Assembly (NCBI RefSeq): GCF_013520985.1
Contig: NZ_JACDTY010000021.1
Coordinates: 1 to 64,000, forward strand
From: Mesorhizobium neociceri
GTDB lineage: Bacteria; Pseudomonadota; Alphaproteobacteria; Rhizobiales; Rhizobiaceae
Reading direction: 5' to 3'
Length of the DNA stretch: 64,000 nt
Shown: positions 1 to 64,000 of the stretch, piece by piece
How positions within the stretch are numbered: position 1 is the stretch's first letter
Layout of the letters: every line of letters starts with the position of its first letter
Made by a program: the position numbers and the translations under genes
Notes under the pieces: model-generated
The model's input: the letters and a program-made list of their open reading frames with translations, nothing else
Database searches by the model: none
What the model was told of the DNA's origin: nothing

Positions 1-77
1 CCCGAAACTTCCGCATTCTCCGGTCCTGTAGCCATGCTGCCCGTCTCATCCCCAGCCTCCGTTCGCTGGCGATAAAA

Positions 78-120
78 CCGGACAACTCATCTGCTACCTA
101 ATCCGGACAACTCGTGTGCT
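78..120. repeat. Imperfect 18-bp direct repeat upstream of rpmG
   Basis: Two 18-base units at 78-95 and 103-120 begin CCGGACAACTC and end TGCT. They differ at two positions and are 25 bases apart start to start. They lie between the left edge of the window and the rpmG promoter region. No open frame accompanies them. They could be the remnant of a mobile-element end or a regulatory repeat; the sequence does not decide this. Confidence 0.5.
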
Positions 121-143
121 TACGACAAGCGCGCGCGCCGGGC

Positions 144-171
144 TTGACTTTCCGGGCACGTTCTTTATGTG
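144..171 (+). promoter_or_regulatory. Candidate housekeeping promoter for rpmG
   Basis: A TTGACT hexamer (144-149) matches the sigma-70 -35 consensus well. It is followed after 16 bases by TATGTG (166-171), a weak -10. The pair sits about 80 bases before the rpmG start, a sensible leader length. This is a motif reading only. Confidence 0.35.
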
Positions 172-249
172 TCGCGCCAAGTTTCCCGCGTCCGGGTGTT
201 TTCCCCCGCTCCAGCGGCCAAAACCCCACGAACATAACGGACTGATACA

Positions 250-417
250 ATGGCCAAAGCCGCAAACATCAAGATCAAGCTTCTGTCGACCGCCGACACC
301 GGTTTCTTCTACGTGACCAGCAAGAACAGCCGTACCAAGACGGACAAGCTGTCCTTCCGCAAGTACGACCCGGTCGCCAAGAAGCACGTCGAGTTCAAGG
401 AAACCAAGATCAAGTAA
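250..417 (+). CDS. rpmG: 50S ribosomal protein L33
   Basis: The 55-residue product is the large-subunit ribosomal protein L33. It starts [18 protein letters not shown] and ends [12 protein letters not shown], and has the basic composition and the [14 protein letters not shown] core of the family. Length matches the usual 50-55 residues. It lacks the paired cysteines of zinc-binding L33, so it is the zinc-free type common in rhizobia. The ATG at 250 gives the conserved N-terminus, and no upstream in-frame alternative is needed. It is a single-gene unit closed by a strong terminator. Confidence 0.95.
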
Positions 418-438
418 TCTGGTTTTCATACGCTATGC

Positions 439-468
439 AAAAACGCCGCCCTTTCGGGCGGCGTTTTT
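439..468 (+). terminator. Rho-independent terminator after rpmG
   Basis: A perfect stem reads AAAAACGCCGCCC, loop TTTC, GGGCGGCGTTTTT. It is GC-rich and flanked by an A-run and a T-run, so it could work in both directions. It lies 22 bases after the rpmG stop. Confidence 0.9.
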
Positions 469-822
469 GTTTCAAGCTGCGAAATACGTGAACCCTCCGC
501 AGTTTGGCGCGGACTGTTCATGTCATTTTTGGCAAAAAGGGGGCCGGTCGGCGTATGGCAGCGGTACGAGGAGGCCACTATGTGCCAGCGCCGGCCGGCC
601 GACCCCACGGACCCAGGAGATGCGGCGGACCTGAGCATCATGGGGTATCGGTCGGAGCGATGCGGCTGTCTACCCTCGTGCCCACATCGCCTTTGTTCTT
701 GCGTTGCACATTTGCGCAACAACGCTGGAAAATCAATAGTTTCTTAACCAAGGCTCGGGAATCGCTTGGATTAAGGTAAATTCCTAACCCTGTCGGGTTG
801 ACTGGATAATCCGGCGTCGAGC
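469..822. other. Gene-free stretch between rpmG and pleD
   Basis: I see no convincing gene in these 354 bases: the short open frames on both strands lack family features and ribosome-binding sites. One structure stands out, an imperfect dyad at 743-775 with arms CTTAACCAAG and CTTGGATTAAG around a 12-base loop. It lies about 50 bases beyond the pleD stop and might form a weak terminator for pleD or an operator. Confidence 0.5.
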
Positions 823-2196
823 CTACGCCGCCTTGGCGACGACGCGGTTGCGGCCGCCGCTTTTGGCCTCGTAAAGCGCCACATCGGCGCGCTTCATCAG
901 CGCCGCGACCGTGTCCGCGCCGTTCAGAACCGACGACACGCCGACGCTGACGGTGACTTCGATCGTCTTGCCTTCATGACCGATGGCAAACGGCATCTGG
1001 GCGATTTCGGCGCGAATGCGCTCCGCAACCTTTTCCGCCACCGTTGCGTCCGTGTCCGGCATCACAACCACGAATTCCTCGCCGCCAAAGCGGCAGGCAA
1101 GGTCGATGCCCCTGACATTCTTGCGCAGCCGCCGCGCGAATTCGCGCAGCACGTCATCGCCGCCATCATGGCCATGCGCGTCATTGACGGTCTTGAAGCG
1201 GTCGAGATCGGTGATCATCACCGACAGAGGCCGCCGTCGCGCCACGGCGCGGTCAAACAGCGTCTGCAGGTGGCTGTCGAGGTAGCGGCGGTTGTGCAAG
1301 CCAGTCAGCCCGTCGGTCACCGCCATCTCGATGGTCTGGGTGACGCTGGCGCGCAGCTGGTCGTTGTAGCGCTTGCGGCGCACCTGCGTGCGCAGCCGCG
1401 CCATCAGCTCGTGCTGGTCGATCGGCCGCATCAGATAGTCGTTGATGCCGAGTTCGAGGCCGCGGATGATACGGCCCTCCTCGCCTTCTTCGGCAAGCAG
1501 GATGATCGGCAGGAAGCGGGTGCGGTCGAGCGAACGCAATTGCGAGCATAGCCGCAGCGGATCGAAATCGGCGAAACCGGTCGAGATCAGCACGCACTCA
1601 TACGGCGCCTCGGCGGCCTGGAAGAAACCGGCATGCGGATCGGTGGCGATGTCGAGTTCGGCGCTGCCGCGCAGCATTTTCTGGATGCGCTCGAAGGAGG
1701 ATTTGCGCTCGTCGATCAACAGCACCTTCGGCGTCGCGTCCTCGGAGGTGAAGCTGCGGCTCAACAGCGCCTCGATGCCGATGTTGCGGGTGGTCGAGGC
1801 GCGCAGGCGCAACTCATCGGTCAGCGACTTCAGCCTGACCAGGCTTTTCACGCGCGTCATCAGCTGCAGATCGTTGACGGGCTTGGTCAGGAAATCGTCG
1901 GCCCCCGCCTCAAGGCCGCGCACCCGGTCCGAAACCTGGTCGAGCGCGGTGATCATGACCACCGGGATATGCGACGTCGCCGGATCGCTTTTCAACCGCT
2001 TGCAGACCTCGAACCCGTCCATGTCGGGCATCATCACGTCGAGCAGCACGACATCGACCTTGCCGTTTTCGCAGGTCTCGATCGCATCCAGCCCGTTGGA
2101 CGCCGTCAGCACCTCGAAATATTCGGCCAGCAGCCGAACTTCGAGCAGCCGGACATTGGCAGGGATGTCGTCGACGACGAGGATCCGCGCAGTCAT
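823..2196 (-). CDS. pleD: PleD-type response regulator with diguanylate cyclase output
   Basis: The 457-residue protein has the REC-REC-GGDEF architecture of PleD, the c-di-GMP synthase controlling polar differentiation in alphaproteobacteria. REC1 (about residues 4-120) keeps the phospho-acceptor in VVLLDVMMPDMDG (Asp53) and the KP motif. REC2 (about 150-275) has ECVLISTGF where the Asp strand should be, so it is probably a non-phosphorylated dimerisation adaptor. The cyclase domain ends the protein with GGEEF at about 371-375, preceded by RGID (about 362-365), a product-inhibition I-site of the RxxD type. It lies 33 bases downstream of divK on the same strand, the known divK-pleD order, and the two are likely co-transcribed. 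Confidence 0.93.
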   Translation of the reverse strand: MTARILVVDDIPANVRLLEVRLLAEYFEVLTASNGLDAIETCENGKVDVVLLDVMMPDMDGFEVCKRLKSDPATSHIPVVMITALDQVSDRVRGLEAGADDFLTKPVNDLQLMTRVKSLVRLKSLTDELRLRASTTRNIGIEALLSRSFTSEDATPKVLLIDERKSSFERIQKMLRGSAELDIATDPHAGFFQAAEAPYECVLISTGFADFDPLRLCSQLRSLDRTRFLPIILLAEEGEEGRIIRGLELGINDYLMRPIDQHELMARLRTQVRRKRYNDQLRASVTQTIEMAVTDGLTGLHNRRYLDSHLQTLFDRAVARRRPLSVMITDLDRFKTVNDAHGHDGGDDVLREFARRLRKNVRGIDLACRFGGEEFVVVMPDTDATVAEKVAERIRAEIAQMPFAIGHEGKTIEVTVSVGVSSVLNGADTVAALMKRADVALYEAKSGGRNRVVAKAA

Positions 2197-2229
2197 TTCA
2201 CAAGGCTCCGGCTCGAATGGGTGCTGGCA

Positions 2230-2601
2230 TCAGGCATCACCCAGATAGGATTTGATGGTCTCGATGAAACGCGGCACCGAGATCGGCTTGGAGATGTAGG
2301 CCTCACAGCCGCCCTGGCGAATACGTTCCTCGTCGCCCTTCATGGCGAAGGCCGTGACGGCAATCACCGGAATGGAATGGAGGTCATCATCCTCCTTCAG
2401 CCATTTCGTCACTTCCAGGCCTGATACTTCCGGCAGTTGGATATCCATCAGGATCAGGTCCGGCCGGTGCTGGCGCGCCAGATCGAGCGCCTCGAGGCCG
2501 TTGCGCGTGCGCACAGTCTCGTAACCGCTGGCTTCGATGAGGTCCCGAAAGAGCTTCATATTAAGCTCATTGTCCTCGACGATCATCACCTTCTTAGGCA
2601 T
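2230..2601 (-). CDS. divK: Single-domain response regulator DivK
   Basis: This 123-residue protein is a lone receiver domain with no output domain. The acidic pair lies in MIVEDNELN, the phospho-acceptor in [13 protein letters not shown] (Asp53), and the conserved lysine in YISKPIS. In alphaproteobacteria DivK is a diffusible relay that links the histidine kinases PleC and DivJ to the CtrA network. The ATG at 2601 gives the usual [12 protein letters not shown] start; an in-frame extension upstream would add an unconserved Arg/Gly-rich tail. It is followed directly by pleD. Family identity is clear; the role is inferred from synteny. Confidence 0.93.
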
Positions 2602-2839
2602 CGATTTCCCGTCCCGGCCGGGCTTCTGCCTGAAGCCTGCCGTCATGCGCCCTTGTCCGAGCACACCAAACCCTCCTTCACTCTACGACAATATGATTGA
2701 CGAAACGGAAACCCGCAGCTGTAAAAGCCATTCGGAATCCACCTCGAAAACCACATTGGATTGGGGCGGTGGCTTGCCGCAAGCGACGCTTGCCATTACT
2801 GCGGAAAAGAGACTCATTTCCGCAAACCAGAAGGTAATG

Positions 2840-3139
2840 ATGGCAAACGCAGCGTCAATGCGCGAGGAGGCGGAAACCATTGCCGTGAGGGCACTGGGCT
2901 TCGTCGCCGCGGATCCCGAACTCCTGCCGCGCTTCCTGGCCATAACCGGCATCGAGGCGTCCGCCATCCGGCGCGCCGCGGCCGAACCGGGGTTCCTTGC
3001 CGGCGTGCTGCAGTTCATCCTCGCCCACGAGCCGACCTTGCTGCGTTTTGCCGAGGAAACCGGCACACCGCCCGCGTCAGTCGGCAAGGCGTTGCGCGCG
3101 CTGCCGCTTGGCGGCGATGACCATGAGCACTCGATATGA
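2840..3139 (+). CDS. DUF3572 family protein
   Basis: A 99-residue helical protein starting MANAASMREEAETIA. The run ALGFVAADPELLPRFLA followed by ITGIEASAIRRAA is typical of the DUF3572 proteins found across the Hyphomicrobiales. No catalytic motif is visible and the function is unknown. ATG codons at 2837 and 2840 are both in frame; the AAGG at 2831-2834 favours the second. Its TGA overlaps the ATG of the next gene (ATGA arrangement), so the two are translationally coupled. It is divergent from divK across about 240 bases. Confidence 0.8.
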   Translation: MANAASMREEAETIAVRALGFVAADPELLPRFLAITGIEASAIRRAAAEPGFLAGVLQFILAHEPTLLRFAEETGTPPASVGKALRALPLGGDDHEHSI

Positions 3140-3788
3140 GCGACGATCCCGAGACGGCACGCCAGATCGCCGAACTTGCAGCCGACGACCGGCCGCTGTT
3201 GATCCTCGACGTCGATGATGTCGTGCTCGAATTCATCCGGCCATTTCCGCATTTCCTGAAATCGCGCGGCTTTGGGCTCACACTGGCCTCCTTCCGCCTC
3301 ACCGGCAACATCGCCGAAACGGCGAGCGGCCGGCTGATCGAACAGCCGGAGGTGACGGCACTGCTTGGCGATTTCTTCGACGCGCAGGCCGACTGGCAGA
3401 GCGTCACCGACGGCGCCGAACAAGCGCTTGCCAGTCTCGACGGCCGCGCCGAGATCGTGCTTTTGACCGCCATGCCGCACCGCCATCGCGCGGCGCGCCG
3501 CGCCCATCTCGACGCGCTCGGACTGCCCTATCCTCTGTTGACCACCGAAATGGCCAAGGCCCGGCTGTGGCCAAGTTGCGCGGTAGCAAAGGCCGGCCGG
3601 TGGCCTTTGTCGACGACCAGCCCTCCAACCTCATCTCGGCGCGCAATTCGGTCGCCGACATCAATCTCTTCCATCTGATGGCCGACAACTCGCTGCGCGC
3701 TTTCATGCCGCCGGTGCCCGACGACATCATTTCAGTCGAGGATTGGCGCGACGCCGCGCCGAAAATAGCGAGCGCGCTCGGGCTCTGA
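3136..3788 (+). pseudogene. HAD-like hydrolase gene with a one-base frameshift
   Basis: The first part (3136 to about 3560) encodes a HAD-type protein with the motif-I-like LLILDVDDVV (acidic residues at 25, 27, 28) and a motif-II-like LLTAMP. After EMAKA the frame turns to low-complexity Ser/Thr/Arg sequence. The proper C-terminus, with AFVDDQPSNLISARN (motif-IV-like acidic pair) and ending ASALGL, continues in the frame one base earlier. One extra G in the run near 3556-3562 would restore a continuous ~217-residue protein. Either the gene is recently broken or the assembly has a single-base deletion. It is coupled to the DUF3572 gene by an ATGA overlap. Confidence 0.75.
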
Positions 3789-3811
3789 CCCAAGCTTCAC
3801 AAGCCTGAAGA

Positions 3812-5332
3812 TCAGGGCTGCAGCTTCGCCCCTGCCCCGCCGCTATTGCCCTCGCCGGGGCTAGCATCCTGACCGTCTTCCACGACCGGATCGGGCCCTT
3901 TCAGCATGGCGCCGTTGACCGTCACCGACCCATCGTGCTTCGCGTTGATCACCCATTCAATCCGGCCATCCGGCAGCGCCTTGGCAAATCCCTTGATGGC
4001 CAGCGCGCCGGTAAAAGCCTGCGAGGCCTGCGGGTCGGTCTTCGCCGCCTCCTGCAGGCTTGCCACGATCGTGTCGTAGCCGGTTACGTCGATCGTCACG
4101 TTGGCGTCGGGCTTCTTGCCGGGGAAGGTCATTTCGCCTTCCATGGCGACCTCGATGTCGCCGTTCTTAACCGTGCTGTGTCCAAGTACGAACTTTGGTG
4201 TCTTGGCCAGGAAATCGGCGGAAATCTCATCGCCGAAATCTGCCGGAAGCGGTGGATCCTTACTGAAATCGAGGGTTTCTATGGTTTTCCTCGCCATACT
4301 GTCGAGATCGATGTTGGCGCCGCCGAAATTCAGGTCGAGATCCGTCGGCAGCAGCGCAACGCTCCAGCTTGGCAGCATCTGCTGCGGCACCGTCAGGCCG
4401 GAGGCCTTGATGGCGTAGTTGATCTTGCCGTCCTTGGCGATGCCGTCCATGCCGACTGAGGTGCTCAGTTGCGCGGCACCGAACTTGCCGACCGGGCTTT
4501 CCACCTCAAAATCCTTGAAGCCATAGGTGCCATCGATCCGCTCCCACAGCGGCAGTGCGGCCGTCAGAAGCGACTTGAACTCCACTTCATTCGCCTTGAG
4601 CTTGGCCTCGTCGTCGGTGGCCGCAATGAAAGCAAACAGGTCGAGCAACGCCTTTGTCCGCAAACCCTTGCCGGTCGCATCCACGGAAAGTTCCGGCGCT
4701 TTTACAGCCAGCGGCAAACTCAGCCCTTTTTCGGGATCATTGACTTTGACCGTTTCGACGAAGTTCGCCAGCTTTTCCGAGGCCGTGAAATCGATGCCGC
4801 CATTCGCGGATTTGGTCGAAGCTAATGTTGCGGTGCCAGAGCCGATGCTGACGTTTGCCTGTTGCTTGGTCTCCCGGATCGCCATCGTCATGCCGCCTAT
4901 CGAGACGTTTGCGCTCGCGAAAGCGGCCAGATCGGGGTCATAAACTCCATTGAATTTATGGTCCGATATCGAGACATCGACGTGCTGCGGCCCTTCAGGA
5001 CCAACGAAATCAAAGGATCCCTTTGGAGACACCTCCATCGAAACGTCCCACCGAGCGTCCTGGCGTGGCTTGACCAGCATGGCGTACGGCGTGAGGTCGA
5101 ACTTGAAGGCCTGCTGCGTTGCCAGCATTTCCGCCAACGGCTTGAAGTCGAACGCAAGCTTGTAGGCATCGCCTTCGACGGAGACTTTTACAAATCCAAT
5201 GTCGAACGGCTTCTTGCCGAAATAGTGCGCCAGATTGTCGGAAAGCTGCTGCGCGCCCTGGCTGTCGACCGTCTGGCCAAACGCCGGCGCACTGCAGGCA
5301 AGAAGCAGAACAAATGGCAATACGCGCTTCAT
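3812..5332 (-). CDS. Exported protein of unknown function, tandem paralog A
   Basis: The 506-residue protein starts with a clear signal peptide (MKRVLPFVLLLACSAPAFG, cleavage near residue 20), so it is exported to the periplasm or beyond. The mature part is Gly/Asp/Lys-rich with alternating hydrophobic residues, suggesting extended beta structure. Blocks such as LPLWERIDGTYGF and SWSVALLPTDLDLNFGG recur in the adjacent paralog. I do not recognise the family and see no catalytic motif. Paralog B at 5519 shares the signal peptide, length and the C-terminal GAGAKL-P ending, so the two are tandem duplicates. The ATG at 5332 is chosen because it begins the signal peptide. It converges with the HAD-like gene. 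Confidence 0.82.
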   Translation of the reverse strand: MKRVLPFVLLLACSAPAFGQTVDSQGAQQLSDNLAHYFGKKPFDIGFVKVSVEGDAYKLAFDFKPLAEMLATQQAFKFDLTPYAMLVKPRQDARWDVSMEVSPKGSFDFVGPEGPQHVDVSISDHKFNGVYDPDLAAFASANVSIGGMTMAIRETKQQANVSIGSGTATLASTKSANGGIDFTASEKLANFVETVKVNDPEKGLSLPLAVKAPELSVDATGKGLRTKALLDLFAFIAATDDEAKLKANEVEFKSLLTAALPLWERIDGTYGFKDFEVESPVGKFGAAQLSTSVGMDGIAKDGKINYAIKASGLTVPQQMLPSWSVALLPTDLDLNFGGANIDLDSMARKTIETLDFSKDPPLPADFGDEISADFLAKTPKFVLGHSTVKNGDIEVAMEGEMTFPGKKPDANVTIDVTGYDTIVASLQEAAKTDPQASQAFTGALAIKGFAKALPDGRIEWVINAKHDGSVTVNGAMLKGPDPVVEDGQDASPGEGNSGGAGAKLQP

Positions 5333-5434
5333 ATCGATCCTCCACTCTATTGCGGCCGTCAAAACCGTTTCTGCCACTGGTAGGGAAATACCATCACAGC
5401 CGCAAGACAAGACCCATGGGATTGCTGGCGGCTG

Positions 5435-5510
5435 CTACAGCGCCAGCCGCATCAGCGGCCGGCCGGCCTTGCGTTCGACAAGCCGCTCGAAGCCGGCCTT
5501 TTCGAATACC
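5435..5510 (-). pseudogene. Relic of the 3' end of a GNAT acetyltransferase gene
   Basis: These 76 bases match about nine in ten positions of 7102-7177, the last 25 codons of the intact acetyltransferase gene, including its TAG stop. Translated on the minus strand it reads VFEKAGFERLVERKAGRP and ends LMRLAL, against VFEKAGFDRLVERKAGRP and LMRLVL in the intact gene. It starts just upstream of paralog A and ends a few bases from the stop of paralog B. It is best read as a scar of a tandem duplication that carried the end of the acetyltransferase gene along with the exported-protein gene. Confidence 0.85.
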
Positions 5511-5518
5511 GCAAGCGC

Positions 5519-7036
5519 TCAGGGTTTCAGCTTCGCCCCTGCCCCGCCTCCATCCGGAACGGTAGCTTTGCTCGGATCGAAAATGGAGTTATCCTGCACG
5601 GCATCGGCCGGCTTCAACATGGCGCCGTTGACGATGATCGAGCCGTCGGCCTTGGCGACCACCACCCACTCCAGTCGGCCGTCCGGCAGCGTTTTGGCAA
5701 ATCCTTTGACGGCGAGTGTAGCCGGGAAAATCTCAGCAGCCTGCGGGTCAGTCTTGGCGGCTGCCTGAACAGCCTGCACGATCTTGTCGTAGCCCGCGAC
5801 GTCCACCGTCATCGTCGCATCCGGTTTCATGCCCGGGAACGTCATCTCGCCTTCCATCGTCACTTCGACGCTGCCGTTCTTCACTATGCTATGCCCGAGC
5901 ACGATCTTCGGGTTGTTCGCCATGAAATCGGCGGCCAAAGCATTGCCAAACTCGTCCGACAGCGGCGGATCCTTATTGAGATCAAAAGCTTCGATCGCTT
6001 TTTTCGCCATCGTATCGAGATCTATGTTGGCGCCTCCGACGTTCAATTCGAGATCGGTGGGCAGCATGGCGACGCTCCAGCCTGGTACAAGTTGCGGGGG
6101 AACGGTCAGCCCCGCCGCCTTGATGCTGTAGTCGATCTTTCCATCGTTGGAGATGCCGCCGATGCTAGTCATTACACTGAAATCTCTGAGCCCAAAATCA
6201 CCCCGTGCCGTTGCAAAGGTCACGCCCTCGAAGCGATAGGACTCTTCCAGCCGCTCCCACAGGGGCAATGCACTTGTCAGCAGTGATTTGAGCTCGGCCT
6301 GATTTGCCTTCAGTGAGGCTTCGTCCTGGTTGGCGACGGCAAAACCGAGAAGATCGAGCAACGCCTTCGTGCGCACGCCATTCCCGGTAATCTTGGCCGA
6401 CACCCTAGGTGACTTCATCGTGAACGGCACTTTCAGTCCCGTCTCATCTTGGTCAACCATGGCCGTTTCGACGAAATCAGCGATCGTCTGCGTCACGGCA
6501 AAATCAACGCCGCCGCCTGCGGATTTGCCAGCAGCCAAGATCGACGTTCCGGCGCCGACGCTGAGGTCCATAGGCTCCTTGGGATCTCTGGACGCCACTT
6601 GCATGCCGGCCATCGAGCCCGCCCCGCTGGTGAAAGCTGCCAATCCCGGATCGTAGATGCCGCTAAATGCGGAGCCGGAAACGGAGAACCGCGCCCCGTG
6701 CGGCCCCTCGACGTCGACGAAGGCGTTGGGCGTTAGATCTGACGACACGCTCCAGCTTCCGTCGTTGCGCGGTTTGACCAGAATCGCAAATGGCGCGAGG
6801 TTAAATGTCAGAGGGTCCTTGCGGGGATTTGCCCTAAGCACTGCATTGAAGTCGAGGGCTATCCGATATGCATCGCCGTCGGCCGAAATCTTCAGAATGC
6901 CGCTGTCGAGCGCCTTCTTGCCAATGTAACGCGACAGATTATCCGACAGCTGCCTTGCACCTTGACTATCGACAGCCTGCCCCCAGGCTGGCGTACCGAT
7001 TGCGAGCAGCAAAACAAATGGCAAAACACGCTTCAT
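5519..7036 (-). CDS. Exported protein of unknown function, tandem paralog B
   Basis: The 505-residue protein begins MKRVLPFVLLLAIGTPAWG, nearly the same signal peptide as paralog A, and follows the same pattern throughout. Shared blocks include VDSQGA-QLSDNL, GNGVRTKALLDL (GKGLRTKALLDL in A), LPLWER, GWSVAMLPTDLELNVGG and EVTMEGEMTFPG. Divergence between the copies is substantial, so the duplication is not recent at protein level. Function is unknown; export is the only property supported directly. The start at 7036 places the signal peptide at the N-terminus, four codons after an upstream in-frame GTG. The gene lies 65 bases after the acetyltransferase stop. Confidence 0.82.
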   Translation of the reverse strand: MKRVLPFVLLLAIGTPAWGQAVDSQGARQLSDNLSRYIGKKALDSGILKISADGDAYRIALDFNAVLRANPRKDPLTFNLAPFAILVKPRNDGSWSVSSDLTPNAFVDVEGPHGARFSVSGSAFSGIYDPGLAAFTSGAGSMAGMQVASRDPKEPMDLSVGAGTSILAAGKSAGGGVDFAVTQTIADFVETAMVDQDETGLKVPFTMKSPRVSAKITGNGVRTKALLDLLGFAVANQDEASLKANQAELKSLLTSALPLWERLEESYRFEGVTFATARGDFGLRDFSVMTSIGGISNDGKIDYSIKAAGLTVPPQLVPGWSVAMLPTDLELNVGGANIDLDTMAKKAIEAFDLNKDPPLSDEFGNALAADFMANNPKIVLGHSIVKNGSVEVTMEGEMTFPGMKPDATMTVDVAGYDKIVQAVQAAAKTDPQAAEIFPATLAVKGFAKTLPDGRLEWVVVAKADGSIIVNGAMLKPADAVQDNSIFDPSKATVPDGGGAGAKLKP

Positions 7037-7101
7037 CTTGACCCCCATTTTGAACGCAAAAACGCTTCAAGCATTGATAGTAAGATACCGTCACAACCAC
7101 A

Positions 7102-7677
7102 CTACAGCACCAGTCGCATCAGCGGTCGGCCTGCCTTGCGTTCGACAAGCCGGTCGAAGCCGGCCTTTTCAAACACACGCGACGAGCCGACGAACAGCCC
7201 AATCGAGCGCGAATCGCGTGACACGTCGATCGGGCAGGCCTCGACCAGCCGCGCTTTGTTCTGGCGGGCAAAAGCGATGCCGCCCTCGACCAGACGATGG
7301 CTGATGCCCCTGCCGCGTGCATTGGCGCGGATGAAGAAGCAGGAGATCGCCCAGACGCCCGGATCGCTGGCGTCGGACGGATCGACCGGCGCCGAGCCCC
7401 TGCCCCGATTGTTCCATTCGGGCACGTCGGCGCGTGGGCCGATCTGCATCCAGCCGACCGCTTGGCCACCCTCGAAAGCCAACAGCCCCGGCGGCGGCCC
7501 GGCCTCGATACGCGTCTTGATAAGATCCCTGTTGCGCTGCTTGTCGCTGCCGCGCCGCGCCGCCGGGGCCAGCCGGAAATAGGTGCACCAGCAGCCGTAA
7601 CAGGCGCCCTGCTTGCCGAAGAGATCCTCGAAATCCGCCCATAGTTCGGGCGCCAGCGGCGCTATGGTCGTGCTCAT
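7102..7677 (-). CDS. GNAT family N-acetyltransferase
   Basis: The 191-residue protein has a GNAT fold. The acetyl-CoA pyrophosphate-binding motif is seen in FFIRANARGRGISHRLVEG (R-x-x-G-x-G/A type), preceded by the strand GVWAISCFF, and the C-terminal VFEKAGFDRL element is typical. The Cys-rich N-terminal segment GACYGCWCTYFRL is found in a subgroup of uncharacterised GNAT proteins. The substrate cannot be told. A good ribosome-binding site (GGGAGAG) precedes the ATG at 7677. A longer open frame extends upstream through antisense dinB, but the ATG at 7677 gives the natural start. A relic of its 3' end lies at 5435-5510. Confidence 0.88.
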   Translation of the reverse strand: MSTTIAPLAPELWADFEDLFGKQGACYGCWCTYFRLAPAARRGSDKQRNRDLIKTRIEAGPPPGLLAFEGGQAVGWMQIGPRADVPEWNNRGRGSAPVDPSDASDPGVWAISCFFIRANARGRGISHRLVEGGIAFARQNKARLVEACPIDVSRDSRSIGLFVGSSRVFEKAGFDRLVERKAGRPLMRLVL

Positions 7678-7737
7678 GCGTTCTCTCCCGGCTAACCGCG
7701 CTTGTAGCGGCTTCCGTCCTGACGTACCATTGCATCT

Positions 7738-7752
7738 GTTCTCTTTATGTTC
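7738..7752 (+). promoter_or_regulatory. Probable LexA (SOS) box GTTC-N7-GTTC at the dinB start
   Basis: GTTC at 7738-7741 and GTTC at 7749-7752 are separated by exactly seven bases. GTTC-N7-GTTC is the established LexA operator of rhizobia and other alphaproteobacteria. It lies immediately before the favoured dinB start codon (7759), and DinB polymerases are classic SOS genes. The site overlaps an alternative ATG at 7747, which argues that 7759 is the real start. Confidence 0.7.
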
Positions 7753-7758
7753 GCAGCG

Positions 7759-9075
7759 ATGGCGGCCCCTGTCAACAATCCCGAGCACGGTTTTTGCCGC
7801 GACTGCCTGACCCTTCAGCGCAGCGATGTCAGACGCTGCGAGTGCTGCGGCAGCCCCCGGCTGGCCCGTCATCCCGAGCTTTATCGCCTGCATCTCGCCC
7901 ATATCGATTGCGATGCCTTCTATGCGGCGATCGAAAAGCGCGACAACCCGGCGCTGAAGGACAAGCCGCTGATCATCGGCGGCGGCAAGCGCGGCGTCGT
8001 CTCCACCGCCTGCTACATCGCCCGCATCAAGGGCGTGCGTTCGGCGATGCCGATGTTCAAGGCGCTCGAAGCCTGTCCAGAAGCGGTCGTCATCCCGCCC
8101 AATATGGAAAAATACGTCCGTGTCGGCCGCGAGGTGCGCGCGCTGATGCAGGCGCTGACGCCGCTGGTCGAGCCGCTTTCCATCGACGAGGCATTTTTGG
8201 ACCTTGCCGGCACCGAGCGCCTGCACGGCATGCCGCCGGCAGTGGTGTTGGCGCGCTTTGCGTTGACCATCGAAAAGGAGATCGGCATCACCGTTTCGGC
8301 CGGCCTCTCCTACTGCAAGTTCCTGGCCAAGGTGGCGTCCGATTTCCGCAAGCCACGCGGCTTTTCGGTGATCGGCGAGGCCGAAGCGCTGGGTTTCCTG
8401 GCCGAGCAGCCGGTGACGTTGATCTGGGGCGTCGGCAAGGCTTTCGCCGCGACGCTCGAACGCGACGGTATCCGCACAATTGCCCAATTGCAGCGCATGG
8501 AGCGCGCCGATCTGATGCGCCGCTATGGCGTGATGGGCACCCGGCTCTACCATCTGTCGCGCGGCCAGGATGACCGCCGTGTCGACCCCGACCAGGATGC
8601 AAAAAGCGTCTCGGCCGAAACCACTTTCGATACCGACATAGCTGAAATGGATGAACTGGTTCCGGTGCTGCGGGGGCTGTCTGAAAAGGTCTCGGCCAGG
8701 CTGAAGAAGTCAGGCATTGCCGGGCGCACCGTAGTGCTGAAGCTGAAGTCGCAGGACTTCAAGCTGCGCACCCGCAACCGCCAGCTCGGCGACCCGACAA
8801 GGCTGGCCGACCGCATCTTCCAGACCGGGCTCGACCTCCTGCGCAAGGAAGCGGACGGCACGAAATACCGATTGCTCGGTATCGGCGTCAGCGATCTCTC
8901 GGATGACGAGAAGGCCGACCCGCCCGATCTCGTCGACGTCGGCTCGCGCAAGCGCGCCATGGCCGAAAGCGCCATCGACACGCTGCGCGACAAGTTCGGC
9001 AAGAAGGCGGTGGAAACCGGCTACACCTTCGGCAGAGGCCGCAACGCCAACCCGCCCGAGCCGATCGAGGATTGA
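7759..9075 (+). CDS. dinB: DNA polymerase IV (Y-family translesion polymerase)
   Basis: The 438-residue protein is a Y-family polymerase that bypasses DNA lesions at the cost of accuracy. Catalytic motifs are [17 protein letters not shown] (metal-binding Asp50) and SIDEAFLDL (Asp143, Glu144); the little-finger region follows to about residue 390. Ahead of the polymerase core is a Cys-rich element with CRDC near residues 13-16 and CECCG near 27-31, which looks like a small zinc ribbon and is common in rhizobial DinB. ATGs at 7747 and 7759 are possible; I prefer 7759 because the first lies inside the LexA box and MAAPVNN..GFCRDC matches the usual N-terminus. Induction by DNA damage is inferred from the operator. 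Confidence 0.93.
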
Positions 9076-9085
9076 CGCTCTGGGG

Positions 9086-9592
9086 TCAGATGCGCTGCAG
9101 ATCGATGCGGCTCGTCACCACGCTCTTGCCGGTTTTCGGATCGACGTCGGTCACAGTCAGTCGCATTCCGTCGCCGCTGGTTTTCTCGACCGTCAACCGC
9201 GCCTTGCGGTCGCCATTGACCTCCGTCGCCCAGCTAATGCCGAGATTGATCGCGTTGCCCGAGCGGCTGCCGGCGAGTTGCGCAGGACCGGTGCGCGATC
9301 CGACATAGACGCCGGTGTACTTCGCCCCGCTGGCCTTCAGATCCGCGCTGATGGCGCGCGTCACCACGACAAGACCACGGCAGTTGCCGTCAAGCGACAA
9401 TGAGGTCGAGGTCGCGTCGGAATTGAAAGTACAGGAGACATTCACCGTCGGTGCGTCGGTGGTGACCTTGACAATTCCTCTTCCGGCAAAATTTCCCTGG
9501 AACGAGCGCAGGAAATCAGCCTCGTCGGCACGAGCGTCCGCCGCAGCCATCAAGCAACCGGCAAGGACAAAGCATGCTAGTGATTTCATCAT
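9086..9592 (-). CDS. Small secreted protein of unknown function
   Basis: The 168-residue protein begins MMKSLACFVLAGCLMAAADARA, a signal peptide with possible cleavage after ADARA. The mature part has a single-domain beta-rich look, with two cysteines (VSCTFN and DGNCRG) that could pair after export. I do not recognise the family. A truncated second copy lies just upstream at 9767-10042 on the same strand, sharing blocks such as MRLTVTD-DPKTGK and VVTSRIDL. The start at 9592 is preceded by GGGGGAGAG, a strong ribosome-binding site. It converges with dinB, 10 bases apart. Confidence 0.75.
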   Translation of the reverse strand: MMKSLACFVLAGCLMAAADARADEADFLRSFQGNFAGRGIVKVTTDAPTVNVSCTFNSDATSTSLSLDGNCRGLVVVTRAISADLKASGAKYTGVYVGSRTGPAQLAGSRSGNAINLGISWATEVNGDRKARLTVEKTSGDGMRLTVTDVDPKTGKSVVTSRIDLQRI

Positions 9593-9728
9593 ACTCTCCC
9601 CCGGGACGTATTGGAGATGCCACGCGTCCAGCGAAGCCGGCACCACGCAGACCTAGAACGCCTGCCCGCAAAACGGGTTCCGCTTTCAATATGACTGTTT
9701 TTGACGCCGCCCGGCCCAGTGCTGGCCG

Positions 9729-9757
9729 TTCGAATGCGTCGACTGGCGGTTGCGGCG
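9729..9757. repeat. 29-bp direct repeat, left copy
   Basis: This segment runs from TTCGAATGCG to GGTTGCGGCG. It matches 11769-11797 except for about three bases. The two copies have the same orientation and bracket the truncated secreted-protein gene and the acyl-CoA ligase gene. It lies 10 bases beyond the stop of the truncated copy. Confidence 0.6.
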
Positions 9758-9766
9758 GAAGCCAAC

Positions 9767-10042
9767 CTAGGTGCGGTTGAGATCGATCCTGCTTGTCACG
9801 ACCGTCTTGCCGGTCTTGGGATCGATGTCGGTCACGGTCAGGCGCATGGCGTCGGCGCCGATCTTCTCGACGGTCATCTGGGCGTCGCGATCGCCATTGA
9901 CGATCTTTGCCCAGCGGATGTCGAGGTTGATCGCATCGCCGGTGCGGCTGCCGCTGAGTGCCGCCGGTCCGCTTTTGGAGCCGACATAGGTGCCGCTGTA
10001 GGTCGCTCCGCTGGTCGTCAGATCGGCGCGGATTTCGCGCGT
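9767..10042 (-). pseudogene. Decapitated paralog of the small secreted protein
   Basis: The last ~90 codons (from IRADLTTSGATYSGTYVGS to SRIDLNRT) align without gaps to the C-terminal half of the protein at 9086, at roughly two thirds identity. Upstream of about 10042 the similarity fades: the frame continues through Arg-rich sequence with no signal peptide and no matching N-terminal half, though a GNC triplet at the corresponding place suggests a few more residues survive. The promoter and start seem lost, and the upstream neighbour is a divergent acyl-CoA ligase. Most likely a gene fragment, not an expressed protein. Confidence 0.7.
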
Positions 10043-10150
10043 CCGGGATCGGCGCCAGTAGCAGTTACCGAGGCGATTGTGGCAGTGCCTTGACCTCGGC
10101 ATTCCGCCGTTGTTTGCTGGCGGGCCTGATGATCGATCCGGGGGTGGTCC

Positions 10151-11707
10151 ATGTCTATCGCTGGCATTCTCGATCGGGCAGCCCGGATTGCACCGAACGC
10201 TGTTGCGATTGCACACGGACCCCGCGCGCTTCACACATATGCGGCGCTGAAAGCCCGCTCGGAGGCAATTGCCGGATTCCTCAAGAACCGGTTGAATCTG
10301 GCCGCAGGCGAACGCGTCGCACTCCTGATGAAGAATGCGCCCGAGTACGTCGAGGTGATGTTCGGCATCTGGAAAGCAGGCTTGGTCGCCGTGCCGATGA
10401 ACGCGAAGCTGCATCCCCGGGAAATAGCCTACATGCTGGAGCATTCGGGCACGACGGCGGCATTCGTGACGGTCGACCTTGCCGGCGCGCTTAACGAGGC
10501 GGGGCGCTCTGTCCCGGGGCTAAAGAGCATCATCGACGTGGCGAGCAGCGAGTACAGCGATGCGCTGAAATGCGAAGCGGTCGAAGGCCGATGGGCGGCC
10601 CTTCCTGAAGACTTGTGCTGGCTCTTTTACACGTCAGGTACCACCGGCCGTCCGAAGGGGGCTATGATCACCCATCGCAACATACTGGCAATGTCCGCCA
10701 GCTACTTCATTGACATCGACACGATTGCGCCGGGCGATTCGATCCTGCACGCGGCACCCATGTCGCACGGCTCGGGGCTCTACATCTTTCCTCATGTGTT
10801 GGGCTTGGCTACTCAAATCATCCCCGAATCAGGCGGCTTCGATCCGCTGGAAATTCTTGAACTGGCTAAGGTACATCAGAGACTCAGTCTTTTCGCGGCG
10901 CCGACCATGGTGCACCGGCTCGTCAATCATCCGGCAATTGGCGACTTGGATCTGTCGGGGCTGAAAACGATCATCTACGGCGGCGCGCCCATGCTGGTGG
11001 AAGACGTCAAGCGCGCCCTGGATGTGCTGGGTCCGCGCCTTGCGCAGTTGTACGGCCAGGGGGAGGCCCCAATGTGCATCACGGGGCTCGCTAAACGTTT
11101 CTACGCCGACCGCTGGAACCCCAGGTGGGAGGCGCTGATCGGATCGGCAGGCTTCCCGCAAGCTGTCGTCGACTGCGCGGTGATGGATGCAGACGACCGG
11201 CCGCTGCAAGCCGGCGAGATGGGCGAGATCTGCGCGCGTGGCGAGTCGGTGTTCGCCGGCTATTGGCAGAACGAGGAAGCTAGCGCGGCCGCGCTACGCA
11301 ACGGCTGGCTGCATACGGGCGACGTCGGGGTCATGGACAAGGACGGGTTCCTGACTCTGCTCGACCGATCGAAGGACCTGATCATCTCCGGCGGCAGCAA
11401 CATTTATCCTCGGGAAGTCGAGGAGGTGCTGCTGAAGCACGAGGCGGTCTCTGAAGTTTCGGTTGTCGGCCGCCCTCACGCCGAGTGGGGAGAGGAGGTT
11501 GTCGCCTTTGTCGTTGCAAGGCCCGGCAGCAACCCGACAGCAGCCGAACTTGACGCCTTGTGCCAAAACCATGTCGCACGCTTCAAGCGGCCAAAGGCTT
11601 ACCGGTTCCTCGCCGAGCTGCCGAAATCAAGCTATGGGAAGACCTTGAAGCGCGAACTGCGCGACATGCTGGCGGAGGAAACTTCGCGCGACACTGCGGT
11701 GAATTAA
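10151..11707 (+). CDS. AMP-dependent acyl-CoA synthetase/ligase
   Basis: The 518-residue protein belongs to the ANL superfamily, activating a carboxylic acid to an acyl-adenylate and then to the CoA thioester. The P-loop-like signature is FYTSGTTGRPKGAMITHRN (about residues 159-177). LYGQGEAP, then GWLHTGDVG, then LDRSKDLIISGGSNIYPREVEE are the later core motifs, and the catalytic lysine region SYGKTLKRELRD is near the C-terminus. Length is normal for medium/long-chain or aromatic ligases; the substrate cannot be read. It is divergent from the truncated secreted-protein gene. Codon choice appears slightly less GC-extreme than in neighbours, and the locus is bracketed by a 29-bp direct repeat, so acquisition by transfer is possible. 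Confidence 0.9.
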   Translation: MSIAGILDRAARIAPNAVAIAHGPRALHTYAALKARSEAIAGFLKNRLNLAAGERVALLMKNAPEYVEVMFGIWKAGLVAVPMNAKLHPREIAYMLEHSGTTAAFVTVDLAGALNEAGRSVPGLKSIIDVASSEYSDALKCEAVEGRWAALPEDLCWLFYTSGTTGRPKGAMITHRNILAMSASYFIDIDTIAPGDSILHAAPMSHGSGLYIFPHVLGLATQIIPESGGFDPLEILELAKVHQRLSLFAAPTMVHRLVNHPAIGDLDLSGLKTIIYGGAPMLVEDVKRALDVLGPRLAQLYGQGEAPMCITGLAKRFYADRWNPRWEALIGSAGFPQAVVDCAVMDADDRPLQAGEMGEICARGESVFAGYWQNEEASAAALRNGWLHTGDVGVMDKDGFLTLLDRSKDLIISGGSNIYPREVEEVLLKHEAVSEVSVVGRPHAEWGEEVVAFVVARPGSNPTAAELDALCQNHVARFKRPKAYRFLAELPKSSYGKTLKRELRDMLAEETSRDTAVN

Positions 11708-11768
11708 TTCCAGGCCGCAGGGTGACGCTCTCGACCGTGAGGACGATCAGCCGGATGACGGTGGCCCA

Positions 11769-11797
11769 GTCGAATGCGGCGACTAGCGGTTGCGGCG
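11769..11797. repeat. 29-bp direct repeat, right copy
   Basis: Right-hand partner of the repeat at 9729-9757, from GTCGAATGCG to GGTTGCGGCG. It lies 61 bases after the acyl-CoA ligase stop and 26 bases before the preferred start of the EamA transporter. If an upstream ATG at 11755 were used, this segment would encode part of the transporter's N-terminus. Confidence 0.6.
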
Positions 11798-11823
11798 CGG
11801 CCGTGGTCTTGCGACATAGCGCC

Positions 11824-12705
11824 ATGGTCCCTGCTCCCTCGATCCCCAAGGCCGCGTTCTGGATGGCGCTGTCGATCGCCTCGTTCCTGGCGATGTCGGT
11901 CGCCGGCCGCGCAACGACCGCCGAGCTCAACGTCTTCCAGGTGCTCGAACTGCGCTCGGTGATCGGCTTTTTCATCCTGTTGCCGCTGGTGATGATGAGC
12001 GGCGGTTTCGCCGCGATGCGCACGCAGCGGCCGCTGGCCCATATCGCCCGCAACGTTATCCACTATACCGGCCAGGCGGCATGGCTCTATGCACTGACGC
12101 TGATCCCGCTTGCGGTGCTGATCTCGATCGAATTCACCACGCCGATCTGGACTGCCATCCTGGCCGTCAGCTTCCTTGGCGAAAGACTGTCGCGGCCAAG
12201 GCTGGCGGCGATCGTGCTCGGCCTGATCGGCGTCGTGGTCATCGTGCGCCCCGGCGTCGGCTCCATGGATCCGGGCCACCTTGTCGTTCTCGGCGCCGCG
12301 GTCTGCTTCGGCATCTCGCTGGTGCTGGTCAAGTCGCTGACGCGCACCGACAGCGTCGTGCGCATCATCTTCTGGATGCTGGTCATCCAGTCGGCGGTCG
12401 GCCTCGCGCCGGCGCTTTATGAGTGGCGCAATCCCTCGCTGGCGCTCTGGCCGTGGATTTTCGTCATCGCCTTCACCGGCATGTCGTCGCATTTCTGCCT
12501 GGCGCGCGCGCTCGTCTATGCCGACGCCACCATCATCTCGCCGATGGATTTCCTGCGCGTGCCGCTGTCGGCGCTGGTCGGCTGGCTGCTTTACAGCGAG
12601 CAGATCGACATCTTCACCGCCGGCGGCGCCGCGCTGATCCTGATGGGCAATCTGCTCAACCTGCAGCGCAAGGCCGTGAAACCGGCCGAGGTCGCAGCTT
12701 CGTAG
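11824..12705 (+). CDS. EamA/DMT family transporter
   Basis: The 293-residue protein has about ten hydrophobic segments in two EamA repeats, the plan of drug/metabolite exporters. Segment one begins AAFWMALSIASFLAMSVAG; the first repeat contains LELRSVIGFFILLPL; the second ends with MDFLRVPLSALVGWLLYSE and LILMGNLLNLQR. The exported substrate is unknown. Two starts are possible: 11824 (MVPAPSIPKAA), which leaves a short cytoplasmic tail as is usual, and 11755, which would add 23 residues encoded partly by the direct repeat. Neither has a strong ribosome-binding site. It follows the acyl-CoA ligase in the same direction but probably does not depend on it. Confidence 0.87.
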   Translation: MVPAPSIPKAAFWMALSIASFLAMSVAGRATTAELNVFQVLELRSVIGFFILLPLVMMSGGFAAMRTQRPLAHIARNVIHYTGQAAWLYALTLIPLAVLISIEFTTPIWTAILAVSFLGERLSRPRLAAIVLGLIGVVVIVRPGVGSMDPGHLVVLGAAVCFGISLVLVKSLTRTDSVVRIIFWMLVIQSAVGLAPALYEWRNPSLALWPWIFVIAFTGMSSHFCLARALVYADATIISPMDFLRVPLSALVGWLLYSEQIDIFTAGGAALILMGNLLNLQRKAVKPAEVAAS

Positions 12706-12716
12706 CGATCCGCCGG

Positions 12717-13520
12717 TCAATTCCCCTCATCAGGTATGTTGAGCAAGTGGCCACAGGCCTTGCAATGCACGGCATCCGGCTCGTGCCGCTGCAGGCCGCA
12801 GTGCGGACAGGGAAAGAACACTTTGGCAGGGCGGAAGATCGCCGTCGCCAGCCGGACGAACAGCGATATGCCGATGATCATGGTGACGATCGCGGTCAGC
12901 TTGCCGGCTATGCCTGGCAGCACGATGTCGCCGAAACCGGTCGTCGTCACCGTAGCGACGGTGAAATACAGCGCATCGATATAGTTCTCGAGGCCGGCGC
13001 CGGTGCGGAAGAAGAAGGTGTAGACGAAGCCTGTGATGATAAACAGGAACGTCAAAAGATTGATGACCGCGTGGCTCGCCTCGCGCCAGGGCCTCAGTCC
13101 GCGCATCTCGAAATGCCGCCACAGCGAGCCGCTGCGCGACAGCGACCACAGCCGCAGGATGCGCAGGAAAGCCAGATTCGCCAGCGCCGTCGGCATCAGC
13201 AGCGTCAACAGGATGAAGACATCGACCCAGGATGTCGGCTGCTTCATCAGCCGAAGCATGTCGTTGGAGGCCAAGAGCCGGGCAATCAAATCAGCGGCGA
13301 CCAGGGCGGCGACGGTATAGTCGAGCCACAGGAATGACGGCTTGTCCTGGAGCACGGGCGTGGCGATGAAGAAGGCGATGATGGCGAGGTCGATGATAAC
13401 CGCCGCCAGTTGAAACCGAAAGGCTGCCGGTGTGCGGCCGTGATAGAGCTTGCGCAGCCTGTCACGCAGCCGCGCCATGACAGAGCCTTGCTGCAATCCG
13501 TCCTTGTCATGCTCTTTCAT
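12717..13520 (-). CDS. Voltage-gated-type ion channel with C-terminal zinc ribbon
   Basis: The 267-residue membrane protein has five to six hydrophobic helices, an S4-like basic stretch (LRILRLWSLSRSGSLWRHF) and a pore loop ending in TVTTTGFGD, a potassium-type selectivity filter, followed by a last helix IVTMIIGISLFVRLA. After the pore comes a cytoplasmic tail with CPHCG and CKACGH, a four-cysteine zinc ribbon at about residues 237-259. Known family: prokaryotic Kv-like channels; the zinc ribbon tail is an extra. The start at 13520 (MKEHDKDG) is used; an ATG at 13478 (MARLRDRL) has a better ribosome-binding site (AAGG). It converges with the EamA gene. Confidence 0.85.
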   Translation of the reverse strand: MKEHDKDGLQQGSVMARLRDRLRKLYHGRTPAAFRFQLAAVIIDLAIIAFFIATPVLQDKPSFLWLDYTVAALVAADLIARLLASNDMLRLMKQPTSWVDVFILLTLLMPTALANLAFLRILRLWSLSRSGSLWRHFEMRGLRPWREASHAVINLLTFLFIITGFVYTFFFRTGAGLENYIDALYFTVATVTTTGFGDIVLPGIAGKLTAIVTMIIGISLFVRLATAIFRPAKVFFPCPHCGLQRHEPDAVHCKACGHLLNIPDEGN

Positions 13521-13584
13521 GACAAGGTGCGTAGCGTCCGCGGCCGAGGACGTCCAGTAGGCTTGGCCGAGCCGGTGAACGTCG

Positions 13585-13983
13585 TCAGCCTTCCACCACT
13601 TTGCCGTCGGGCCCGACAAGGCGCCAGGCCGAGGCAGTATCGTAGATGAACCGCTCCTCGACGATCCGTTCGCCGCGCCAGCGCTGTAGGGCCACCTCCT
13701 CCAGCCGCCGCACGGTGCCAGCCTTGTCGATCCTGTCGAAGGTCCAGCGGATGGCGACATGATCGCCGTCGACCAGGAACGTCTGGACCGGATGCGTGTG
13801 CATCCTCTCGATCCGGTCGAGCGCGGCCTGCTCATGCGCCATCAGCGTTTCGATGCCACGCCGTGGAACGCCGAGATTCTCCTGCATGGTCGCATCGTGA
13901 TGGTAGAAGTCGGCGATCGCCTTGACATGGCTGCCTTCGACCACCTCCTTGAGGAAGGCTTCGACGCGTTCGCGGCTGGGCAT
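13585..13983 (-). CDS. SnoaL-like/NTF2-fold protein
   Basis: The 132-residue protein has the NTF2-like pattern: an N-terminal helix pair (RERVEAFLKEVVEG), FYHHDATMQENLG, a strand with IRWTFDRIDKAG and a closing VEERFIYDTAS. Such proteins include polyketide cyclases, small hydrolases and binding proteins; no catalytic residue can be assigned. The ribosome-binding site AAAGGA precedes the ATG at 13983 by about ten bases. That site forms one arm of a long inverted repeat (13981-14049). The gene lies 64 bases before the ion channel in the same direction and may share its transcript. Confidence 0.75.
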   Translation of the reverse strand: MPSRERVEAFLKEVVEGSHVKAIADFYHHDATMQENLGVPRRGIETLMAHEQAALDRIERMHTHPVQTFLVDGDHVAIRWTFDRIDKAGTVRRLEEVALQRWRGERIVEERFIYDTASAWRLVGPDGKVVEG

Positions 13984-14049
13984 GGTTGTGCGTTCCTTTG
14001 AAGTTCGTGCTCAACGCATGTGGTTCAAAGGAACTTCACTTCAACCATG
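13981..14049. repeat. Nested inverted repeat over the SnoaL-like gene start
   Basis: Outer arms CATGGTTG (13981-13988) and CAACCATG (14042-14049) and inner arms GTTCCTTTGAA (13992-14002) and TTCAAAGGAAC (14024-14034) are both perfect, with a 21-base loop. The left arm holds the start codon and ribosome-binding site of the SnoaL-like gene in reverse, so the right arm carries a mirrored copy of them on the plus strand. In the mRNA this could form a hairpin that hides the translation start. Confidence 0.7.
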
Positions 14050-14096
14050 CGAGGCATGCTGGCCCTATCGGCTGCAATGTCAGGCCCAGAACAAAG

Positions 14097-14465
14097 TCAC
14101 TTCGCGATGTGCTGGCCGACATCGATGCGATTGCCGTCGGGATCCTCGAAGACGAAGGCGCGCAAGCCATAGTCATGATCGCGCAGGCCTTTGACGATGC
14201 GAAGGCCGTGCGCCTTGCAGGCGTCATGCATGGCATCGACGTTTCCGACCATCATATGCGTGACGTTGAAATGCACGGCGCGATGATCCTTCTGCAGGGT
14301 CAAATGCAGTTCGGCATCGTCGCGTTCCAGGATCATGAAGCCGACCGGGTCGCCATTCTCGAGTGTCTTGGAAAAGCCGAGCACACCGCAATAGAAGGCG
14401 GTGCTTTGCATGTCAGCGACAGGCAGCATGGCGGCAATACGGCCGAGACGGATAGGGTTGGTCAT
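14097..14465 (-). CDS. Glyoxalase/bleomycin-resistance fold (VOC) protein
   Basis: The 122-residue protein has two beta-alpha-beta-beta-beta units of the VOC superfamily: AAMLPVADMQSTAFYCGVLGF at the N-terminus (first strand and helix) and AFVFEDPDGNRIDVGQH at the C-terminus, with the usual metal-site Glu/Asp-rich DPDGN turn. Partners range from lactoylglutathione lyases to antibiotic-binding proteins; the substrate is not evident. The ATG at 14465 (MTNPIRLGRIAAM) is preferred over an upstream in-frame start that adds 17 unconserved residues. It stands alone between SnoaL and dnaE. Confidence 0.82.
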   Translation of the reverse strand: MTNPIRLGRIAAMLPVADMQSTAFYCGVLGFSKTLENGDPVGFMILERDDAELHLTLQKDHRAVHFNVTHMMVGNVDAMHDACKAHGLRIVKGLRDHDYGLRAFVFEDPDGNRIDVGQHIAK

Positions 14466-14621
14466 CGTAACTTCAGAACGGTGAAGAACCGCGCGTTGCT
14501 CCATGGACGGTGCCATGTCGGCAATTCGGATTCCTGATTATCGGTTCGATGAGACGGTGCCCACAGATCAAAAACTACAGACGATCCCCGTGCCGGTAAA
14601 CCCGTTTTGCCGAAAATCGGC

Positions 14622-17600
14622 TTACACCAGTTCCACCTCGACCACACCCGGCACGGCGCGCATCGCGGACGCGATCTGCGGCGAGATGCGGTAGCGGTTT
14701 GGCAGTTCGATCTCGATTTCGCCCTGGCCGGCGTCCTTGATCAGCACGAAGCTGACCTGGCCCTCGCCCTTCACCGCCAGCTGGCCGGCCAGCATGCCGA
14801 TCGGTGCGGCGTCGCGCACGAAGATGCGCAGCGCCTTCTGGATGCGGCTTGCCTCATCCTCCAGCGACTGCACCGTCTGGATGCGCAGGTTGACGCCTTC
14901 CGGCCTGTCCTCGGCCGAAACCGTAATCACCACCGAGCGGCCGGGTTCGAGCAGGTCGCGATACTGCGCCAGCCCCTCTGAAAACAGCACGGCTTCATAC
15001 TGGCCCGACGTGTCGGAAAAGGCGATGACGCCCATCTTGTTGCCGGTTCGGGTCTTGCGCTCCTGCTTGGTGGTGACGGTGCCGGCAAGCCGCCCGGCGG
15101 CGGCACCGCGCTTCACCGCAGCCGAGAACTCGCCCCAGTTCTGCACCCGCATCTTCAGCAGCGCCGCCTTGTACTCGTCGAGCGGATGCGCCGAGAGATA
15201 GAAGCCGACGACCTGGAATTCGCGATGCAGCCGGTCGGCGGCAAGCCATGGATCGGTCTGCGGCAAATTGAGCGCTTGCGACTGCGCGCCAAGTGAAGCG
15301 CCGAAAATGTCGTGCTGGCCCGAGATGGCATTTTGCTGCGCCAGTGAGGCTAGTCCCATCATCCGCTCGACGCCGGCCATCATCTGGGCCCGGTCATGGC
15401 CGAAACAGTCGAGCGCACCTGCCATGATCAGGCTTTCGAAGACGCGCTTGCCGACGATCTTCGGGTCGACCCTCTCGCAGAAATCGGCGAGGTTCTTGAA
15501 CGGCTTTTCGCCGCGCATCGCGACGATGTGCTCGACCGCCGCATCGCCCACGCCCTTAAGCGCGGCCAGCGAATAGTAGATGCGGTTCTCGCCGACCTCG
15601 AAATTGCGGAAGCTGGTCATCACCGACGGCGCCACCACCTCGATGCCGAGCCGCAGTGCATCCTGGCGGAAATCGGCGAGCTTGTCGGTGTTGCCCATGT
15701 CGAGCGTCATCGACGCCGCCAGGAACTCGACGGGGTAGTGCGCCTTGAGAAAGGCGGTCTGGTAGGACACGACGGCGTAGGCGGCAGCGTGCGATTTGTT
15801 GAAGCCGTAGTCGGCGAACTTGGCCAAAAGGTCAAAGATGAAGTCGGCCTGCGGCTTGCCGACGCCGCGCTCGACGGCGCCGGAGACGAAGCGCTCGCGC
15901 TGCTTGTCCATCTCGGCGCGGATCTTCTTGCCCATAGCGCGGCGCAGAAGATCGGCTTCGCCGAGCGAATAGCCCGACAGCTCCTGCGCGATCTGCATCA
16001 CCTGTTCCTGGTAGACGATGACGCCTTGCGTCTCCTTCACCAGATGGTCGATCTTGGGATGGATCGAGGCCATCTCCTCCTCGCCATGCTTTCTGGCGTT
16101 GTAGGTCGGGATGTTCTCCATCGGACCCGGCCGGTAGAGTGCCACCAGCGCGATAATGTCCTCGATGCAGTCGGGCCGCATGCCGATCAGCGCCTTGCGC
16201 ATGCCGGCACTTTCCACCTGGAACACGCCGACCACTTCGCCGCGCGACAGCATGGCGTAGGTTTCGGCATCGTCGAGCGGGATATTGGCCAGATCAATCT
16301 CGATGCCGCGGCGGCGGATCAGCTTCACCGCCGTCTCCAGCACCGTCAGCGTCTTCAGGCCAAGGAAGTCGAACTTCACCAGCCCGGCCTGCTCGACATA
16401 TTTCATGTTGAACTGCGTGACCGGCATGTCCGAGCGCGGATCGCGGTACATCGGCACCAGCTCCGACAAAGGCCTGTCACCGATGACGATTCCGGCGGCG
16501 TGCGTCGAGGCGTGGCGGTAGAGCCCTTCCAGCTTCTGCGCCATATCGAGCAGCGTCTGGACGATCGGTTCCTTCTCGGCCTCTTCGGCAAAGCGCGGCT
16601 CGTTGGCGATGGCATCTGCCAGCTTGACCGGATTGGCCGGGTTCTGCGGCACCATCTTGGACAGCTTGTCGACCTGGCCATAAGGCATCTGCAGCACGCG
16701 GCCAACGTCGCGCAGCGCCGCGCGCGCCTGCAACGTACCAAAGGTGATGATCTGGCCGACCTGGTCGCGGCCGTATTTCTGCTGGACGTAGCGGATGACC
16801 TCCTCGCGCCGGTCCTGGCAGAAGTCGATATCGAAGTCGGGCATCGACACGCGGTCGGGATTGAGGAAGCGCTCGAACAGCAGCGAGAAGCGCAGCGGGT
16901 CGATATCGGTGATGGTCGTCGAATAGGCGACCAGCGATCCAGCGCCCGAACCGCGGCCCGGCCCGACCGGAATGCCTTGCGCTTTGGCCCATTTGATGAA
17001 GTCGGCAACGATCAGGAAGTAGCCGGGGAATTTCATCTTCTCGATGATGGAGAGCTCGAAATCGAGCCGCTCGCGATATTGCTCGACCGTGTAGCCGGCA
17101 GTGGGTCCATGCGCCGCCAGCCGCGCCTCCAGCCCCTCTTGGGCCTGGCGCCGCAGTTCGTCGGCCTCCGCCTTCAACGCCGCCTCATTGTCGGCGACGT
17201 CGCCGCCGGTAAAACGCGGCAGGATCGGGTTACGGTTCTTGGGATAGTAGGAGCAGCGCAGCGCGATCTCGACGGTGTTGTCGATCGCCTCCGGCAGATC
17301 GGCGAACAGCCGCGCCATATCCGCCTGGCTGCGCAGGAAATTGTCCGATGTCAGCCGGCGGCGATTGTCTGCCGCGACCACCGAACCCTCGGCAATGGCA
17401 ATCAGCGCGTCATGTGCATCATAATCGTCGCGGGCGGAAAAGAACGCCTCATTGGTGGCGACCAGCGGCAGGTCATGGATATAGGCAAGATCGACCGATG
17501 ATTTTTCGATGGCGCGGTCATAGCCGGAAACCCGGTCCAGCTCGACATAGAGCCGGTCGCCAAACAGCGCCTTGAGCGCCAGCAACCTCGCTTCGGCAAG

Positions 17601-18149
17601 ATCGCGGCGGTCCTCCTTCAAGGCCCGGCCGATCGGACCGCGCGGTCCGCCGCTGAGGCAGATCAGTCCGTCGCAATGGCCTTCCAGCATTGCCGTCGTC
17701 AGATGCACCGCCTCGCCAGGCGGTGTCTCAAGATAGACCTGGCTGACCAGCCTGACCAGATTGCCGTAGCCTGCCTCTGTGGCGGCGAGCAGCACCACGG
17801 CATGTATCTCCGGCCCATGGCGGCGGCGATCGCGCTGCGCGTCGCTGGTCTCGCCGGAAAAGGCGAGATCGATCTGGCAGCCGATGATCGGCTGGATGCC
17901 TTCCTTCACCGCCTTCTGGGCGAATTCCAGCGCGCCGAACAGATTGTTGGTGTCGGTGACGGCGATTGCCGGGCACTCGTCCTTGACGGCATGACCGACA
18001 ACGGCGGCGACCTGCAAGGCGCCTTCGAGCAGCGAGTACGCCGAATGCACGCGCAAATGGATAAACGGCCGCGCCGGCGCCTCCGGTCTTGCCGCCTTGG
18101 CAATCGCCTCGCGCAGCAAGGGATCGCGTGTGGTCTTTTCGTCTGCCAC
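14622..18149 (-). CDS. dnaE: DNA polymerase III alpha subunit
   Basis: The 1175-residue protein is the catalytic subunit of the replicative polymerase. The N-terminal PHP domain begins with FIHLRVHSAYSLLEGAL; the palm carries GPGRGSGAGSLVAY and the catalytic PDFDIDFCQDRREEVI aspartates; the helix-hairpin-helix region has AALKGVGDAAVEHIV; an OB fold (RLAGTVTTKQERKTR) lies near the end. Length is normal for DnaE1, so this is probably the essential replicase and not the shorter DnaE2/ImuC. The start used is a GTG at 18149; no strong ribosome-binding site is visible and the exact start is uncertain by several codons. The gene is monocistronic by spacing. Confidence 0.95.
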   Translation of the reverse strand: MADEKTTRDPLLREAIAKAARPEAPARPFIHLRVHSAYSLLEGALQVAAVVGHAVKDECPAIAVTDTNNLFGALEFAQKAVKEGIQPIIGCQIDLAFSGETSDAQRDRRRHGPEIHAVVLLAATEAGYGNLVRLVSQVYLETPPGEAVHLTTAMLEGHCDGLICLSGGPRGPIGRALKEDRRDLAEARLLALKALFGDRLYVELDRVSGYDRAIEKSSVDLAYIHDLPLVATNEAFFSARDDYDAHDALIAIAEGSVVAADNRRRLTSDNFLRSQADMARLFADLPEAIDNTVEIALRCSYYPKNRNPILPRFTGGDVADNEAALKAEADELRRQAQEGLEARLAAHGPTAGYTVEQYRERLDFELSIIEKMKFPGYFLIVADFIKWAKAQGIPVGPGRGSGAGSLVAYSTTITDIDPLRFSLLFERFLNPDRVSMPDFDIDFCQDRREEVIRYVQQKYGRDQVGQIITFGTLQARAALRDVGRVLQMPYGQVDKLSKMVPQNPANPVKLADAIANEPRFAEEAEKEPIVQTLLDMAQKLEGLYRHASTHAAGIVIGDRPLSELVPMYRDPRSDMPVTQFNMKYVEQAGLVKFDFLGLKTLTVLETAVKLIRRRGIEIDLANIPLDDAETYAMLSRGEVVGVFQVESAGMRKALIGMRPDCIEDIIALVALYRPGPMENIPTYNARKHGEEEMASIHPKIDHLVKETQGVIVYQEQVMQIAQELSGYSLGEADLLRRAMGKKIRAEMDKQRERFVSGAVERGVGKPQADFIFDLLAKFADYGFNKSHAAAYAVVSYQTAFLKAHYPVEFLAASMTLDMGNTDKLADFRQDALRLGIEVVAPSVMTSFRNFEVGENRIYYSLAALKGVGDAAVEHIVAMRGEKPFKNLADFCERVDPKIVGKRVFESLIMAGALDCFGHDRAQMMAGVERMMGLASLAQQNAISGQHDIFGASLGAQSQALNLPQTDPWLAADRLHREFQVVGFYLSAHPLDEYKAALLKMRVQNWGEFSAAVKRGAAAGRLAGTVTTKQERKTRTGNKMGVIAFSDTSGQYEAVLFSEGLAQYRDLLEPGRSVVITVSAEDRPEGVNLRIQTVQSLEDEASRIQKALRIFVRDAAPIGMLAGQLAVKGEGQVSFVLIKDAGQGEIEIELPNRYRISPQIASAMRAVPGVVEVELV

Positions 18150-18360
18150 TCGAGTTGGCTTTCAATCTGGTCAGCGAATCTGGTTGTCGTCGTAATCTAG
18201 GCTGCTGTGTCGCCGCCCGCCAGCATTCCCGACCCCGATATCTGCCGATCGCCGATAAACTGAACGCCCGGGCGAACAAGCCGTCGATGCCCGAAACCAA
18301 TCCAGCTCGTCACGCGGTTCCAACCCCCGACCGCGAGCGAGCCGGCCGGGGGTTGTCAGA

Positions 18361-20580
18361 TCATGCATTGAGCGTCTTGGTAAAGGGCATAACACGGATC
18401 CGCTTGCCCAGAGCTTTATACACAGCATTGGCTACCGCAGGCCCGACCGGCGGAACGCCCGGCTCGCCGATACCCGTAGGCGGATTGGCGGAAGCAAGGA
18501 TATGGACCTCCACCACAGGCATGGCATCGATCCGAAGTGGCGTATACGCATCGAAGTTGCTCTGATCGACCTTGCCTGCCGTCAAGGTGATTTCCTCGCC
18601 CAGAATGGCGCCCAAACCAAAACCTATGCCGCCCTCGACCTGAGCGCGCACCTGGTCCGGATTGACCGTCAACCCGCAATCAACGGCAGCCACGACCCGC
18701 TCGACCTTGACGCCGCCCTTGCCATCCGTCGAAACCTCGGCAATCTGCGCCACCACCGAGCCAAAGCTTTCGGCCACGGAAACGCCGCGGAAGCGGCCCT
18801 TAGGCAACGGCTTTGTCCATCCGGCTTTTTCCGCCGCGAGCTTGAGGACGGTCGCGTGACGCGACTGCGGCTCGAGCATCGACAAACGGTATTCGATCGG
18901 ATCACGTCCTGCCGCTTCGGCAACTTCGTCAATGAAGGTTTCTGCCGCAAAAGCGGTATGCGTCGAACCGACGGAACGCCACCATAGAACCGGAACGCCG
19001 ACATCCGTGGTGGTCAGGCCGACAATCTGGTTGGGAATGACATAGGGCAAGTTGTTCGCCCCTTCGACGGATGTCGGATCGACGCCGTTCTGGACCATGC
19101 CGTCAAACATCGTCTTTGCCATGATGGATTGGCCAACCACGTGAGCGCTCCAGGCAACGAGCTTTCCGCTGCTGTCGATCCCGGCCTTCAGCTGGTGCAC
19201 ATAAGCGGGCCGATAGCGGCCGGCGCGCATATCGTCCTCGCGGGTCCATTGCACCTTTACGGGCGCCCGGTATCCGATGGCCTTGGCAATATACACCGCC
19301 TCGACAACTACGTCGCCGTCGAACACGGCCCGCCGGCCGAAACTGCCTCCTGTTTTCATGACATGCAATTGCACTTTGTCCGGCGTGATACCGACGATTT
19401 GGCTGGCGAGCGTCTGATACACATCGGGGAACTGGTGGCCGCCCCAGATCTCCAGCGTCCCGTCCTCGTTCCTGCGCGCGACAGCATTCAACGGCTCCAT
19501 CGCGGCGTGCGCCAGATAGGGAAACTCGTAACTTGCTTCGATGACCTTGGCTGCGGCCGCGAAGCCGGCTTCGACGTCACCATCCTTGCGCGCAACGGCC
19601 GTTGGAGCCTTGCCGGCGAGATCCTTATACATCGACATGAGTTCCTGAGAGCTGCGCTTTTCGGCCGCCGTCTCATCCCAAACAACCGTGACGGCGTCGC
19701 GCCCCTTCATGGCAGCCCACATATGCTCGCCGACGACGGCGATGCCGCGCGGCGTCTCGACGACGTCGACAACGCCCTTGACCGCACGCGCTGCCGCGGC
19801 ATCGAAGGACTTGAGCTTGGCGCCGAAGAGGGGCGGATGGATCATCACGGCCGTCAGCATACCGGGCAGTTTGATGTCGATCGTGTACTGCTCGGTTCCG
19901 TTCGCCTTGCGGGCACTGTCGAACCGCTTCAGCTTGGCATTGCCGATAAGCTTCCAGTCGCCCGGTTGCTTGAGTTTCACATCGGCCGGCGTGGGTATCG
20001 CGGCCGCCTTGGCGGCAAAGGCCCCAAAGCCGCCGGTCTTGCCGGATGGATGCGCCAAGACGCCGTTCTCGATGGTAATTTCCGCTGGTGGGACACCCCA
20101 TTCGGATGCGGCGGCGGCCACCAGCACGGCGCGCGCGGCGGCGCCAGCCTTGCGATAACGCTCCCAGGAGGTGACCATCGACGTGGATCCGCCCGTTCCC
20201 TGGATGGCGCCGCCGAAGGCGACGTTGCCATAGGCCTTCACATTGCCGGCGACACCACGAACATCGATTGCCGACCAATCGGCATCGAGTTCATCCGCCA
20301 CCAGCGTGGCGAGGCCGTTATAGGAGCCCTGCCCCATCTCGAACTGCGACGAAAGAACCGTCACCTTGCCGTCGCCGTCGATCGTCAGATAGGGACTGAA
20401 GGTATGCGGCCCGGCCTCGTCAGCCGGCGTCCCGCTAGCGACTGCAGGCGACGCGGCGAGAATCCGGTAGCCGACTGCGATACCCGTGCCGGCAGCAAAC
20501 ACGCCCAACAGGAATTGTCGTCGGGACGCCTGTGCCTGGACCGTGGGAAGAACGACATATTGCATCAGTTTCGGAATCAT
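18361..20580 (-). CDS. iorB: Molybdopterin-binding subunit of an Ior-type molybdenum hydroxylase
   Basis: The 739-residue protein is the large subunit of a xanthine-oxidase-family enzyme of the isoquinoline 1-oxidoreductase (IorB) or membrane aldehyde dehydrogenase type. The N-terminus carries a Tat signal (SRRQFLLG at about 19-26), so the folded cofactor-loaded complex is exported. Family motifs include [15 protein letters not shown] and the C-terminal [17 protein letters not shown] with the active-site Glu of molybdenum hydroxylases. Its small partner lies three bases upstream on the same strand. No cytochrome c subunit is adjacent. The oxidised substrate (aldehyde or N-heterocycle) is not known. 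Confidence 0.9.
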
Positions 20581-20583
20581 GGC

Positions 20584-21042
20584 TCAGGCCTCCAAACGCT
20601 TTGCAGCTTCGTGAATCCCGGCACGGATTCGGTGATAGGTGGCGCAACGACAGAGATTGCCCGTCATCGCGGCGTCGATATCGTCGTCGGTGGGCTTTGG
20701 ATTGTTCGTGAGGAGATCGGTCGCCGACATGATCTGCCCGGACTGACAATAACCGCATTGCGGAACATCGAGATCGGCCCAAACCGTTTGCACGGTTTTC
20801 GCCACCTTGCCCGCGAGCCCCTCGATGGTGGTCACTTTCGCAACACCTATATCGCCGACGAACGTCTGGCAGGAACGTACCGGCGCGCCGTCCAGAAGGA
20901 CGGTGCAGGCGCCGCATTGCGCCATGCCGCAACCGAATTTCGTTCCCGTCAATCCGACGAGGTCGCGGATCACCCAGAGAAGCGGCATGTCAGCCTCGGC
21001 GTCGACCTGATGTTCGTTTCCATTGATCGTTAAAGTCACCAT
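20584..21042 (-). CDS. iorA: [2Fe-2S] subunit of the Ior-type molybdenum hydroxylase
   Basis: The 152-residue protein carries the two iron-sulfur centres that pass electrons from the molybdenum site. The N-terminal plant-ferredoxin-like cluster is bound by [15 protein letters not shown] plus a later Cys in RSCQTF; the C-terminal helical cluster uses [11 protein letters not shown] and [12 protein letters not shown]. Length and motif order match IorA/CoxS-type small subunits. It has no signal of its own and is probably carried out by the Tat signal of the large subunit. The ATG at 21042 (MVTLTING) is the natural start. It forms an operon with iorB. Confidence 0.92.
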
Positions 21043-21204
21043 GGTGTTCACCTCGCTTTGTGTGTGCGCTCGTGGAGCTTCCATTCCGGCCCCTGCCGGT
21101 TCGGGCTCTGGTCATCTGTCGATTGTCGATCGAATTTATAAGACCCTGATGAAGGCCGACAGGCTCGATCCTGCCTGATTGTTGCTCAATCCTGTCGTAC
21201 CAGC

Positions 21205-21226
21205 CACTTTGTGCGTACGCACTTTG
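21205..21226. promoter_or_regulatory. Palindrome flanked by direct repeats upstream of iorAB
   Basis: A perfect 12-base palindrome GTGCGTACGCAC (21211-21222) overlaps two copies of CACTTTG (21205-21211 and 21220-21226). It lies about 165 bases upstream of iorA and 50 bases downstream of the AraC-type regulator gene. Direct 7-base repeats 15 bases apart would suit an AraC-type dimer. This is inference from position and symmetry. Confidence 0.4.
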
Positions 21227-21273
21227 AATTTTGTGATGGGTTGGGCAGCGGCCCCATTCGATAGACGGTTGCG

Positions 21274-22233
21274 CTAAACCGACGGAGCTCTGGTTGAATC
21301 ATTCAGGATGGCCTTGACGTCACGCAAGGGCGGATGACCGAACATGCGGCGATATTCCCGACTGAACTGCGTCGGGCTCTCGTAGCCGACCCTGAGCGCG
21401 GCAGTCGCCGCATCGTGCGATCCGGAAAGCATCAGTTCCCGCGCATGGTGCAGCCGCAGATGCTTCTGGAATTGCAGGGGGCTCATGGCCGTCATTGCAC
21501 GGAAATGATGATGCAGTGTGGACACGCCCATGTTCGCCTTTTCCGCCAGCGCATCGACACGAAGCGGCAGGGTGTAGTTCTCCCTCAGCCAGGCAACCGC
21601 TTTTGCGACGCGGTTGCTGTGCGTTCCAGCGAGTGCGAAACGGCGCAGCAGTGCACCCTGTTCGCCGGTGAGCAGTCTGTAGAAAATTTCATTTTGGATG
21701 TGACGGGCCATGAAAGGAATATCATCCGGCGAATTTACAAGCGAAATCAGTCGCAACAAGGCATCGAACAGTTCCGGCGTAGCCGCACCCACCACCACAC
21801 CCCGGTCGCGGTCCGACCTATTCGCTGGGTGCAGGTCGTGGTCGGCAATCAGTCGTCGAAGCGCCTCCAGGTTCAGCGGCAACATGGCTGCGACGTAAGG
21901 CTCCACCACACTTGCCTCGCAGATCTGACCCGTCATCGGCAGACCGACAGTGGCGAGGACGAAGAATGATTCATCGTAGATGATCGTTTCATCGCCGACG
22001 GTGATGCGCTTGCTTCCCTTGATGATCAGCGACAGGCTGGGCTCATATAAGACGAAATAAGGCCCGACAGGCTCAACAATGCGATAGAGCGAAAGCCCGG
22101 GTATCTCGTGCTTGAAACTGACACCGTCCCACGGCAACGGCGACAGCAAGTCGAGTATCCGTGAGCGCGTTGTAGCCGTTTGAGCCCGCAGATCCTTTCC
22201 GTCGAGCAAAATTCCCTCCATAGAACCGCTCAT
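21274..22233 (-). CDS. AraC-family transcriptional regulator
   Basis: The protein (319 residues from the start used) has an AraC_N-type sensor domain, with GLSLYRIVEPVGPYFVLYEP and the cupin-like strands that follow, and a C-terminal double helix-turn-helix (about 220-310) with LAEKANMGVSTLHHHFRAM and AALRVGYESPTQFSREYRR. AraC_N regulators typically sense small aldehydes, alcohols or fatty acids. It lies upstream of iorAB on the same strand, 231 bases away, and is the obvious candidate controller of that operon. The start is unsure: ATGs at 22233 and 22221 are possible, and a GTG at 22290 is in frame. I chose 22233. Confidence 0.88.
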   Translation of the reverse strand: MSGSMEGILLDGKDLRAQTATTRSRILDLLSPLPWDGVSFKHEIPGLSLYRIVEPVGPYFVLYEPSLSLIIKGSKRITVGDETIIYDESFFVLATVGLPMTGQICEASVVEPYVAAMLPLNLEALRRLIADHDLHPANRSDRDRGVVVGAATPELFDALLRLISLVNSPDDIPFMARHIQNEIFYRLLTGEQGALLRRFALAGTHSNRVAKAVAWLRENYTLPLRVDALAEKANMGVSTLHHHFRAMTAMSPLQFQKHLRLHHARELMLSGSHDAATAALRVGYESPTQFSREYRRMFGHPPLRDVKAILNDSTRAPSV

Positions 22234-22407
22234 TCCGAGCGTTCGTTTCAAACAGGCCTTGGCGAGTGGTCTGCCACTGTGGCAACTCACAGGAGTTGAT
22301 GCCAGCGAGCCGCACTTTCAAGAGGATTGTGGAAACCAAGAAGTGTGGCCGTAGATCACCGCCGCCCGCCCGACGACGGTCCTTGAGACGCGGTTCGGGT
22401 GTTAAGA

Positions 22408-24420
<2,013 letters not shown>

Positions 24421-24659
24421 CGAAGGCGTTTCCTCGGGTCTTTCGTCCTTCTTATGGGCTTCGGCAGCCGGGCTCAAGCACCGCCCGGCCGCGCACTCAT
24501 CAAGACACTTCCCGCACGCCAAGCCCGTGCCGCGAGGCGAAGATCGGGCTCGCCGACGGCTGGGCCAAGATTTGCGCCATCTTTGGTCGCCAAACCGGGT
24601 TGAAACAGTATAAAAATCCTGAAAGCCTGAAGACCAATCGCCTTGGGAGGAACTGCCTG

Positions 24660-25787
<1,128 letters not shown>

Positions 25788-25854
25788 GAGAAGAAAGCCG
25801 CCGACCGAAGGGCCAGCGACTGAAGTTGCACGGGTTCAACAAGGGAGGAATAAA

Positions 25855-26424
25855 ATGCCTGAAAAACTGCATCCGAAAATCGACAATGGCTTACCCAGGG
25901 AAAGCGCCAGCTTTGCCGGCGGCACGCTGGTCTGCGCCTGCACCAGCAAGCCGGTCAAAGTGAAGGTCAAGGGCCAGATCGCCCACAACCACGCCTGCGG
26001 CTGCACCAAATGCTGGAAGCCTGACGGCGCGGTGTTCTCGGTCGTGGCGGTCGCCGGCACCGGCGACGTCACCGTCACCGAGAATGGCGACAAGCTGAAG
26101 GTGGTCGATCCCTCGGCGACGATCCTGCGCCATGCCTGCACCGGCTGCGGCGTCCACATGCACGGACCGGTCGAGCGCGACCATCCGTTCAAGGGCCTGT
26201 CCTTCATCCATCCCGAGCGTTTCGAGGAAGACGGCTGGTCACCGCCGGGCTTCACCGCTTTCGTCTCATCGATCATCGAATCCGGTGTCGACCCGAAGCG
26301 CATGGACGGTATTCGCGCGCAGTTGAAATCGATCGGGCTCGAGCCCTATGACTGCCTGAACCCCGGCCTGATGGACTATATGGCCACCTGGACGGCGAAG
26401 AAGTCGGGCGCCCTGCCGGCCTGA
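25855..26424 (+). CDS. gfa: Glutathione-dependent formaldehyde-activating enzyme
   Basis: The 189-residue protein is Gfa, which speeds condensation of formaldehyde with glutathione to S-hydroxymethylglutathione. Zinc-binding cysteines appear in [18 protein letters not shown] and [12 protein letters not shown], the pattern of the family. It lies 67 bases after the glutathione-dependent dehydrogenase, so the pair covers the first two steps of the pathway; a formylglutathione hydrolase is not seen here. A clear AGGGAGGA site precedes the ATG at 25855. The unit seems to end at the hairpin after the stop. Confidence 0.92.
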
Positions 26425-26441
26425 CAGCACGAGATTTCTGG

Positions 26442-26478
26442 CATGGGGCCGGGTAACATGCCGGCCCCATGTCCGTTT
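26442..26478 (+). terminator. Stem-loop after the formaldehyde genes
   Basis: Perfect 11-base stem CATGGGGCCGG / CCGGCCCCATG with an 8-base loop, followed by TCCGTTTTGG. It starts 17 bases after the gfa stop. The U-tract is short, so strength is moderate. It also lies just upstream of the next gene's ribosome-binding site. Confidence 0.65.
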
Positions 26479-26488
26479 TGGAGAGACA

Positions 26489-26956
26489 ATGCACGCACCC
26501 GCCATCTACGTCGACGCCGACGCCTGCCCGGTGAAAGCCGAGGTCGAAAAGGTCGCCGAGCGCCATGGCGTCGTCGTTACTTACGTCTCCAATGGCGGCC
26601 TGCGTCCCTCACGTGATCCGATGATCCGCAACGTCGTCGTCTCCAAAGGTGCCGACGCCGCCGACGACTGGATTGTCGACAACGCAAAATCCAACGACAT
26701 CGTGATCACCGCCGACATCCCGCTTGCGGCCCGCGCCGTGGCGCTCGGCGCCTATGTGCTCGGCCCCACCGGGCGGCCGTTCACGCCTGAAACCATCGGC
26801 ATGGCGGTGGCAATGCGCGATTTGAAGCAGCATTTGCGCGAGACCGGCGAGAGCAAGGGCTACAATGCCAGCTTTGCACCGCAGGACCGCTCGCGCTTCC
26901 TGGGCGAACTCGACCGTATCTTGCGGCGCGCGCTGAAATCCGTCACACCGGGCTAG
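26489..26956 (+). CDS. YaiI/YqxD family protein (DUF188)
   Basis: The 155-residue protein starts IYVDADACPVKAEVEKVAERH, the signature of the YaiI/YqxD (DUF188) family, and continues with DIVITADIPLAARAVALGA. The family has a PIN-like fold with conserved Asp residues, so a nuclease role has been suggested but not proved. Length is normal. GGAGAGACA before the ATG at 26489 is a good ribosome-binding site. It lies between gfa and a DUF1345 membrane protein in the same direction, but the intervening hairpin suggests a separate unit. Confidence 0.9.
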   Translation: MHAPAIYVDADACPVKAEVEKVAERHGVVVTYVSNGGLRPSRDPMIRNVVVSKGADAADDWIVDNAKSNDIVITADIPLAARAVALGAYVLGPTGRPFTPETIGMAVAMRDLKQHLRETGESKGYNASFAPQDRSRFLGELDRILRRALKSVTPG

Positions 26957-26978
26957 AAACGGCACCAGGGGCCGGACT

Positions 26979-27659
26979 ATGGCGACAGATATCCCCGTCA
27001 CGAACCCGCTGCACCGGCACAAGCAATTCCTGGTGTCGGCCTGCGTCGGCCTGCCGGCATTGGTTATCGCGCTGATCGCGGGCTTGCCGCTTGCCTATTC
27101 CGTCTCGGTCGCTGCCGACGCCTTCTTCGTCGTCTTCATTGCGCTGGTCATCGCCAAGATGCCGCTGCTGTCCGGTCGCTATCTCAGCAAGAATGCGCGC
27201 GAGGTCGACCTGCCGGTGCTGGGCATCTTTGCCATCACGCTCGGTGTCGTCAGCATCGCCATCGTCCTTTTGTTCCTGCTGATCAACCACAAGGACCGCG
27301 ACCCGATCGAACTCGGTATCGCCATGCTGTCGATCCCGCTGGGCTGGTTCACCATCCACTGCCTGGCGGCACTTCACTATGCGCATGTGTACTGGATGGA
27401 CGGCGACGCGATCGATGCCGAGACCAAGAAGAAGATCCCGGTCGGCGGCCTCGATTTTCCCGGCAGCAAACGGCCGGATGGCTGGGATTTCCTCTATTTC
27501 GCGACGGTGATCGGCATGACCGCACAGACCGCCGACACGGCAATAACCACCTCGCATATGCGCCGCGTCGTGCTTGTCCACTCGATTCTGTCGTTCTTCT
27601 TCAACACGGTCATCGTCGCCGCCGTGGTCAATCTCGCGGTCAGCTTGGGCAACCCGTAA
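26979..27659 (+). CDS. DUF1345 family membrane protein
   Basis: The 226-residue protein has about five hydrophobic segments, including LVSACVGLPALVIALIAGLP, FVVFIALVIAKMPLL and FNTVIVAAVVNLAVSL. HYAHVYWMDGD and DFLYFATVIGMTAQTADTAI are the hallmarks of the DUF1345 family. Its function is unknown. It starts 22 bases after the DUF188 gene and may be co-transcribed with it. The ATG at 26979 follows a weak ribosome-binding site. Confidence 0.87.
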   Translation: MATDIPVTNPLHRHKQFLVSACVGLPALVIALIAGLPLAYSVSVAADAFFVVFIALVIAKMPLLSGRYLSKNAREVDLPVLGIFAITLGVVSIAIVLLFLLINHKDRDPIELGIAMLSIPLGWFTIHCLAALHYAHVYWMDGDAIDAETKKKIPVGGLDFPGSKRPDGWDFLYFATVIGMTAQTADTAITTSHMRRVVLVHSILSFFFNTVIVAAVVNLAVSLGNP

Positions 27660-27691
27660 CAATCCGTGCCCGTAATAAAAACGTGATCGCA

Positions 27692-27720
27692 TGAAACATC
27701 GCTTTCGATAGCGACGTATT
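27692..27720 (+). promoter_or_regulatory. Candidate ECF-sigma-type promoter before the cytochrome b gene
   Basis: TGAAAC (27692-27697) and CGTATT (27715-27720) are 17 bases apart, resembling the GAAC and CGT elements of many extracytoplasmic-function sigma promoters. The spacer holds a small dyad (TCGCT..AGCGA). It lies about 60 bases before the start of the redox pair. Motif evidence is weak. Confidence 0.3.
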
Positions 27721-27779
27721 GGGAGGACAAGGACGAGCGCGGCCATGCCAGGATCGCGCAGCCGGAAGGCGAGGAAAAG

Positions 27780-28661
27780 ATGGAAACCATTGCCATGAGC
27801 CAGGCCATCGCCGAAGCGGATACAGCCGCGCCGAAGGACACTACGCTGATCTACCGGCAATCGCGCTGGACGCGTCTGACGCACTGGCTGTGGGCCATCT
27901 CGCTGTTCTTCATGTTGTTGTCCGGCCTGCAGATCTTCAACGCCCGCCCGCAACTCTATATCGGCAAGCAGTCCGGGTTCGGATACAACAACACCGTCTT
28001 TGCCATCGGCGCCGAAAACACCGCCACCGGCCCACGCGGCTATACCGAAATCTTCGGCCATCGCTTCGACACCACCGGTGTGCTCGGCTGGTCCGGCCCC
28101 GCCGGCCAGGAAACCTCGCGCGGCTTTCCGTCCTGGGCGACCATCCCGTCTTACTACGATCTCGGCACCGCCCGCGTCGTGCATTTCTTCTTCGCCTGGA
28201 TACTGACCACCACACTGGTGGTCTGGCTTGTCGCCAGTCTCATCAACGGCCATCTGCGCCGCGATCTGGCGCCGCGCCTGGACGATCTCAAGCGCCTGCC
28301 GCAGGACATCGTCGACCACGCCAAGCTCAGGTTTCACCACACCCGTGAATACAACACGCTGCAGAAAATGGCTTACGGCGGCGTGCTGTTCGTGCTGTTG
28401 CCGCTGATGATCATCACAGGCCTTGCCATGTCGCCGAGCATGAACTCGGTGCTGCCCTGGCTCAATGAACTGCTCGGCGGAAGGCAGACAGCGCGCACTA
28501 TCCATTTCACGGTGATGCTGCTGCTGGTCGGCTTCTTCATCATCCATATCGTGATGATCCTCGCCGCCGGCCCCATCAACGAACTGCGCTCGATCATCAC
28601 GGGCTGGTACCGCACCGACCCTCCCGCACATGACGACAAGCCCGCCGAGAGGAGCATCTGA
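27780..28661 (+). CDS. Cytochrome b561-type membrane subunit
   Basis: The 293-residue membrane protein has four main hydrophobic helices with histidines placed for b-type heme binding: TRLTHWLWAISLFFML (helix 1), ARVVHFFFAWILTTTL (helix 2) and TIHFTVMLLLVGFFIIHIVMI (helix 4). This is the hydrogenase/thiosulfate-reductase type of cytochrome b, distinct from the YedZ/MsrQ ferric-reductase-like type. It probably passes electrons between the quinone pool and the molybdopterin subunit encoded one base after its stop. Between helices 1 and 2 is an unusually long periplasmic loop rich in Gly and Thr. ATGs at 27780 and 27795 are both possible; the first has a GAGG site. Confidence 0.85.
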   Translation: METIAMSQAIAEADTAAPKDTTLIYRQSRWTRLTHWLWAISLFFMLLSGLQIFNARPQLYIGKQSGFGYNNTVFAIGAENTATGPRGYTEIFGHRFDTTGVLGWSGPAGQETSRGFPSWATIPSYYDLGTARVVHFFFAWILTTTLVVWLVASLINGHLRRDLAPRLDDLKRLPQDIVDHAKLRFHHTREYNTLQKMAYGGVLFVLLPLMIITGLAMSPSMNSVLPWLNELLGGRQTARTIHFTVMLLLVGFFIIHIVMILAAGPINELRSIITGWYRTDPPAHDDKPAERSI

Positions 28662-28662
28662 C

Positions 28663-29454
28663 ATGGCCAAATTCCAGATTAGCCGCAGAAAATTCCTGAC
28701 CTCGGCAAGCCTCGGTGTTTCCGGCATCATGCTGTCGGGCTGCGATGCCTTCGACAGCCAGCTTGGCATGGGAGACGGCCTGCGCAGTTTCCTCGAAAAT
28801 GCCAATGGCCTGACCTATCGGGCTCAACGGCTGCTGGCCGGTCGCGATGCGCTGGCACCGGAATTTTCCGAGGCCGACATCCGCCAGCCGCAGCGCCCGA
28901 ACGGCGTCACCGCGCCAGACGACGATACCTACAAGGGCCTGCTCGCCAACAATTTCGCCGACTGGCGGCTGGAGGTGACGGGTCTGGTCGAAAAGCCGCT
29001 GTCGCTCAGCCGCGAGCAGCTGCAGAACATGCCGAGCCGCACCCAGATCACCCGTCACGACTGCGTCGAGGGTTGGAGCTGCATCGCCAAATGGACCGGC
29101 ACGCCGCTGTCGCTGGTGCTCGACCAGGCTGTGGTCAAGCCTGAGGCCCGCTACGTCATGTTCCATTGCCTCGACACGATCGATCGCAGCCTCTCCGGCG
29201 AGATCAAATATTATGGCACCATCGACCTGATCGACGCCCGCCACCCGCAAACGATCCTCGCCTACGGCGTGAACGGCAAGCCGCTGCCGGTCGAAAATGG
29301 CGCGCCGCTGCGCGTGCGCGTCGAGCGCCAGCTCGGCTACAAGATGCCGAAATATCTCTACAAGATCGAGTTGGTCGACAGCTTTGCCAATGTCGGCGGC
29401 GGCCGCGGCGGCTATTGGGAAGACAATGGCTATGACTGGTATGGCGGGATTTGA
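28663..29454 (+). CDS. Tat-exported molybdopterin oxidoreductase lipoprotein (sulfite-oxidase fold)
   Basis: The 263-residue protein begins with a Tat motif (SRRKFL, residues 7-12) and a lipobox (LSGC, Cys27), so it should be exported folded and tethered by lipid. The sulfite-oxidase-type molybdopterin domain contains RHDCVEGWSCIAKWTG, with the likely molybdenum ligand Cys134 and a second Cys140. It ends with a Gly-rich GNVGGGRGGYW-like tail. It resembles MsrP/YedY in its Mo-site motif but is shorter and paired with a different cytochrome. Its substrate is unknown; sulfoxide or sulfite chemistry is plausible. It forms an operon with the cytochrome b gene. Confidence 0.85.
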   Translation: MAKFQISRRKFLTSASLGVSGIMLSGCDAFDSQLGMGDGLRSFLENANGLTYRAQRLLAGRDALAPEFSEADIRQPQRPNGVTAPDDDTYKGLLANNFADWRLEVTGLVEKPLSLSREQLQNMPSRTQITRHDCVEGWSCIAKWTGTPLSLVLDQAVVKPEARYVMFHCLDTIDRSLSGEIKYYGTIDLIDARHPQTILAYGVNGKPLPVENGAPLRVRVERQLGYKMPKYLYKIELVDSFANVGGGRGGYWEDNGYDWYGGI

Positions 29455-29885
29455 TGGCGGCTCGCCTGCAGCCCGAGCACGATCTATCGCCCACCGAACT
29501 GAATGCTCTCGAGGAACGTCTCCACGCAGAAAATCGTCGCGTCACAAACCGCGACGATGACCGGCAGCTGGCCTTTGTCATCCGCAACGAGGCGGGAGAC
29601 GCGATCGGCGTTGCCGCCGGCTATTCCTGGGCGGGCACGTCCGAACTCACATTGATGTGGATTGACGAGGCCCATCGAGGTCTCGGCTATGCAAGGCAGT
29701 TGCTAGACGCGTTTGTTGCCGAGGCCGCCAGCCGCGGTGTTCGCAAGATCTGGGTCTCCACCCATGACTTTCAGGCGCCAAGCCTATATGAAAAGGCCGG
29801 CTTCGAACGCATGGCCGAACTCGCGGACTGGCCCGAAGGCCACTCCAACGTCATCCTCTGCAAAACGATAGCAGGTACGGCCTAG
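29454..29885 (+). CDS. GNAT family N-acetyltransferase
   Basis: The 143-residue protein has the GNAT fold: strand ELTLMWIDEAHRGLGYARQLL contains the acetyl-CoA loop (RGLGYA), followed by the helix and YEKAGFERMAELADWP at the C-terminus. The acceptor is unknown. Its ATG overlaps the TGA of the molybdopterin gene by one base, so it is translated with the redox pair, though its role there is unclear. A TTG one codon earlier is also in frame. It converges with the next gene, overlapping its 3' end by four bases. Confidence 0.85.
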   Translation: MAARLQPEHDLSPTELNALEERLHAENRRVTNRDDDRQLAFVIRNEAGDAIGVAAGYSWAGTSELTLMWIDEAHRGLGYARQLLDAFVAEAASRGVRKIWVSTHDFQAPSLYEKAGFERMAELADWPEGHSNVILCKTIAGTA

Positions 29886-30883
29886 GCAACCTTGTCGAGC
29901 AGCGGCTTGAGCGCCGGATGGATCTCCGGCGAGGCATGCTTGATCAGCGTCAGCAGCGCGCGTTCATTGTCATGCAACGGCCGGCCGGCGCCGATGCGTT
30001 CGGCCAGCCATTTCGCCTCATCGGCGTCGATCGTTTCGGCGCGGCGGGCAAGCGCCTCGGCGGCGCGGTTCTTCGATTCCCATTCGGCCTCGATATCACC
30101 GGGCGAACGATAGGCTTCCATGATGCCGGCAAGCCCACCCGACACCATGCGCCCGAAGAAGCCGCCGATCTCGGGTTCCGTGTGGTCGAAAAAGCCATCC
30201 CGGCGCAACGCCACATCGCGCGTCGGCGCTTCATAGCCAGCCGAACACATGACGAAATTGGCGAGCGCCTTGACGAACAGTTCGTTCCAGGACGGATCAT
30301 TGTCTGCCGCGGAAGTCTGCTCGTTGATCCTGAACAGCACTTCGGCCTCGGCGCGGGTGACGGCGATGTTGCCGTCGCCGCCATAGGCATAAAGGATGCG
30401 GCGCAACAGATCAACCTCGGCCTTGGCGACCAGCCCGGGAACCAGCGCGCCGCCGAGCATCAGCGGCCCCTTGCCGTCGACCACCGCGTGGGCCACCTGC
30501 TCCAGCGCATAGGCGGAGAGCCGGCCGGGCGACGATTTCGCCCGCTCCAGCACATGCACCAGCAGCTCCAGCTCGGTCAGGCTGTCGACCAGGCCGTCAC
30601 GCGAGATGGTGCTCACAAGCCAATTGGCATTGTCCTCGGAGATATAGCCGGCCGGCTTTTCCTGGTGGACGATGTAGTCGGTGACCGCCTCGACGAAGAA
30701 TTGAGGCCATTCCGAGCATTTGTCCTTGGCCGTCGCATCGAGCGCGAACAGCGCTTCGGCCTCACCGCGCGTCACCACGCCGTCGGCGAACACTTCTGCC
30801 CGCAGCATGACGACGTCTTCCGCCATGATGCGGTCTTTAGAGGCCAGCCCCGCCACCGGCGCGCTCCCGATCTGTTCGCCCAT
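29882..30883 (-). CDS. Hypothetical helical protein with internal duplication
   Basis: The 333-residue protein is not recognised. It has two similar halves: RGEAEALFALDA followed by WPQFFVEAVTDYIV, and RAEAEVLFRINE followed by WNELFVKALANFVM. Each half has a TerB-like acidic helical look. No signal peptide, membrane span or catalytic motif is visible, so it is probably cytoplasmic. Rhizobial genomes carry similar uncharacterised proteins. The ATG at 30883 is used; an internal ATG at residue 20 (MAEDVVMLRAEVF) is an alternative. It stands alone, divergent from the glycine cleavage operon. Confidence 0.72.
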   Translation of the reverse strand: MGEQIGSAPVAGLASKDRIMAEDVVMLRAEVFADGVVTRGEAEALFALDATAKDKCSEWPQFFVEAVTDYIVHQEKPAGYISEDNANWLVSTISRDGLVDSLTELELLVHVLERAKSSPGRLSAYALEQVAHAVVDGKGPLMLGGALVPGLVAKAEVDLLRRILYAYGGDGNIAVTRAEAEVLFRINEQTSAADNDPSWNELFVKALANFVMCSAGYEAPTRDVALRRDGFFDHTEPEIGGFFGRMVSGGLAGIMEAYRSPGDIEAEWESKNRAAEALARRAETIDADEAKWLAERIGAGRPLHDNERALLTLIKHASPEIHPALKPLLDKVA

Positions 30884-31059
30884 CTGTCAGTCCCCGTCCG
30901 CCGTGCCCAACGCAATTGCCGGCCAAGCTATCAGCATTGTCTTGAAAAACCGGCAAACGGCGTGGTTAGCGAAGACTTGTCAGGAAGATGTCGCTGGCAG
31001 GTGACAAGGTGTCGCCGACAAGCTATGGATGGCGCGTCGAGGGCTCGGGTCTGAGTCCT

Positions 31060-31250
31060 ACCTGTTTGCGGGAGAGAGCAGCGCGAGCTGCCGCCGAAGG
31101 GGAAATCGCCCGAAATCTCTCAGGCAAAAGAACCGTAGACGGGAAAGACACTCTGGAAAGTCGGGGCTTGCCCCCGCGCCGAAGGTGTAAGCGTCGCCGA
31201 CAGAGTTCCGGTTGCGCGAGTCTCTCAGGCTTCAGACAGAGGGGCACGGA
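31060..31250 (+). ncRNA. Tandem glycine riboswitch
   Basis: Two glycine aptamers lie in a row. Aptamer 1 shows GCGGGAGAG (31068-31076), GCCGAAGG (31093-31100) and CTCTCAGGC (31117-31125). Aptamer 2 shows CTCTGGAAAG (31151-31160), GCCGAAGG (31178-31185) and CTCTCAGGC (31222-31230). These are the conserved cores of the known gcvT RNA motif, in the usual two-aptamer arrangement with a short linker. It sits 45 bases before gcvT, so glycine should switch on the cleavage operon. I see no clear intrinsic terminator after aptamer 2, which suggests control of translation initiation. Confidence 0.93.
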
Positions 31251-31294
31251 CTGGTCGCCAGCAGCGGCCGATTGCGTGCGACTCTGGAGATGAC

Positions 31295-32395
31295 ATGACG
31301 GGCGACGATACCAAACACCTTCCCCTCGAGGATCTGCACAGCTCCGCCGGCGCGCGCTTTGGCGCCTTTGCCGGCTGGTCGATGCCGCTGACCTATCCGG
31401 CCGGCGTGATGAAGGAGCATCTTCACACACGCGAACATGCCGGCCTGTTCGACATTTCGCACATGAAGCTGTTCGAGGTCAGCGGACCGGGCGCCGTCGC
31501 CCTCTTGAACCGCGCCTGCCCGCTCGATGCTGGGGCGCTCGAGATTTCGCAGTCCAAATACACCTTCTTCCTCAACGAGGCCGCCGGGATCATCGACGAT
31601 CTGATCGTCACCCGGCTCGGCGATACCAGGTTCATGGTGGTCGCCAATGCCGGCAATGCGGTCGAGGACGAGAAGCATCTGCGCGCGCTGGCGATCGATT
31701 TTGAGGTGGAAGTCGATGCGCTCGACCGCGTCTTCCTCGCCATCCAGGGGCCGGAAGCCTGGGCTGCCTTGTCCCGCGCCGGCATCGAGACCGGTTCGCT
31801 GCTGTTCATGCACGGCATAGAGCCGAAGCAGAACTGGTTCATGAGCCGCTCCGGCTATACCGGCGAGGACGGCTTCGAGATCGGCCTGCCGGAAGCGAAT
31901 GCGCGCGCCCTGGTCGCGAAATTGCTCAAGGATGCGCGCGTGCTGTGGATCGGCCTTGCCGCCCGCGACTCGCTTCGGCTGGAGGCTGGCCTCTGCCTGC
32001 ATGGCCAGGACATCACGCCGGAGATCGACCCGGCCAGCGCCGGCCTGATGTGGGCGATCCCCAAGGAGATCAGAGCCACTGGCGCCTTCATCGGCGCAGA
32101 CGCACTGCGGTCCATCCTGGAGCGCGGGCCGTCGCAAAAGCGCGTCGGCCTGAAGCCGGAGGGACGCCAGCCGGTGCGCGCAGGCGCTGCCCTGTTCGAT
32201 GCCGACGGCAATGCGGCCGGCCATGTCACCTCAGGCGGTTTCGGCCCCTCGGCCGGTCATCCCGTCGCCATGGGCTACGCCACAACGGCCCTGGCCAAGC
32301 CGGGTGCAAAACTCTTCGCCGACGTTCGCGGGACGAAAATCCCGATCGATATCAGTTCCTTGCCCTTCACTCCTCATCGCTACCGCAAAGGATAA
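31295..32395 (+). CDS. gcvT: Glycine cleavage system aminomethyltransferase (T protein)
   Basis: The 366-residue T protein releases ammonia from the aminomethyl-lipoyl H protein and moves the methylene group to tetrahydrofolate. Motifs include [37 protein letters not shown], and [15 protein letters not shown], all typical. It is the first gene of gcvT-gcvH-gcvP behind a tandem glycine riboswitch. The ATG at 31295 is preceded by CTGGAG. Length is normal for the bacterial family. gcvH begins five bases after the stop. Confidence 0.95.
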
Positions 32396-32400
32396 TCCCG

Positions 32401-32769
32401 ATGGCAAAAACCTATTTCACCCAAGATCATGAATGGCTGAGCGTCGAGGGCGGCATCGCCACCGTCGGGATTACCGACTACGCGCAGGAACAGCTTGGCG
32501 ACCTCGTTTTCGTCGAACTGCCTCAAATCGGCACGAAGCTGAGCAAGGGCGATACCGCCGTGGTCGTCGAATCCGTCAAGGCCGCCTCCGACGTCTATGC
32601 GCCGGTTGACGGTGAGATCACCGACGCCAACGGCGCGCTGTCGTCCGACCCGTCGCTGGTCAATTCGGCGGCGACCGGCGACGGCTGGCTTTGGAAGATG
32701 AAGCTCGCCGACGAAGGCCAACTCGCCGGCCTCATGGATGACGCCGCCTACAAAGCCCATATCGGTTGA
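32401..32769 (+). CDS. gcvH: Glycine cleavage system H protein
   Basis: The 122-residue lipoyl carrier shuttles the aminomethyl group between P, T and L proteins. The lipoylated lysine is Lys60 in [19 protein letters not shown], the family signature. The N-terminus [22 protein letters not shown] is typical, and the fold ends with [10 protein letters not shown]. It starts five bases after gcvT and is followed 17 bases later by gcvP. The L protein (dihydrolipoamide dehydrogenase) is not encoded here, as usual, since it is shared with other complexes. Confidence 0.96.
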
Positions 32770-32786
32770 TATCAGGACCTATTGCA

Positions 32787-35597
32787 ATGAGCGCAGCACT
32801 TACCCCCTTCTCGGCCCGCCACATCGGTCCTGATGTCAACGATGTCAGAGCCATGCTTGCGGTGATCGGCGTTCCCTCCGTCGAGACGCTGATCAGCCAA
32901 GCCGTGCCGCAGTCGATTCGCCTCGACCTGCCGCTGACCCTGCCCGCGCCGGCCAGCGAGGCCGAAGCCCTGGCCGAATTGTCGGCGACCATGGCAAAAA
33001 ACACAGTGCTGAAGAGCTTCATCGGCGCCGGCTATCACGGTGTCCATGTGCCGCCGGTCATCCAGCGCAACCTGTTCGAGAACCCGGCCTGGTACACCGC
33101 CTATACGCCCTATCAGGCCGAGATCAGCCAGGGTCGGCTGGAAATGCTGTTCAACTTCCAGACGCTGGTCACTGAGCTGACCGGCCTGCCGGTGGCATCG
33201 GCCTCGCTGCTCGATGAAGCGACCGCGGTGGCCGAAGCGGTCGGCATTGCACTGCGCCATCACCGCGACAAGCGCACCAAGGTGGCGCTGGCCGGCACGC
33301 CGCATCCGCAGACGCTGGACGTGGTGCGCACCCGCGCTGAGCCGCTCGGCATCGAGATCGACGGCGAGACCATCGACGACAACACCGCTGCCCTGCTGGT
33401 CTCCTGGCCGGACACGTTTGGCGTCTATGGCGACCACAAGGCGGCGATCGACAAGGCTCGCGCCACCGGCGCGGTCGTCGTCTTCATCGCCGATCCGCTT
33501 GCCCTCACGCTGACCGAGGCGCCCGCCAGGCTTGGCGCCGATATCGCCGTCGGCCCGATGCAGCGCTTTGGCGTGCCGATGGGCTTTGGCGGCCCGCATG
33601 CCGCCTATTGCGCCGTTTCCGACAAATTGACCCGGCTGATGCCCGGCCGGCTGGTCGGCCAGTCGACCGACAGCAAGGGCCGCCCGGGCTATCGTCTCGC
33701 CCTGCAGACGCGCGAACAGCATATCCGCCGCGACAAGGCGACCTCCAACATCTGCACTGCCCAGGCGCTGCTTGCCAACATGGCAACGGCTTATGCGATC
33801 TGGCATGGTCCTACCGGGCTGCAGGCGATCGCAGCACGTATCCATGAACTCGCCAATCGCCTCGCGGCAGGCCTGAAGACTTCAGGCGTTTCCGTGCTCG
33901 GCTCAAGCCGCTTCGACACGGTGACGGCCGAGGTCAAGGGCAAGGCAGCTTCGATCGCCGCTGCCGCTGAAAAGGGTGGCCGGTTGCTGCGCGTCATCGA
34001 TACCGACCGCATCAGCATCGCCTTCGACGAAACCTCGACGGAGGCCGACCTCGGAGCGATCGCCGACCTGTTCGGCGCCAAGCCAGCTGCTGCCGAAGCC
34101 GGCATGATGCCCGGCAAGCCGCGCGGCAAGGAATTTTTGACCCAGCCGGTTTTCCGCGAGAACCACTCCGAAACCGACATGATGCGTCTGCTGCGCCGGC
34201 TGGCCGACAAGGATTTGGCGCTCGACCGCACCATGATCCCGCTGGGATCCTGCACCATGAAGCTCAACGCCGCGGCTGAAATGATGCCGGTGAGCTGGCC
34301 GAGCGTCGCCAATCTGCATCCCTTCGCGCCGGCCAGCCATTCGGCCGGCTATCGCGCCATGGTCGGCGAGCTCGAAGGATGGCTGGCGGAGATCACCGGC
34401 TTCGACGCCGTCAGCCTGCAGCCCAACGCCGGCAGCCAGGGCGAATATGCCGGCTTGCTCGCCATCCGCGCCTATCACCGAGCGCGCGGTGAAGGCCATC
34501 GCACCATCTGCCTGATCCCGCAGTCCGCGCATGGCACCAATCCGGCGAGTGCGGCCATGGCCGGCATGAGCGTCGTCGTCGTGCGCTGCCTTGAGGACGG
34601 CAATATCGACATGGATGATATGCGGGCCAAGGCCAACGAGCATTCGAAGAACCTCGCTGCGCTGATGTTCACCTATCCCTCGACGCATGGCGTCTACGAA
34701 GAAGGCGCGCGCCACCTCTGCGCTCTCATCCATGAGCATGGCGGCCAGGTCTATTTCGACGGCGCCAACCTCAACGCGCTGGTCGCGCTGGCGCGCCCTG
34801 CCGACATCGGCGCCGATGTCTGCCACATGAACCTGCACAAGACCTTCTGCATCCCGCATGGCGGTGGCGGCCCGGGCGTCGGCCCGATCGGCGTCAGGGC
34901 GCATCTGAAACCCTATCTGCCGGGTCATGTCACCGAAGGTTCGGCGCATGCCGTGTCGGCCGCACCGTTCGGCAGCGCTTCCATCCTGCCGATCACCTGG
35001 ATGTATATCCGCATGATGGGCGCCGCCGGCCTGAAGCAGGCGACGGAGACGGCCATCATCTCGGCCAACTATGTGGCGACGCGGCTCGCGCCGCACTTCC
35101 CGCTTCTCTACAAGGGCAGGCACGACCGGATCGCGCATGAATGTATCCTCGACACCCGCGTGCTCAAGGAGAGCGCCGGCATCAGCGTCGACGACATCGC
35201 CAAGCGGCTGATCGACTATGGCTTCCATGCGCCGACCATGTCGTTCCCGGTTGCCGGCACGCTGATGGTCGAGCCAACCGAGTCCGAGCCCAAGCGCGAG
35301 CTCGACCGGTTCTGCGAGGCGATGATCGCCATCGCCGGCGAGGCGGCGAAAGTGGCGAAGGGCGAATGGCCGCTCGAGGACAACCCTCTGGTCAACGCCC
35401 CGCACACGGCGGCCGAAACACTGGCCGGCCAGTGGACGCACCCCTATACGCGGCTGGAAGCGGCCTACCCCGCCGGCGACGTGGATACGGCGGCCAAATA
35501 CTGGCCGCCAGTGTCGCGCATCGACAATGTCGCCGGCGACCGCAACCTCGTCTGTTCCTGCCCGCCGCTGTCGGAATATCTCGGCGCCGCCGAGTAG
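32787..35597 (+). CDS. gcvP: Glycine dehydrogenase (decarboxylating), P protein
   Basis: The 936-residue PLP enzyme decarboxylates glycine and loads the aminomethyl group on H protein. It is the single-chain type: an N-terminal half beginning [17 protein letters not shown] and a C-terminal half with the PLP lysine in [19 protein letters not shown] (about Lys685). [16 protein letters not shown] and [12 protein letters not shown] are further family blocks. It is the last gene of the operon. The ATG at 32787 ([12 protein letters not shown]) is chosen over one seven codons upstream. It converges with the diguanylate cyclase gene, 12 bases apart. Confidence 0.95.
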
Positions 35598-35609
35598 AGG
35601 CTTAACTGA

Positions 35610-36779
35610 TCAAGCCGAACGCAAGGCCGGCCCGTCGGCCTTGCTCTTACGGTCGTGGACAAGCACGCGGTTTCGTCCGGCGTGCTTGGCCGCATAGAGC
35701 GCCTTGTCGGCCTCGGCCAGTACCTCGTCGAGGCTGCTGCCGCCCTCCTCGCCAAAGCCGATGCCGCCGCTGACGGTGCTGCGCAGCGGACCGCGCGGCG
35801 TCGGCACCACTTCCGCCCCGAAGGCGACGCCGATCCTGCTGGCAAAGTCGTAGGCCTTGTCTTCAGTCATCCGCGACATGACCAGCGCGAACTCCTCGCC
35901 GCCCAGCCGGAAGGCGTCGACGCCGGCCCTGTCATACTTCTTGATGATTGCGGCGAAGCGGCAGAGGACCCGGTCGCCCACCGGATGGCCATAGACATCG
36001 TTGGTCCGCTTGAAATGATCGAGGTCGAACATGGCGATCGACATGAACGGACCGAAGTCTCGCTCGCCATAGAGCGAGTTCAAAGCCCGCCGGTTCATCA
36101 GCCCGGTCAGCGGGTCGGTCAAGGTCTCGGCCTTCAGTTCGATCTGCGCCTGCAAATGGTGCAACGACAGCGTCAGTGCACCGAGCGCAGTCATGCAGGC
36201 GACCGCCACGACGGAGTTCAATCGCTCGGCCCAATTGTCGGGCGCGACGCCGAGCACCCACTGACCCTTGACCAGAAGCACAGCGCCGCAGAGGCCGAAG
36301 GACAGACCACAGACGCCGCTCAAGGCCGAAACGACCAGCAGAATGCCGCGATCATGACCGCCCTTGATCCAGAACATCACCCCGATCGAGGCGAGCAGCA
36401 CTGTTACCGTCACATAGGTGAGGATGAAGCCGACACCGTCGAAGCCGAGATAGGTCACGCCGGCGCAGACAACCATCGCAACCAAGGCCGGCAGGACGGC
36501 GCGACTGTAATTGCGCACGTCGAGGTATTGCATGGCTGAAAGCGAAAGGGCCAGGAAACCGAGGCTGAGTAGCGCCAGCGCTGCCTGGCAAAGCAAGGGG
36601 TTGGGTTCCCTGGTGTAGCGCCAGAACACGATGACGTGGGCGACTAGGACCAGAATGCCGCACGCGACCGTCAGCACGAATCGCGCCCGCGGCGCCGTGA
36701 ACCAGATCGCGAACATGGTAATGCTCAGGCATGTGCCTGACAGCGCGGCTGCCAGCAGGAGCGAACTGAAATCCAGCAT
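35610..36779 (-). CDS. Membrane-bound diguanylate cyclase
   Basis: The 389-residue protein has an N-terminal block of about six hydrophobic helices (residues 5-205) with no periplasmic sensor domain, then a GGDEF domain. The active site is RLGGEEFALVMS; preceding it is RAGVDAF, where the Arg and Asp are not spaced as in an RxxD I-site, so product inhibition may be absent. LTDPLTGLMNRRALNS begins the cyclase domain. It should make c-di-GMP in response to a signal sensed in or at the membrane. A GC-rich dyad at its 3' end (35621-35644) might stop transcription from both sides. It lies upstream of nothing in its own direction except gcvP convergent. Confidence 0.88.
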   Translation of the reverse strand: MLDFSSLLLAAALSGTCLSITMFAIWFTAPRARFVLTVACGILVLVAHVIVFWRYTREPNPLLCQAALALLSLGFLALSLSAMQYLDVRNYSRAVLPALVAMVVCAGVTYLGFDGVGFILTYVTVTVLLASIGVMFWIKGGHDRGILLVVSALSGVCGLSFGLCGAVLLVKGQWVLGVAPDNWAERLNSVVAVACMTALGALTLSLHHLQAQIELKAETLTDPLTGLMNRRALNSLYGERDFGPFMSIAMFDLDHFKRTNDVYGHPVGDRVLCRFAAIIKKYDRAGVDAFRLGGEEFALVMSRMTEDKAYDFASRIGVAFGAEVVPTPRGPLRSTVSGGIGFGEEGGSSLDEVLAEADKALYAAKHAGRNRVLVHDRKSKADGPALRSA

Positions 36780-36940
36780 GGGTGAACGACAGCCTTCAGG
36801 GATCGTCGGTTGCGCTGCATCATAGGCGAGCGGTCGCCTCGGGATACCGTTTTTGGCCGGCCTTCCAGTGCAACTTTCCGACAGGGTTTACAAACCGTCG
36901 ATAGATAACTGCAGATGCTGCAAACGACGGTTGCGAAGCC

Positions 36941-37411
36941 TTACCCCTTGTTGAGCAGCGCCAGATTGGCGTTGACGACCGTCGGGTCGGCCATGCCGGC
37001 CCTTGCTTCCATCAGCAGGGCTCTTGCCTTCTTCTTGTTGCCGCGCAGCAGCTGCGAATAGCCCATATTGTTGACGATCTGCGGCTTGCGCCCGGCAACC
37101 TTCAAAAGCTGATCGTAGGCACGGTCGGCGAAGTCGAAGCGGCCTAGCTCGTCATAGGACGCGGCCAGCCCCATCCATCCCTCGGCGCTGTCGGCCTTGA
37201 GCTCCACGGCCTTGCGGAAATGCTGTTCAGCCAAGCCGTAATTGGCATCGCGGAATTGCGCCTTGCCTTGCGCCAGATCGGACGTGCTGACGTCCTTTGC
37301 CGCCGGTTGGATCGATGTGGTCTTGGTCTTGTCGACGTTCTCGGTCGTACAGCCGCTGACCATCAAGACGGCCGCTAGCGCGGCCATTGCCGTGAAACTT
37401 CTGTGACGCAT
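36941..37411 (-). CDS. tadD: TadD-like TPR lipoprotein
   Basis: The 156-residue protein starts with a lipoprotein signal ending in MVSGC (Cys21) and then has TPR units: LAEQHFRKAVELKADSAEG, WMGLAASYDELGRFDFAD and a third partial unit. Small TPR lipoproteins of this form are the TadD members of Tad pilus clusters and act as outer-membrane pilotins or assembly factors. It follows tadC in the same direction after a 173-base gap, so it may have its own promoter. Length and position support the call; the TadD label is by synteny. Confidence 0.82.
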   Translation of the reverse strand: MRHRSFTAMAALAAVLMVSGCTTENVDKTKTTSIQPAAKDVSTSDLAQGKAQFRDANYGLAEQHFRKAVELKADSAEGWMGLAASYDELGRFDFADRAYDQLLKVAGRKPQIVNNMGYSQLLRGNKKKARALLMEARAGMADPTVVNANLALLNKG

Positions 37412-37584
37412 GCCCCTGGCCCCAATCGCCCGATTTACCGGGTCATTCTCTGGGGATCATTTGTACAGGAGAGCGATTAAGCTTCGGTGCTGAAATGCGC
37501 TGAAAATTTGGTTTCCGGCTTACCAGCCATTAACCACCAGCGCCCTCAGATGTGCAGGAGCCCGTCTCGAAATATCGAAATATC

Positions 37585-38550
37585 CTACTGCGCTGCGGTC
37601 ATTTTGACGATGATGGGGATGACGGCGATCATCAGCACCACCGGCAGGATGCACACCACCACGGGCACCGACATCTTGGCCGGCAAGGCATGTGCCTTTT
37701 CCTCAGCCAGCGACATGCGCTTGTGGCGCATTTCATCGGAGAACACACGCAGCGCCCCGGCGAGGCTGGTGCCGAGTTCCTTGGACTGCTGCAGGAGCGT
37801 TGCGAAGGAGCGCACCTCGTCCAGGCTGAGGCGGTCGGCGAGCGCCTTCAAGGCATCGTCGAGGCTGCGGCCAGCCCTCAGTTCCAGCGACACCAGCTGC
37901 AGGTTCTGGCTGAGCGACGGATAGGTCTTGGCCAGTTCCTTCGAGACGCGCTCGATGCCTGCTTCCATGCTCATGCCGGCGTCGGAGCAGACGATCATCA
38001 AATCCATGAAGTCGGGAAAGCCGTTGCGGTATTCGCGCATCTTTTCCCGCACCTTCTGGCTGAGCACCAGGCCGGGCACGAGATAGCCGGCGGCTCCCGA
38101 CAGGATGATGAAGGTCCAGCGGCTGGTCGCGGTGGAATCGGCGCTTGCCATCCAGTGGTTGACCAGGAACGCGCCGATCGCCGTGCCCACGAGGCAGGCA
38201 AAGCGGATCAGGAAGAACGTGCCGACGGCGCGCGGCTCCATATAGCCCGCCTGGATCAGCTTCATGCGCAGCCGGGCGACATTTTCCGGATCGCTTTTGG
38301 CGTAGAATTCCTGCGCCCGCTTCACCGCCTTCTCGCGCACGACGCTTTGGCTCTTCTTCGGCGCCGGCTCGACCTGTTCGGGAGCCTTCCTGTCGTCGAC
38401 CTTGAGCCGGCGCTTGAGATCGTTGCGGTCGCCTTTGGCCATCACCAACGGCCATGCCACCGCGCCACCGCCCAAGGCCAGGAGCAGCGCGGCCACCGGC
38501 ATCAGCGACGTCGGCGCCAGCGAGGCGAGAAACTGGATCACCTGTTCCAT
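37585..38550 (-). CDS. tadC: Tad pilus inner-membrane protein TadC
   Basis: The 321-residue protein has an N-terminal helix, a central cytoplasmic T2SF domain and C-terminal helices ending SVPVVVCILPVVLMIAVIPIIV. The T2SF region contains GFPDFMDLMIVCSDAGMSME and LDEVRSFATLLQQSKELGTS, both characteristic. With TadB it forms the inner-membrane platform on which the CpaF ATPase works. Its start lies one base after the tadB stop, so the two are translated together. The family assignment is firm. Confidence 0.93.
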   Translation of the reverse strand: MEQVIQFLASLAPTSLMPVAALLLALGGGAVAWPLVMAKGDRNDLKRRLKVDDRKAPEQVEPAPKKSQSVVREKAVKRAQEFYAKSDPENVARLRMKLIQAGYMEPRAVGTFFLIRFACLVGTAIGAFLVNHWMASADSTATSRWTFIILSGAAGYLVPGLVLSQKVREKMREYRNGFPDFMDLMIVCSDAGMSMEAGIERVSKELAKTYPSLSQNLQLVSLELRAGRSLDDALKALADRLSLDEVRSFATLLQQSKELGTSLAGALRVFSDEMRHKRMSLAEEKAHALPAKMSVPVVVCILPVVLMIAVIPIIVKMTAAQ

Positions 38551-38551
38551 C

Positions 38552-39517
38552 TCAGAACCGGAAATTCGACATCTTGAACATGATGATGTTGCCCAGCATC
38601 AGCCACGTCACCGAGCCGCCTAGCAGATACCAGGTCTTCGGCACATCCCAGACGCTTTGATAGAATTGCGGCATCATCACCATGATGGCGGCGAACAGCA
38701 GCGCCGGCACCGCCGTCAGGATATAGGCCGACATACGGCCTTCGGTCGAAATGGCGCGCACCTTGCGGCGCAGCTTGCCGCGTTCGCGAATGGTCGTCGA
38801 CAAGCCGTCGAGGATCTCGCGCAGATTGCCGCCCGAACTCGTCTGGATCGACACCGCGGTGACGAACAGCGGCAGATCCTCCTGGCCGACCCGGTCGAAC
38901 AGCGAATTCAGTGCCGAGACCAGGTCGGAGCCATAGGTCACTTCGTCGGAGATAACGCCGAACTCGCTGCCGATCGGATCGGGCATCTCGCGCGACACCA
39001 TGGAGATCGCAACCGGCACCGGATGCCCGGCCTTGAGGCCACGCGTGATCAGCTCCAGCGCCTCCGGCAGTTGCACGCCGAACCGCTTGACCCGCCGGCT
39101 GCGCTTGGTACGCAGCACCAGCACCGGCAGCAGTGGCGCGAGCATCACAAACAGCAGAATGCCGAGCAGCAGCGGCAGGCCGTACCAGAGCGCCGTGAGC
39201 ATGATCGCCAGCGCCACGCCTGTCGTTATCGTCAGGAATTTCGGCAACGGCATCACCATACCCGACTGCGTGCGCAGCGCGCGGAAGCGGTCGGGCGAGA
39301 ACAACGACGTGCCGGCATCCAGGCCGCGCTCCTTGCGCAGCTGGATCAGCACCTGTTCCTGGCTGATCTTGTTTTCCTGCAGCTTCATGCGCCGGTTGAT
39401 GGCCACGCGCTTGTCGCTGCGGCCGGCATAAAGCAGATAGCAGCCTTCGGCGATCATGATGCCGGTCAGCGCTGCCGCGGCATAAACGACATAGATTGGG
39501 CTGAAACTCTCGAACAC
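38552..39517 (-). CDS. tadB: Tad pilus inner-membrane protein TadB
   Basis: The 321-residue T2SF protein has membrane helices at both ends and the cytoplasmic domain with LPEALELITRGLKAGHPVPV and SSGGNLREILDGLSTTIRER. It partners TadC. I choose a GTG start at 39517 (VFESFSPIYVVYAAA) because it is preceded by GCAGGAG eight bases away and follows the cpaF stop by four bases; a longer in-frame extension would overlap cpaF by 120 bases and is unconserved. This start makes TadB the same length as TadC. Confidence 0.92.
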   Translation of the reverse strand: MFESFSPIYVVYAAAALTGIMIAEGCYLLYAGRSDKRVAINRRMKLQENKISQEQVLIQLRKERGLDAGTSLFSPDRFRALRTQSGMVMPLPKFLTITTGVALAIMLTALWYGLPLLLGILLFVMLAPLLPVLVLRTKRSRRVKRFGVQLPEALELITRGLKAGHPVPVAISMVSREMPDPIGSEFGVISDEVTYGSDLVSALNSLFDRVGQEDLPLFVTAVSIQTSSGGNLREILDGLSTTIRERGKLRRKVRAISTEGRMSAYILTAVPALLFAAIMVMMPQFYQSVWDVPKTWYLLGGSVTWLMLGNIIMFKMSNFRF

Positions 39518-39521
39518 GCAG

Positions 39522-40943
39522 CTACTCCTGCGGCCGGCCAGGTTCGAAATACTTACCGGGGAATTCGATGCCCATATTGCGCAGATCCTCAAGAAAGCGC
39601 GGGCGAATACCGGTCGCCTCGTAGTGACCGAGGATGGTGCCATCGGCTTCCATGCCGGTACGCACGAAGCGGAATATCTCCTGCATCTGGATGACGTCGC
39701 CTTCCATGCCGGTCACCTCGGCGACGCTGGTCACCTTGCGCTTGCCGTCGGACAGACGCGTCAACTGGACGATAAGGTCGAGCGCGCTGGCGATCTGGCT
39801 GCGGATCGACTGCACCGTCATCGGCATGCCCGTCATGCCCAGCATCTGCTCGAGACGTGAAATGGCGTCGCGCGGCGTGTTGGCGTGGATGGTCGCCATC
39901 GAACCTTCATGGCCCGTGTTCATCGCCTGCAGCATGTCGAAGGCTTCCTCGCCGCGACACTCGCCGAGGATGACGCGGTCGGGGCGCATGCGCAGCGCGT
40001 TCTTGACCAGGTCGCGCTGCTTCAGCTCGCCATGACCTTCGATGTTGGCGGGGCGCGTTTCCATGCGCGCGACATGCGGCTGCTGCAGCTGCAGTTCGGC
40101 CGCGTCCTCGATGGTGATCAACCGTTCGTCTTCCGGAATGAAGGCCGACAATGCGTTGAGCATCGTCGTCTTGCCAGTGCCGGTGCCGCCGGAGATGATG
40201 GTGGTTTTGCGGGCATGCACGGCGGCGGCCAGCACCTCGGCCATGTTCTGGGTGATGGCGCCGAATTCGACCAGCTTGTGCAGGCCGAGCTTGTTCTTGG
40301 AAAACTTGCGGATCGACACCAGCGGCCCGTCGACGCCCACCGGCCGGATGGCGGCGTTGAAGCGTGAGCCGTCGAGCATGCGGGCATCGACCATCGGCTG
40401 CGATTCATCGACGCGGCGGCCAACGGCGGCGACGATCTTGTTGATGATGCGCAACAGATGCGCCTCATCCTTGAAAGGAATATGGACCTGCTGCAGCTTG
40501 CCGCGTTTTTCGACGAAGCAGTTCTGGTGGCCGTTGATCAGGATGTCGTTGATGTCAGGGTCCTTGAGCAGCGGCTCCAGCGGGCCGAGGCCGACCATCT
40601 CATCGACGATGTCGTCGACCAGCGCCTCGAGCTCGACGGTGTTGATCGCCATCCGCTCCTGGCGGGTCTTTTCCGACACGAATTCCTGCACCTGCCGGCG
40701 CATTTCTTCCTTGGGCAGGCGCTCCAGCGCGACCAGGTTGATCTCTTCGAGCAGCATACGGTGGATGCGCACGCGGGCGTCGAGCACCTTGTTGGCGCTT
40801 TTTCCCGGTGTTGTATCCGGTTTCGGCGGCAAGGCCTTGCGGATCGTCGGAATGACCACGGCGTGGTGCGCAACCGGCGCCACCTCGGCCGACTTCAGCG
40901 GGCGGACGTCACGGTTCTGCAGGGTCGAGAAGCGGCTGGTCAT
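39522..40943 (-). CDS. cpaF: Tad pilus assembly ATPase CpaF/TadA
   Basis: The 473-residue secretion ATPase powers pilus assembly. It has the N-terminal helical region, the Walker A motif in [17 protein letters not shown], the Asp box in [19 protein letters not shown] and the Walker B region [19 protein letters not shown]. The N-terminal 60 residues are basic and low in complexity, as often in CpaF. Its ATG overlaps the cpaE stop (four-base overlap), so CpaE and CpaF are coupled. It lies in the middle of the cpaB-to-tadC operon. Confidence 0.95.
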
Positions 40944-42154
40944 CCGGCTTTCCTCTTCAGGAGGCCCCTGCCGATGCCGAACAGCGAGCGTGATTTCTCC
41001 GGCGTCGCGACGGCTTCTTCCGGCAGGATGATCTTCTTCAGATCGTTGACGACATTGGCGTTCGGGTCGATCTCGTGCAGCGGCACGCCGCGGTCGACCG
41101 CTTCACGCACAAGCCGGTAATTGTTGGAGATGCCGCCGACGAAATGCTCGCCGAGGATTTCCTGGACATCCGCCTGCTTGATGCCGTTGTCGAACATCTT
41201 CTGCTCGAACCGGTTGACGATGACATTCGGCTTCACTTCCTTGCCGGCCGTCTCGTAGACCGCCTGGATCAGCCGCTGCGTATGGCGCAGGCACGGCACC
41301 GTCATTTCGGCGACGATGTAGAGTTTGTTGGAGCCGAGCAGCACCGTCTCCGTCCACGGAAACCAGGTGCGCGGCATGTCGATGACGACATTGTCGAAAT
41401 AGGCAGAGACGAGATCGAGCATGCGCACCACGACATCGGTCTTGAATGAGCGCATTTCCGATGGATGCGTGGGGGCGGCCAGCACGCAGAGCCCGCTCGC
41501 ATGCTTGGACAGCATCACATCCAGCAGCTGCCGGTCGAGGCGCTCAGGCTGGTTCTCGATTTCAGTGATGTCGAAGCGCGGCTCGAGGTCGAGATATTCG
41601 GCGCAGGCGCCTTGCTGGAAATTGAGGTCGACCACGCAGGTCGACGCGCCGCGCGTCACCGAATGATGCAGCTGGAAGGCGGTCTGCAGCGCCAGCGTCG
41701 TGGTGCCGACACCGCCGGCGGCCGGCATGAAGGTGTAGATCTGCGACTCGGTGTTTTCCTCGCGTCCCGGCCCTTGCAGGGCGCGGATGACCGAACGCAC
41801 CAGATCGGCGGTGGTGATCGGCTTGACCAGGAAATCGGCGACCTGGAGCTGCACCAGGATGCGCACCGCTGCCGCGTTGAACTCCTGGGTGACGACGACG
41901 ACCGGAACGCGGCCTTCGAGCCGGCGCATGATGCGCTGCAGCGACTCGATCTCTTCCAGCTTTGCCGCATCCATGTCGACGATGAGCGCGCCGAAATCGG
42001 CTTCCTGGACCTCGCCGCGCAGTTCGGAAATGTTCTTCTCGACGGTCGAAAGCTGGATCACCTCCGAGGCCGCGAAAGCGGTGCGCGTATCCTGCACAAA
42101 GGTCCGGTCGCTGGACACCAGCAGGATTTTCTTGGTCTTGATGCCGCTTGCCAT
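40940..42154 (-). CDS. cpaE: Pilus localisation protein CpaE/TadZ
   Basis: The 404-residue protein has an atypical receiver-like N-terminal domain (residues 10-130; GALIVDMDAAKLEEIES in place of the usual Asp strand) followed by a MinD/ParA-like ATPase domain. The deviant Walker A reads MPAAGGVGTTTLALQ, without the usual lysine pair, as in several TadZ proteins. CpaE directs the pilus machinery to the cell pole. It is followed by cpaF with a four-base overlap and preceded by the small lipoprotein gene. Confidence 0.92.
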   Translation of the reverse strand: MASGIKTKKILLVSSDRTFVQDTRTAFAASEVIQLSTVEKNISELRGEVQEADFGALIVDMDAAKLEEIESLQRIMRRLEGRVPVVVVTQEFNAAAVRILVQLQVADFLVKPITTADLVRSVIRALQGPGREENTESQIYTFMPAAGGVGTTTLALQTAFQLHHSVTRGASTCVVDLNFQQGACAEYLDLEPRFDITEIENQPERLDRQLLDVMLSKHASGLCVLAAPTHPSEMRSFKTDVVVRMLDLVSAYFDNVVIDMPRTWFPWTETVLLGSNKLYIVAEMTVPCLRHTQRLIQAVYETAGKEVKPNVIVNRFEQKMFDNGIKQADVQEILGEHFVGGISNNYRLVREAVDRGVPLHEIDPNANVVNDLKKIILPEEAVATPEKSRSLFGIGRGLLKRKAG

Positions 42155-42198
42155 TTTGTCAGCCTGTCAGGTCATTCCCGGTCAAATCGCCAGGCAAA

Positions 42199-42465
42199 TC
42201 AATCGGTTGTCGCTGTTGGTTGCACGGCCTTGGCAGCAGCCGCCTGATCGGCGGCGTTCACCGCCGCCTCACTGCGCTGCGCCGGCACCAGCAGCCTGGT
42301 GTTCTGGACGCCGTACTTCCAGGGATCGACCATCTGCATGGCCGTATTGGCAGCCTGCGCGTTGCCGGCGGCCGTCGTCGGCCCCTCGCTGCGGATGTAG
42401 TCGTCGCTGGTGCAGCCGCTGGCGAGGCCGGCGAATAGCAGGGCGATGCATGGTCCCATGCGCAT
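42199..42465 (-). CDS. Small lipoprotein of the Cpa/Tad cluster (CpaD position)
   Basis: The 88-residue protein starts MRMGPCIALLFAGLASGC, a lipoprotein signal with the acylated Cys at residue 18, followed by TSDDYIRSEG and an Ala-rich tail. It sits exactly where CpaD lies in other alphaproteobacteria, between cpaC and cpaE, and four bases after the cpaC stop. It is far shorter than classical CpaD (about 200 residues), so it may be a shortened functional stand-in. I do not recognise a domain. Confidence 0.75.
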   Translation of the reverse strand: MRMGPCIALLFAGLASGCTSDDYIRSEGPTTAAGNAQAANTAMQMVDPWKYGVQNTRLLVPAQRSEAAVNAADQAAAAKAVQPTATTD

Positions 42466-42469
42466 GGCT

Positions 42470-43915
42470 TCAATCCTTCGGCAGGTCGAGGAAATGCCCG
42501 ACCGTGGTGACCGGGGCCGACTGTGCCGTGCTGCCGCTGGCCATTGCCATTGCACGGTTGGCATCGGACGTTTTCACTTCTTCGGTGTTGTTGAGGAAAT
42601 AGTCGACATTGCTGGCCGGCTGCGTGCCGTCGGTCGGCTCGAGCAGCTTCTTCGACGGGTCGACCGGCTTGACCAGATAAGGGGTGACGATGATCACCAG
42701 GTCGGTCTCGCGCCGCTGATAGGATTTCGAGGAAAACAGCGAGCCGAGCACCGGCAGCTTGCCGAGGCCGGGAAGACGCGAGGTGGTGATGTCGTTCTGC
42801 GACTGCAGCAGACCGGCGATCATGAAGCTCTGGCCGTTCTTCAGGTCGACCGATGTCCTGGCGCGGCGCACGATGAAGCCCGGCACCGAGATCGTACCGA
42901 TATTGTACGAGGCCGAGGCATCGATCGAGGACACTTCGGGCGCGATGTCGAGGCTGACCAGCCCGTCCTTCAGTACGGTCGGCGTGAAATCCAGGCTGAC
43001 GCCGTATTTCTTGTAGCTGACGGAGATCTTGCCATTGTCCTCGGAAACCGGGATCGGGAACTCGCCGCCGGCGAGGAAGCTTGCCGTCTGGCCCGAACGG
43101 GCGATCAGGTTCGGCTCGGCCAGCCGCCTGGCAAGGCCACGCTCCTCCAGCGCCTTGATGGCGACGTCGATCGACAGGCCGTTCGACAGCAGCCGGCCGA
43201 TGATCTCGCCATTGCCGGCCGCCGGCACCGAGCCAGGCTCGATGGTGACATCGCGCCCGCCAAGGCCGTAGGCGAAATTGGCGCTGTATTTGGCGCCGAG
43301 ATCCTGTCCGGCCTGGCGGTTGATCTCGACGAAGCGAACGTTGAGCTGAACCTGCTGCGAAGACGAGATGTTGACCGAATTGATCACTTCTTCATTGCCG
43401 GAGAAGCGGCTGGCGATCTTGCTCGCCTTCTCGGCGGCGACCGCGTCATCGGCTTCGCCCGACAGCACGACGCGGCCGTTGGCCGAGCCGACCTTGATCT
43501 TGGCGTCCGGCACGCTGGCGCGAATGGTGCTGGCCAGCTGGTCGGTGTCCAGCGTCACTTCGATGTCGACGGTGCCGACCAGCTGCTTGTTCTCGTCGAA
43601 CAGCGCGATGCCGGTGGTGCCGAGATTGTTGCCCAGCACATAGAAGGATTTGTCGGTCAGCGGATTGACGTTGGCGATCTCCGGATCGCCGATGACGATC
43701 TGGTAGAAGGCGGCATTGGTCATGATCGTCTTCGGCTTGCCCTTGGCAACCTTGATCGACGCATTCTTGGTCGACGACACATAGACGATGTCGTTGTCGG
43801 CCCTGGCCGGCGCGCTGAGGCCGAGCATTGCGGCCGCGGCGAAGCAAGCCGTCACCGCAAGCGCCCGCATTGGGCGCAGTCCTTTCGTCATCCGATATGC
43901 ATGAAGTCCCGACAT
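42470..43915 (-). CDS. cpaC: Tad pilus outer-membrane secretin CpaC
   Basis: The 481-residue protein forms the outer-membrane ring for the pilus. It has an N-terminal signal peptide (MRALAVTACFAAAAMLGLSAPARA within the first 45 residues), an N-domain with YQIVIGDPEIANVNPLTDKS, a BON-like region with GRVVLSGEADDAVAAEK, and the secretin core with LAEPNLIARSGQTASFLAGG and GLLQSQNDITTSRLPGLGKL. The start at 43915 follows GAGGGA; a start at 43891 is also possible. It is the second gene of the operon, 33 bases after cpaB. Confidence 0.92.
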   Translation of the reverse strand: MSGLHAYRMTKGLRPMRALAVTACFAAAAMLGLSAPARADNDIVYVSSTKNASIKVAKGKPKTIMTNAAFYQIVIGDPEIANVNPLTDKSFYVLGNNLGTTGIALFDENKQLVGTVDIEVTLDTDQLASTIRASVPDAKIKVGSANGRVVLSGEADDAVAAEKASKIASRFSGNEEVINSVNISSSQQVQLNVRFVEINRQAGQDLGAKYSANFAYGLGGRDVTIEPGSVPAAGNGEIIGRLLSNGLSIDVAIKALEERGLARRLAEPNLIARSGQTASFLAGGEFPIPVSEDNGKISVSYKKYGVSLDFTPTVLKDGLVSLDIAPEVSSIDASASYNIGTISVPGFIVRRARTSVDLKNGQSFMIAGLLQSQNDITTSRLPGLGKLPVLGSLFSSKSYQRRETDLVIIVTPYLVKPVDPSKKLLEPTDGTQPASNVDYFLNNTEEVKTSDANRAMAMASGSTAQSAPVTTVGHFLDLPKD

Positions 43916-43948
43916 CTGTCCCGTCCCTCGTCCGGTCCCCACCGGCAG

Positions 43949-44875
43949 TTATGGCTGGTCCCGCGCAGGAACCTGGTATTCTTCGACCTGCGTGCCGCGC
44001 GTCACGATGATCGTCTTGAATTTCGGCTTCTCAGGCTCCTTGGTCGCGGCCGTGAACAGCGCGCCGGCCGCGGCCTGGACGCCGGAGGCAACCGAACCGC
44101 CGAAGGATGAGATGGTGGTGACGCCGTCCTTGGCAGTGCCGCCATCGGCGGCCGAGCGGAGCGACAGCGACAAGGTGCCGACGGTGCGGGCAAGCGCCAC
44201 TTTCTGCGCGCCGTCAGTTGTCACCTCGATGGTCACGGAATTGGCGATCTGCGGCGTGGTCTGGCGCTGGTCAGCGCCCTGCCCGACGGTCAGCACCTTG
44301 GCGTCGGAGACGACGATCTCGGAGGTGACTGTGGAGCCGGCAGCGCCTTGCGCGTTCTTGGCCACTTCCTGGATTTCGCCGGCGTCGCGTGTCAGCACCA
44401 CGTCGACCCGGTCGCCCGGCATCACAAAGCCGCCGACGCCAGCGATCTCGTCGGTGCGGATGGTCACCGCCCGCATGCCGGGCGTCATCATGTTGGACAG
44501 CGTCGCGCGGCCATTCGGCCCCGACAGCTTGCTGATCAGCACCGGCTCGTTGATCTCGATCGGCGACAACACCACGCGGCTGCCTTCGGCAAGCAATGCA
44601 TTGATGGTGGTGAATGCGCCCTGCGGCACCGAGCCTTCCGACCACGGGATTTCGGTGAGCTGCGCGCGGTCGAGTTCCATGCCGTAACGCAGCGGCGCGT
44701 TGGCCACGACGATGGTCTTGAACTCGACCTTGGGGGTCACGGGCGCCGGGATCGATGCCGTCTTTTCCTCGGCATCGGCCTTGGCCTGGCTTTTAACCCA
44801 GAAATCCGCGGCAAAGATCGAGATCGCGCCGAAAACGGCGGCGATGCCGATCATCGTTATGGCCTTGCCCCTCAC
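43949..44875 (-). CDS. cpaB: Tad pilus assembly protein CpaB
   Basis: The 308-residue protein has one N-terminal membrane helix (MIGIAAVFGAISIFAADF) and a SAF domain (LRYGMELDRAQLTEIPWSEG), the plan of CpaB/RcpC, a periplasmic secretin partner. The GVGGFVMPGDRVDVVLTRD block is typical. The start is a GTG at 44875 preceded by AGGGG six bases away. It is the first gene of the operon, divergent from parE across about 230 bases that should hold promoters for both. No pilin (flp) or prepilin peptidase gene lies upstream. Confidence 0.9.
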   Translation of the reverse strand: MRGKAITMIGIAAVFGAISIFAADFWVKSQAKADAEEKTASIPAPVTPKVEFKTIVVANAPLRYGMELDRAQLTEIPWSEGSVPQGAFTTINALLAEGSRVVLSPIEINEPVLISKLSGPNGRATLSNMMTPGMRAVTIRTDEIAGVGGFVMPGDRVDVVLTRDAGEIQEVAKNAQGAAGSTVTSEIVVSDAKVLTVGQGADQRQTTPQIANSVTIEVTTDGAQKVALARTVGTLSLSLRSAADGGTAKDGVTTISSFGGSVASGVQAAAGALFTAATKEPEKPKFKTIIVTRGTQVEEYQVPARDQP

Positions 44876-45103
44876 AACTAACCCCTGACACCTGATGGTC
44901 TTTTATTTGTTGAGGGCCACGCTAGGCCGCTTAGTTAAAGATTCAGGAATCCCGGGCGCTCCGCACGGACCTATTTTCGCCGGCTTGGTTATCGAAAGGT
45001 TTTAGGATAAGAAGGGGTTAATCCCCGAACGTAACAGGAACTTCCGTCGCTTGGCGCTGAAAAGCGTGGCAGTATCGACGGGTGATTCGCGGCACCGGAT
45101 TCT

Positions 45104-47167
45104 ATGGCAGGCATGGACGACAACAACGATCTTTTCGGCAATCTGGAAAAGCAGCCCCAACCTGCCCGCGCGACCGCGCGCCCGGCCGATCCGCTGGTGC
45201 AGGCCGCGAAACGCCCTGTTGCCACCAAGGATGGCAGCGAAGGCTACAGCGCCGCCGACATCGAGGTGCTGGAAGGGCTGGAGCCGGTGCGGCGCCGTCC
45301 CGGCATGTATATTGGCGGCACCGACGACAAGGCGATGCACCATCTGTTCGCCGAGGTCATCGACAATTCGATGGACGAGGCGGTTGCCGGCCATGCCACC
45401 TTCATCGATGTCGAGCTTTCGGCCGACGGGTTTTTGACCGTTACCGACAATGGCCGCGGCATCCCAGTCGACCCGCATCCGAAATTCAAGAAACCGGCGC
45501 TCGAAGTCATCATGACGACGCTGCATTCGGGCGGCAAATTCGACTCCAAGGTATATGAAACGTCAGGCGGCCTGCACGGCGTCGGCGTCTCCGTCGTCAA
45601 TGCGCTGTCGGACCATCTCGAGGTTGAAGTCGCGCGAGGCCGCCAGCTCTACCGCCAAAGATTCTCTCGTGGCGTACCGGTAAGCGGGCTGGAGCACCTC
45701 GGCGAGGTGCACAACCGGCGCGGCACAAAAATCCGCTTCCATCCCGACGAGCAGATTTTCGGCAAGGGCGCGGCCTTCGAGCCGGCGCGGCTCTACCGCA
45801 TGACGCGCTCGAAAGCCTATCTGTTCGGCGGCGTAGAAATCCGCTGGAGCTGCGATCCGTCGCTGATCAAGGAAAAGGACCAGACGCCGGCCAAGGCGGA
45901 GTTTCATTTCCCCGGCGGGCTGAAGGACTACCTCAAGGCATCGCTCGGTGACGACTTCCAGGTGACGCGCGAAATCTTCGCCGGCAAGAGCGAGAAACAG
46001 GGCGGCCACGGCTCGCTGGAATGGGCGGTGACCTGGTTCGGCGGCGACGGCTTCATCAATTCCTACTGCAACACCATCCCGACCGGCGAAGGCGGCACGC
46101 ACGAGGCTGGCTTTCGCAATGTGCTGACACGCGGGCTTCGCGCCTATGCCGACCTCGTCGGCAATAAGCGCGCCTCGATCGTCACCTCCGAGGACGTCAT
46201 GATCTCGGCGGCGGGCATGCTGTCTGTGTTTATCCGCGAGCCGGAATTTGTCGGCCAGACCAAGGACCGGCTGGCGACGATTGAGGCCATTCGCATCGTC
46301 GAGACCGCCATCCGCGATCCCTTCGACCACTGGCTGGCCGACAATCCGCAGGAAGCCTCGAAGCTGCTGGAATGGGTGATCGCGCGCGCCGACGAACGGG
46401 TGCGCCGGCGCCAGGAAAAGGAAGTGTCGCGCAAGAGCGCGGTGCGCAAGCTCAGGCTGCCCGGCAAGCTCGCCGACTGCACGCAGAATGCCGCCGCGGG
46501 TGCCGAGCTGTTCATTGTCGAAGGCGACTCGGCCGGCGGCTCGGCCAAGCAGGCGCGCGACCGCGCCAGCCAGGCGGTCCTTCCGCTGCGGGGCAAAATC
46601 CTCAACGTCGCCAGCGCCGGTACCGACAAGCTGGCCGCCAACCAGCAGATTTCGGACCTGATCCAGGCCCTCGGCTGCGGCACGCGCTCAAAATACCGTG
46701 ACGAGGATTTGCGCTACGATCGCGTGATCATCATGACCGACGCCGACGTCGACGGCGCCCATATTGCCTCGTTGCTGATCACCTTCTTCTACCAGGAGAT
46801 GCCGAACCTGGTGAACGGCGGCCATCTCTATTTGGCGGTGCCGCCGCTCTATTCGATCCGGCAGGGCGGCAAAGTCGCCTATGCCCGCGACGATGCGCAC
46901 AAGGACGAGCTTTTGCGCACCGAATTCACCGGCCGCGCCAAGGTCGAGATCGGCCGCTTCAAGGGTCTGGGCGAGATGATGGCCGCGCAGCTCAAGGAAA
47001 CGACCATGGACCCGAGGAAGCGCACGCTGCTCAGGGTCGATGTCATCGATGCCGTGGCGGCGACCAAGGATGCGATCGATGCGCTGATGGGCACCAAGCC
47101 CGAGGCGCGCTTCCGCTTCATCCAGGAACGCGCCGAATTCGCCGCAACGGAAGTGCTGGATATCTGA
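45104..47167 (+). CDS. parE: DNA topoisomerase IV subunit B
   Basis: The 687-residue protein is the ATPase subunit of topoisomerase IV, which separates linked daughter chromosomes. The GHKL ATPase begins LEGLEPVRRRPGMYIGGTDD, with VIDNSMDEAVAGH (catalytic Glu/Asn) and the TOPRIM domain with LFIVEGDSAGGSAKQARDR and MTDADVDGAHIASLL. The ~45-residue acidic/basic N-terminal extension before the ATPase is usual in alphaproteobacterial ParE and distinguishes it from GyrB, as does the overall length. The ATG at 45104 is used, with MDDNNDLFG four codons later an alternative. Confidence 0.93.
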   Translation: MAGMDDNNDLFGNLEKQPQPARATARPADPLVQAAKRPVATKDGSEGYSAADIEVLEGLEPVRRRPGMYIGGTDDKAMHHLFAEVIDNSMDEAVAGHATFIDVELSADGFLTVTDNGRGIPVDPHPKFKKPALEVIMTTLHSGGKFDSKVYETSGGLHGVGVSVVNALSDHLEVEVARGRQLYRQRFSRGVPVSGLEHLGEVHNRRGTKIRFHPDEQIFGKGAAFEPARLYRMTRSKAYLFGGVEIRWSCDPSLIKEKDQTPAKAEFHFPGGLKDYLKASLGDDFQVTREIFAGKSEKQGGHGSLEWAVTWFGGDGFINSYCNTIPTGEGGTHEAGFRNVLTRGLRAYADLVGNKRASIVTSEDVMISAAGMLSVFIREPEFVGQTKDRLATIEAIRIVETAIRDPFDHWLADNPQEASKLLEWVIARADERVRRRQEKEVSRKSAVRKLRLPGKLADCTQNAAAGAELFIVEGDSAGGSAKQARDRASQAVLPLRGKILNVASAGTDKLAANQQISDLIQALGCGTRSKYRDEDLRYDRVIIMTDADVDGAHIASLLITFFYQEMPNLVNGGHLYLAVPPLYSIRQGGKVAYARDDAHKDELLRTEFTGRAKVEIGRFKGLGEMMAAQLKETTMDPRKRTLLRVDVIDAVAATKDAIDALMGTKPEARFRFIQERAEFAATEVLDI

Positions 47168-47211
47168 GCGTCAGCCGGTCTAGCCTGCGCTTCTGATACG
47201 GAGACCAGCTT

Positions 47212-49281
47212 GTGATCTGGGCGCGGCTGAAGAGCTACTTCGAAACCAGTTTGGCTGGCCTGACGCAGCCGACGCGCTCGGACTGGATTTTCGCTCTCCG
47301 CACCGTTTCGGCCGGTCTGATCGCGCTTCTCGTTGCCTACGCGCTGAAACTCGACCACCCACAATGGGCGATGATGACGGTCTTCATCGTCGCCCAACCG
47401 GTCGCCGGCATGGTGCTGGCGAAAGGTTTTTACCGGCTGCTCGGCACGCTGGCCGGCGGCCTTGCGGCGATCGCCATCACTTCCGTTTTCGGCACCAACC
47501 CCTGGCTGCTGGTCACGGCGTTGTCCGTCTGGATCGGGCTGTGCACGCTGGTTTCGTCGCTGCTGCGCAACCCGGAAGCGTATGGCGCCGCCCTTGCCGG
47601 CTATACCGCGATGATCATCGGGCTGCCGGCTTTCGGCCAGCCGCATGTGATCGTCGATCTCGCTGTCGCGCGCTGCGCCGAGATCGTGCTCGGCATCGTC
47701 TGCGCAGGGCTGACCAGCCGGTTGATCCTGCCCAAGCTGGCGGCCGACGCCATCATCTCCAGGCTGAAGCGCAGCATCCTCGACCTTGCCACCTATGCCG
47801 GCGGCGCTTTTTCAGGCGGCGACCCGGCGACGCTGGCCGGCCTGCATCGCAAGCTGATCGCCGATGCCCAGACGCTGGCCGAGATGCGCACCTATGCCCG
47901 GCTCGAAGCGCCGAGCTTCGCCACCCGCGCCCATCCGGTCCGCCGCACCATCGGCCAGCTCCTGTCAGCGCTGTCGGCGGCACGCGCGCTGCATTCGCAC
48001 GCCGCGCCGAAAAACGCCGCGCTCATTCCGGTGCGCTCCGAACTGCAGTCGCTGGTCAGCGAACTTGCGGCCACGCCCGAGGCGCTGGACGACACATCGT
48101 CCTGGGTAACGCGGCTCGACGCGATCGCCGGCAAGGCCCGGCAAATGCCCGACGCCTCGACCGATCAGGGCGACGACAGGGTCGGAACCATAACGCGCCT
48201 GACCATCGCCGCCGATTTCGCCGAAGCCTTCCAGCAGGTGTTGCGCGGTCTCGACGCCCTGCGCGCGCCCCCAACGGGGCCGGGTCGGGGCAACAGGCAG
48301 CCGCCTGCGCTGGTGGTGCACCGCGACTACCCCGGCGCTTCGCGCAATGCCATACGCGCCGCTGTTGCCACGCTGGCGGTCGCCGCCTTCTGGCTGACGA
48401 CGAAATGGTCCGACGCGGCAGGCACAGTTATTCTCGTTGCGGTCGTCTCCAGTCTTTTCGCCGCCCGGCCTGACCCGGTGCAGGTGTCCTGGGGCTTCTT
48501 CAAGGGAACGCTGCTGGCCTTGCCCTTTGCCTTCCTCGTCGGCCAGGTCGCCCTGCCTGCCCTGCCCGGCTTCGGCTGGTTCACGCTGTTTGTCGTGCCG
48601 ATACTGATACCGACGGCGCTGGGCATGGCCAATCCGCGCACCGTCGGCGTGGCGACGGCCTTTGCCATCAACTTCCTCGCCTTCCTCAGCCCGCACCAGG
48701 CGATGACCTATGCTCCAGGCCCATTCTTCGCCGGCTCGGCTTCGGTGCTGGTCGGCATCCTGCTGGCGATCGGCGTCTTCATCGTGGTGCTGCCAGCCGA
48801 CCCATGGCTCGCGGCCAACCGCATCGTGCGCGCCATGCGCGAGGACCTGGCGCGGCTGTGCCTGCATGATCGGGTGCCTCGGCGCTCAGCCTTCGAGAGC
48901 CTTGCCTATGACCGGATCAACCAGCTGATGCCACTTTTGCAAAACGCCGGCAGGAAAGGCGATGCCATCCTCAGCGGCGGCGTCGCCGCCGTGACCATCG
49001 GCCTCGAAATCCTGCGCCTGCGCGCCGCGCAGCAGAACCCGGGCATTCCGTCCGAAACCGCGCTTTCGATCACCAATTTCCTGCGCGGCCTGGCGCGTGA
49101 ACTGCTGTTTCGCGCACCAGGCGATCCGCAGACGGCGACCGTCGCCGTCGCCCGGCAATACGCAGCCAGCCTCAACGAACGCAGCGGCAGTGCCGACACG
49201 CTGCAGATCGCAGCCTCGCTGCGCATCATCGCCGCCGCGATCGAGGATTTCCCGGATTTTTTTACCAAGGACCGGAGCTAG
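47212..49281 (+). CDS. FUSC family (aromatic-acid-exporter-like) membrane protein
   Basis: The 689-residue protein has two blocks of about six hydrophobic helices, at residues 25-170 and 365-560, each followed by a helical cytoplasmic region. The FUSC pattern is in FALRTVSAGLIALLVAYALK and MMTVFIVAQPVAGMVLAKG and again in the second block (FWLTTKWSDAAGTVILV). Family members include AaeB-like exporters. The start is a GTG at 47212. It follows parE by 44 bases in the same direction but is functionally unrelated. Substrate unknown. Confidence 0.87.
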   Translation: MIWARLKSYFETSLAGLTQPTRSDWIFALRTVSAGLIALLVAYALKLDHPQWAMMTVFIVAQPVAGMVLAKGFYRLLGTLAGGLAAIAITSVFGTNPWLLVTALSVWIGLCTLVSSLLRNPEAYGAALAGYTAMIIGLPAFGQPHVIVDLAVARCAEIVLGIVCAGLTSRLILPKLAADAIISRLKRSILDLATYAGGAFSGGDPATLAGLHRKLIADAQTLAEMRTYARLEAPSFATRAHPVRRTIGQLLSALSAARALHSHAAPKNAALIPVRSELQSLVSELAATPEALDDTSSWVTRLDAIAGKARQMPDASTDQGDDRVGTITRLTIAADFAEAFQQVLRGLDALRAPPTGPGRGNRQPPALVVHRDYPGASRNAIRAAVATLAVAAFWLTTKWSDAAGTVILVAVVSSLFAARPDPVQVSWGFFKGTLLALPFAFLVGQVALPALPGFGWFTLFVVPILIPTALGMANPRTVGVATAFAINFLAFLSPHQAMTYAPGPFFAGSASVLVGILLAIGVFIVVLPADPWLAANRIVRAMREDLARLCLHDRVPRRSAFESLAYDRINQLMPLLQNAGRKGDAILSGGVAAVTIGLEILRLRAAQQNPGIPSETALSITNFLRGLARELLFRAPGDPQTATVAVARQYAASLNERSGSADTLQIAASLRIIAAAIEDFPDFFTKDRS

Positions 49282-49285
49282 GACC

Positions 49286-50407
49286 TCAGGCCGCGGCTAT
49301 CGCCAGGGCATGCCCACGCGCGTTTTCGCGTAGCGCGTCGAGATGGATGGACTTGACCAGCCCGGCGAGATCGCCCTCGGTGGCCTGGCCGCCCAATTCC
49401 TTCAGCATCAGCCAGCTGACTTCCTGCACGCCGGCGACGCGCTTGCCGTTGGCGACCTCGCGCCAGATCTTGAGTGCGCGCAGGATGATGCCATGGGTGG
49501 GAGCGGCAAGGCCGGCGCCGCGAAACAGCGCCTGCAGCGCAACGTCTTGTCCGCCGGCAAGCAGCGCCCGCACCCGTTGTTCCGACTGCTGGCTGAGCGC
49601 GACCAGGGTCGAGCCGAAGAAGTCGACCTTGCCATGGGCAATGGTGCGGATGATGAAGCTTGCGGTCAGGTCGCCGCGCAGGCGAAGATGCTCGATGAGC
49701 GCGCCATGTTCCTCCGTGCGCGTGCCTTCGACCAGCCGCACCGAAGCCTTGACGCAGGCATCGCGCGTGACGCGCTCGGCTCTGGCCGCCCCCATCAGCG
49801 CCATCACCAGCGGTGAACCCTTCAGCGTTTCGCCGAGCTTCACCAGCAGCATGTGCCGGCAGTCGGCGGGCAACCTGATATCGGTGACCATAGCCTCGCG
49901 CACATGAGCGATATGGCCGTGCCGTTCAGCCATGCGGCGAAAGCTGAGCGACGCGATATCGGCGCCGTCATTGGCGAGCAGCGCGGCGCACGCTTCCGGT
50001 TCGCCGATCTCGGCAATGGCCGCGGCAACCGCCATCGAAACGATCGGCCGGTCGGCGATCAGTTTTTGCGTCGCCTTGTGACCGGCGGCAACGCGGTCGA
50101 TCAGGTCGGCATCGGTGAGCAGCGGCGAGCGCGCCAGCACCAGGGCAGCCACTTCCGGCTGGTCGGAGGCGAGCGCGCTGATGATCTGCAGCGGGGCGTG
50201 GTGGCTCATCGACAGCGCCTCGGCCAGCGCCAGCCGCACCTTCGACGAGGCGTCGTCGAGCAGCAGCGTCAGCGCCGCCTCGGCGGCGCAGCGGTCCTCG
50301 AAAGGCAGGTCGGAATTGATGTAGGCGCGAGCCAGGGCGCTCGCCGCCGCGGCGCGCTCCGAAACCCTCGCCGTGTAGATCCATTTGAGAAAATGCGAGA
50401 CAACCAT
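49286..50407 (-). CDS. DUF2336 domain-containing protein
   Basis: The 373-residue protein is built of HEAT-like helical repeats and matches the DUF2336 family of alphaproteobacteria, with the N-terminal motif ALTLLLDDASSKVRLALAEAL and repeated blocks like SDQPEVAALVLARSPLLTDADLI. DUF2336 proteins have been linked to stress and cell-cycle regulators but have no established activity. No catalytic site is visible. It converges with the FUSC gene, five bases apart. The ATG at 50407 is the first of the frame; I see no strong ribosome-binding site. Confidence 0.87.
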   Translation of the reverse strand: MVVSHFLKWIYTARVSERAAAASALARAYINSDLPFEDRCAAEAALTLLLDDASSKVRLALAEALSMSHHAPLQIISALASDQPEVAALVLARSPLLTDADLIDRVAAGHKATQKLIADRPIVSMAVAAAIAEIGEPEACAALLANDGADIASLSFRRMAERHGHIAHVREAMVTDIRLPADCRHMLLVKLGETLKGSPLVMALMGAARAERVTRDACVKASVRLVEGTRTEEHGALIEHLRLRGDLTASFIIRTIAHGKVDFFGSTLVALSQQSEQRVRALLAGGQDVALQALFRGAGLAAPTHGIILRALKIWREVANGKRVAGVQEVSWLMLKELGGQATEGDLAGLVKSIHLDALRENARGHALAIAAA

Positions 50408-50558
50408 ACTGCCTGCTTACGCCCCTTGCCGAAAAGCTTCCGGCCCCAGGAATGACCCTAGGCAGAAAAGGTTTACGAACGGTTCACCATGTTTATTAAC
50501 TGGCTTGCGGGTGGCATGGGCAGCGCCTATCAACCGTCAATCAGATGAGGAGGAAACA

Positions 50559-51011
50559 ATGGCCGGGCTTTATCTTGAAGAGTTCGTCGTCGGCCATGTC
50601 TTCCGGCACACGCTGCGCAAGACCGTCACCGAGAGCGACAACATGCTGTTTTCGGTGATGACGCTGAACCCGCAGCCGCTGCATATCGACTTCGACTTCG
50701 CCGCCAAGAGCGAATGGGGCAGACCGCTGGTCAATTCATTGTTCACGCTCGGCCTGATGATCGGCATTTCGGTCAATGACATCACCGTCGGCACCACGGT
50801 TGCCAATCTCGGCATGAAGGAGACGGTATTTCCGCACCCGGTCTTCCATGGCGACACCATCCGTGTCGAGACGACGGTGCTGTCGGCCAGGGCATCGAAA
50901 TCGAAGCCGGACCGTGGCATCGTCGAGTTCGAGCATCGCGCCTACAATCAGAACGACGCACTCGTCGCCAAATGCACGCGCCAGGCGATGATGATGAAAA
51001 AGGCGGTCTGA
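50559..51011 (+). CDS. MaoC-family dehydratase/hydratase
   Basis: The 150-residue protein has a hot-dog fold. The MaoC active-site pattern is in SVMTLNPQPLHIDFDFAAKSEWGRP (catalytic Asp/His segment), with VFHGDTIRVETTVLSARASK further on. It should hydrate or dehydrate an acyl-CoA, perhaps mesaconyl-CoA or a related C4-C5 ester. Its stop overlaps the start of the lyase gene by one base, so they form a two-gene unit. A strong GAGGAGGAAA site precedes the ATG at 50559. Confidence 0.87.
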   Translation: MAGLYLEEFVVGHVFRHTLRKTVTESDNMLFSVMTLNPQPLHIDFDFAAKSEWGRPLVNSLFTLGLMIGISVNDITVGTTVANLGMKETVFPHPVFHGDTIRVETTVLSARASKSKPDRGIVEFEHRAYNQNDALVAKCTRQAMMMKKAV

Positions 51012-51892
51012 TGCGCTCTCTGTTGTTTGTGCCCGGTGATTCCGAAAAGAAGCTGGAGAAAGGCTTTGGCGCCGGCGCCGACGTGGTCATCGTCGACCTT
51101 GAAGATTCCGTGGCGCCGCAAAACAAGGCGGCGGCGCGCGAGATCGCGGCACGCTTCATTGCCGCCAACAGGCAGCAGACAAGCTCCGCCATCTATATCA
51201 GGGTCAACGATCTCTCGACCGGATTGACCGACGATGATCTGGCCGCCCTGGTCCCGGTCAAACCCGACGGCATCATGCTACCGAAGTCGAACAGTGGCCA
51301 GGATGTGCAGCAGCTCTCGGCAAAGCTCCGCGTGCATGAAGCCGAAAACGGATTGCCGGACAGCGCCATAAAAGTCCTGCCGATCATCACCGAGACCGCT
51401 GCCGGCGTGCTCGCGGCCACGACCTATGCCGGGGCAAGCGCCCGACTTGCCGGCCTAACCTGGGGCGCTGAGGATCTGTCGGCGGCGATCGGCGCCCGCG
51501 CGGCGCGCGACGAGAACGGCCGCTACACCGATGTCTTCCGCTTCGCCCGCACCATGACCATCCTTGCCGCCGGTGCAGCCGAAGTCGCGGCGATCGACAC
51601 GGTCTTCCCCGCCTTTCGCGACATGGCCGCCTTCGAGGTAGAATGCATCGAGGCTGAGCGCGACGGCTTCACCGGCAAGATGGCGATCCATCCGGCGCAA
51701 GTGCCGGTCATCAACGCCGCCTTCACGCCATCAGCCGAGGCGGTGCGACGTTCGCAGGCTATCGTCTCTGCCTTCGAGGCGGCCGGAAATCCTGGCGTGG
51801 TTGGCATTGACGGCAAGATGTACGACCGGCCGCATTTGCGACTGGCCGAACGGCTTCTGGCTCGCGCCAAGGCGGCCGGGGTTCCTGCTTAG
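51011..51892 (+). CDS. CitE-like CoA ester lyase (HpcH/HpaI family)
   Basis: The 293-residue protein is a TIM-barrel lyase: MRSLLFVPGDSEKKLEKGF (N-terminus), DVVIVDLEDSVAPQNKAAAR (metal-binding acids), and LTWGAEDLSAAIGARAARDE, with GFTGKMAIHPAQVPVINAAF at the C-terminus, all hallmarks of CitE/malyl-CoA lyase relatives. It could cleave malyl-CoA, beta-methylmalyl-CoA or citramalyl-CoA, or act as malyl-CoA thioesterase. Coupled to a MaoC hydratase it suggests a short route for mesaconyl-type CoA esters, such as in the ethylmalonyl-CoA pathway or itaconate breakdown. Confidence 0.88.
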   Translation: MRSLLFVPGDSEKKLEKGFGAGADVVIVDLEDSVAPQNKAAAREIAARFIAANRQQTSSAIYIRVNDLSTGLTDDDLAALVPVKPDGIMLPKSNSGQDVQQLSAKLRVHEAENGLPDSAIKVLPIITETAAGVLAATTYAGASARLAGLTWGAEDLSAAIGARAARDENGRYTDVFRFARTMTILAAGAAEVAAIDTVFPAFRDMAAFEVECIEAERDGFTGKMAIHPAQVPVINAAFTPSAEAVRRSQAIVSAFEAAGNPGVVGIDGKMYDRPHLRLAERLLARAKAAGVPA

Positions 51893-51901
51893 TCTGAACA
51901 T

Positions 51902-52486
51902 TCAGCCGTTCCACGGCCCGGTGTAATCGGCATAGAGCTTTGCCGGATCGGGCCGCGGCCGTTCCGGCGCCGGCCCCTGGTAGGAGCCGATATGGATGAA
52001 GCCGACGACGCGTTCCTGCGGCGCCAGCCCCAGCAGCGCCCTGCCCTCGGCCACGTCGGAATACCAGTTGCTGATCATATTGGTGCCATAACCCAGCGCA
52101 TTGGCTGCGATCATCAGGTTCATCGCCGCCATGCCGCCGGACAGGAACATTTCCCATTGCGGGATTTTTGGATTTTCCTTCGGGCTGGAGACCACGCCGA
52201 TCACCAGCGGCGCACGCGAAAACCGCGCCAGTTCCTGGTTGCGGCGGTTTTCCGGCAGCGGCCCTTCGCGCTGTTCGGCAAGGGCGGCGAGCTTCCTGCC
52301 GATCTCCACGCGCGCCTCGCCGCGATAGAGGATGAAACGCCAGGGCTCCAGCCGTCCATGATCTGGCACGCGGCTTGCGGCGGCGATCATGGTGGCAATA
52401 TCGGCATCGCTGGGCGCCGGTTCCTTCAATTCAGGAATCGGTGCGGAGTTTCGGGTCAGCAGGAAGTCGATGATCGGCGACGCCAT
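51902..52486 (-). CDS. YdjA-like nitroreductase
   Basis: The 194-residue FMN protein resembles YdjA, the small nitroreductases with a truncated active site. FLLTRNSAPIPELKEPAPS opens the protein, ASRVPDHGRLEPWRFIL carries the FMN-phosphate residues, and GGMAAMNLMIAANALGYGTNMIS is the dimer helix. It probably uses NAD(P)H to reduce nitro or quinone compounds. It converges with the lyase gene, ten bases apart. The ATG at 52486 (MASPIIDFLL) is the natural start; an in-frame extension adds 24 residues. Confidence 0.88.
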   Translation of the reverse strand: MASPIIDFLLTRNSAPIPELKEPAPSDADIATMIAAASRVPDHGRLEPWRFILYRGEARVEIGRKLAALAEQREGPLPENRRNQELARFSRAPLVIGVVSSPKENPKIPQWEMFLSGGMAAMNLMIAANALGYGTNMISNWYSDVAEGRALLGLAPQERVVGFIHIGSYQGPAPERPRPDPAKLYADYTGPWNG

Positions 52487-52652
52487 GGGGGCCTGGTCTC
52501 CTAAAGCACTCGATTTTGAGCTGAAGCGCGCCATTGCGGATCGGGGCGGCTCGGGCATTGGCGCGGACGCGCCAGACGAAAGAGCCTGTTGCCAAGGCGG
52601 ATCGGACTCTTAAGCCTTGAAATTGCCACCGCCTTGGGCTTCAACGCAAGGC

Positions 52653-53618
52653 ATGTTTGAGGGGACATTGCGCCTTTTCCTGATTTGGCTCGCCGCCGCG
52701 CTGTTGATGGTGCCGGCCTCCATGGCCATGGCGCAGAACGCCGACGGCATCGCCAATCTGAAACTCCCCGATATTTCGAGCTACGCATCGCCCAAAAGCG
52801 GGACGTCGTTGGCGCTCAGCGGCGGTGGCGCCATCACGCTGTCGGCGCAGTTGACCGACAAGGGTGCCGACATCACGCGCGGCATCGTCTGGCGCGTGTT
52901 CAAGCCCGAGGCCACCAGCGACGGCAAGCTGCCGATGGTGGCGTCCGCGCACGGCGGCACCGCGGTGTTCCAGCTTGAACCCGGCAGCTATCTGGTCCAC
53001 GCCTCCTACGGACGCGCCGGCGCCACCAAGCGCATCACCGTCGGCAAGGACGCCAAGCGCGAAAGCCTGGTGCTCGATGCCGGCGGCCTCAAACTCGACG
53101 CGGTGCTGTCGGGCGGCGTGCGCATTCCGCCGAAAAAACTGCGCTTTTCCATCTATGAAGGCACCGCCGAGGCCAATGGCGACCGCGCCTTGATCATCCC
53201 CGATGTCGAGCCGAACAGCGTCGTGCGGCTCAACGCCGGCGTCTACCATGTCGTCTCCACCTATGGCGCGGTGAATGCCGTCATCCGTTCCGACATCCGC
53301 GTCGAGGCCGGCAAGCTGACCGAAGCCACGGTCGAGCATCGTGCGGCCGAGATGACCATGAAGCTGGTGCGCGAGACCGGCGGCGAAGCGATCGCCGATA
53401 CATCCTGGTCGCTGCTCAACGAATCCGGCGACCCGATCAAGGAAGCCGTCGGCGCCTTCGCCTCGATGGTGCTGGCCGAAGGCCAGTACACCATCATCGC
53501 CAAGAACCGCGACCGCATCTACCAGAAGGATTTCACCGTCGTCGCCGGCCAGAACCAGGAGATCGAGGTCCTGGCCACCGAGGCCTCGGCGATCGATCCC
53601 GAGGAAGGCGCCGACTGA
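52653..53618 (+). CDS. Exported protein with three beta-rich repeats
   Basis: The 321-residue protein has a signal peptide (LFLIWLAAALLMVPASMAMAQ, cleavage near residue 29) and then three successive ~85-residue modules, each ending in a similar strand pair: LEPGSYLVHASYGRAGATKR, LNAGVYHVVSTYGAVNAVIR and LAEGQYTIIAKNRDRIYQK. I do not recognise the family; the modules look like Ig-like or carboxypeptidase-regulatory-type beta sandwiches. The acidic tail ends DPEEGAD. It should act in the periplasm. The ATG at 52653 is chosen as it starts the signal peptide. It is divergent from the nitroreductase gene. Confidence 0.75.
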   Translation: MFEGTLRLFLIWLAAALLMVPASMAMAQNADGIANLKLPDISSYASPKSGTSLALSGGGAITLSAQLTDKGADITRGIVWRVFKPEATSDGKLPMVASAHGGTAVFQLEPGSYLVHASYGRAGATKRITVGKDAKRESLVLDAGGLKLDAVLSGGVRIPPKKLRFSIYEGTAEANGDRALIIPDVEPNSVVRLNAGVYHVVSTYGAVNAVIRSDIRVEAGKLTEATVEHRAAEMTMKLVRETGGEAIADTSWSLLNESGDPIKEAVGAFASMVLAEGQYTIIAKNRDRIYQKDFTVVAGQNQEIEVLATEASAIDPEEGAD

Positions 53619-53651
53619 TCGGCGCGCCAGCTTGACCTCAGTTTTGGCCGT

Positions 53652-54482
53652 TCAGTTGAAGTGGTAGTTCAGGCCAATGCGTACGGTCTGTTCGTGATAT
53701 TTGGCGGACACTTTGAAATCGACCGGTGTTATGGTGGCGGCATCGAAAGTCTGCTTGCCAAGATCGACATACAAGTATTCGGCCTTCACGCTCCAGTTCG
53801 GGGCTAGCATCGTCTCCACGCCTGTTCCCAGCGTCCATCCCACCCGAGTTTCCGACGCTGAGTCGTCGCCGCAGATCGTTGCGTCGGGAAAACAGCCCTG
53901 GGTTAGGTTGTCGACGTGAAAACCGAGTCTCGTCTTGCCGTATGCCAGGCCGCCGGTGGCATAGACCAACCATTGTGGATTGACGAGATAGCCCGCGCGA
54001 GCGCGCACGGTGCCATACCAATCCACTTTCTTGCTGACGCTGGTGCTTGTGCTGTCGAAAAAGGGAGGATCAATGATAACAGCCGTTTCCGAACCTTTTA
54101 TGCCAGATGCTTGCAGGTCCGCCTCAACGCCGACGACCCAGTTGGAAGGCAGCTGCCAGTTGTATCCGAGCTGGCCACCGCCAACGATGCCTCGTGCTGA
54201 GGGCGACAACGACGTTGGAAACGAACCGGATTCTACGAGAGCGTCTATAATTCCCTGAATATCTTCGATCGGAAAACCTGGCGGCGCACGTTCAGGCGCA
54301 GGTTTCAGCGCCAATGTCGGGTCGCCTGAATCCCAGCCATAGCCGATATTGGCGCCGACATAGACGCCGCTCCAGGACGGAGTTGCGGAAGACGGATCGG
54401 CCGCGTTGGCCGGCCCCATCGCAATGGCGCTGGCTGTACCGAGAACCAGACCGGTCAATACAATAGAATTCGAAATATTCAT
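53652..54482 (-). CDS. Omp25/Omp31-type outer-membrane beta-barrel protein
   Basis: The 276-residue protein has a signal peptide (VLGTASAIAMGPANA) and the eight-stranded OmpA-like barrel of Brucella/rhizobial Omp25 relatives: SWSGVYVGANIGYGWDSGD at the N-terminus, GGQLGYNWQLPSNWVVGVEAD midway, and the closing strand KYHEQTVRIGLNYHFN with terminal aromatic-Asn. Two cysteines (GCFPDATICGDD) in one loop could form a disulfide. It probably stabilises or permeabilises the outer membrane. Base composition is visibly less GC-rich than its neighbours. It stands alone. Confidence 0.88.
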   Translation of the reverse strand: MNISNSIVLTGLVLGTASAIAMGPANAADPSSATPSWSGVYVGANIGYGWDSGDPTLALKPAPERAPPGFPIEDIQGIIDALVESGSFPTSLSPSARGIVGGGQLGYNWQLPSNWVVGVEADLQASGIKGSETAVIIDPPFFDSTSTSVSKKVDWYGTVRARAGYLVNPQWLVYATGGLAYGKTRLGFHVDNLTQGCFPDATICGDDSASETRVGWTLGTGVETMLAPNWSVKAEYLYVDLGKQTFDAATITPVDFKVSAKYHEQTVRIGLNYHFN

Positions 54483-54649
54483 GGCATAGCTCCCATCCTA
54501 TACTTGTATTAGCAAATTGAGGGGGCTGTGACTGTGGCTGCTTAGCCACAATCACGCCATATTTATCGAGGGTTACGCGCCTCGCAAGCCAATCTCGATT
54601 TTCTGAAAATGAGCCGCGAACGTCTGGCTTCTGAAGCGGCGGCGCTTCG

Positions 54650-55588
54650 TCAGGCGGCCTTGCGCAGCCGGCGCGGCAGGAAGTGGACGCGGCCGCGCGG
54701 TGCGTCAGGCGCCAGATCGAAAACGCCGCGACGGAGGCGGTCGAGCAAGGTCTTGCGGTCGCGCAACGGCTCCAGCTCGTCCCAGCGCAGCACGTTGCCG
54801 ACGCGCACGTCGATCGCTTTGCCGGACAGTCGCGCGAATTCGCGGATGAGCATCGAAAGGCGCAGCGTCAGCGACGCCTTGCCGACGAATTTCGCCACCC
54901 TTCCCTCACGCTCGGCCATGTTCATGGGACCGCTGACCAGATGGAACAGCCGCCCGTTCTGCCCGGAAAAATGCATCGGCACCACCGACGCCTTGGCATC
55001 CTGCACGAGGCGAGCCGGAAACATCTTCCACGGCAGATCGCGCGCCCGGCCAAAGCCTTTCGGTGCGGTGGCGACGCCGCCGGCCGGAAACACGACGATG
55101 GTGACGCCCTCTTTCAACAGCCGCACCGCCTCGTGGCGCACCGCCATGTTGTTCTTCACCGCGTCCTTGGTCTCGGAAAAGTCGATCGGCAGCGAGTACG
55201 GTTCCATCTCGCGGATCTTGAGCAGATCCTTGTGGATCATGACGCGGAACGGACGCTCGAGCTGCTCGACCAGCGACAGCACGGCAATGCCGTCGCCGAT
55301 GCCGAATGGATGGTTGGCGACGATCACCAGCGGTGTGTCAGGCAGCTTCGCCGGCGGCCATTGATCGGCGCTGCGCACCGTGACGTCGATCAGCTCCAGC
55401 ATACGGCTGAACACGCGCTCGCCGGTTGGCGCCACCTGGCGGCGCCAGAAATCGTAGAGCGCCGCGAAGCGGTCGCGCCCCGACAGGCCTTCGATGGAAT
55501 GGATGACCCAGCGCGTCAGCGCCGGCTGGCTCGCATTGGCGTAGGAGAGCTCGGGAAACGGTCTTTCCCGCATTTTCAGCTTGAGCAT
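54650..55588 (-). CDS. Lysophospholipid acyltransferase (PlsC-like)
   Basis: The 312-residue protein carries the acyltransferase motif I in VIVANHPFGIGDGIAVL (His-x4-Asp variant) and motif III-like FPAGGVATAPKGFGRARDL. The N-terminal ~80 residues are an extension before the catalytic domain, and the last ~40 residues are basic (RRGVFDLAPDAPRGRVHFLP). Related rhizobial proteins make ornithine lipids (OlsA) or phosphatidic acid; I cannot choose between them. No olsB-like gene is adjacent. It lies 85 bases after thrS in the same direction, separated by a terminator hairpin. Confidence 0.83.
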   Translation of the reverse strand: MLKLKMRERPFPELSYANASQPALTRWVIHSIEGLSGRDRFAALYDFWRRQVAPTGERVFSRMLELIDVTVRSADQWPPAKLPDTPLVIVANHPFGIGDGIAVLSLVEQLERPFRVMIHKDLLKIREMEPYSLPIDFSETKDAVKNNMAVRHEAVRLLKEGVTIVVFPAGGVATAPKGFGRARDLPWKMFPARLVQDAKASVVPMHFSGQNGRLFHLVSGPMNMAEREGRVAKFVGKASLTLRLSMLIREFARLSGKAIDVRVGNVLRWDELEPLRDRKTLLDRLRRGVFDLAPDAPRGRVHFLPRRLRKAA

Positions 55589-55625
55589 GGGGGCTCGTTA
55601 CAAGGTTGGCGTGACAGGCATGTGA

Positions 55626-55655
55626 AAATGGCGGTGGATCGCTCCACCGCCATTT
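55626..55655 (-). terminator. Perfect hairpin after thrS
   Basis: A 13-base perfect stem AAATGGCGGTGGA / TCCACCGCCATTT with a 4-base loop (TCGC). It is 18 bases beyond the thrS stop and flanked on the minus strand by a short T-run, so it fits an intrinsic terminator for thrS that isolates the acyltransferase gene. Confidence 0.75.
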
Positions 55656-55673
55656 CTACAAAACATTGATTGC

Positions 55674-57647
55674 TCAGGCCGCGCTGCGCCTGCGGTCGGG
55701 CGAAGTGGCCTCGTCGGACAGCAGCTTCAGCGCGTCGGCCAGTATGAGCGATTCCTGGTCGCGGGAGCCGAGCCGGCGGATGTTGACCGTCTCCTCCTCC
55801 GCCTCGCGCTTGCCGCAGACCAGGATCACCGGAACCTTGGCCAGCGAATGCTCGCGCACCTTGTAGTTGATCTTCTCGTTGCGCAGATCCGCTTCGGCGA
55901 TAAGCCCCGCCGCCTTCAACTGTGCGACAACCTTCTTGGCGTAGTCGTCGGCATCCGAAGTGATCGTCGCCACCACTACCTGCAGCGGCGCGAACCACAG
56001 CGGGAAATGACCGGAATAATGCTCGGTCAGGATGCCGAGGAAGCGCTCCATCGAACCGCAAATGGCGCGATGCACCATCACCGGCTGCTTCTTTTCCGAA
56101 TCCGAACCGATGTAGAAAGCGCCAAAACGCTCCGGCAGGTTGAAGTCGACCTGCGTGGTGCCGCACTGCCATTCGCGGCCGATGGCGTCCTTCAGCACAT
56201 ATTCGAATTTCGGCCCGTAGAAGGCGCCCTCGCCCGGATTGATCGAGGTCTTGATGCGATTGCCCGAGCGCGTGCGGATCGTGTCCAGCACGCTGTTCAT
56301 GATCGCTTCGGCGTGGTCCCAGGCCTCGTCGGTGCCGACGCGCTTGTCGGGCCGCGTCGACAGCTTCACGCTGACCTCGTCGAAGCCGAAATCGGCATAG
56401 GTCGACAGGATCAGGTCATTGATGCGCAGGCACTCGGCGGCGAGCTGATCCTCGGTGCAGAAGATATGCGCATCGTCCTGTGTGAAGCCGCGCACGCGCA
56501 TCAGCCCGTGCAGCGCGCCGGACGGTTCGTAGCGATGCACATTGCCGAATTCTGCAAGCTTTACGGGCAGATCGCGATAGGATTTCAACCCGTGCTTGAA
56601 GATCTGCACATGGCCCGGACAATTCATCGGCTTCAGCGCGAACACGCGGTCGTCGTCTGTGTCGTCGCCGGCCACCGTCACCTTGAACATGGCATCGCGA
56701 TACCAGCCCCAGTGGCCTGACGTCTCCCACAGGCTCTTGTCCAGAACCTGCGGCGCGTTGACCTCCTGGTAGCCCTGCTCGTCGAGGCGGCGGCGCATGT
56801 AGTTGACCAGGTTCTGGAACATCTTCCAGCCCTTGGCGTGCCAGAAGACGACGCCCGGGCCCTCTTCCTGGAAATGGAACAGGTCCATCTCGCGGCCGAG
56901 TTTGCGGTGGTCGCGCTTCTCGGCCTCTTCCAGCATCGTCTGGTAGGCATCGAGTTCAGCCTGCTCGGCCCATGCCGTGCCGTAGATGCGGGTCAGCATC
57001 GGGTTGTTTGAATCGCCGCGCCAATAGGCGCCGGCCACCTTCATCAGTTTGAAGGCGTTGCCGATCTGGCCGGTCGAAGCCATGTGCGGGCCACGGCAGA
57101 GGTCGAACCAGTCGCCCTGGGCATAGATCTTGAGATCCTGGTCCTCGGGGATGGCGTCGATCAGTTCGAGCTTGTAGCGCTCGCCCTTGTCGGCAAAGAC
57201 CTTCTTGGCCTTGTCGCGCGACCAGACTTCCTTGGTGAACGACTTGTTGCGCGCGATGATCTCGCGCATCTTTTTCTCGATCACCGGGAAATCGTCCGGC
57301 GTGAACGGCTCGTTGCGGGCGAAGTCGTAGTAGAATCCGTTCTCGATCACCGGCCCGATGGTCACCTGCGTTCCCGGCCACAGTTCCTGCACTGCTTCTG
57401 CCAGCACATGCGCCGCATCATGGCGGATGAGCTCCAGCGCGCGCGGATCGGTACGGGTGATGATCTCGACCTTGCCGGACTTGCCGAGCGGGTCGGAAAG
57501 GTCGCGCACGGTACCGTCGATAGCGTAGGCCACGGCCTTCTTTGCCAGCGACTTCGAGATCGATTCGGCCAAGCCCGCACCGGTCATCGCCGCGTCGTAG
57601 TCGCGGACGGAGCCATCGGGAAATGTCAGGGAAACGGAATTCAGCAT
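55674..57647 (-). CDS. thrS: Threonyl-tRNA synthetase
   Basis: The 657-residue class II synthetase attaches threonine to its tRNA. Domain order is TGS ([18 protein letters not shown]), the editing domain with [20 protein letters not shown] (HxxxH), the catalytic core with [11 protein letters not shown] (zinc Cys) and [21 protein letters not shown] (motif 2), and the C-terminal anticodon-binding domain with [16 protein letters not shown]. Length is normal. The leader between its start and 57852 can form two hairpins (stems CCCGC/GCGGG and TGCCGGA/TCCGGCA), of unknown relevance. A good AGGAG site precedes the ATG at 57647. Confidence 0.96.
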
Positions 57648-57852
57648 TTGTATCTCCTATCCAGTCCCGCAAACGAGCGCGGGTGGTCGTCGGTAGTGCC
57701 GGAGGCATCCGGCAGCGGGCGGGTTTTAGAGGCAGCACGGCGTGAGGTAAAGGGCCGCCATTGGCACAGCCGTCAGGAAATGGCGCCACAGATGTCGCAC
57801 GCCAGTCGCACAGGCTTGCGAATTTCCCCGACACGAGGTTGGAATTGCCTGC

Positions 57853-58689
57853 ATGGAAGACGCAAAATCCAGCCGAACCGCCCTGGGCGTCGCGCGCATG
57901 CGGGCCCTCCACCAGTTCTCGCCGCAGGCGGCGCTGTTTCGCGACCCATATGCGAGTGCGATTCTGGGCGATGCCGCACCGACGGCGCCGGAGCTCGATC
58001 AGGAAGATGAGCGTGGCCGGCGCATGCGCCTGTTCGTGGCCGCGCGTGCCCGCCTCGCTGAAGACTGGCTGGCCGCGGCGGTGTGCCGGAGCGTCCGGCA
58101 AGTGGTGGTGCTCGGCGCCGGCCTCGACACGTTCTCGCTGCGCAATCCGTACCCGGATGTCGCGGTGTTCGAAGTCGACCATCCGGCAACGCAAGCCTGG
58201 AAACGCAAATGCCTCGCCGATGCCGGCCTTGCCGAGCCGCCTGGCACCACTTTCGTGCCCGTCGATTTCGAGCGGCAGAGCCTGGCGGACGAACTGGCAT
58301 TGGCTGGTCTGAAGCTGGCGGAGCCGAGCTTTTTCATCTGGCTTGGGGTCGTGCCCTATCTGACACAGGAAGCGATCTTCAGCACCCTGTCCTGGATTGC
58401 CGCCATGCCCGGTTCGGAGGTCGTCTTCGACTATAGCGAGCCGGACGAGAACCGCGATGCGGCGGGACAGGCAGCGCTGTCCTTCCATGCGGCACGCGTC
58501 GCCGCTGTCGGCGAACCCTGGATCAGCTTCTTCGTCCCAGCCGCACTGGCGCAATCACTTCGCGAACTCGGTTTCGACGAGATCGAAGATCTCGAAAGCA
58601 GCGATATTTTCGCTCGCTTCTCCAAAGCGCCGAAGGCAACGACAGCCAATTCCGGCGGCCACCTCATCCGTGCCCGCCGAAGCGCTTAA
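57853..58689 (+). CDS. LCMT-like SAM-dependent methyltransferase
   Basis: The 278-residue protein is of the leucine-carboxyl-methyltransferase-like (PPM1/putative O-methyltransferase) group. The SAM-binding loop is RQVVVLGAGLDTFSLRNPY, followed by VFEVDHPATQAWK (acidic ribose ligand) and FIWLGVVPYLTQEAIFSTLS. Bacterial members are often polyketide or unknown-substrate methyltransferases. It is divergent from thrS and stands alone, converging with the beta-lactamase gene. The ATG at 57853 is the only good start. Confidence 0.87.
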   Translation: MEDAKSSRTALGVARMRALHQFSPQAALFRDPYASAILGDAAPTAPELDQEDERGRRMRLFVAARARLAEDWLAAAVCRSVRQVVVLGAGLDTFSLRNPYPDVAVFEVDHPATQAWKRKCLADAGLAEPPGTTFVPVDFERQSLADELALAGLKLAEPSFFIWLGVVPYLTQEAIFSTLSWIAAMPGSEVVFDYSEPDENRDAAGQAALSFHAARVAAVGEPWISFFVPAALAQSLRELGFDEIEDLESSDIFARFSKAPKATTANSGGHLIRARRSA

Positions 58690-58702
58690 AGCCAAAGCAA
58701 GG

Positions 58703-59518
58703 TCACTTCACCAGCTGCGGGAGATCCTTCAGGAACGCTGCGCGTGTCGCCGGGCCTTTCGGCGTGTCGATTGGCTTGGTGTCGACAACCAGCCGGGCGA
58801 AGACGATCCGGCGCCCGCCCCTTTCGGCCCAGCCGACGAACCAGCCGAGCGAACGTTTGTCCTTGCTGTTGTCGAGCCTTGTGCTGCCGGTCTTGCCCTG
58901 CACCGTCCAGTCGCCGGCCTGGAAACTCGGCAGGATGGCTCTGGTCATCTCATGCGACTTGGCCGTAACTGGCATTTTGCCGGCGAGCAGCTGGCGCAGG
59001 AATTCTGTCTGCTCGACCGGTGATATCTGCAGTGAGGAATTTATCCAGGATTGCGTGAGTCCGTTGTCCTTGCCGGCGTCGCCCGAGACATCCATGTTGC
59101 CGTAGCCGAATTTCGAGATGTAGCCGGCAAAGCTTTTCGCGCCGAGCCGACGCACGAGCTCGCGCGAATACCACACGATCGAGTCGCGTTCCCAGATTAC
59201 CGGGTCGACGGTCTTGTGGTCGCGCTTCACGGCCTTGAACTCTGGCTTATAGTCCCAGCTCGGTGTATGCGCGTCGGTCAGGATGCCGCTGTCGTAACCG
59301 ATCAGCGCCAGCGGCACTTTGAAGGTCGACGCCGGGCTGACGCGTTGGTCGCAGACACCGTTCTGATAGAGCGTCTCGCCGCTCGCCGCGTCCTGGATCA
59401 CCGTGCATTCGACATCGCCGAGCGGCGCCGATTGCGCCCGCATCGGAAAACCCAAATACCAGGCCAGCAGGAACAGGACCGCAGCAATAATGAAGGGATG
59501 GGTTTCGATCCGACGCAT
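58703..59518 (-). CDS. Class D (OXA-type) beta-lactamase
   Basis: The 271-residue serine enzyme has the three class D elements: the catalytic STFK (Ser64 to Lys67, in SPASTFKVPLALIG), the SxV motif (Ser113-Ile-Val115), YGN (139-141) and KTG (209-211, in VQGKTGSTRLD). An N-terminal hydrophobic segment (FIIAAVLFLLAWYLGFPM) is a signal or anchor sending it to the periplasm. It should hydrolyse penicillins; the spectrum cannot be read. A good CAGGAGAG site precedes the ATG at 59518. No mobile element flanks it and codon use is ordinary, so it looks like a resident chromosomal gene. Confidence 0.92.
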   Translation of the reverse strand: MRRIETHPFIIAAVLFLLAWYLGFPMRAQSAPLGDVECTVIQDAASGETLYQNGVCDQRVSPASTFKVPLALIGYDSGILTDAHTPSWDYKPEFKAVKRDHKTVDPVIWERDSIVWYSRELVRRLGAKSFAGYISKFGYGNMDVSGDAGKDNGLTQSWINSSLQISPVEQTEFLRQLLAGKMPVTAKSHEMTRAILPSFQAGDWTVQGKTGSTRLDNSKDKRSLGWFVGWAERGGRRIVFARLVVDTKPIDTPKGPATRAAFLKDLPQLVK

Positions 59519-59954
59519 GTGAGCTCTCCTGGGAATGACAGGAGGCGCTTAGCGAGTGGTCTTGGCTCGATTTTGACTCAAATGCGCAGTCTTTGTGCAG
59601 GCCGTTGTTAACCCTACCAGACCGTAAAGAAATGCGGCCCGGGCTCTGGCTTTAAAGGATCACCGGTCGTCGAACGGACCTCCGCGACTGCGGATCAATT
59701 CTGCAGGCCTCCGGGTGTTGCCCCGCATTCGCAGCAGCGTTTTCATTCGTGGCCTTCGGAACATTCCGTGGCTGCGGCGCAAACCCCAGAAACTCGGGCA
59801 GCAGCCCATCGCCTCGTCTGGCGGCGTGAACATGAAAAGCCAAAAACAACGTCATCATGGAATGCCTCCATCGTCTGAAGGCTCCAGTGTCGCTTCGACC
59901 TGCTCGCATCGCCACCCGTTTCCGGCCTAGTCGGCGGAAGACCCACGCCTACCG
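59519..59954. other. Intergenic stretch between the beta-lactamase and yidD
   Basis: These 436 bases hold no recognised gene. 59519-59651 is the upstream region of the beta-lactamase and shows no clear promoter. One small minus-strand frame (59652-59858) with a strong ribosome-binding site is listed separately as a possible gene. I see no repeats or RNA motif here. Confidence 0.5.
59652..59858 (-). CDS. Possible small protein (68 residues), unknown
   Basis: An open frame starting MMTLFLAFHVHAARRGDGLL and ending RRSVRRPVIL. GGAGG stands six bases before the ATG at 59858, an ideal ribosome-binding site. The first 20 residues are mildly hydrophobic; the rest is Asn/Ala/Arg-rich with no family resemblance. 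It could equally be a chance frame in GC-rich DNA. It lies about 100 bases from yidD and is not evidently linked to it. Confidence 0.3.
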   Translation of the reverse strand: MMTLFLAFHVHAARRGDGLLPEFLGFAPQPRNVPKATNENAAANAGQHPEACRIDPQSRRSVRRPVIL

Positions 59955-60302
59955 TCAGGCCTCGCCGCCCTTCCTGCCGATCCGCCAATACTGCCATGGT
60001 GTGAACCAGACATAGCGCGGGGCAAGCACCTCGGGCACACGGTCGATGCCATGCGTGCCGAACGGCCCGCAGCGCAGCACGCGGAAAAGGCCCATCCAGC
60101 CGCCGGCCCACAGCCCATGGCGGGCGATCGCCTCATGCGCGTATTCGGAACAGGTCGGCAGATGCCGGCAGGAATTGCCGACAAAGCCGGACAGCGTCAG
60201 TTGGTAGAGCCGCACCAGCGACGTGCCGAAAAGGCGGCCAGGCGTCCTGCGCCAAGGACCGGGCCAGTTGCGCCCGCGCTGGGTCTGTCCGGCGGCATGC
60301 AC
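59955..60302 (-). CDS. yidD: YidD membrane-insertion efficiency factor
   Basis: The 115-residue protein has the YidD core: LVRLYQLTLSGFVGNSCRH, LPTCSEYAHEAIARHG and GGWMGLFRVLRCGPFG, including the conserved Cys residues. YidD sits at the inner membrane and assists YidC in inserting membrane proteins. Rhizobial YidD carries an N-terminal extension as seen here (QTQRGRNWPGPWRRTPGR). I chose a GTG start at 60302, which fits the family length; no strong ribosome-binding site is visible and the open frame extends further upstream. The usual neighbours (rnpA, yidC) are absent. Confidence 0.88.
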   Translation of the reverse strand: MHAAGQTQRGRNWPGPWRRTPGRLFGTSLVRLYQLTLSGFVGNSCRHLPTCSEYAHEAIARHGLWAGGWMGLFRVLRCGPFGTHGIDRVPEVLAPRYVWFTPWQYWRIGRKGGEA

Positions 60303-60420
60303 ATGCCGATGTTGGTCGCCCACCACGGTCTCTTTCTGAACGTGGCCCCGAAAACCGGGGTCAGGTTCAATTGCGTTTCCAGTTCGATAGATGTGAGCTT
60401 CGGCAGGCAAACGCAATCCC

Positions 60421-60453
60421 TCTCATTCACGTGTCTCATTCACGTGTCTCATT
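60421..60453. repeat. 13-bp tandem repeat, 2.5 copies
   Basis: TCTCATTCACGTG occurs at 60421-60433 and 60434-60446, followed by a partial TCTCATT at 60447-60453. It sits just past the 3' end of the small minus-strand ORF at 60461. Copy number may vary between strains by slippage. Confidence 0.75.
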
Positions 60454-60460
60454 GTCGGCT

Positions 60461-60622
60461 TCATGGTCGCGAGCGGCGAAACGGGTGACGCTCAGCCGGC
60501 GTCGCCCAGCGACTGACGCTCGCCGGCCGCTCCTCGCGGCACGGGTCATGCCGCCTGTCGCTGCGCCATTGAAACGTCGCGATCCGCATCACATCGCCAA
60601 AGATTTCCAGAAACTGGATCAT
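60461..60622 (-). CDS. Possible small protein (53 residues) divergent from a LysR gene
   Basis: The frame starts MIQFLEIFGDVMRIATFQWR and ends FRRSRP. An excellent ribosome-binding site (AAAGGAG, eight bases before the ATG at 60622) supports translation. The first ~18 residues could form an amphipathic or short membrane helix; the rest is very basic. I do not recognise it. Its start faces the LysR-type regulator gene across 87 bases, the classic layout of a LysR regulator and its target. Confidence 0.5.
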   Translation of the reverse strand: MIQFLEIFGDVMRIATFQWRSDRRHDPCREERPASVSRWATPAERHPFRRSRP

Positions 60623-60709
60623 GTCCGTGTCTCCTTTGAGAGCGGATTAGACGCCCACTGGCCATCGCCTTCAAACGAGTATAATTTCCGTTTCGGATAA
60701 CTTTGGGTT

Positions 60710-61627
60710 ATGCGAATGAAGCGCGGGCGGCTGCCTCTGACAGCGTTGCGAAGTTTCGAGGCAGCCGGCCGGCAACTGAGTTTTAGCCGGGCTGCCGAGG
60801 AGCTGTTCGTCTCGCAGGCCGCCATCAGCCGGCAGATCCGCGAGCTTGAGCAGTTCCTGCGCCAGCCCTTGTTCCACCGCCATCACCGCCGTGTCGAACT
60901 GACCGAGGCCGGCCAGCGCCTGCTCGATCAACTGGTCAGGAGCTTCGACGACATCGACAGGCTGCTCTCGGACTTGGTGGCGGCCCCGGCGCAGTCGGTG
61001 GTTCGCGTCAGCGTCGAGCCGTCGCTGGCCTCGGTATGGCTGTTACCGCGGCTCAATCGCTTCAGCCAGTTGCGGCCCGATATCGATGTTTCCCTCGAAG
61101 TCGACCCAAGGCCGATCGAGTTCCGCAGCGATCAGCCCGAACTTGCCCTGCGCTTCAGCGCGCGCGCCACCTCATGGCCGCGCAGCGAGGCCGAATGGCT
61201 TGCCTCGACCGTCGATTCACCGGTCCTGTCTCCGGCCTTGCTGGCGTCAGGCCCTGCCCTCGACAAGCCGCTCGACCTTGCCCGCTACACGCTGTTGCAC
61301 GAGGAAAACCGTCAGGGCTGGGCGCGCTGGTTCGAGGCCGCCGGCGTGGCCGCCGACGCCATTCCGGCGCGCGGCCCGATGCTGGCGGATGTGTCGCTGT
61401 CGAAGCAGGCAGCCCTGCTCGGCCACGGCGTGGCGCTGGGCGACCTATTGCAGATCGGCGAGGAGATTGCCTCCGGCGCGCTGATCAAGCCATTCGACAT
61501 CGACGTCGCATCCGGCGCTTACTGGCTGGTCGCCCGGAGTTTGAAGGACCTGCCGGAACCGGCCAAGGCTTTTGCCGACTGGGTGAGAAGCGAATTTGCC
61601 GAGAGCAGACGGGCTCTGGACGGATAG
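60710..61627 (+). CDS. LysR-family transcriptional regulator (GcvA-like)
   Basis: The 305-residue protein has the N-terminal winged helix-turn-helix (PLTALRSFEAAGRQLSFSRA, then EELFVSQAAISRQIRELEQF) and a C-terminal co-inducer domain starting around residue 95 with VRVSVEPSLASVWLLPRL. The N-terminus closely follows the GcvA group, which regulates glycine cleavage, beta-lactamase (AmpR) and other targets. Its own target is unknown; the divergent small ORF at 60461-60622 is the obvious candidate, and the nearby class D beta-lactamase is another. An upstream ribosome-binding site is weak. Confidence 0.9.
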   Translation: MRMKRGRLPLTALRSFEAAGRQLSFSRAAEELFVSQAAISRQIRELEQFLRQPLFHRHHRRVELTEAGQRLLDQLVRSFDDIDRLLSDLVAAPAQSVVRVSVEPSLASVWLLPRLNRFSQLRPDIDVSLEVDPRPIEFRSDQPELALRFSARATSWPRSEAEWLASTVDSPVLSPALLASGPALDKPLDLARYTLLHEENRQGWARWFEAAGVAADAIPARGPMLADVSLSKQAALLGHGVALGDLLQIGEEIASGALIKPFDIDVASGAYWLVARSLKDLPEPAKAFADWVRSEFAESRRALDG

Positions 61628-61629
61628 GG

Positions 61630-62076
61630 TCAAGCCGCCTGTTCGGCGCGTTTCTTCTCGATCTGGCCGATCGCATCGACGACCGCATCGAAGGTCAGCA
61701 TGGTCGAGGCATGGCGCGCCTTATAGTCGCGCACCGGCTCCAGATATTTCAAATCGGCAAAGCGGCCTTGCGGCGGCGCGCCGTTTTCCTTCAGCATCTT
61801 CAGCATGGCGTCGCGCACCGCGCGCAATTCGTCGGCGCTGGCGCCAATGACATGCCGAGCCATGATCGAGGACGAGGCCTGGCCGAGCGCGCAGGCTTTT
61901 ACGTCATGGGCGAAATCGGTGACGACGCCGTCATCCATCTTGAGGTCGACGGTTACCGTCGAACCGCACAATTTGGAATGAGCCCTGGCGCTCGCATCTG
62001 GATGATCGAGCCGGCCGATGCGTGCGATGTTTCCGGCAAAACCCAGAATTTTCGCATTGTAGACATCGTCAATCAT
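61630..62076 (-). CDS. IscU/NifU-like iron-sulfur cluster scaffold
   Basis: The 148-residue protein is a U-type scaffold: [38 protein letters not shown] (first Cys) and [18 protein letters not shown] (second Cys), and a C-terminal region with [20 protein letters not shown] in which the third Cys is absent or replaced. It could hold or transfer a cluster, but the loss of one ligand suggests a non-standard role. Rhizobial genomes commonly have this gene beside folE and hisI, as here. The ATG at 62076 is the natural start; an ATG 19 codons upstream is unlikely. It converges with the LysR gene. Confidence 0.85.
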
Positions 62077-62127
62077 ATTTTTCCAATCCGTCGCCGCCAA
62101 GCGAACAGCGATTGCCGCTGTAGCGTC

Positions 62128-62157
62128 TTTCATTCGCCGGGCACGACCATATATAAT
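62128..62157 (+). promoter_or_regulatory. Candidate promoter for folE
   Basis: A consensus TATAAT (62152-62157) is preceded at 18 bases by TTTCAT (62128-62133), a poor -35. The distance to the folE start is about 160 bases, in the gap divergent from the iron-sulfur scaffold gene. A motif reading only. Confidence 0.3.
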
Positions 62158-62317
62158 GCTGGCAGTCGGGTATCGACAAGGCAACGCAAAGCCACCGTCC
62201 TTGCCCATTTCGTTCACGCCGCTTGCGGGCTGGAAACAGGGCGAGTTTTCAGCACCCGAAAGGTCGTGGTCCGTTCAACTCGTTCCTCCTGAGAGAGGAA
62301 CTACGGGAGACGCCTTT

Positions 62318-62968
62318 ATGGATGCCGTCATCAAGAAAATCATGCCCCCTTCCGACTATCTGGACAAGCCGGTCACCGACAGGCCGAGCGAAGCCGAGGT
62401 CGAGGCTGCCGTGCGCACGCTGTTGCGCTGGACCGGCGACAATCCGAACCGCGAGGGCCTGATCGACACGCCCAAGCGCGTCACCAAGTCCTTCCTCGAA
62501 ATGTTCAACGGCTACGACATGTGCCCGGCCGAAGAACTTGGCCGCACCTTCGAGGAGGTCGCCGGCTATGACGACCTCGTCATCGTCAGGGACATCCAGT
62601 TCCATTCGCATTGCGAGCACCACATGGTGCCGATCATCGGCAAGGCGCATGTCGGCTATCTGCCGGACGGCAAGGTCGTCGGCTTGTCCAAGATCGCCCG
62701 CGTCGTCGATATCTTTGCCCATCGCCTGCAGACGCAGGAGGCCATGACCGCGCAGATCGCCGGCGTCATCCAGGACGTGCTCAACCCGCGCGGCGTCGCC
62801 GTCATGATCGAGGCCGAGCATATGTGCATGGCCATGCGCGGCATCCGCAAGCAGGGCTCAACCACGCTGACCTCGACCTTCACCGGCGTGTTCAAGGACA
62901 CGCCCGAGGAACAGGTCCGTTTCGTCACCATGGTGCGCGGCCTCGAGGCCCCTCGTCGACATCGCTAG
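62318..62968 (+). CDS. folE: GTP cyclohydrolase I
   Basis: The 216-residue enzyme turns GTP into dihydroneopterin triphosphate, the first step of folate and tetrahydrobiopterin synthesis. Family motifs: [38 protein letters not shown] (zinc Cys/His), [20 protein letters not shown] and [19 protein letters not shown]. Length is normal. It is followed 14 bases later by hisI, a pairing common in rhizobia. GGGAGA before the ATG at 62318 is a good ribosome-binding site. Confidence 0.96.
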
Positions 62969-62982
62969 ATCAAGGACCGGCG

Positions 62983-63441
62983 ATGTCGGCACTACAGTTT
63001 CCCAAGGCTCCATCGGACAAGAAGGCTCTGGAAGAAGGCGCGGTGTTTTCACCGCGCTTCGATGCCAGCGGCCTCGTCACCGTCGTGGTCACCGACGCCG
63101 CTGACGGCATGCTGCTGATGGTCGCGCATATGAATACGCAGGCCCTGGCGCTGACGCTGGAGACCGGCATTGCACATTACTGGTCGCGCTCGCGCAACGC
63201 ACTGTGGAAGAAGGGCGAAACATCAGGCAATCTTCAGACCGTCGTCGAGATGCTCACGGATTGTGATCAGGACGCCATATGGCTTCGCGTGAAAGTGTTG
63301 GGCCACGACGCAACCTGTCACACCGGCCGGCGTTCATGCTTTTATCGGACTGTGGGGCTGAACGACGGCAAAGCAACGCTTGCCGACGATGGTAGCACGC
63401 CGCTGTTCGATGCGGAAAAGACGTATCGGAAGCCAGCGTGA
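62983..63441 (+). CDS. hisI: Phosphoribosyl-AMP cyclohydrolase
   Basis: The 152-residue enzyme opens the purine ring of phosphoribosyl-AMP in histidine synthesis. Key motifs: [48 protein letters not shown] (metal Asp residues) and [15 protein letters not shown] (zinc Cys). It is the monofunctional type without HisE. It starts 14 bases after folE, sharing a likely transcript. The ATG at 62983 begins [14 protein letters not shown]. Confidence 0.95.
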
Positions 63442-63525
63442 ACCATTCAACAGTCGCAAACCACTCATATTCACTATTCTCAAACGTCCTTCCTGTAGAA
63501 CGGACGCGGGACAAGGGAGATCATG

Positions 63526-64000
63526 ATGCTCGAATGGGCGTCATTGCGTAACAGACCAGACATGCGGGAGGCCAATGGCCCCTCATCGTCCGGCGGCATG
63601 CCTGACCCGCAACCTGCGGGCAAGACAGGCATTTCGCTCGCGCTGGGCGGCGGCTGCGCACGCGGCTGGGCACATATCGGCGTCCTGCGCGCGCTCGACG
63701 AGGCCGGCATCGAAGTCTCGATGATCGCCGGCACCTCGATCGGCGCGCTGGTCGGCGGCTGCTATCTCGCCGGCAAGCTGGACGAGCTCGAGGAGTTCGC
63801 CCGCAGCCTGACCAAGCGCCGCATCTTCGGCCTGCTCGATCTCAATCTGCGCGGCAGCGGCCTGTTCGGCGGCATGAAACTGGACGCTAGGCTGCGCGAG
63901 CACATGGCCGGCATCCGCTTCGAGGACCTGACGAAACCCTTCGTCGCCGTTGGCGCGGAAATCCGCACCGGCCATGAAATCTGGCTGTCGAGCGGCTCGC
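63526..64000 (+). CDS. Patatin-like phospholipase (partial, cut by window end)
   Basis: The visible 158 residues include the oxyanion-hole loop LALGGGCARGWAHIGVL and the nucleophile motif IAGTSIGALVGG (Ser71), with the RssA-type order of bacterial patatins. The catalytic Asp would lie beyond the window. It should be a serine hydrolase acting on lipids. An unconserved ~35-residue N-terminal region precedes the domain. ATGs at 63523 and 63526 are adjacent; the AGGGAG at 63514-63519 is better placed for 63526. It is 84 bases after hisI. Confidence 0.88.
   Translation, partial: MLEWASLRNRPDMREANGPSSSGGMPDPQPAGKTGISLALGGGCARGWAHIGVLRALDEAGIEVSMIAGTSIGALVGGCYLAGKLDELEEFARSLTKRRIFGLLDLNLRGSGLFGGMKLDARLREHMAGIRFEDLTKPFVAVGAEIRTGHEIWLSSGS

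Follow-up and report, generated by a model that had tools for sequence, protein, structure and literature searches.

In the T6SS loci of Vibrio cholerae, an incoming effector-immunity module comes to lie beside a conserved upstream anchor, and the resident gene persists at a position further downstream (PMC5361080). A 3′-end remnant can be shifted back as well, scarless replacement was also seen, and internal duplication was argued against because the members of an array grouped with those of other strains (PMC5361080). These modules are the closest published case to the locus analyzed here, with which they share anchored stacking. Unlike in the Vibrio modules, a conserved gene for an acetyltransferase serves as the anchor of our locus, and what varies is a gene for an exported protein with a weak match to DUF2125.

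A second point of comparison is homology-facilitated illegitimate recombination (HFIR), which is usually tied to deletion of resident DNA (PMC3240628). Our locus resembles HFIR in that foreign DNA appears to be joined at one end with little or no homology, the other end perhaps having been guided by homology, and differs from it in that 76 bases were repeated rather than resident DNA deleted. Out-of-register pairing at DNA import also makes tandems in the merodiploids of Streptococcus pneumoniae; there, however, long repeats are involved and the duplications measure ~100 to 900 kb (PMC3784515), whereas in our locus the size is ~1.7 kb and the seam is without a long repeat.

Among the matches listed, titles on HFIR, DUF2125, xenolog tandem displacement and illegitimate recombination in Mesorhizobium did not name this locus. 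The case described below is most likely an instance, on a rhizobial chromosome, of a known type of event, and we know of few seams this legible outside toxin-immunity loci. An apparent duplication in one genome can be the gene versions of two lineages that adjoin, and paralogs counted as in-genome duplications may sometimes be tandem xenologs; a 76-base seam with a stop codon is a mark by which such events could be recognized.

The DNA analyzed (the window) was a stretch of 64,000 nucleotides from Mesorhizobium neociceri. The features of the locus are given here in their minus-strand order, which is GNAT gene, leader A, copy A, 8 nt, scar, leader B and copy B:

7102..7677, minus strand: intact GNAT-family acetyltransferase gene, 191 aa (Acetyltransf_1, 32.9 bits against a cut-off of 20.7)
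7102-7177, minus strand: final 76 nt of the GNAT gene, source of the scar repeat
7037..7101, minus strand: leader of copy A, 65 nt, with a degenerate promoter-like block (7 of 27 positions off the consensus used)
5519..7036, minus strand: copy A, A-type haplotype and mosaic, encoding a 505-aa exported protein with a signal-like stretch at the N-terminus by eye
5511..5518, minus strand: seam, 8 nt separating the stop of A from the scar
5435..5510, minus strand: scar, which repeats the last 76 nt of the GNAT gene, stop codon included
5333..5434, minus strand: leader of copy B, 102 nt, native, with an intact promoter-like block at 5379-5405 (1 of 27 positions off)
3812..5332, minus strand: copy B, encoding a 506-aa exported protein and of the resident type in a sliding comparison with 20 relatives

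The original prediction had claimed that 76 bases of the GNAT end, stop included, recur between two paralogous genes for exported proteins, and both parts of that claim were borne out. The scar differed from the GNAT tail at 8 of 76 positions and was in frame with its own stop (VFEKAGFERLVERKAGRPLMRLAL versus VFEKAGFDRLVERKAGRPLMRLVL). As a direct repeat, 5435-5509 matched 7102-7176 over 75 nt at 91%, with a spacing of 1667, and when the GNAT tail was used as a query against 140 fetched loci the scar of the window was returned as a 75-nt match of 90.7% (E 2e-24). Copies A and B were homologous along their entire length with 55% amino-acid identity, and their leaders were 43% alike. A search of 5400-7300 against its own genome (7.29 Mb, 72 contigs) matched itself and the neighboring copy alone.

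The GNAT gene was present in 140 of 146 genomes, with that of the window counted, and relatives of B in 131 of the 144 genomes searched; named records carrying the exported-protein gene were mostly from Mesorhizobium (80 loci kept of 103), and the genomes searched belong to the same genus as the window. The GNAT regions of 139 relatives were retrieved, making 140 loci with the window. In 131 of these, the retrieved piece contained an exported-protein gene downstream of GNAT; the nine others comprised three pieces shorter than 2 kb and six full ones. One-copy strains, which it had been suggested should be sought for comparison, proved to be the rule, since 128 of the 131 loci had a single copy, including all four species closest by rpoB, and two copies were found in three (the window, G103 and G125). 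In L095, L125 and L184 (G096, G017 and G023) the single copy was divided over two frames. Nine relatives (L072, L077, L081, L083, L089, L115, L116, L120 and L129) had a spacer of 4.3-5.1 kb from GNAT to the exported-protein gene, and the ORFs in the long spacers of L077, L116 and L072 appeared by eye to be sigma-factor-, anti-sigma- and subtilase-like. The spacer of G036 (L068) was 708 nt long and remnant-like.

The nearest relatives of the window by rpoB DNA were G006 and G114 (98%), followed by G138 and G050 (97%), and the same four had the nearest GNAT proteins (92-93% identity). A flank tree of 21 genomes, built from dinB, GNAT, the GGDEF gene and the response regulator, joined the window to these four with a support of 100 and placed G049, G016 and G073 apart from it, with G142.

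Copy A did not follow these relationships. In a tree of 131 proteins, from which pieces shorter than 400 aa had been dropped (six pieces, three loci), it grouped with the one-copy genes of G049, G016 and G073. In codon trees of 27 chosen genes, the 5′ portion of A formed a group with G049 and G016 that left out G073 (100/99), whereas its 3′ portion joined G073 (100/100). In the sliding comparison with 20 relatives, the best matches were native across GNAT up to ~7141, and G049, G016 or G073 were best over most of leader A and A, to ~5641, with the exception of 6001-6120 within A (G003 79%, G002 78%). The best match of the final 120 nt of A was G051 in this comparison. When the final 130 nt were compared, the nearest sequences were G142 (73%), G049 (71%), G048 (70%) and G016 (69%), while G073 stood at 56% and the native copies at 52-65%. 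Leader A had its best match, of 67%, in G049 among 117 leaders.

Copy B was of the resident type toward its ends and mixed between them. It grouped in the protein tree with G051, G054, G131, G100 and G041, and then with G006, G138 and G126. Among the 117 leaders, those of G006 (90%) and G138 (89%) were closest to leader B. The same two genomes matched windows 5221-5460 at 90-97% and continued to 5101 at 89-95% (G006) and 78-88% (G138); they stood at 82 and 81%, respectively, in the seam-spanning window 5401-5520. The middle of B was G051/G054/G131-like, with G041 at its start, 4081-4380 was G050-like, and both ends were native. Since the best matches change piecewise along A and along B, both copies are mosaics.

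The leaders share a 27-nt block (TTGCRGYTGTGRYGGTA... CCTACC), mostly 39-48 nt upstream of the start codon, which was within 7 mismatches of the typed 27-nt consensus in 101 of 131 leaders and beyond this in 30. The block, which was identified by comparing leaders, is probably a promoter that travels with each allele, and we take it to be similar to rhizobial promoters. A promoter and terminator scan of 3700-7800 found no sigma-70-like site by the consensus of the scan.

Synonymous distances (dS) were computed by the Nei-Gojobori method with own scripts. The dS between the scar and its own GNAT tail was 0.30, on ~20 synonymous sites, and that between the GNAT gene and those of four sister species was 0.25-0.29, whereas A and B differed by 1.54. 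The scar looks better conserved than the paralogs, as the original prediction had noted, a contrast best put down to A and B having diverged before they came together. Gene conversion or fast divergence, which had been offered as causes of this contrast, found no support, as A and B belong to different haplotypes, and neither is needed, given the synonymous saturation between the two in their 5′ parts and their large distance overall. The dN/dS of A and of B against near relatives was ~0.2 (for A, in its best-matching parts), from which both copies are apparently kept, and purifying selection looks to maintain them.

The distances of A to its outside relatives were patchy. Against G049, dS was 0.29 in both of the first two fifths of the gene and at least 0.78 in the remaining fifths; against G073, it was 0.32 in the fourth fifth, 0.45 in the last and 0.48 to 1.02 in the others. 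The flanks of the window and the A-type lineages differed by 0.48-0.51, and A as a whole, at 0.59 (G049), 0.77 (G016) and 0.58 (G073), was not below this; the exported-protein genes of G049 and G073 were themselves 0.58 apart. Pieces of A are therefore too close for vertical descent and the whole is not, so that A was either already recombinant on entry or built up by more than one import of A-type DNA. The notion that A as a whole is nearer to outside relatives than core genes are was rejected, as comparison of equal fifths with the whole gene showed this to be true of parts alone.

The haplotype affinities of the two copies, the position of the seam, and an A/B distance that is large against the small scar/tail distance were observed directly. 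The reading we prefer, to which we assign a probability of roughly 0.68 from these sequence comparisons, is that a B-type chromosome acquired A-type DNA through an out-of-register join. Ancestrally, GNAT would have been followed, as in most Mesorhizobium, by one exported-protein gene that had a promoter-like leader of its own, with the gene existing as divergent haplotypes and the resident presumably being swapped now and then for that of another lineage. The incoming A-type segment would have run from the leader through gene A to a few bases beyond the stop codon, probably arriving recently and in a single piece, and the resident would have been kept. If the sequence just past the A stop was fused 76 bases ahead of the resident GNAT end, such an out-of-register fusion would give the order GNAT, leader A, A, last 76 GNAT bases, leader B, B. 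The most likely route is one in which one end was guided by homology, in GNAT or in the conserved leader block, and the other was an illegitimate join. As in HFIR, foreign DNA stands between resident flanks, leader A and large parts of A having their affinities with other lineages, and the junction at the seam (5511-5518) is without extended homology.

The bases around the joins bear on this route. Past the A stop the window reads gcgcttg, as does G016, where G049 has gcgtttg and G073 acgtttg, and where this A-type 3′ flank passes into the GNAT tail no more than about 3 nt are shared, by eye. Tail positions 10 and 73 separate the sister from the A-type species without overlap, and both tails of the window are native at these positions; position 1 of the scar carries the A-type, donor-like base and position 4 neither. 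As the GNAT tail beside A is native at position 73 of the 76, either the left join lies a few bases from the stop or the donor GNAT was native-like; no A donor with a native-like GNAT was seen. The left join falls between tail position 73 and the leader block, where a short conserved block lies, and it may be a second illegitimate join.

Part of the probability given to xenologous joining belongs to a different and, we believe, unlikely route, in which a re-circularized fragment of GNAT tail and A entered through a single crossover within the GNAT tail and left a partial direct repeat. In PMC3240628, partial duplications in 56 of 60 clones were ascribed in this way to a single crossover by a shortened circle. 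Donor bases would be expected on the inner sides of such a repeat, and the native bases at positions 10 and 73 in both copies speak against a circle with an A-type tail, so that this route works only with a native-like donor GNAT tail. The tail bases leave a join near the GNAT stop, a donor with a native-like GNAT, or a duplication that preceded replacement.

The original prediction had favored duplication of a unit made of the GNAT end and the exported-protein gene. What stands of it is that the GNAT tail was doubled along with the tandem; A and B are probably not the two products, since A and its leader are most like single-copy genes of other Mesorhizobium lineages, and leader B and the 5′ end of B are most like the sister species. 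The copies were neither mutually closest nor as close as the duplicated flank; an ordinary intragenomic tandem duplication would be expected to show one or the other. A modified form, in which the GNAT tail, leader B and gene B were duplicated in the genome and the proximal copy was later replaced by A-type DNA, predicts the native base found at positions 10 and 73 in both tails. Single-copy replacement without a scar also does occur: the dS of the gene was more than twice that of GNAT, with a floor of 0.15, in 58 of 484 close single-copy pairs (GNAT dS below 0.35; 113 of 126 genomes with a full-length GNAT used), and the median gene/GNAT ratio of 1.3 indicates that descent was mostly vertical. 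Against this, two events with a common breakpoint are needed, the imported tract must end almost at the seam, given that the 3′ end of A is non-native and its 7 nt match G016, and no locus with two B-type copies was present among the 140 fetched. We regard this sequence of events as unlikely.

About as unlikely is an older tandem, in which an ancestor of several lineages already had A, scar and B and most descendants lost A or B. The A-only, B-only and double states that this would produce all exist among the fetched loci, and the whole-gene dS of A (0.58-0.77) approaches that of vertical descent, as judged from the flanks. In addition, recombination between the tail copies would remove A tracelessly, so that missing scars say little. 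However, in our reading of the flank tree an older tandem takes several independent losses against one gain, the scar/tail dS is nearer to the sister split than to the flank distance from the A-type lineages, and nested parts of A still need a later import.

The age of the scar is relevant to the same question. Compared with the tails of 137 relatives (two with truncated matches were left out), the scar had 6-7 differences from the four sister species, 7 from G115 and G001, and 8 from G049 and G073, with a median over all of 11; over the first 73 positions, four of 133 other tails were within 7 differences of it. A tail tree of 25 chosen rows placed the scar within the sister clade (85/76), and in that same tree its placement outside the clade was unrejected (AU p 0.39), a lack of firmness that suits an older tandem. 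Because the scar is short and A as a whole is no nearer to outsiders than the flanks are, an older tandem and a duplication followed by replacement both retain some probability, and the sequence favors a recent join. Carriage of the gene by a mobile element was dismissed, as no integrase was found in the inserted unit, where nine overlapping plus-strand ORFs (83-206 aa; in or across 5235-7579) had no Pfam match at E 0.1; a plasmid collection yielded eight records, all below 60% identity (25-30%) and predicted to be non-mobilizable.

Traces comparable to the out-of-register join were seen elsewhere in the genus. G103 and G125 have a C-type copy ahead of B. In G043, of the same flank clade, nearly all of C was lost and the C leader, the C 3′ tip and at least 21 GNAT-tail bases were kept, the latter continuing into an extended GNAT end known from B-type relatives. 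We counted the tandem with a degraded GNAT scrap in these three genomes as one further event. Taken by itself, the scrap is clear in G043, where it matched at 19 of 21 bases (0 of 200 shuffles), and not so in G103 and G125; the scraps of the latter two, which rest on a by-eye alignment with G043, matched at 14 of 21, a level attained by 3 and 5 of 200 shuffles and, at 14-15, by five other spacers. By eye, G071 has the leader and first 42 nt of another copy ahead of its B gene. Short copies of the final 18-21 GNAT bases follow GNAT in G106, G066 and G110, and these may be slippage. Overall, a GNAT-tail copy of at least 16 of 21 bases was found in 5 of 120 spacers (mononucleotide shuffles). It is conceivable, though we consider it doubtful, that the GNAT 3′ end is a preferred joining point at which modules of leader and gene are stacked with the newest beside GNAT, doubles being kept for a time because two variants are useful. 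Were this true, the GNAT-tail scraps in G043, G106, G066 and G110 would be a fossil record of joins.

Residues 209-448 of B had a weak match to DUF2125 (PF09898; 21.4 bits, below the curated cut-off of 24.2), and this domain was found at E 0.01 or better in 9 of 34 aligned relatives; copy A had no DUF2125 match at E up to 1. The predicted fold of B had a mean pLDDT of 84. Foldseek ranked JlpA, a lipoprotein, first for the model (E 0.0025; TM-scores of 0.24 and 0.32), and a second fold comparison returned JlpA again together with beta-barrels and apolipoprotein B (Z 8-13, rmsd 6-12). Neither a fold nor a function was assigned to B from these beta-rich matches, which were considered too loose, and the best E-value in a profile search against solved structures was no lower than 0.098. 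DUF2125 is a neighbor of lipid-transfer families (PMC6791001), and our working guess, by inference, is that the exported protein is a periplasmic, lipid-facing protein.

A second out-of-register mosaic was observed in the window at 9086-11840. Here a complete gene x (9086-9646, minus strand) and then its upstream region are followed by 275 nt from the 3′ part of a different x allele (9769-10043), which were 92% identical to G138 and 76% to the window's own x. After this piece come an acyl-CoA-ligase-like gene (10042-11756, by eye) and, beyond it, one resembling a transporter gene. The two units of a 28-nt direct repeat (9730-9757 and 11770-11797, 93%) lie one on either side. The ligase-like module at 10042-11756 was 98.7% identical to that of G035 and 97.3% to that of G029, where rpoB differs by ~5%, and would have moved recently between species. 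In G029 (L255), the module continues into an additional copy of ~80 nt from the 5′ region of the transporter gene.
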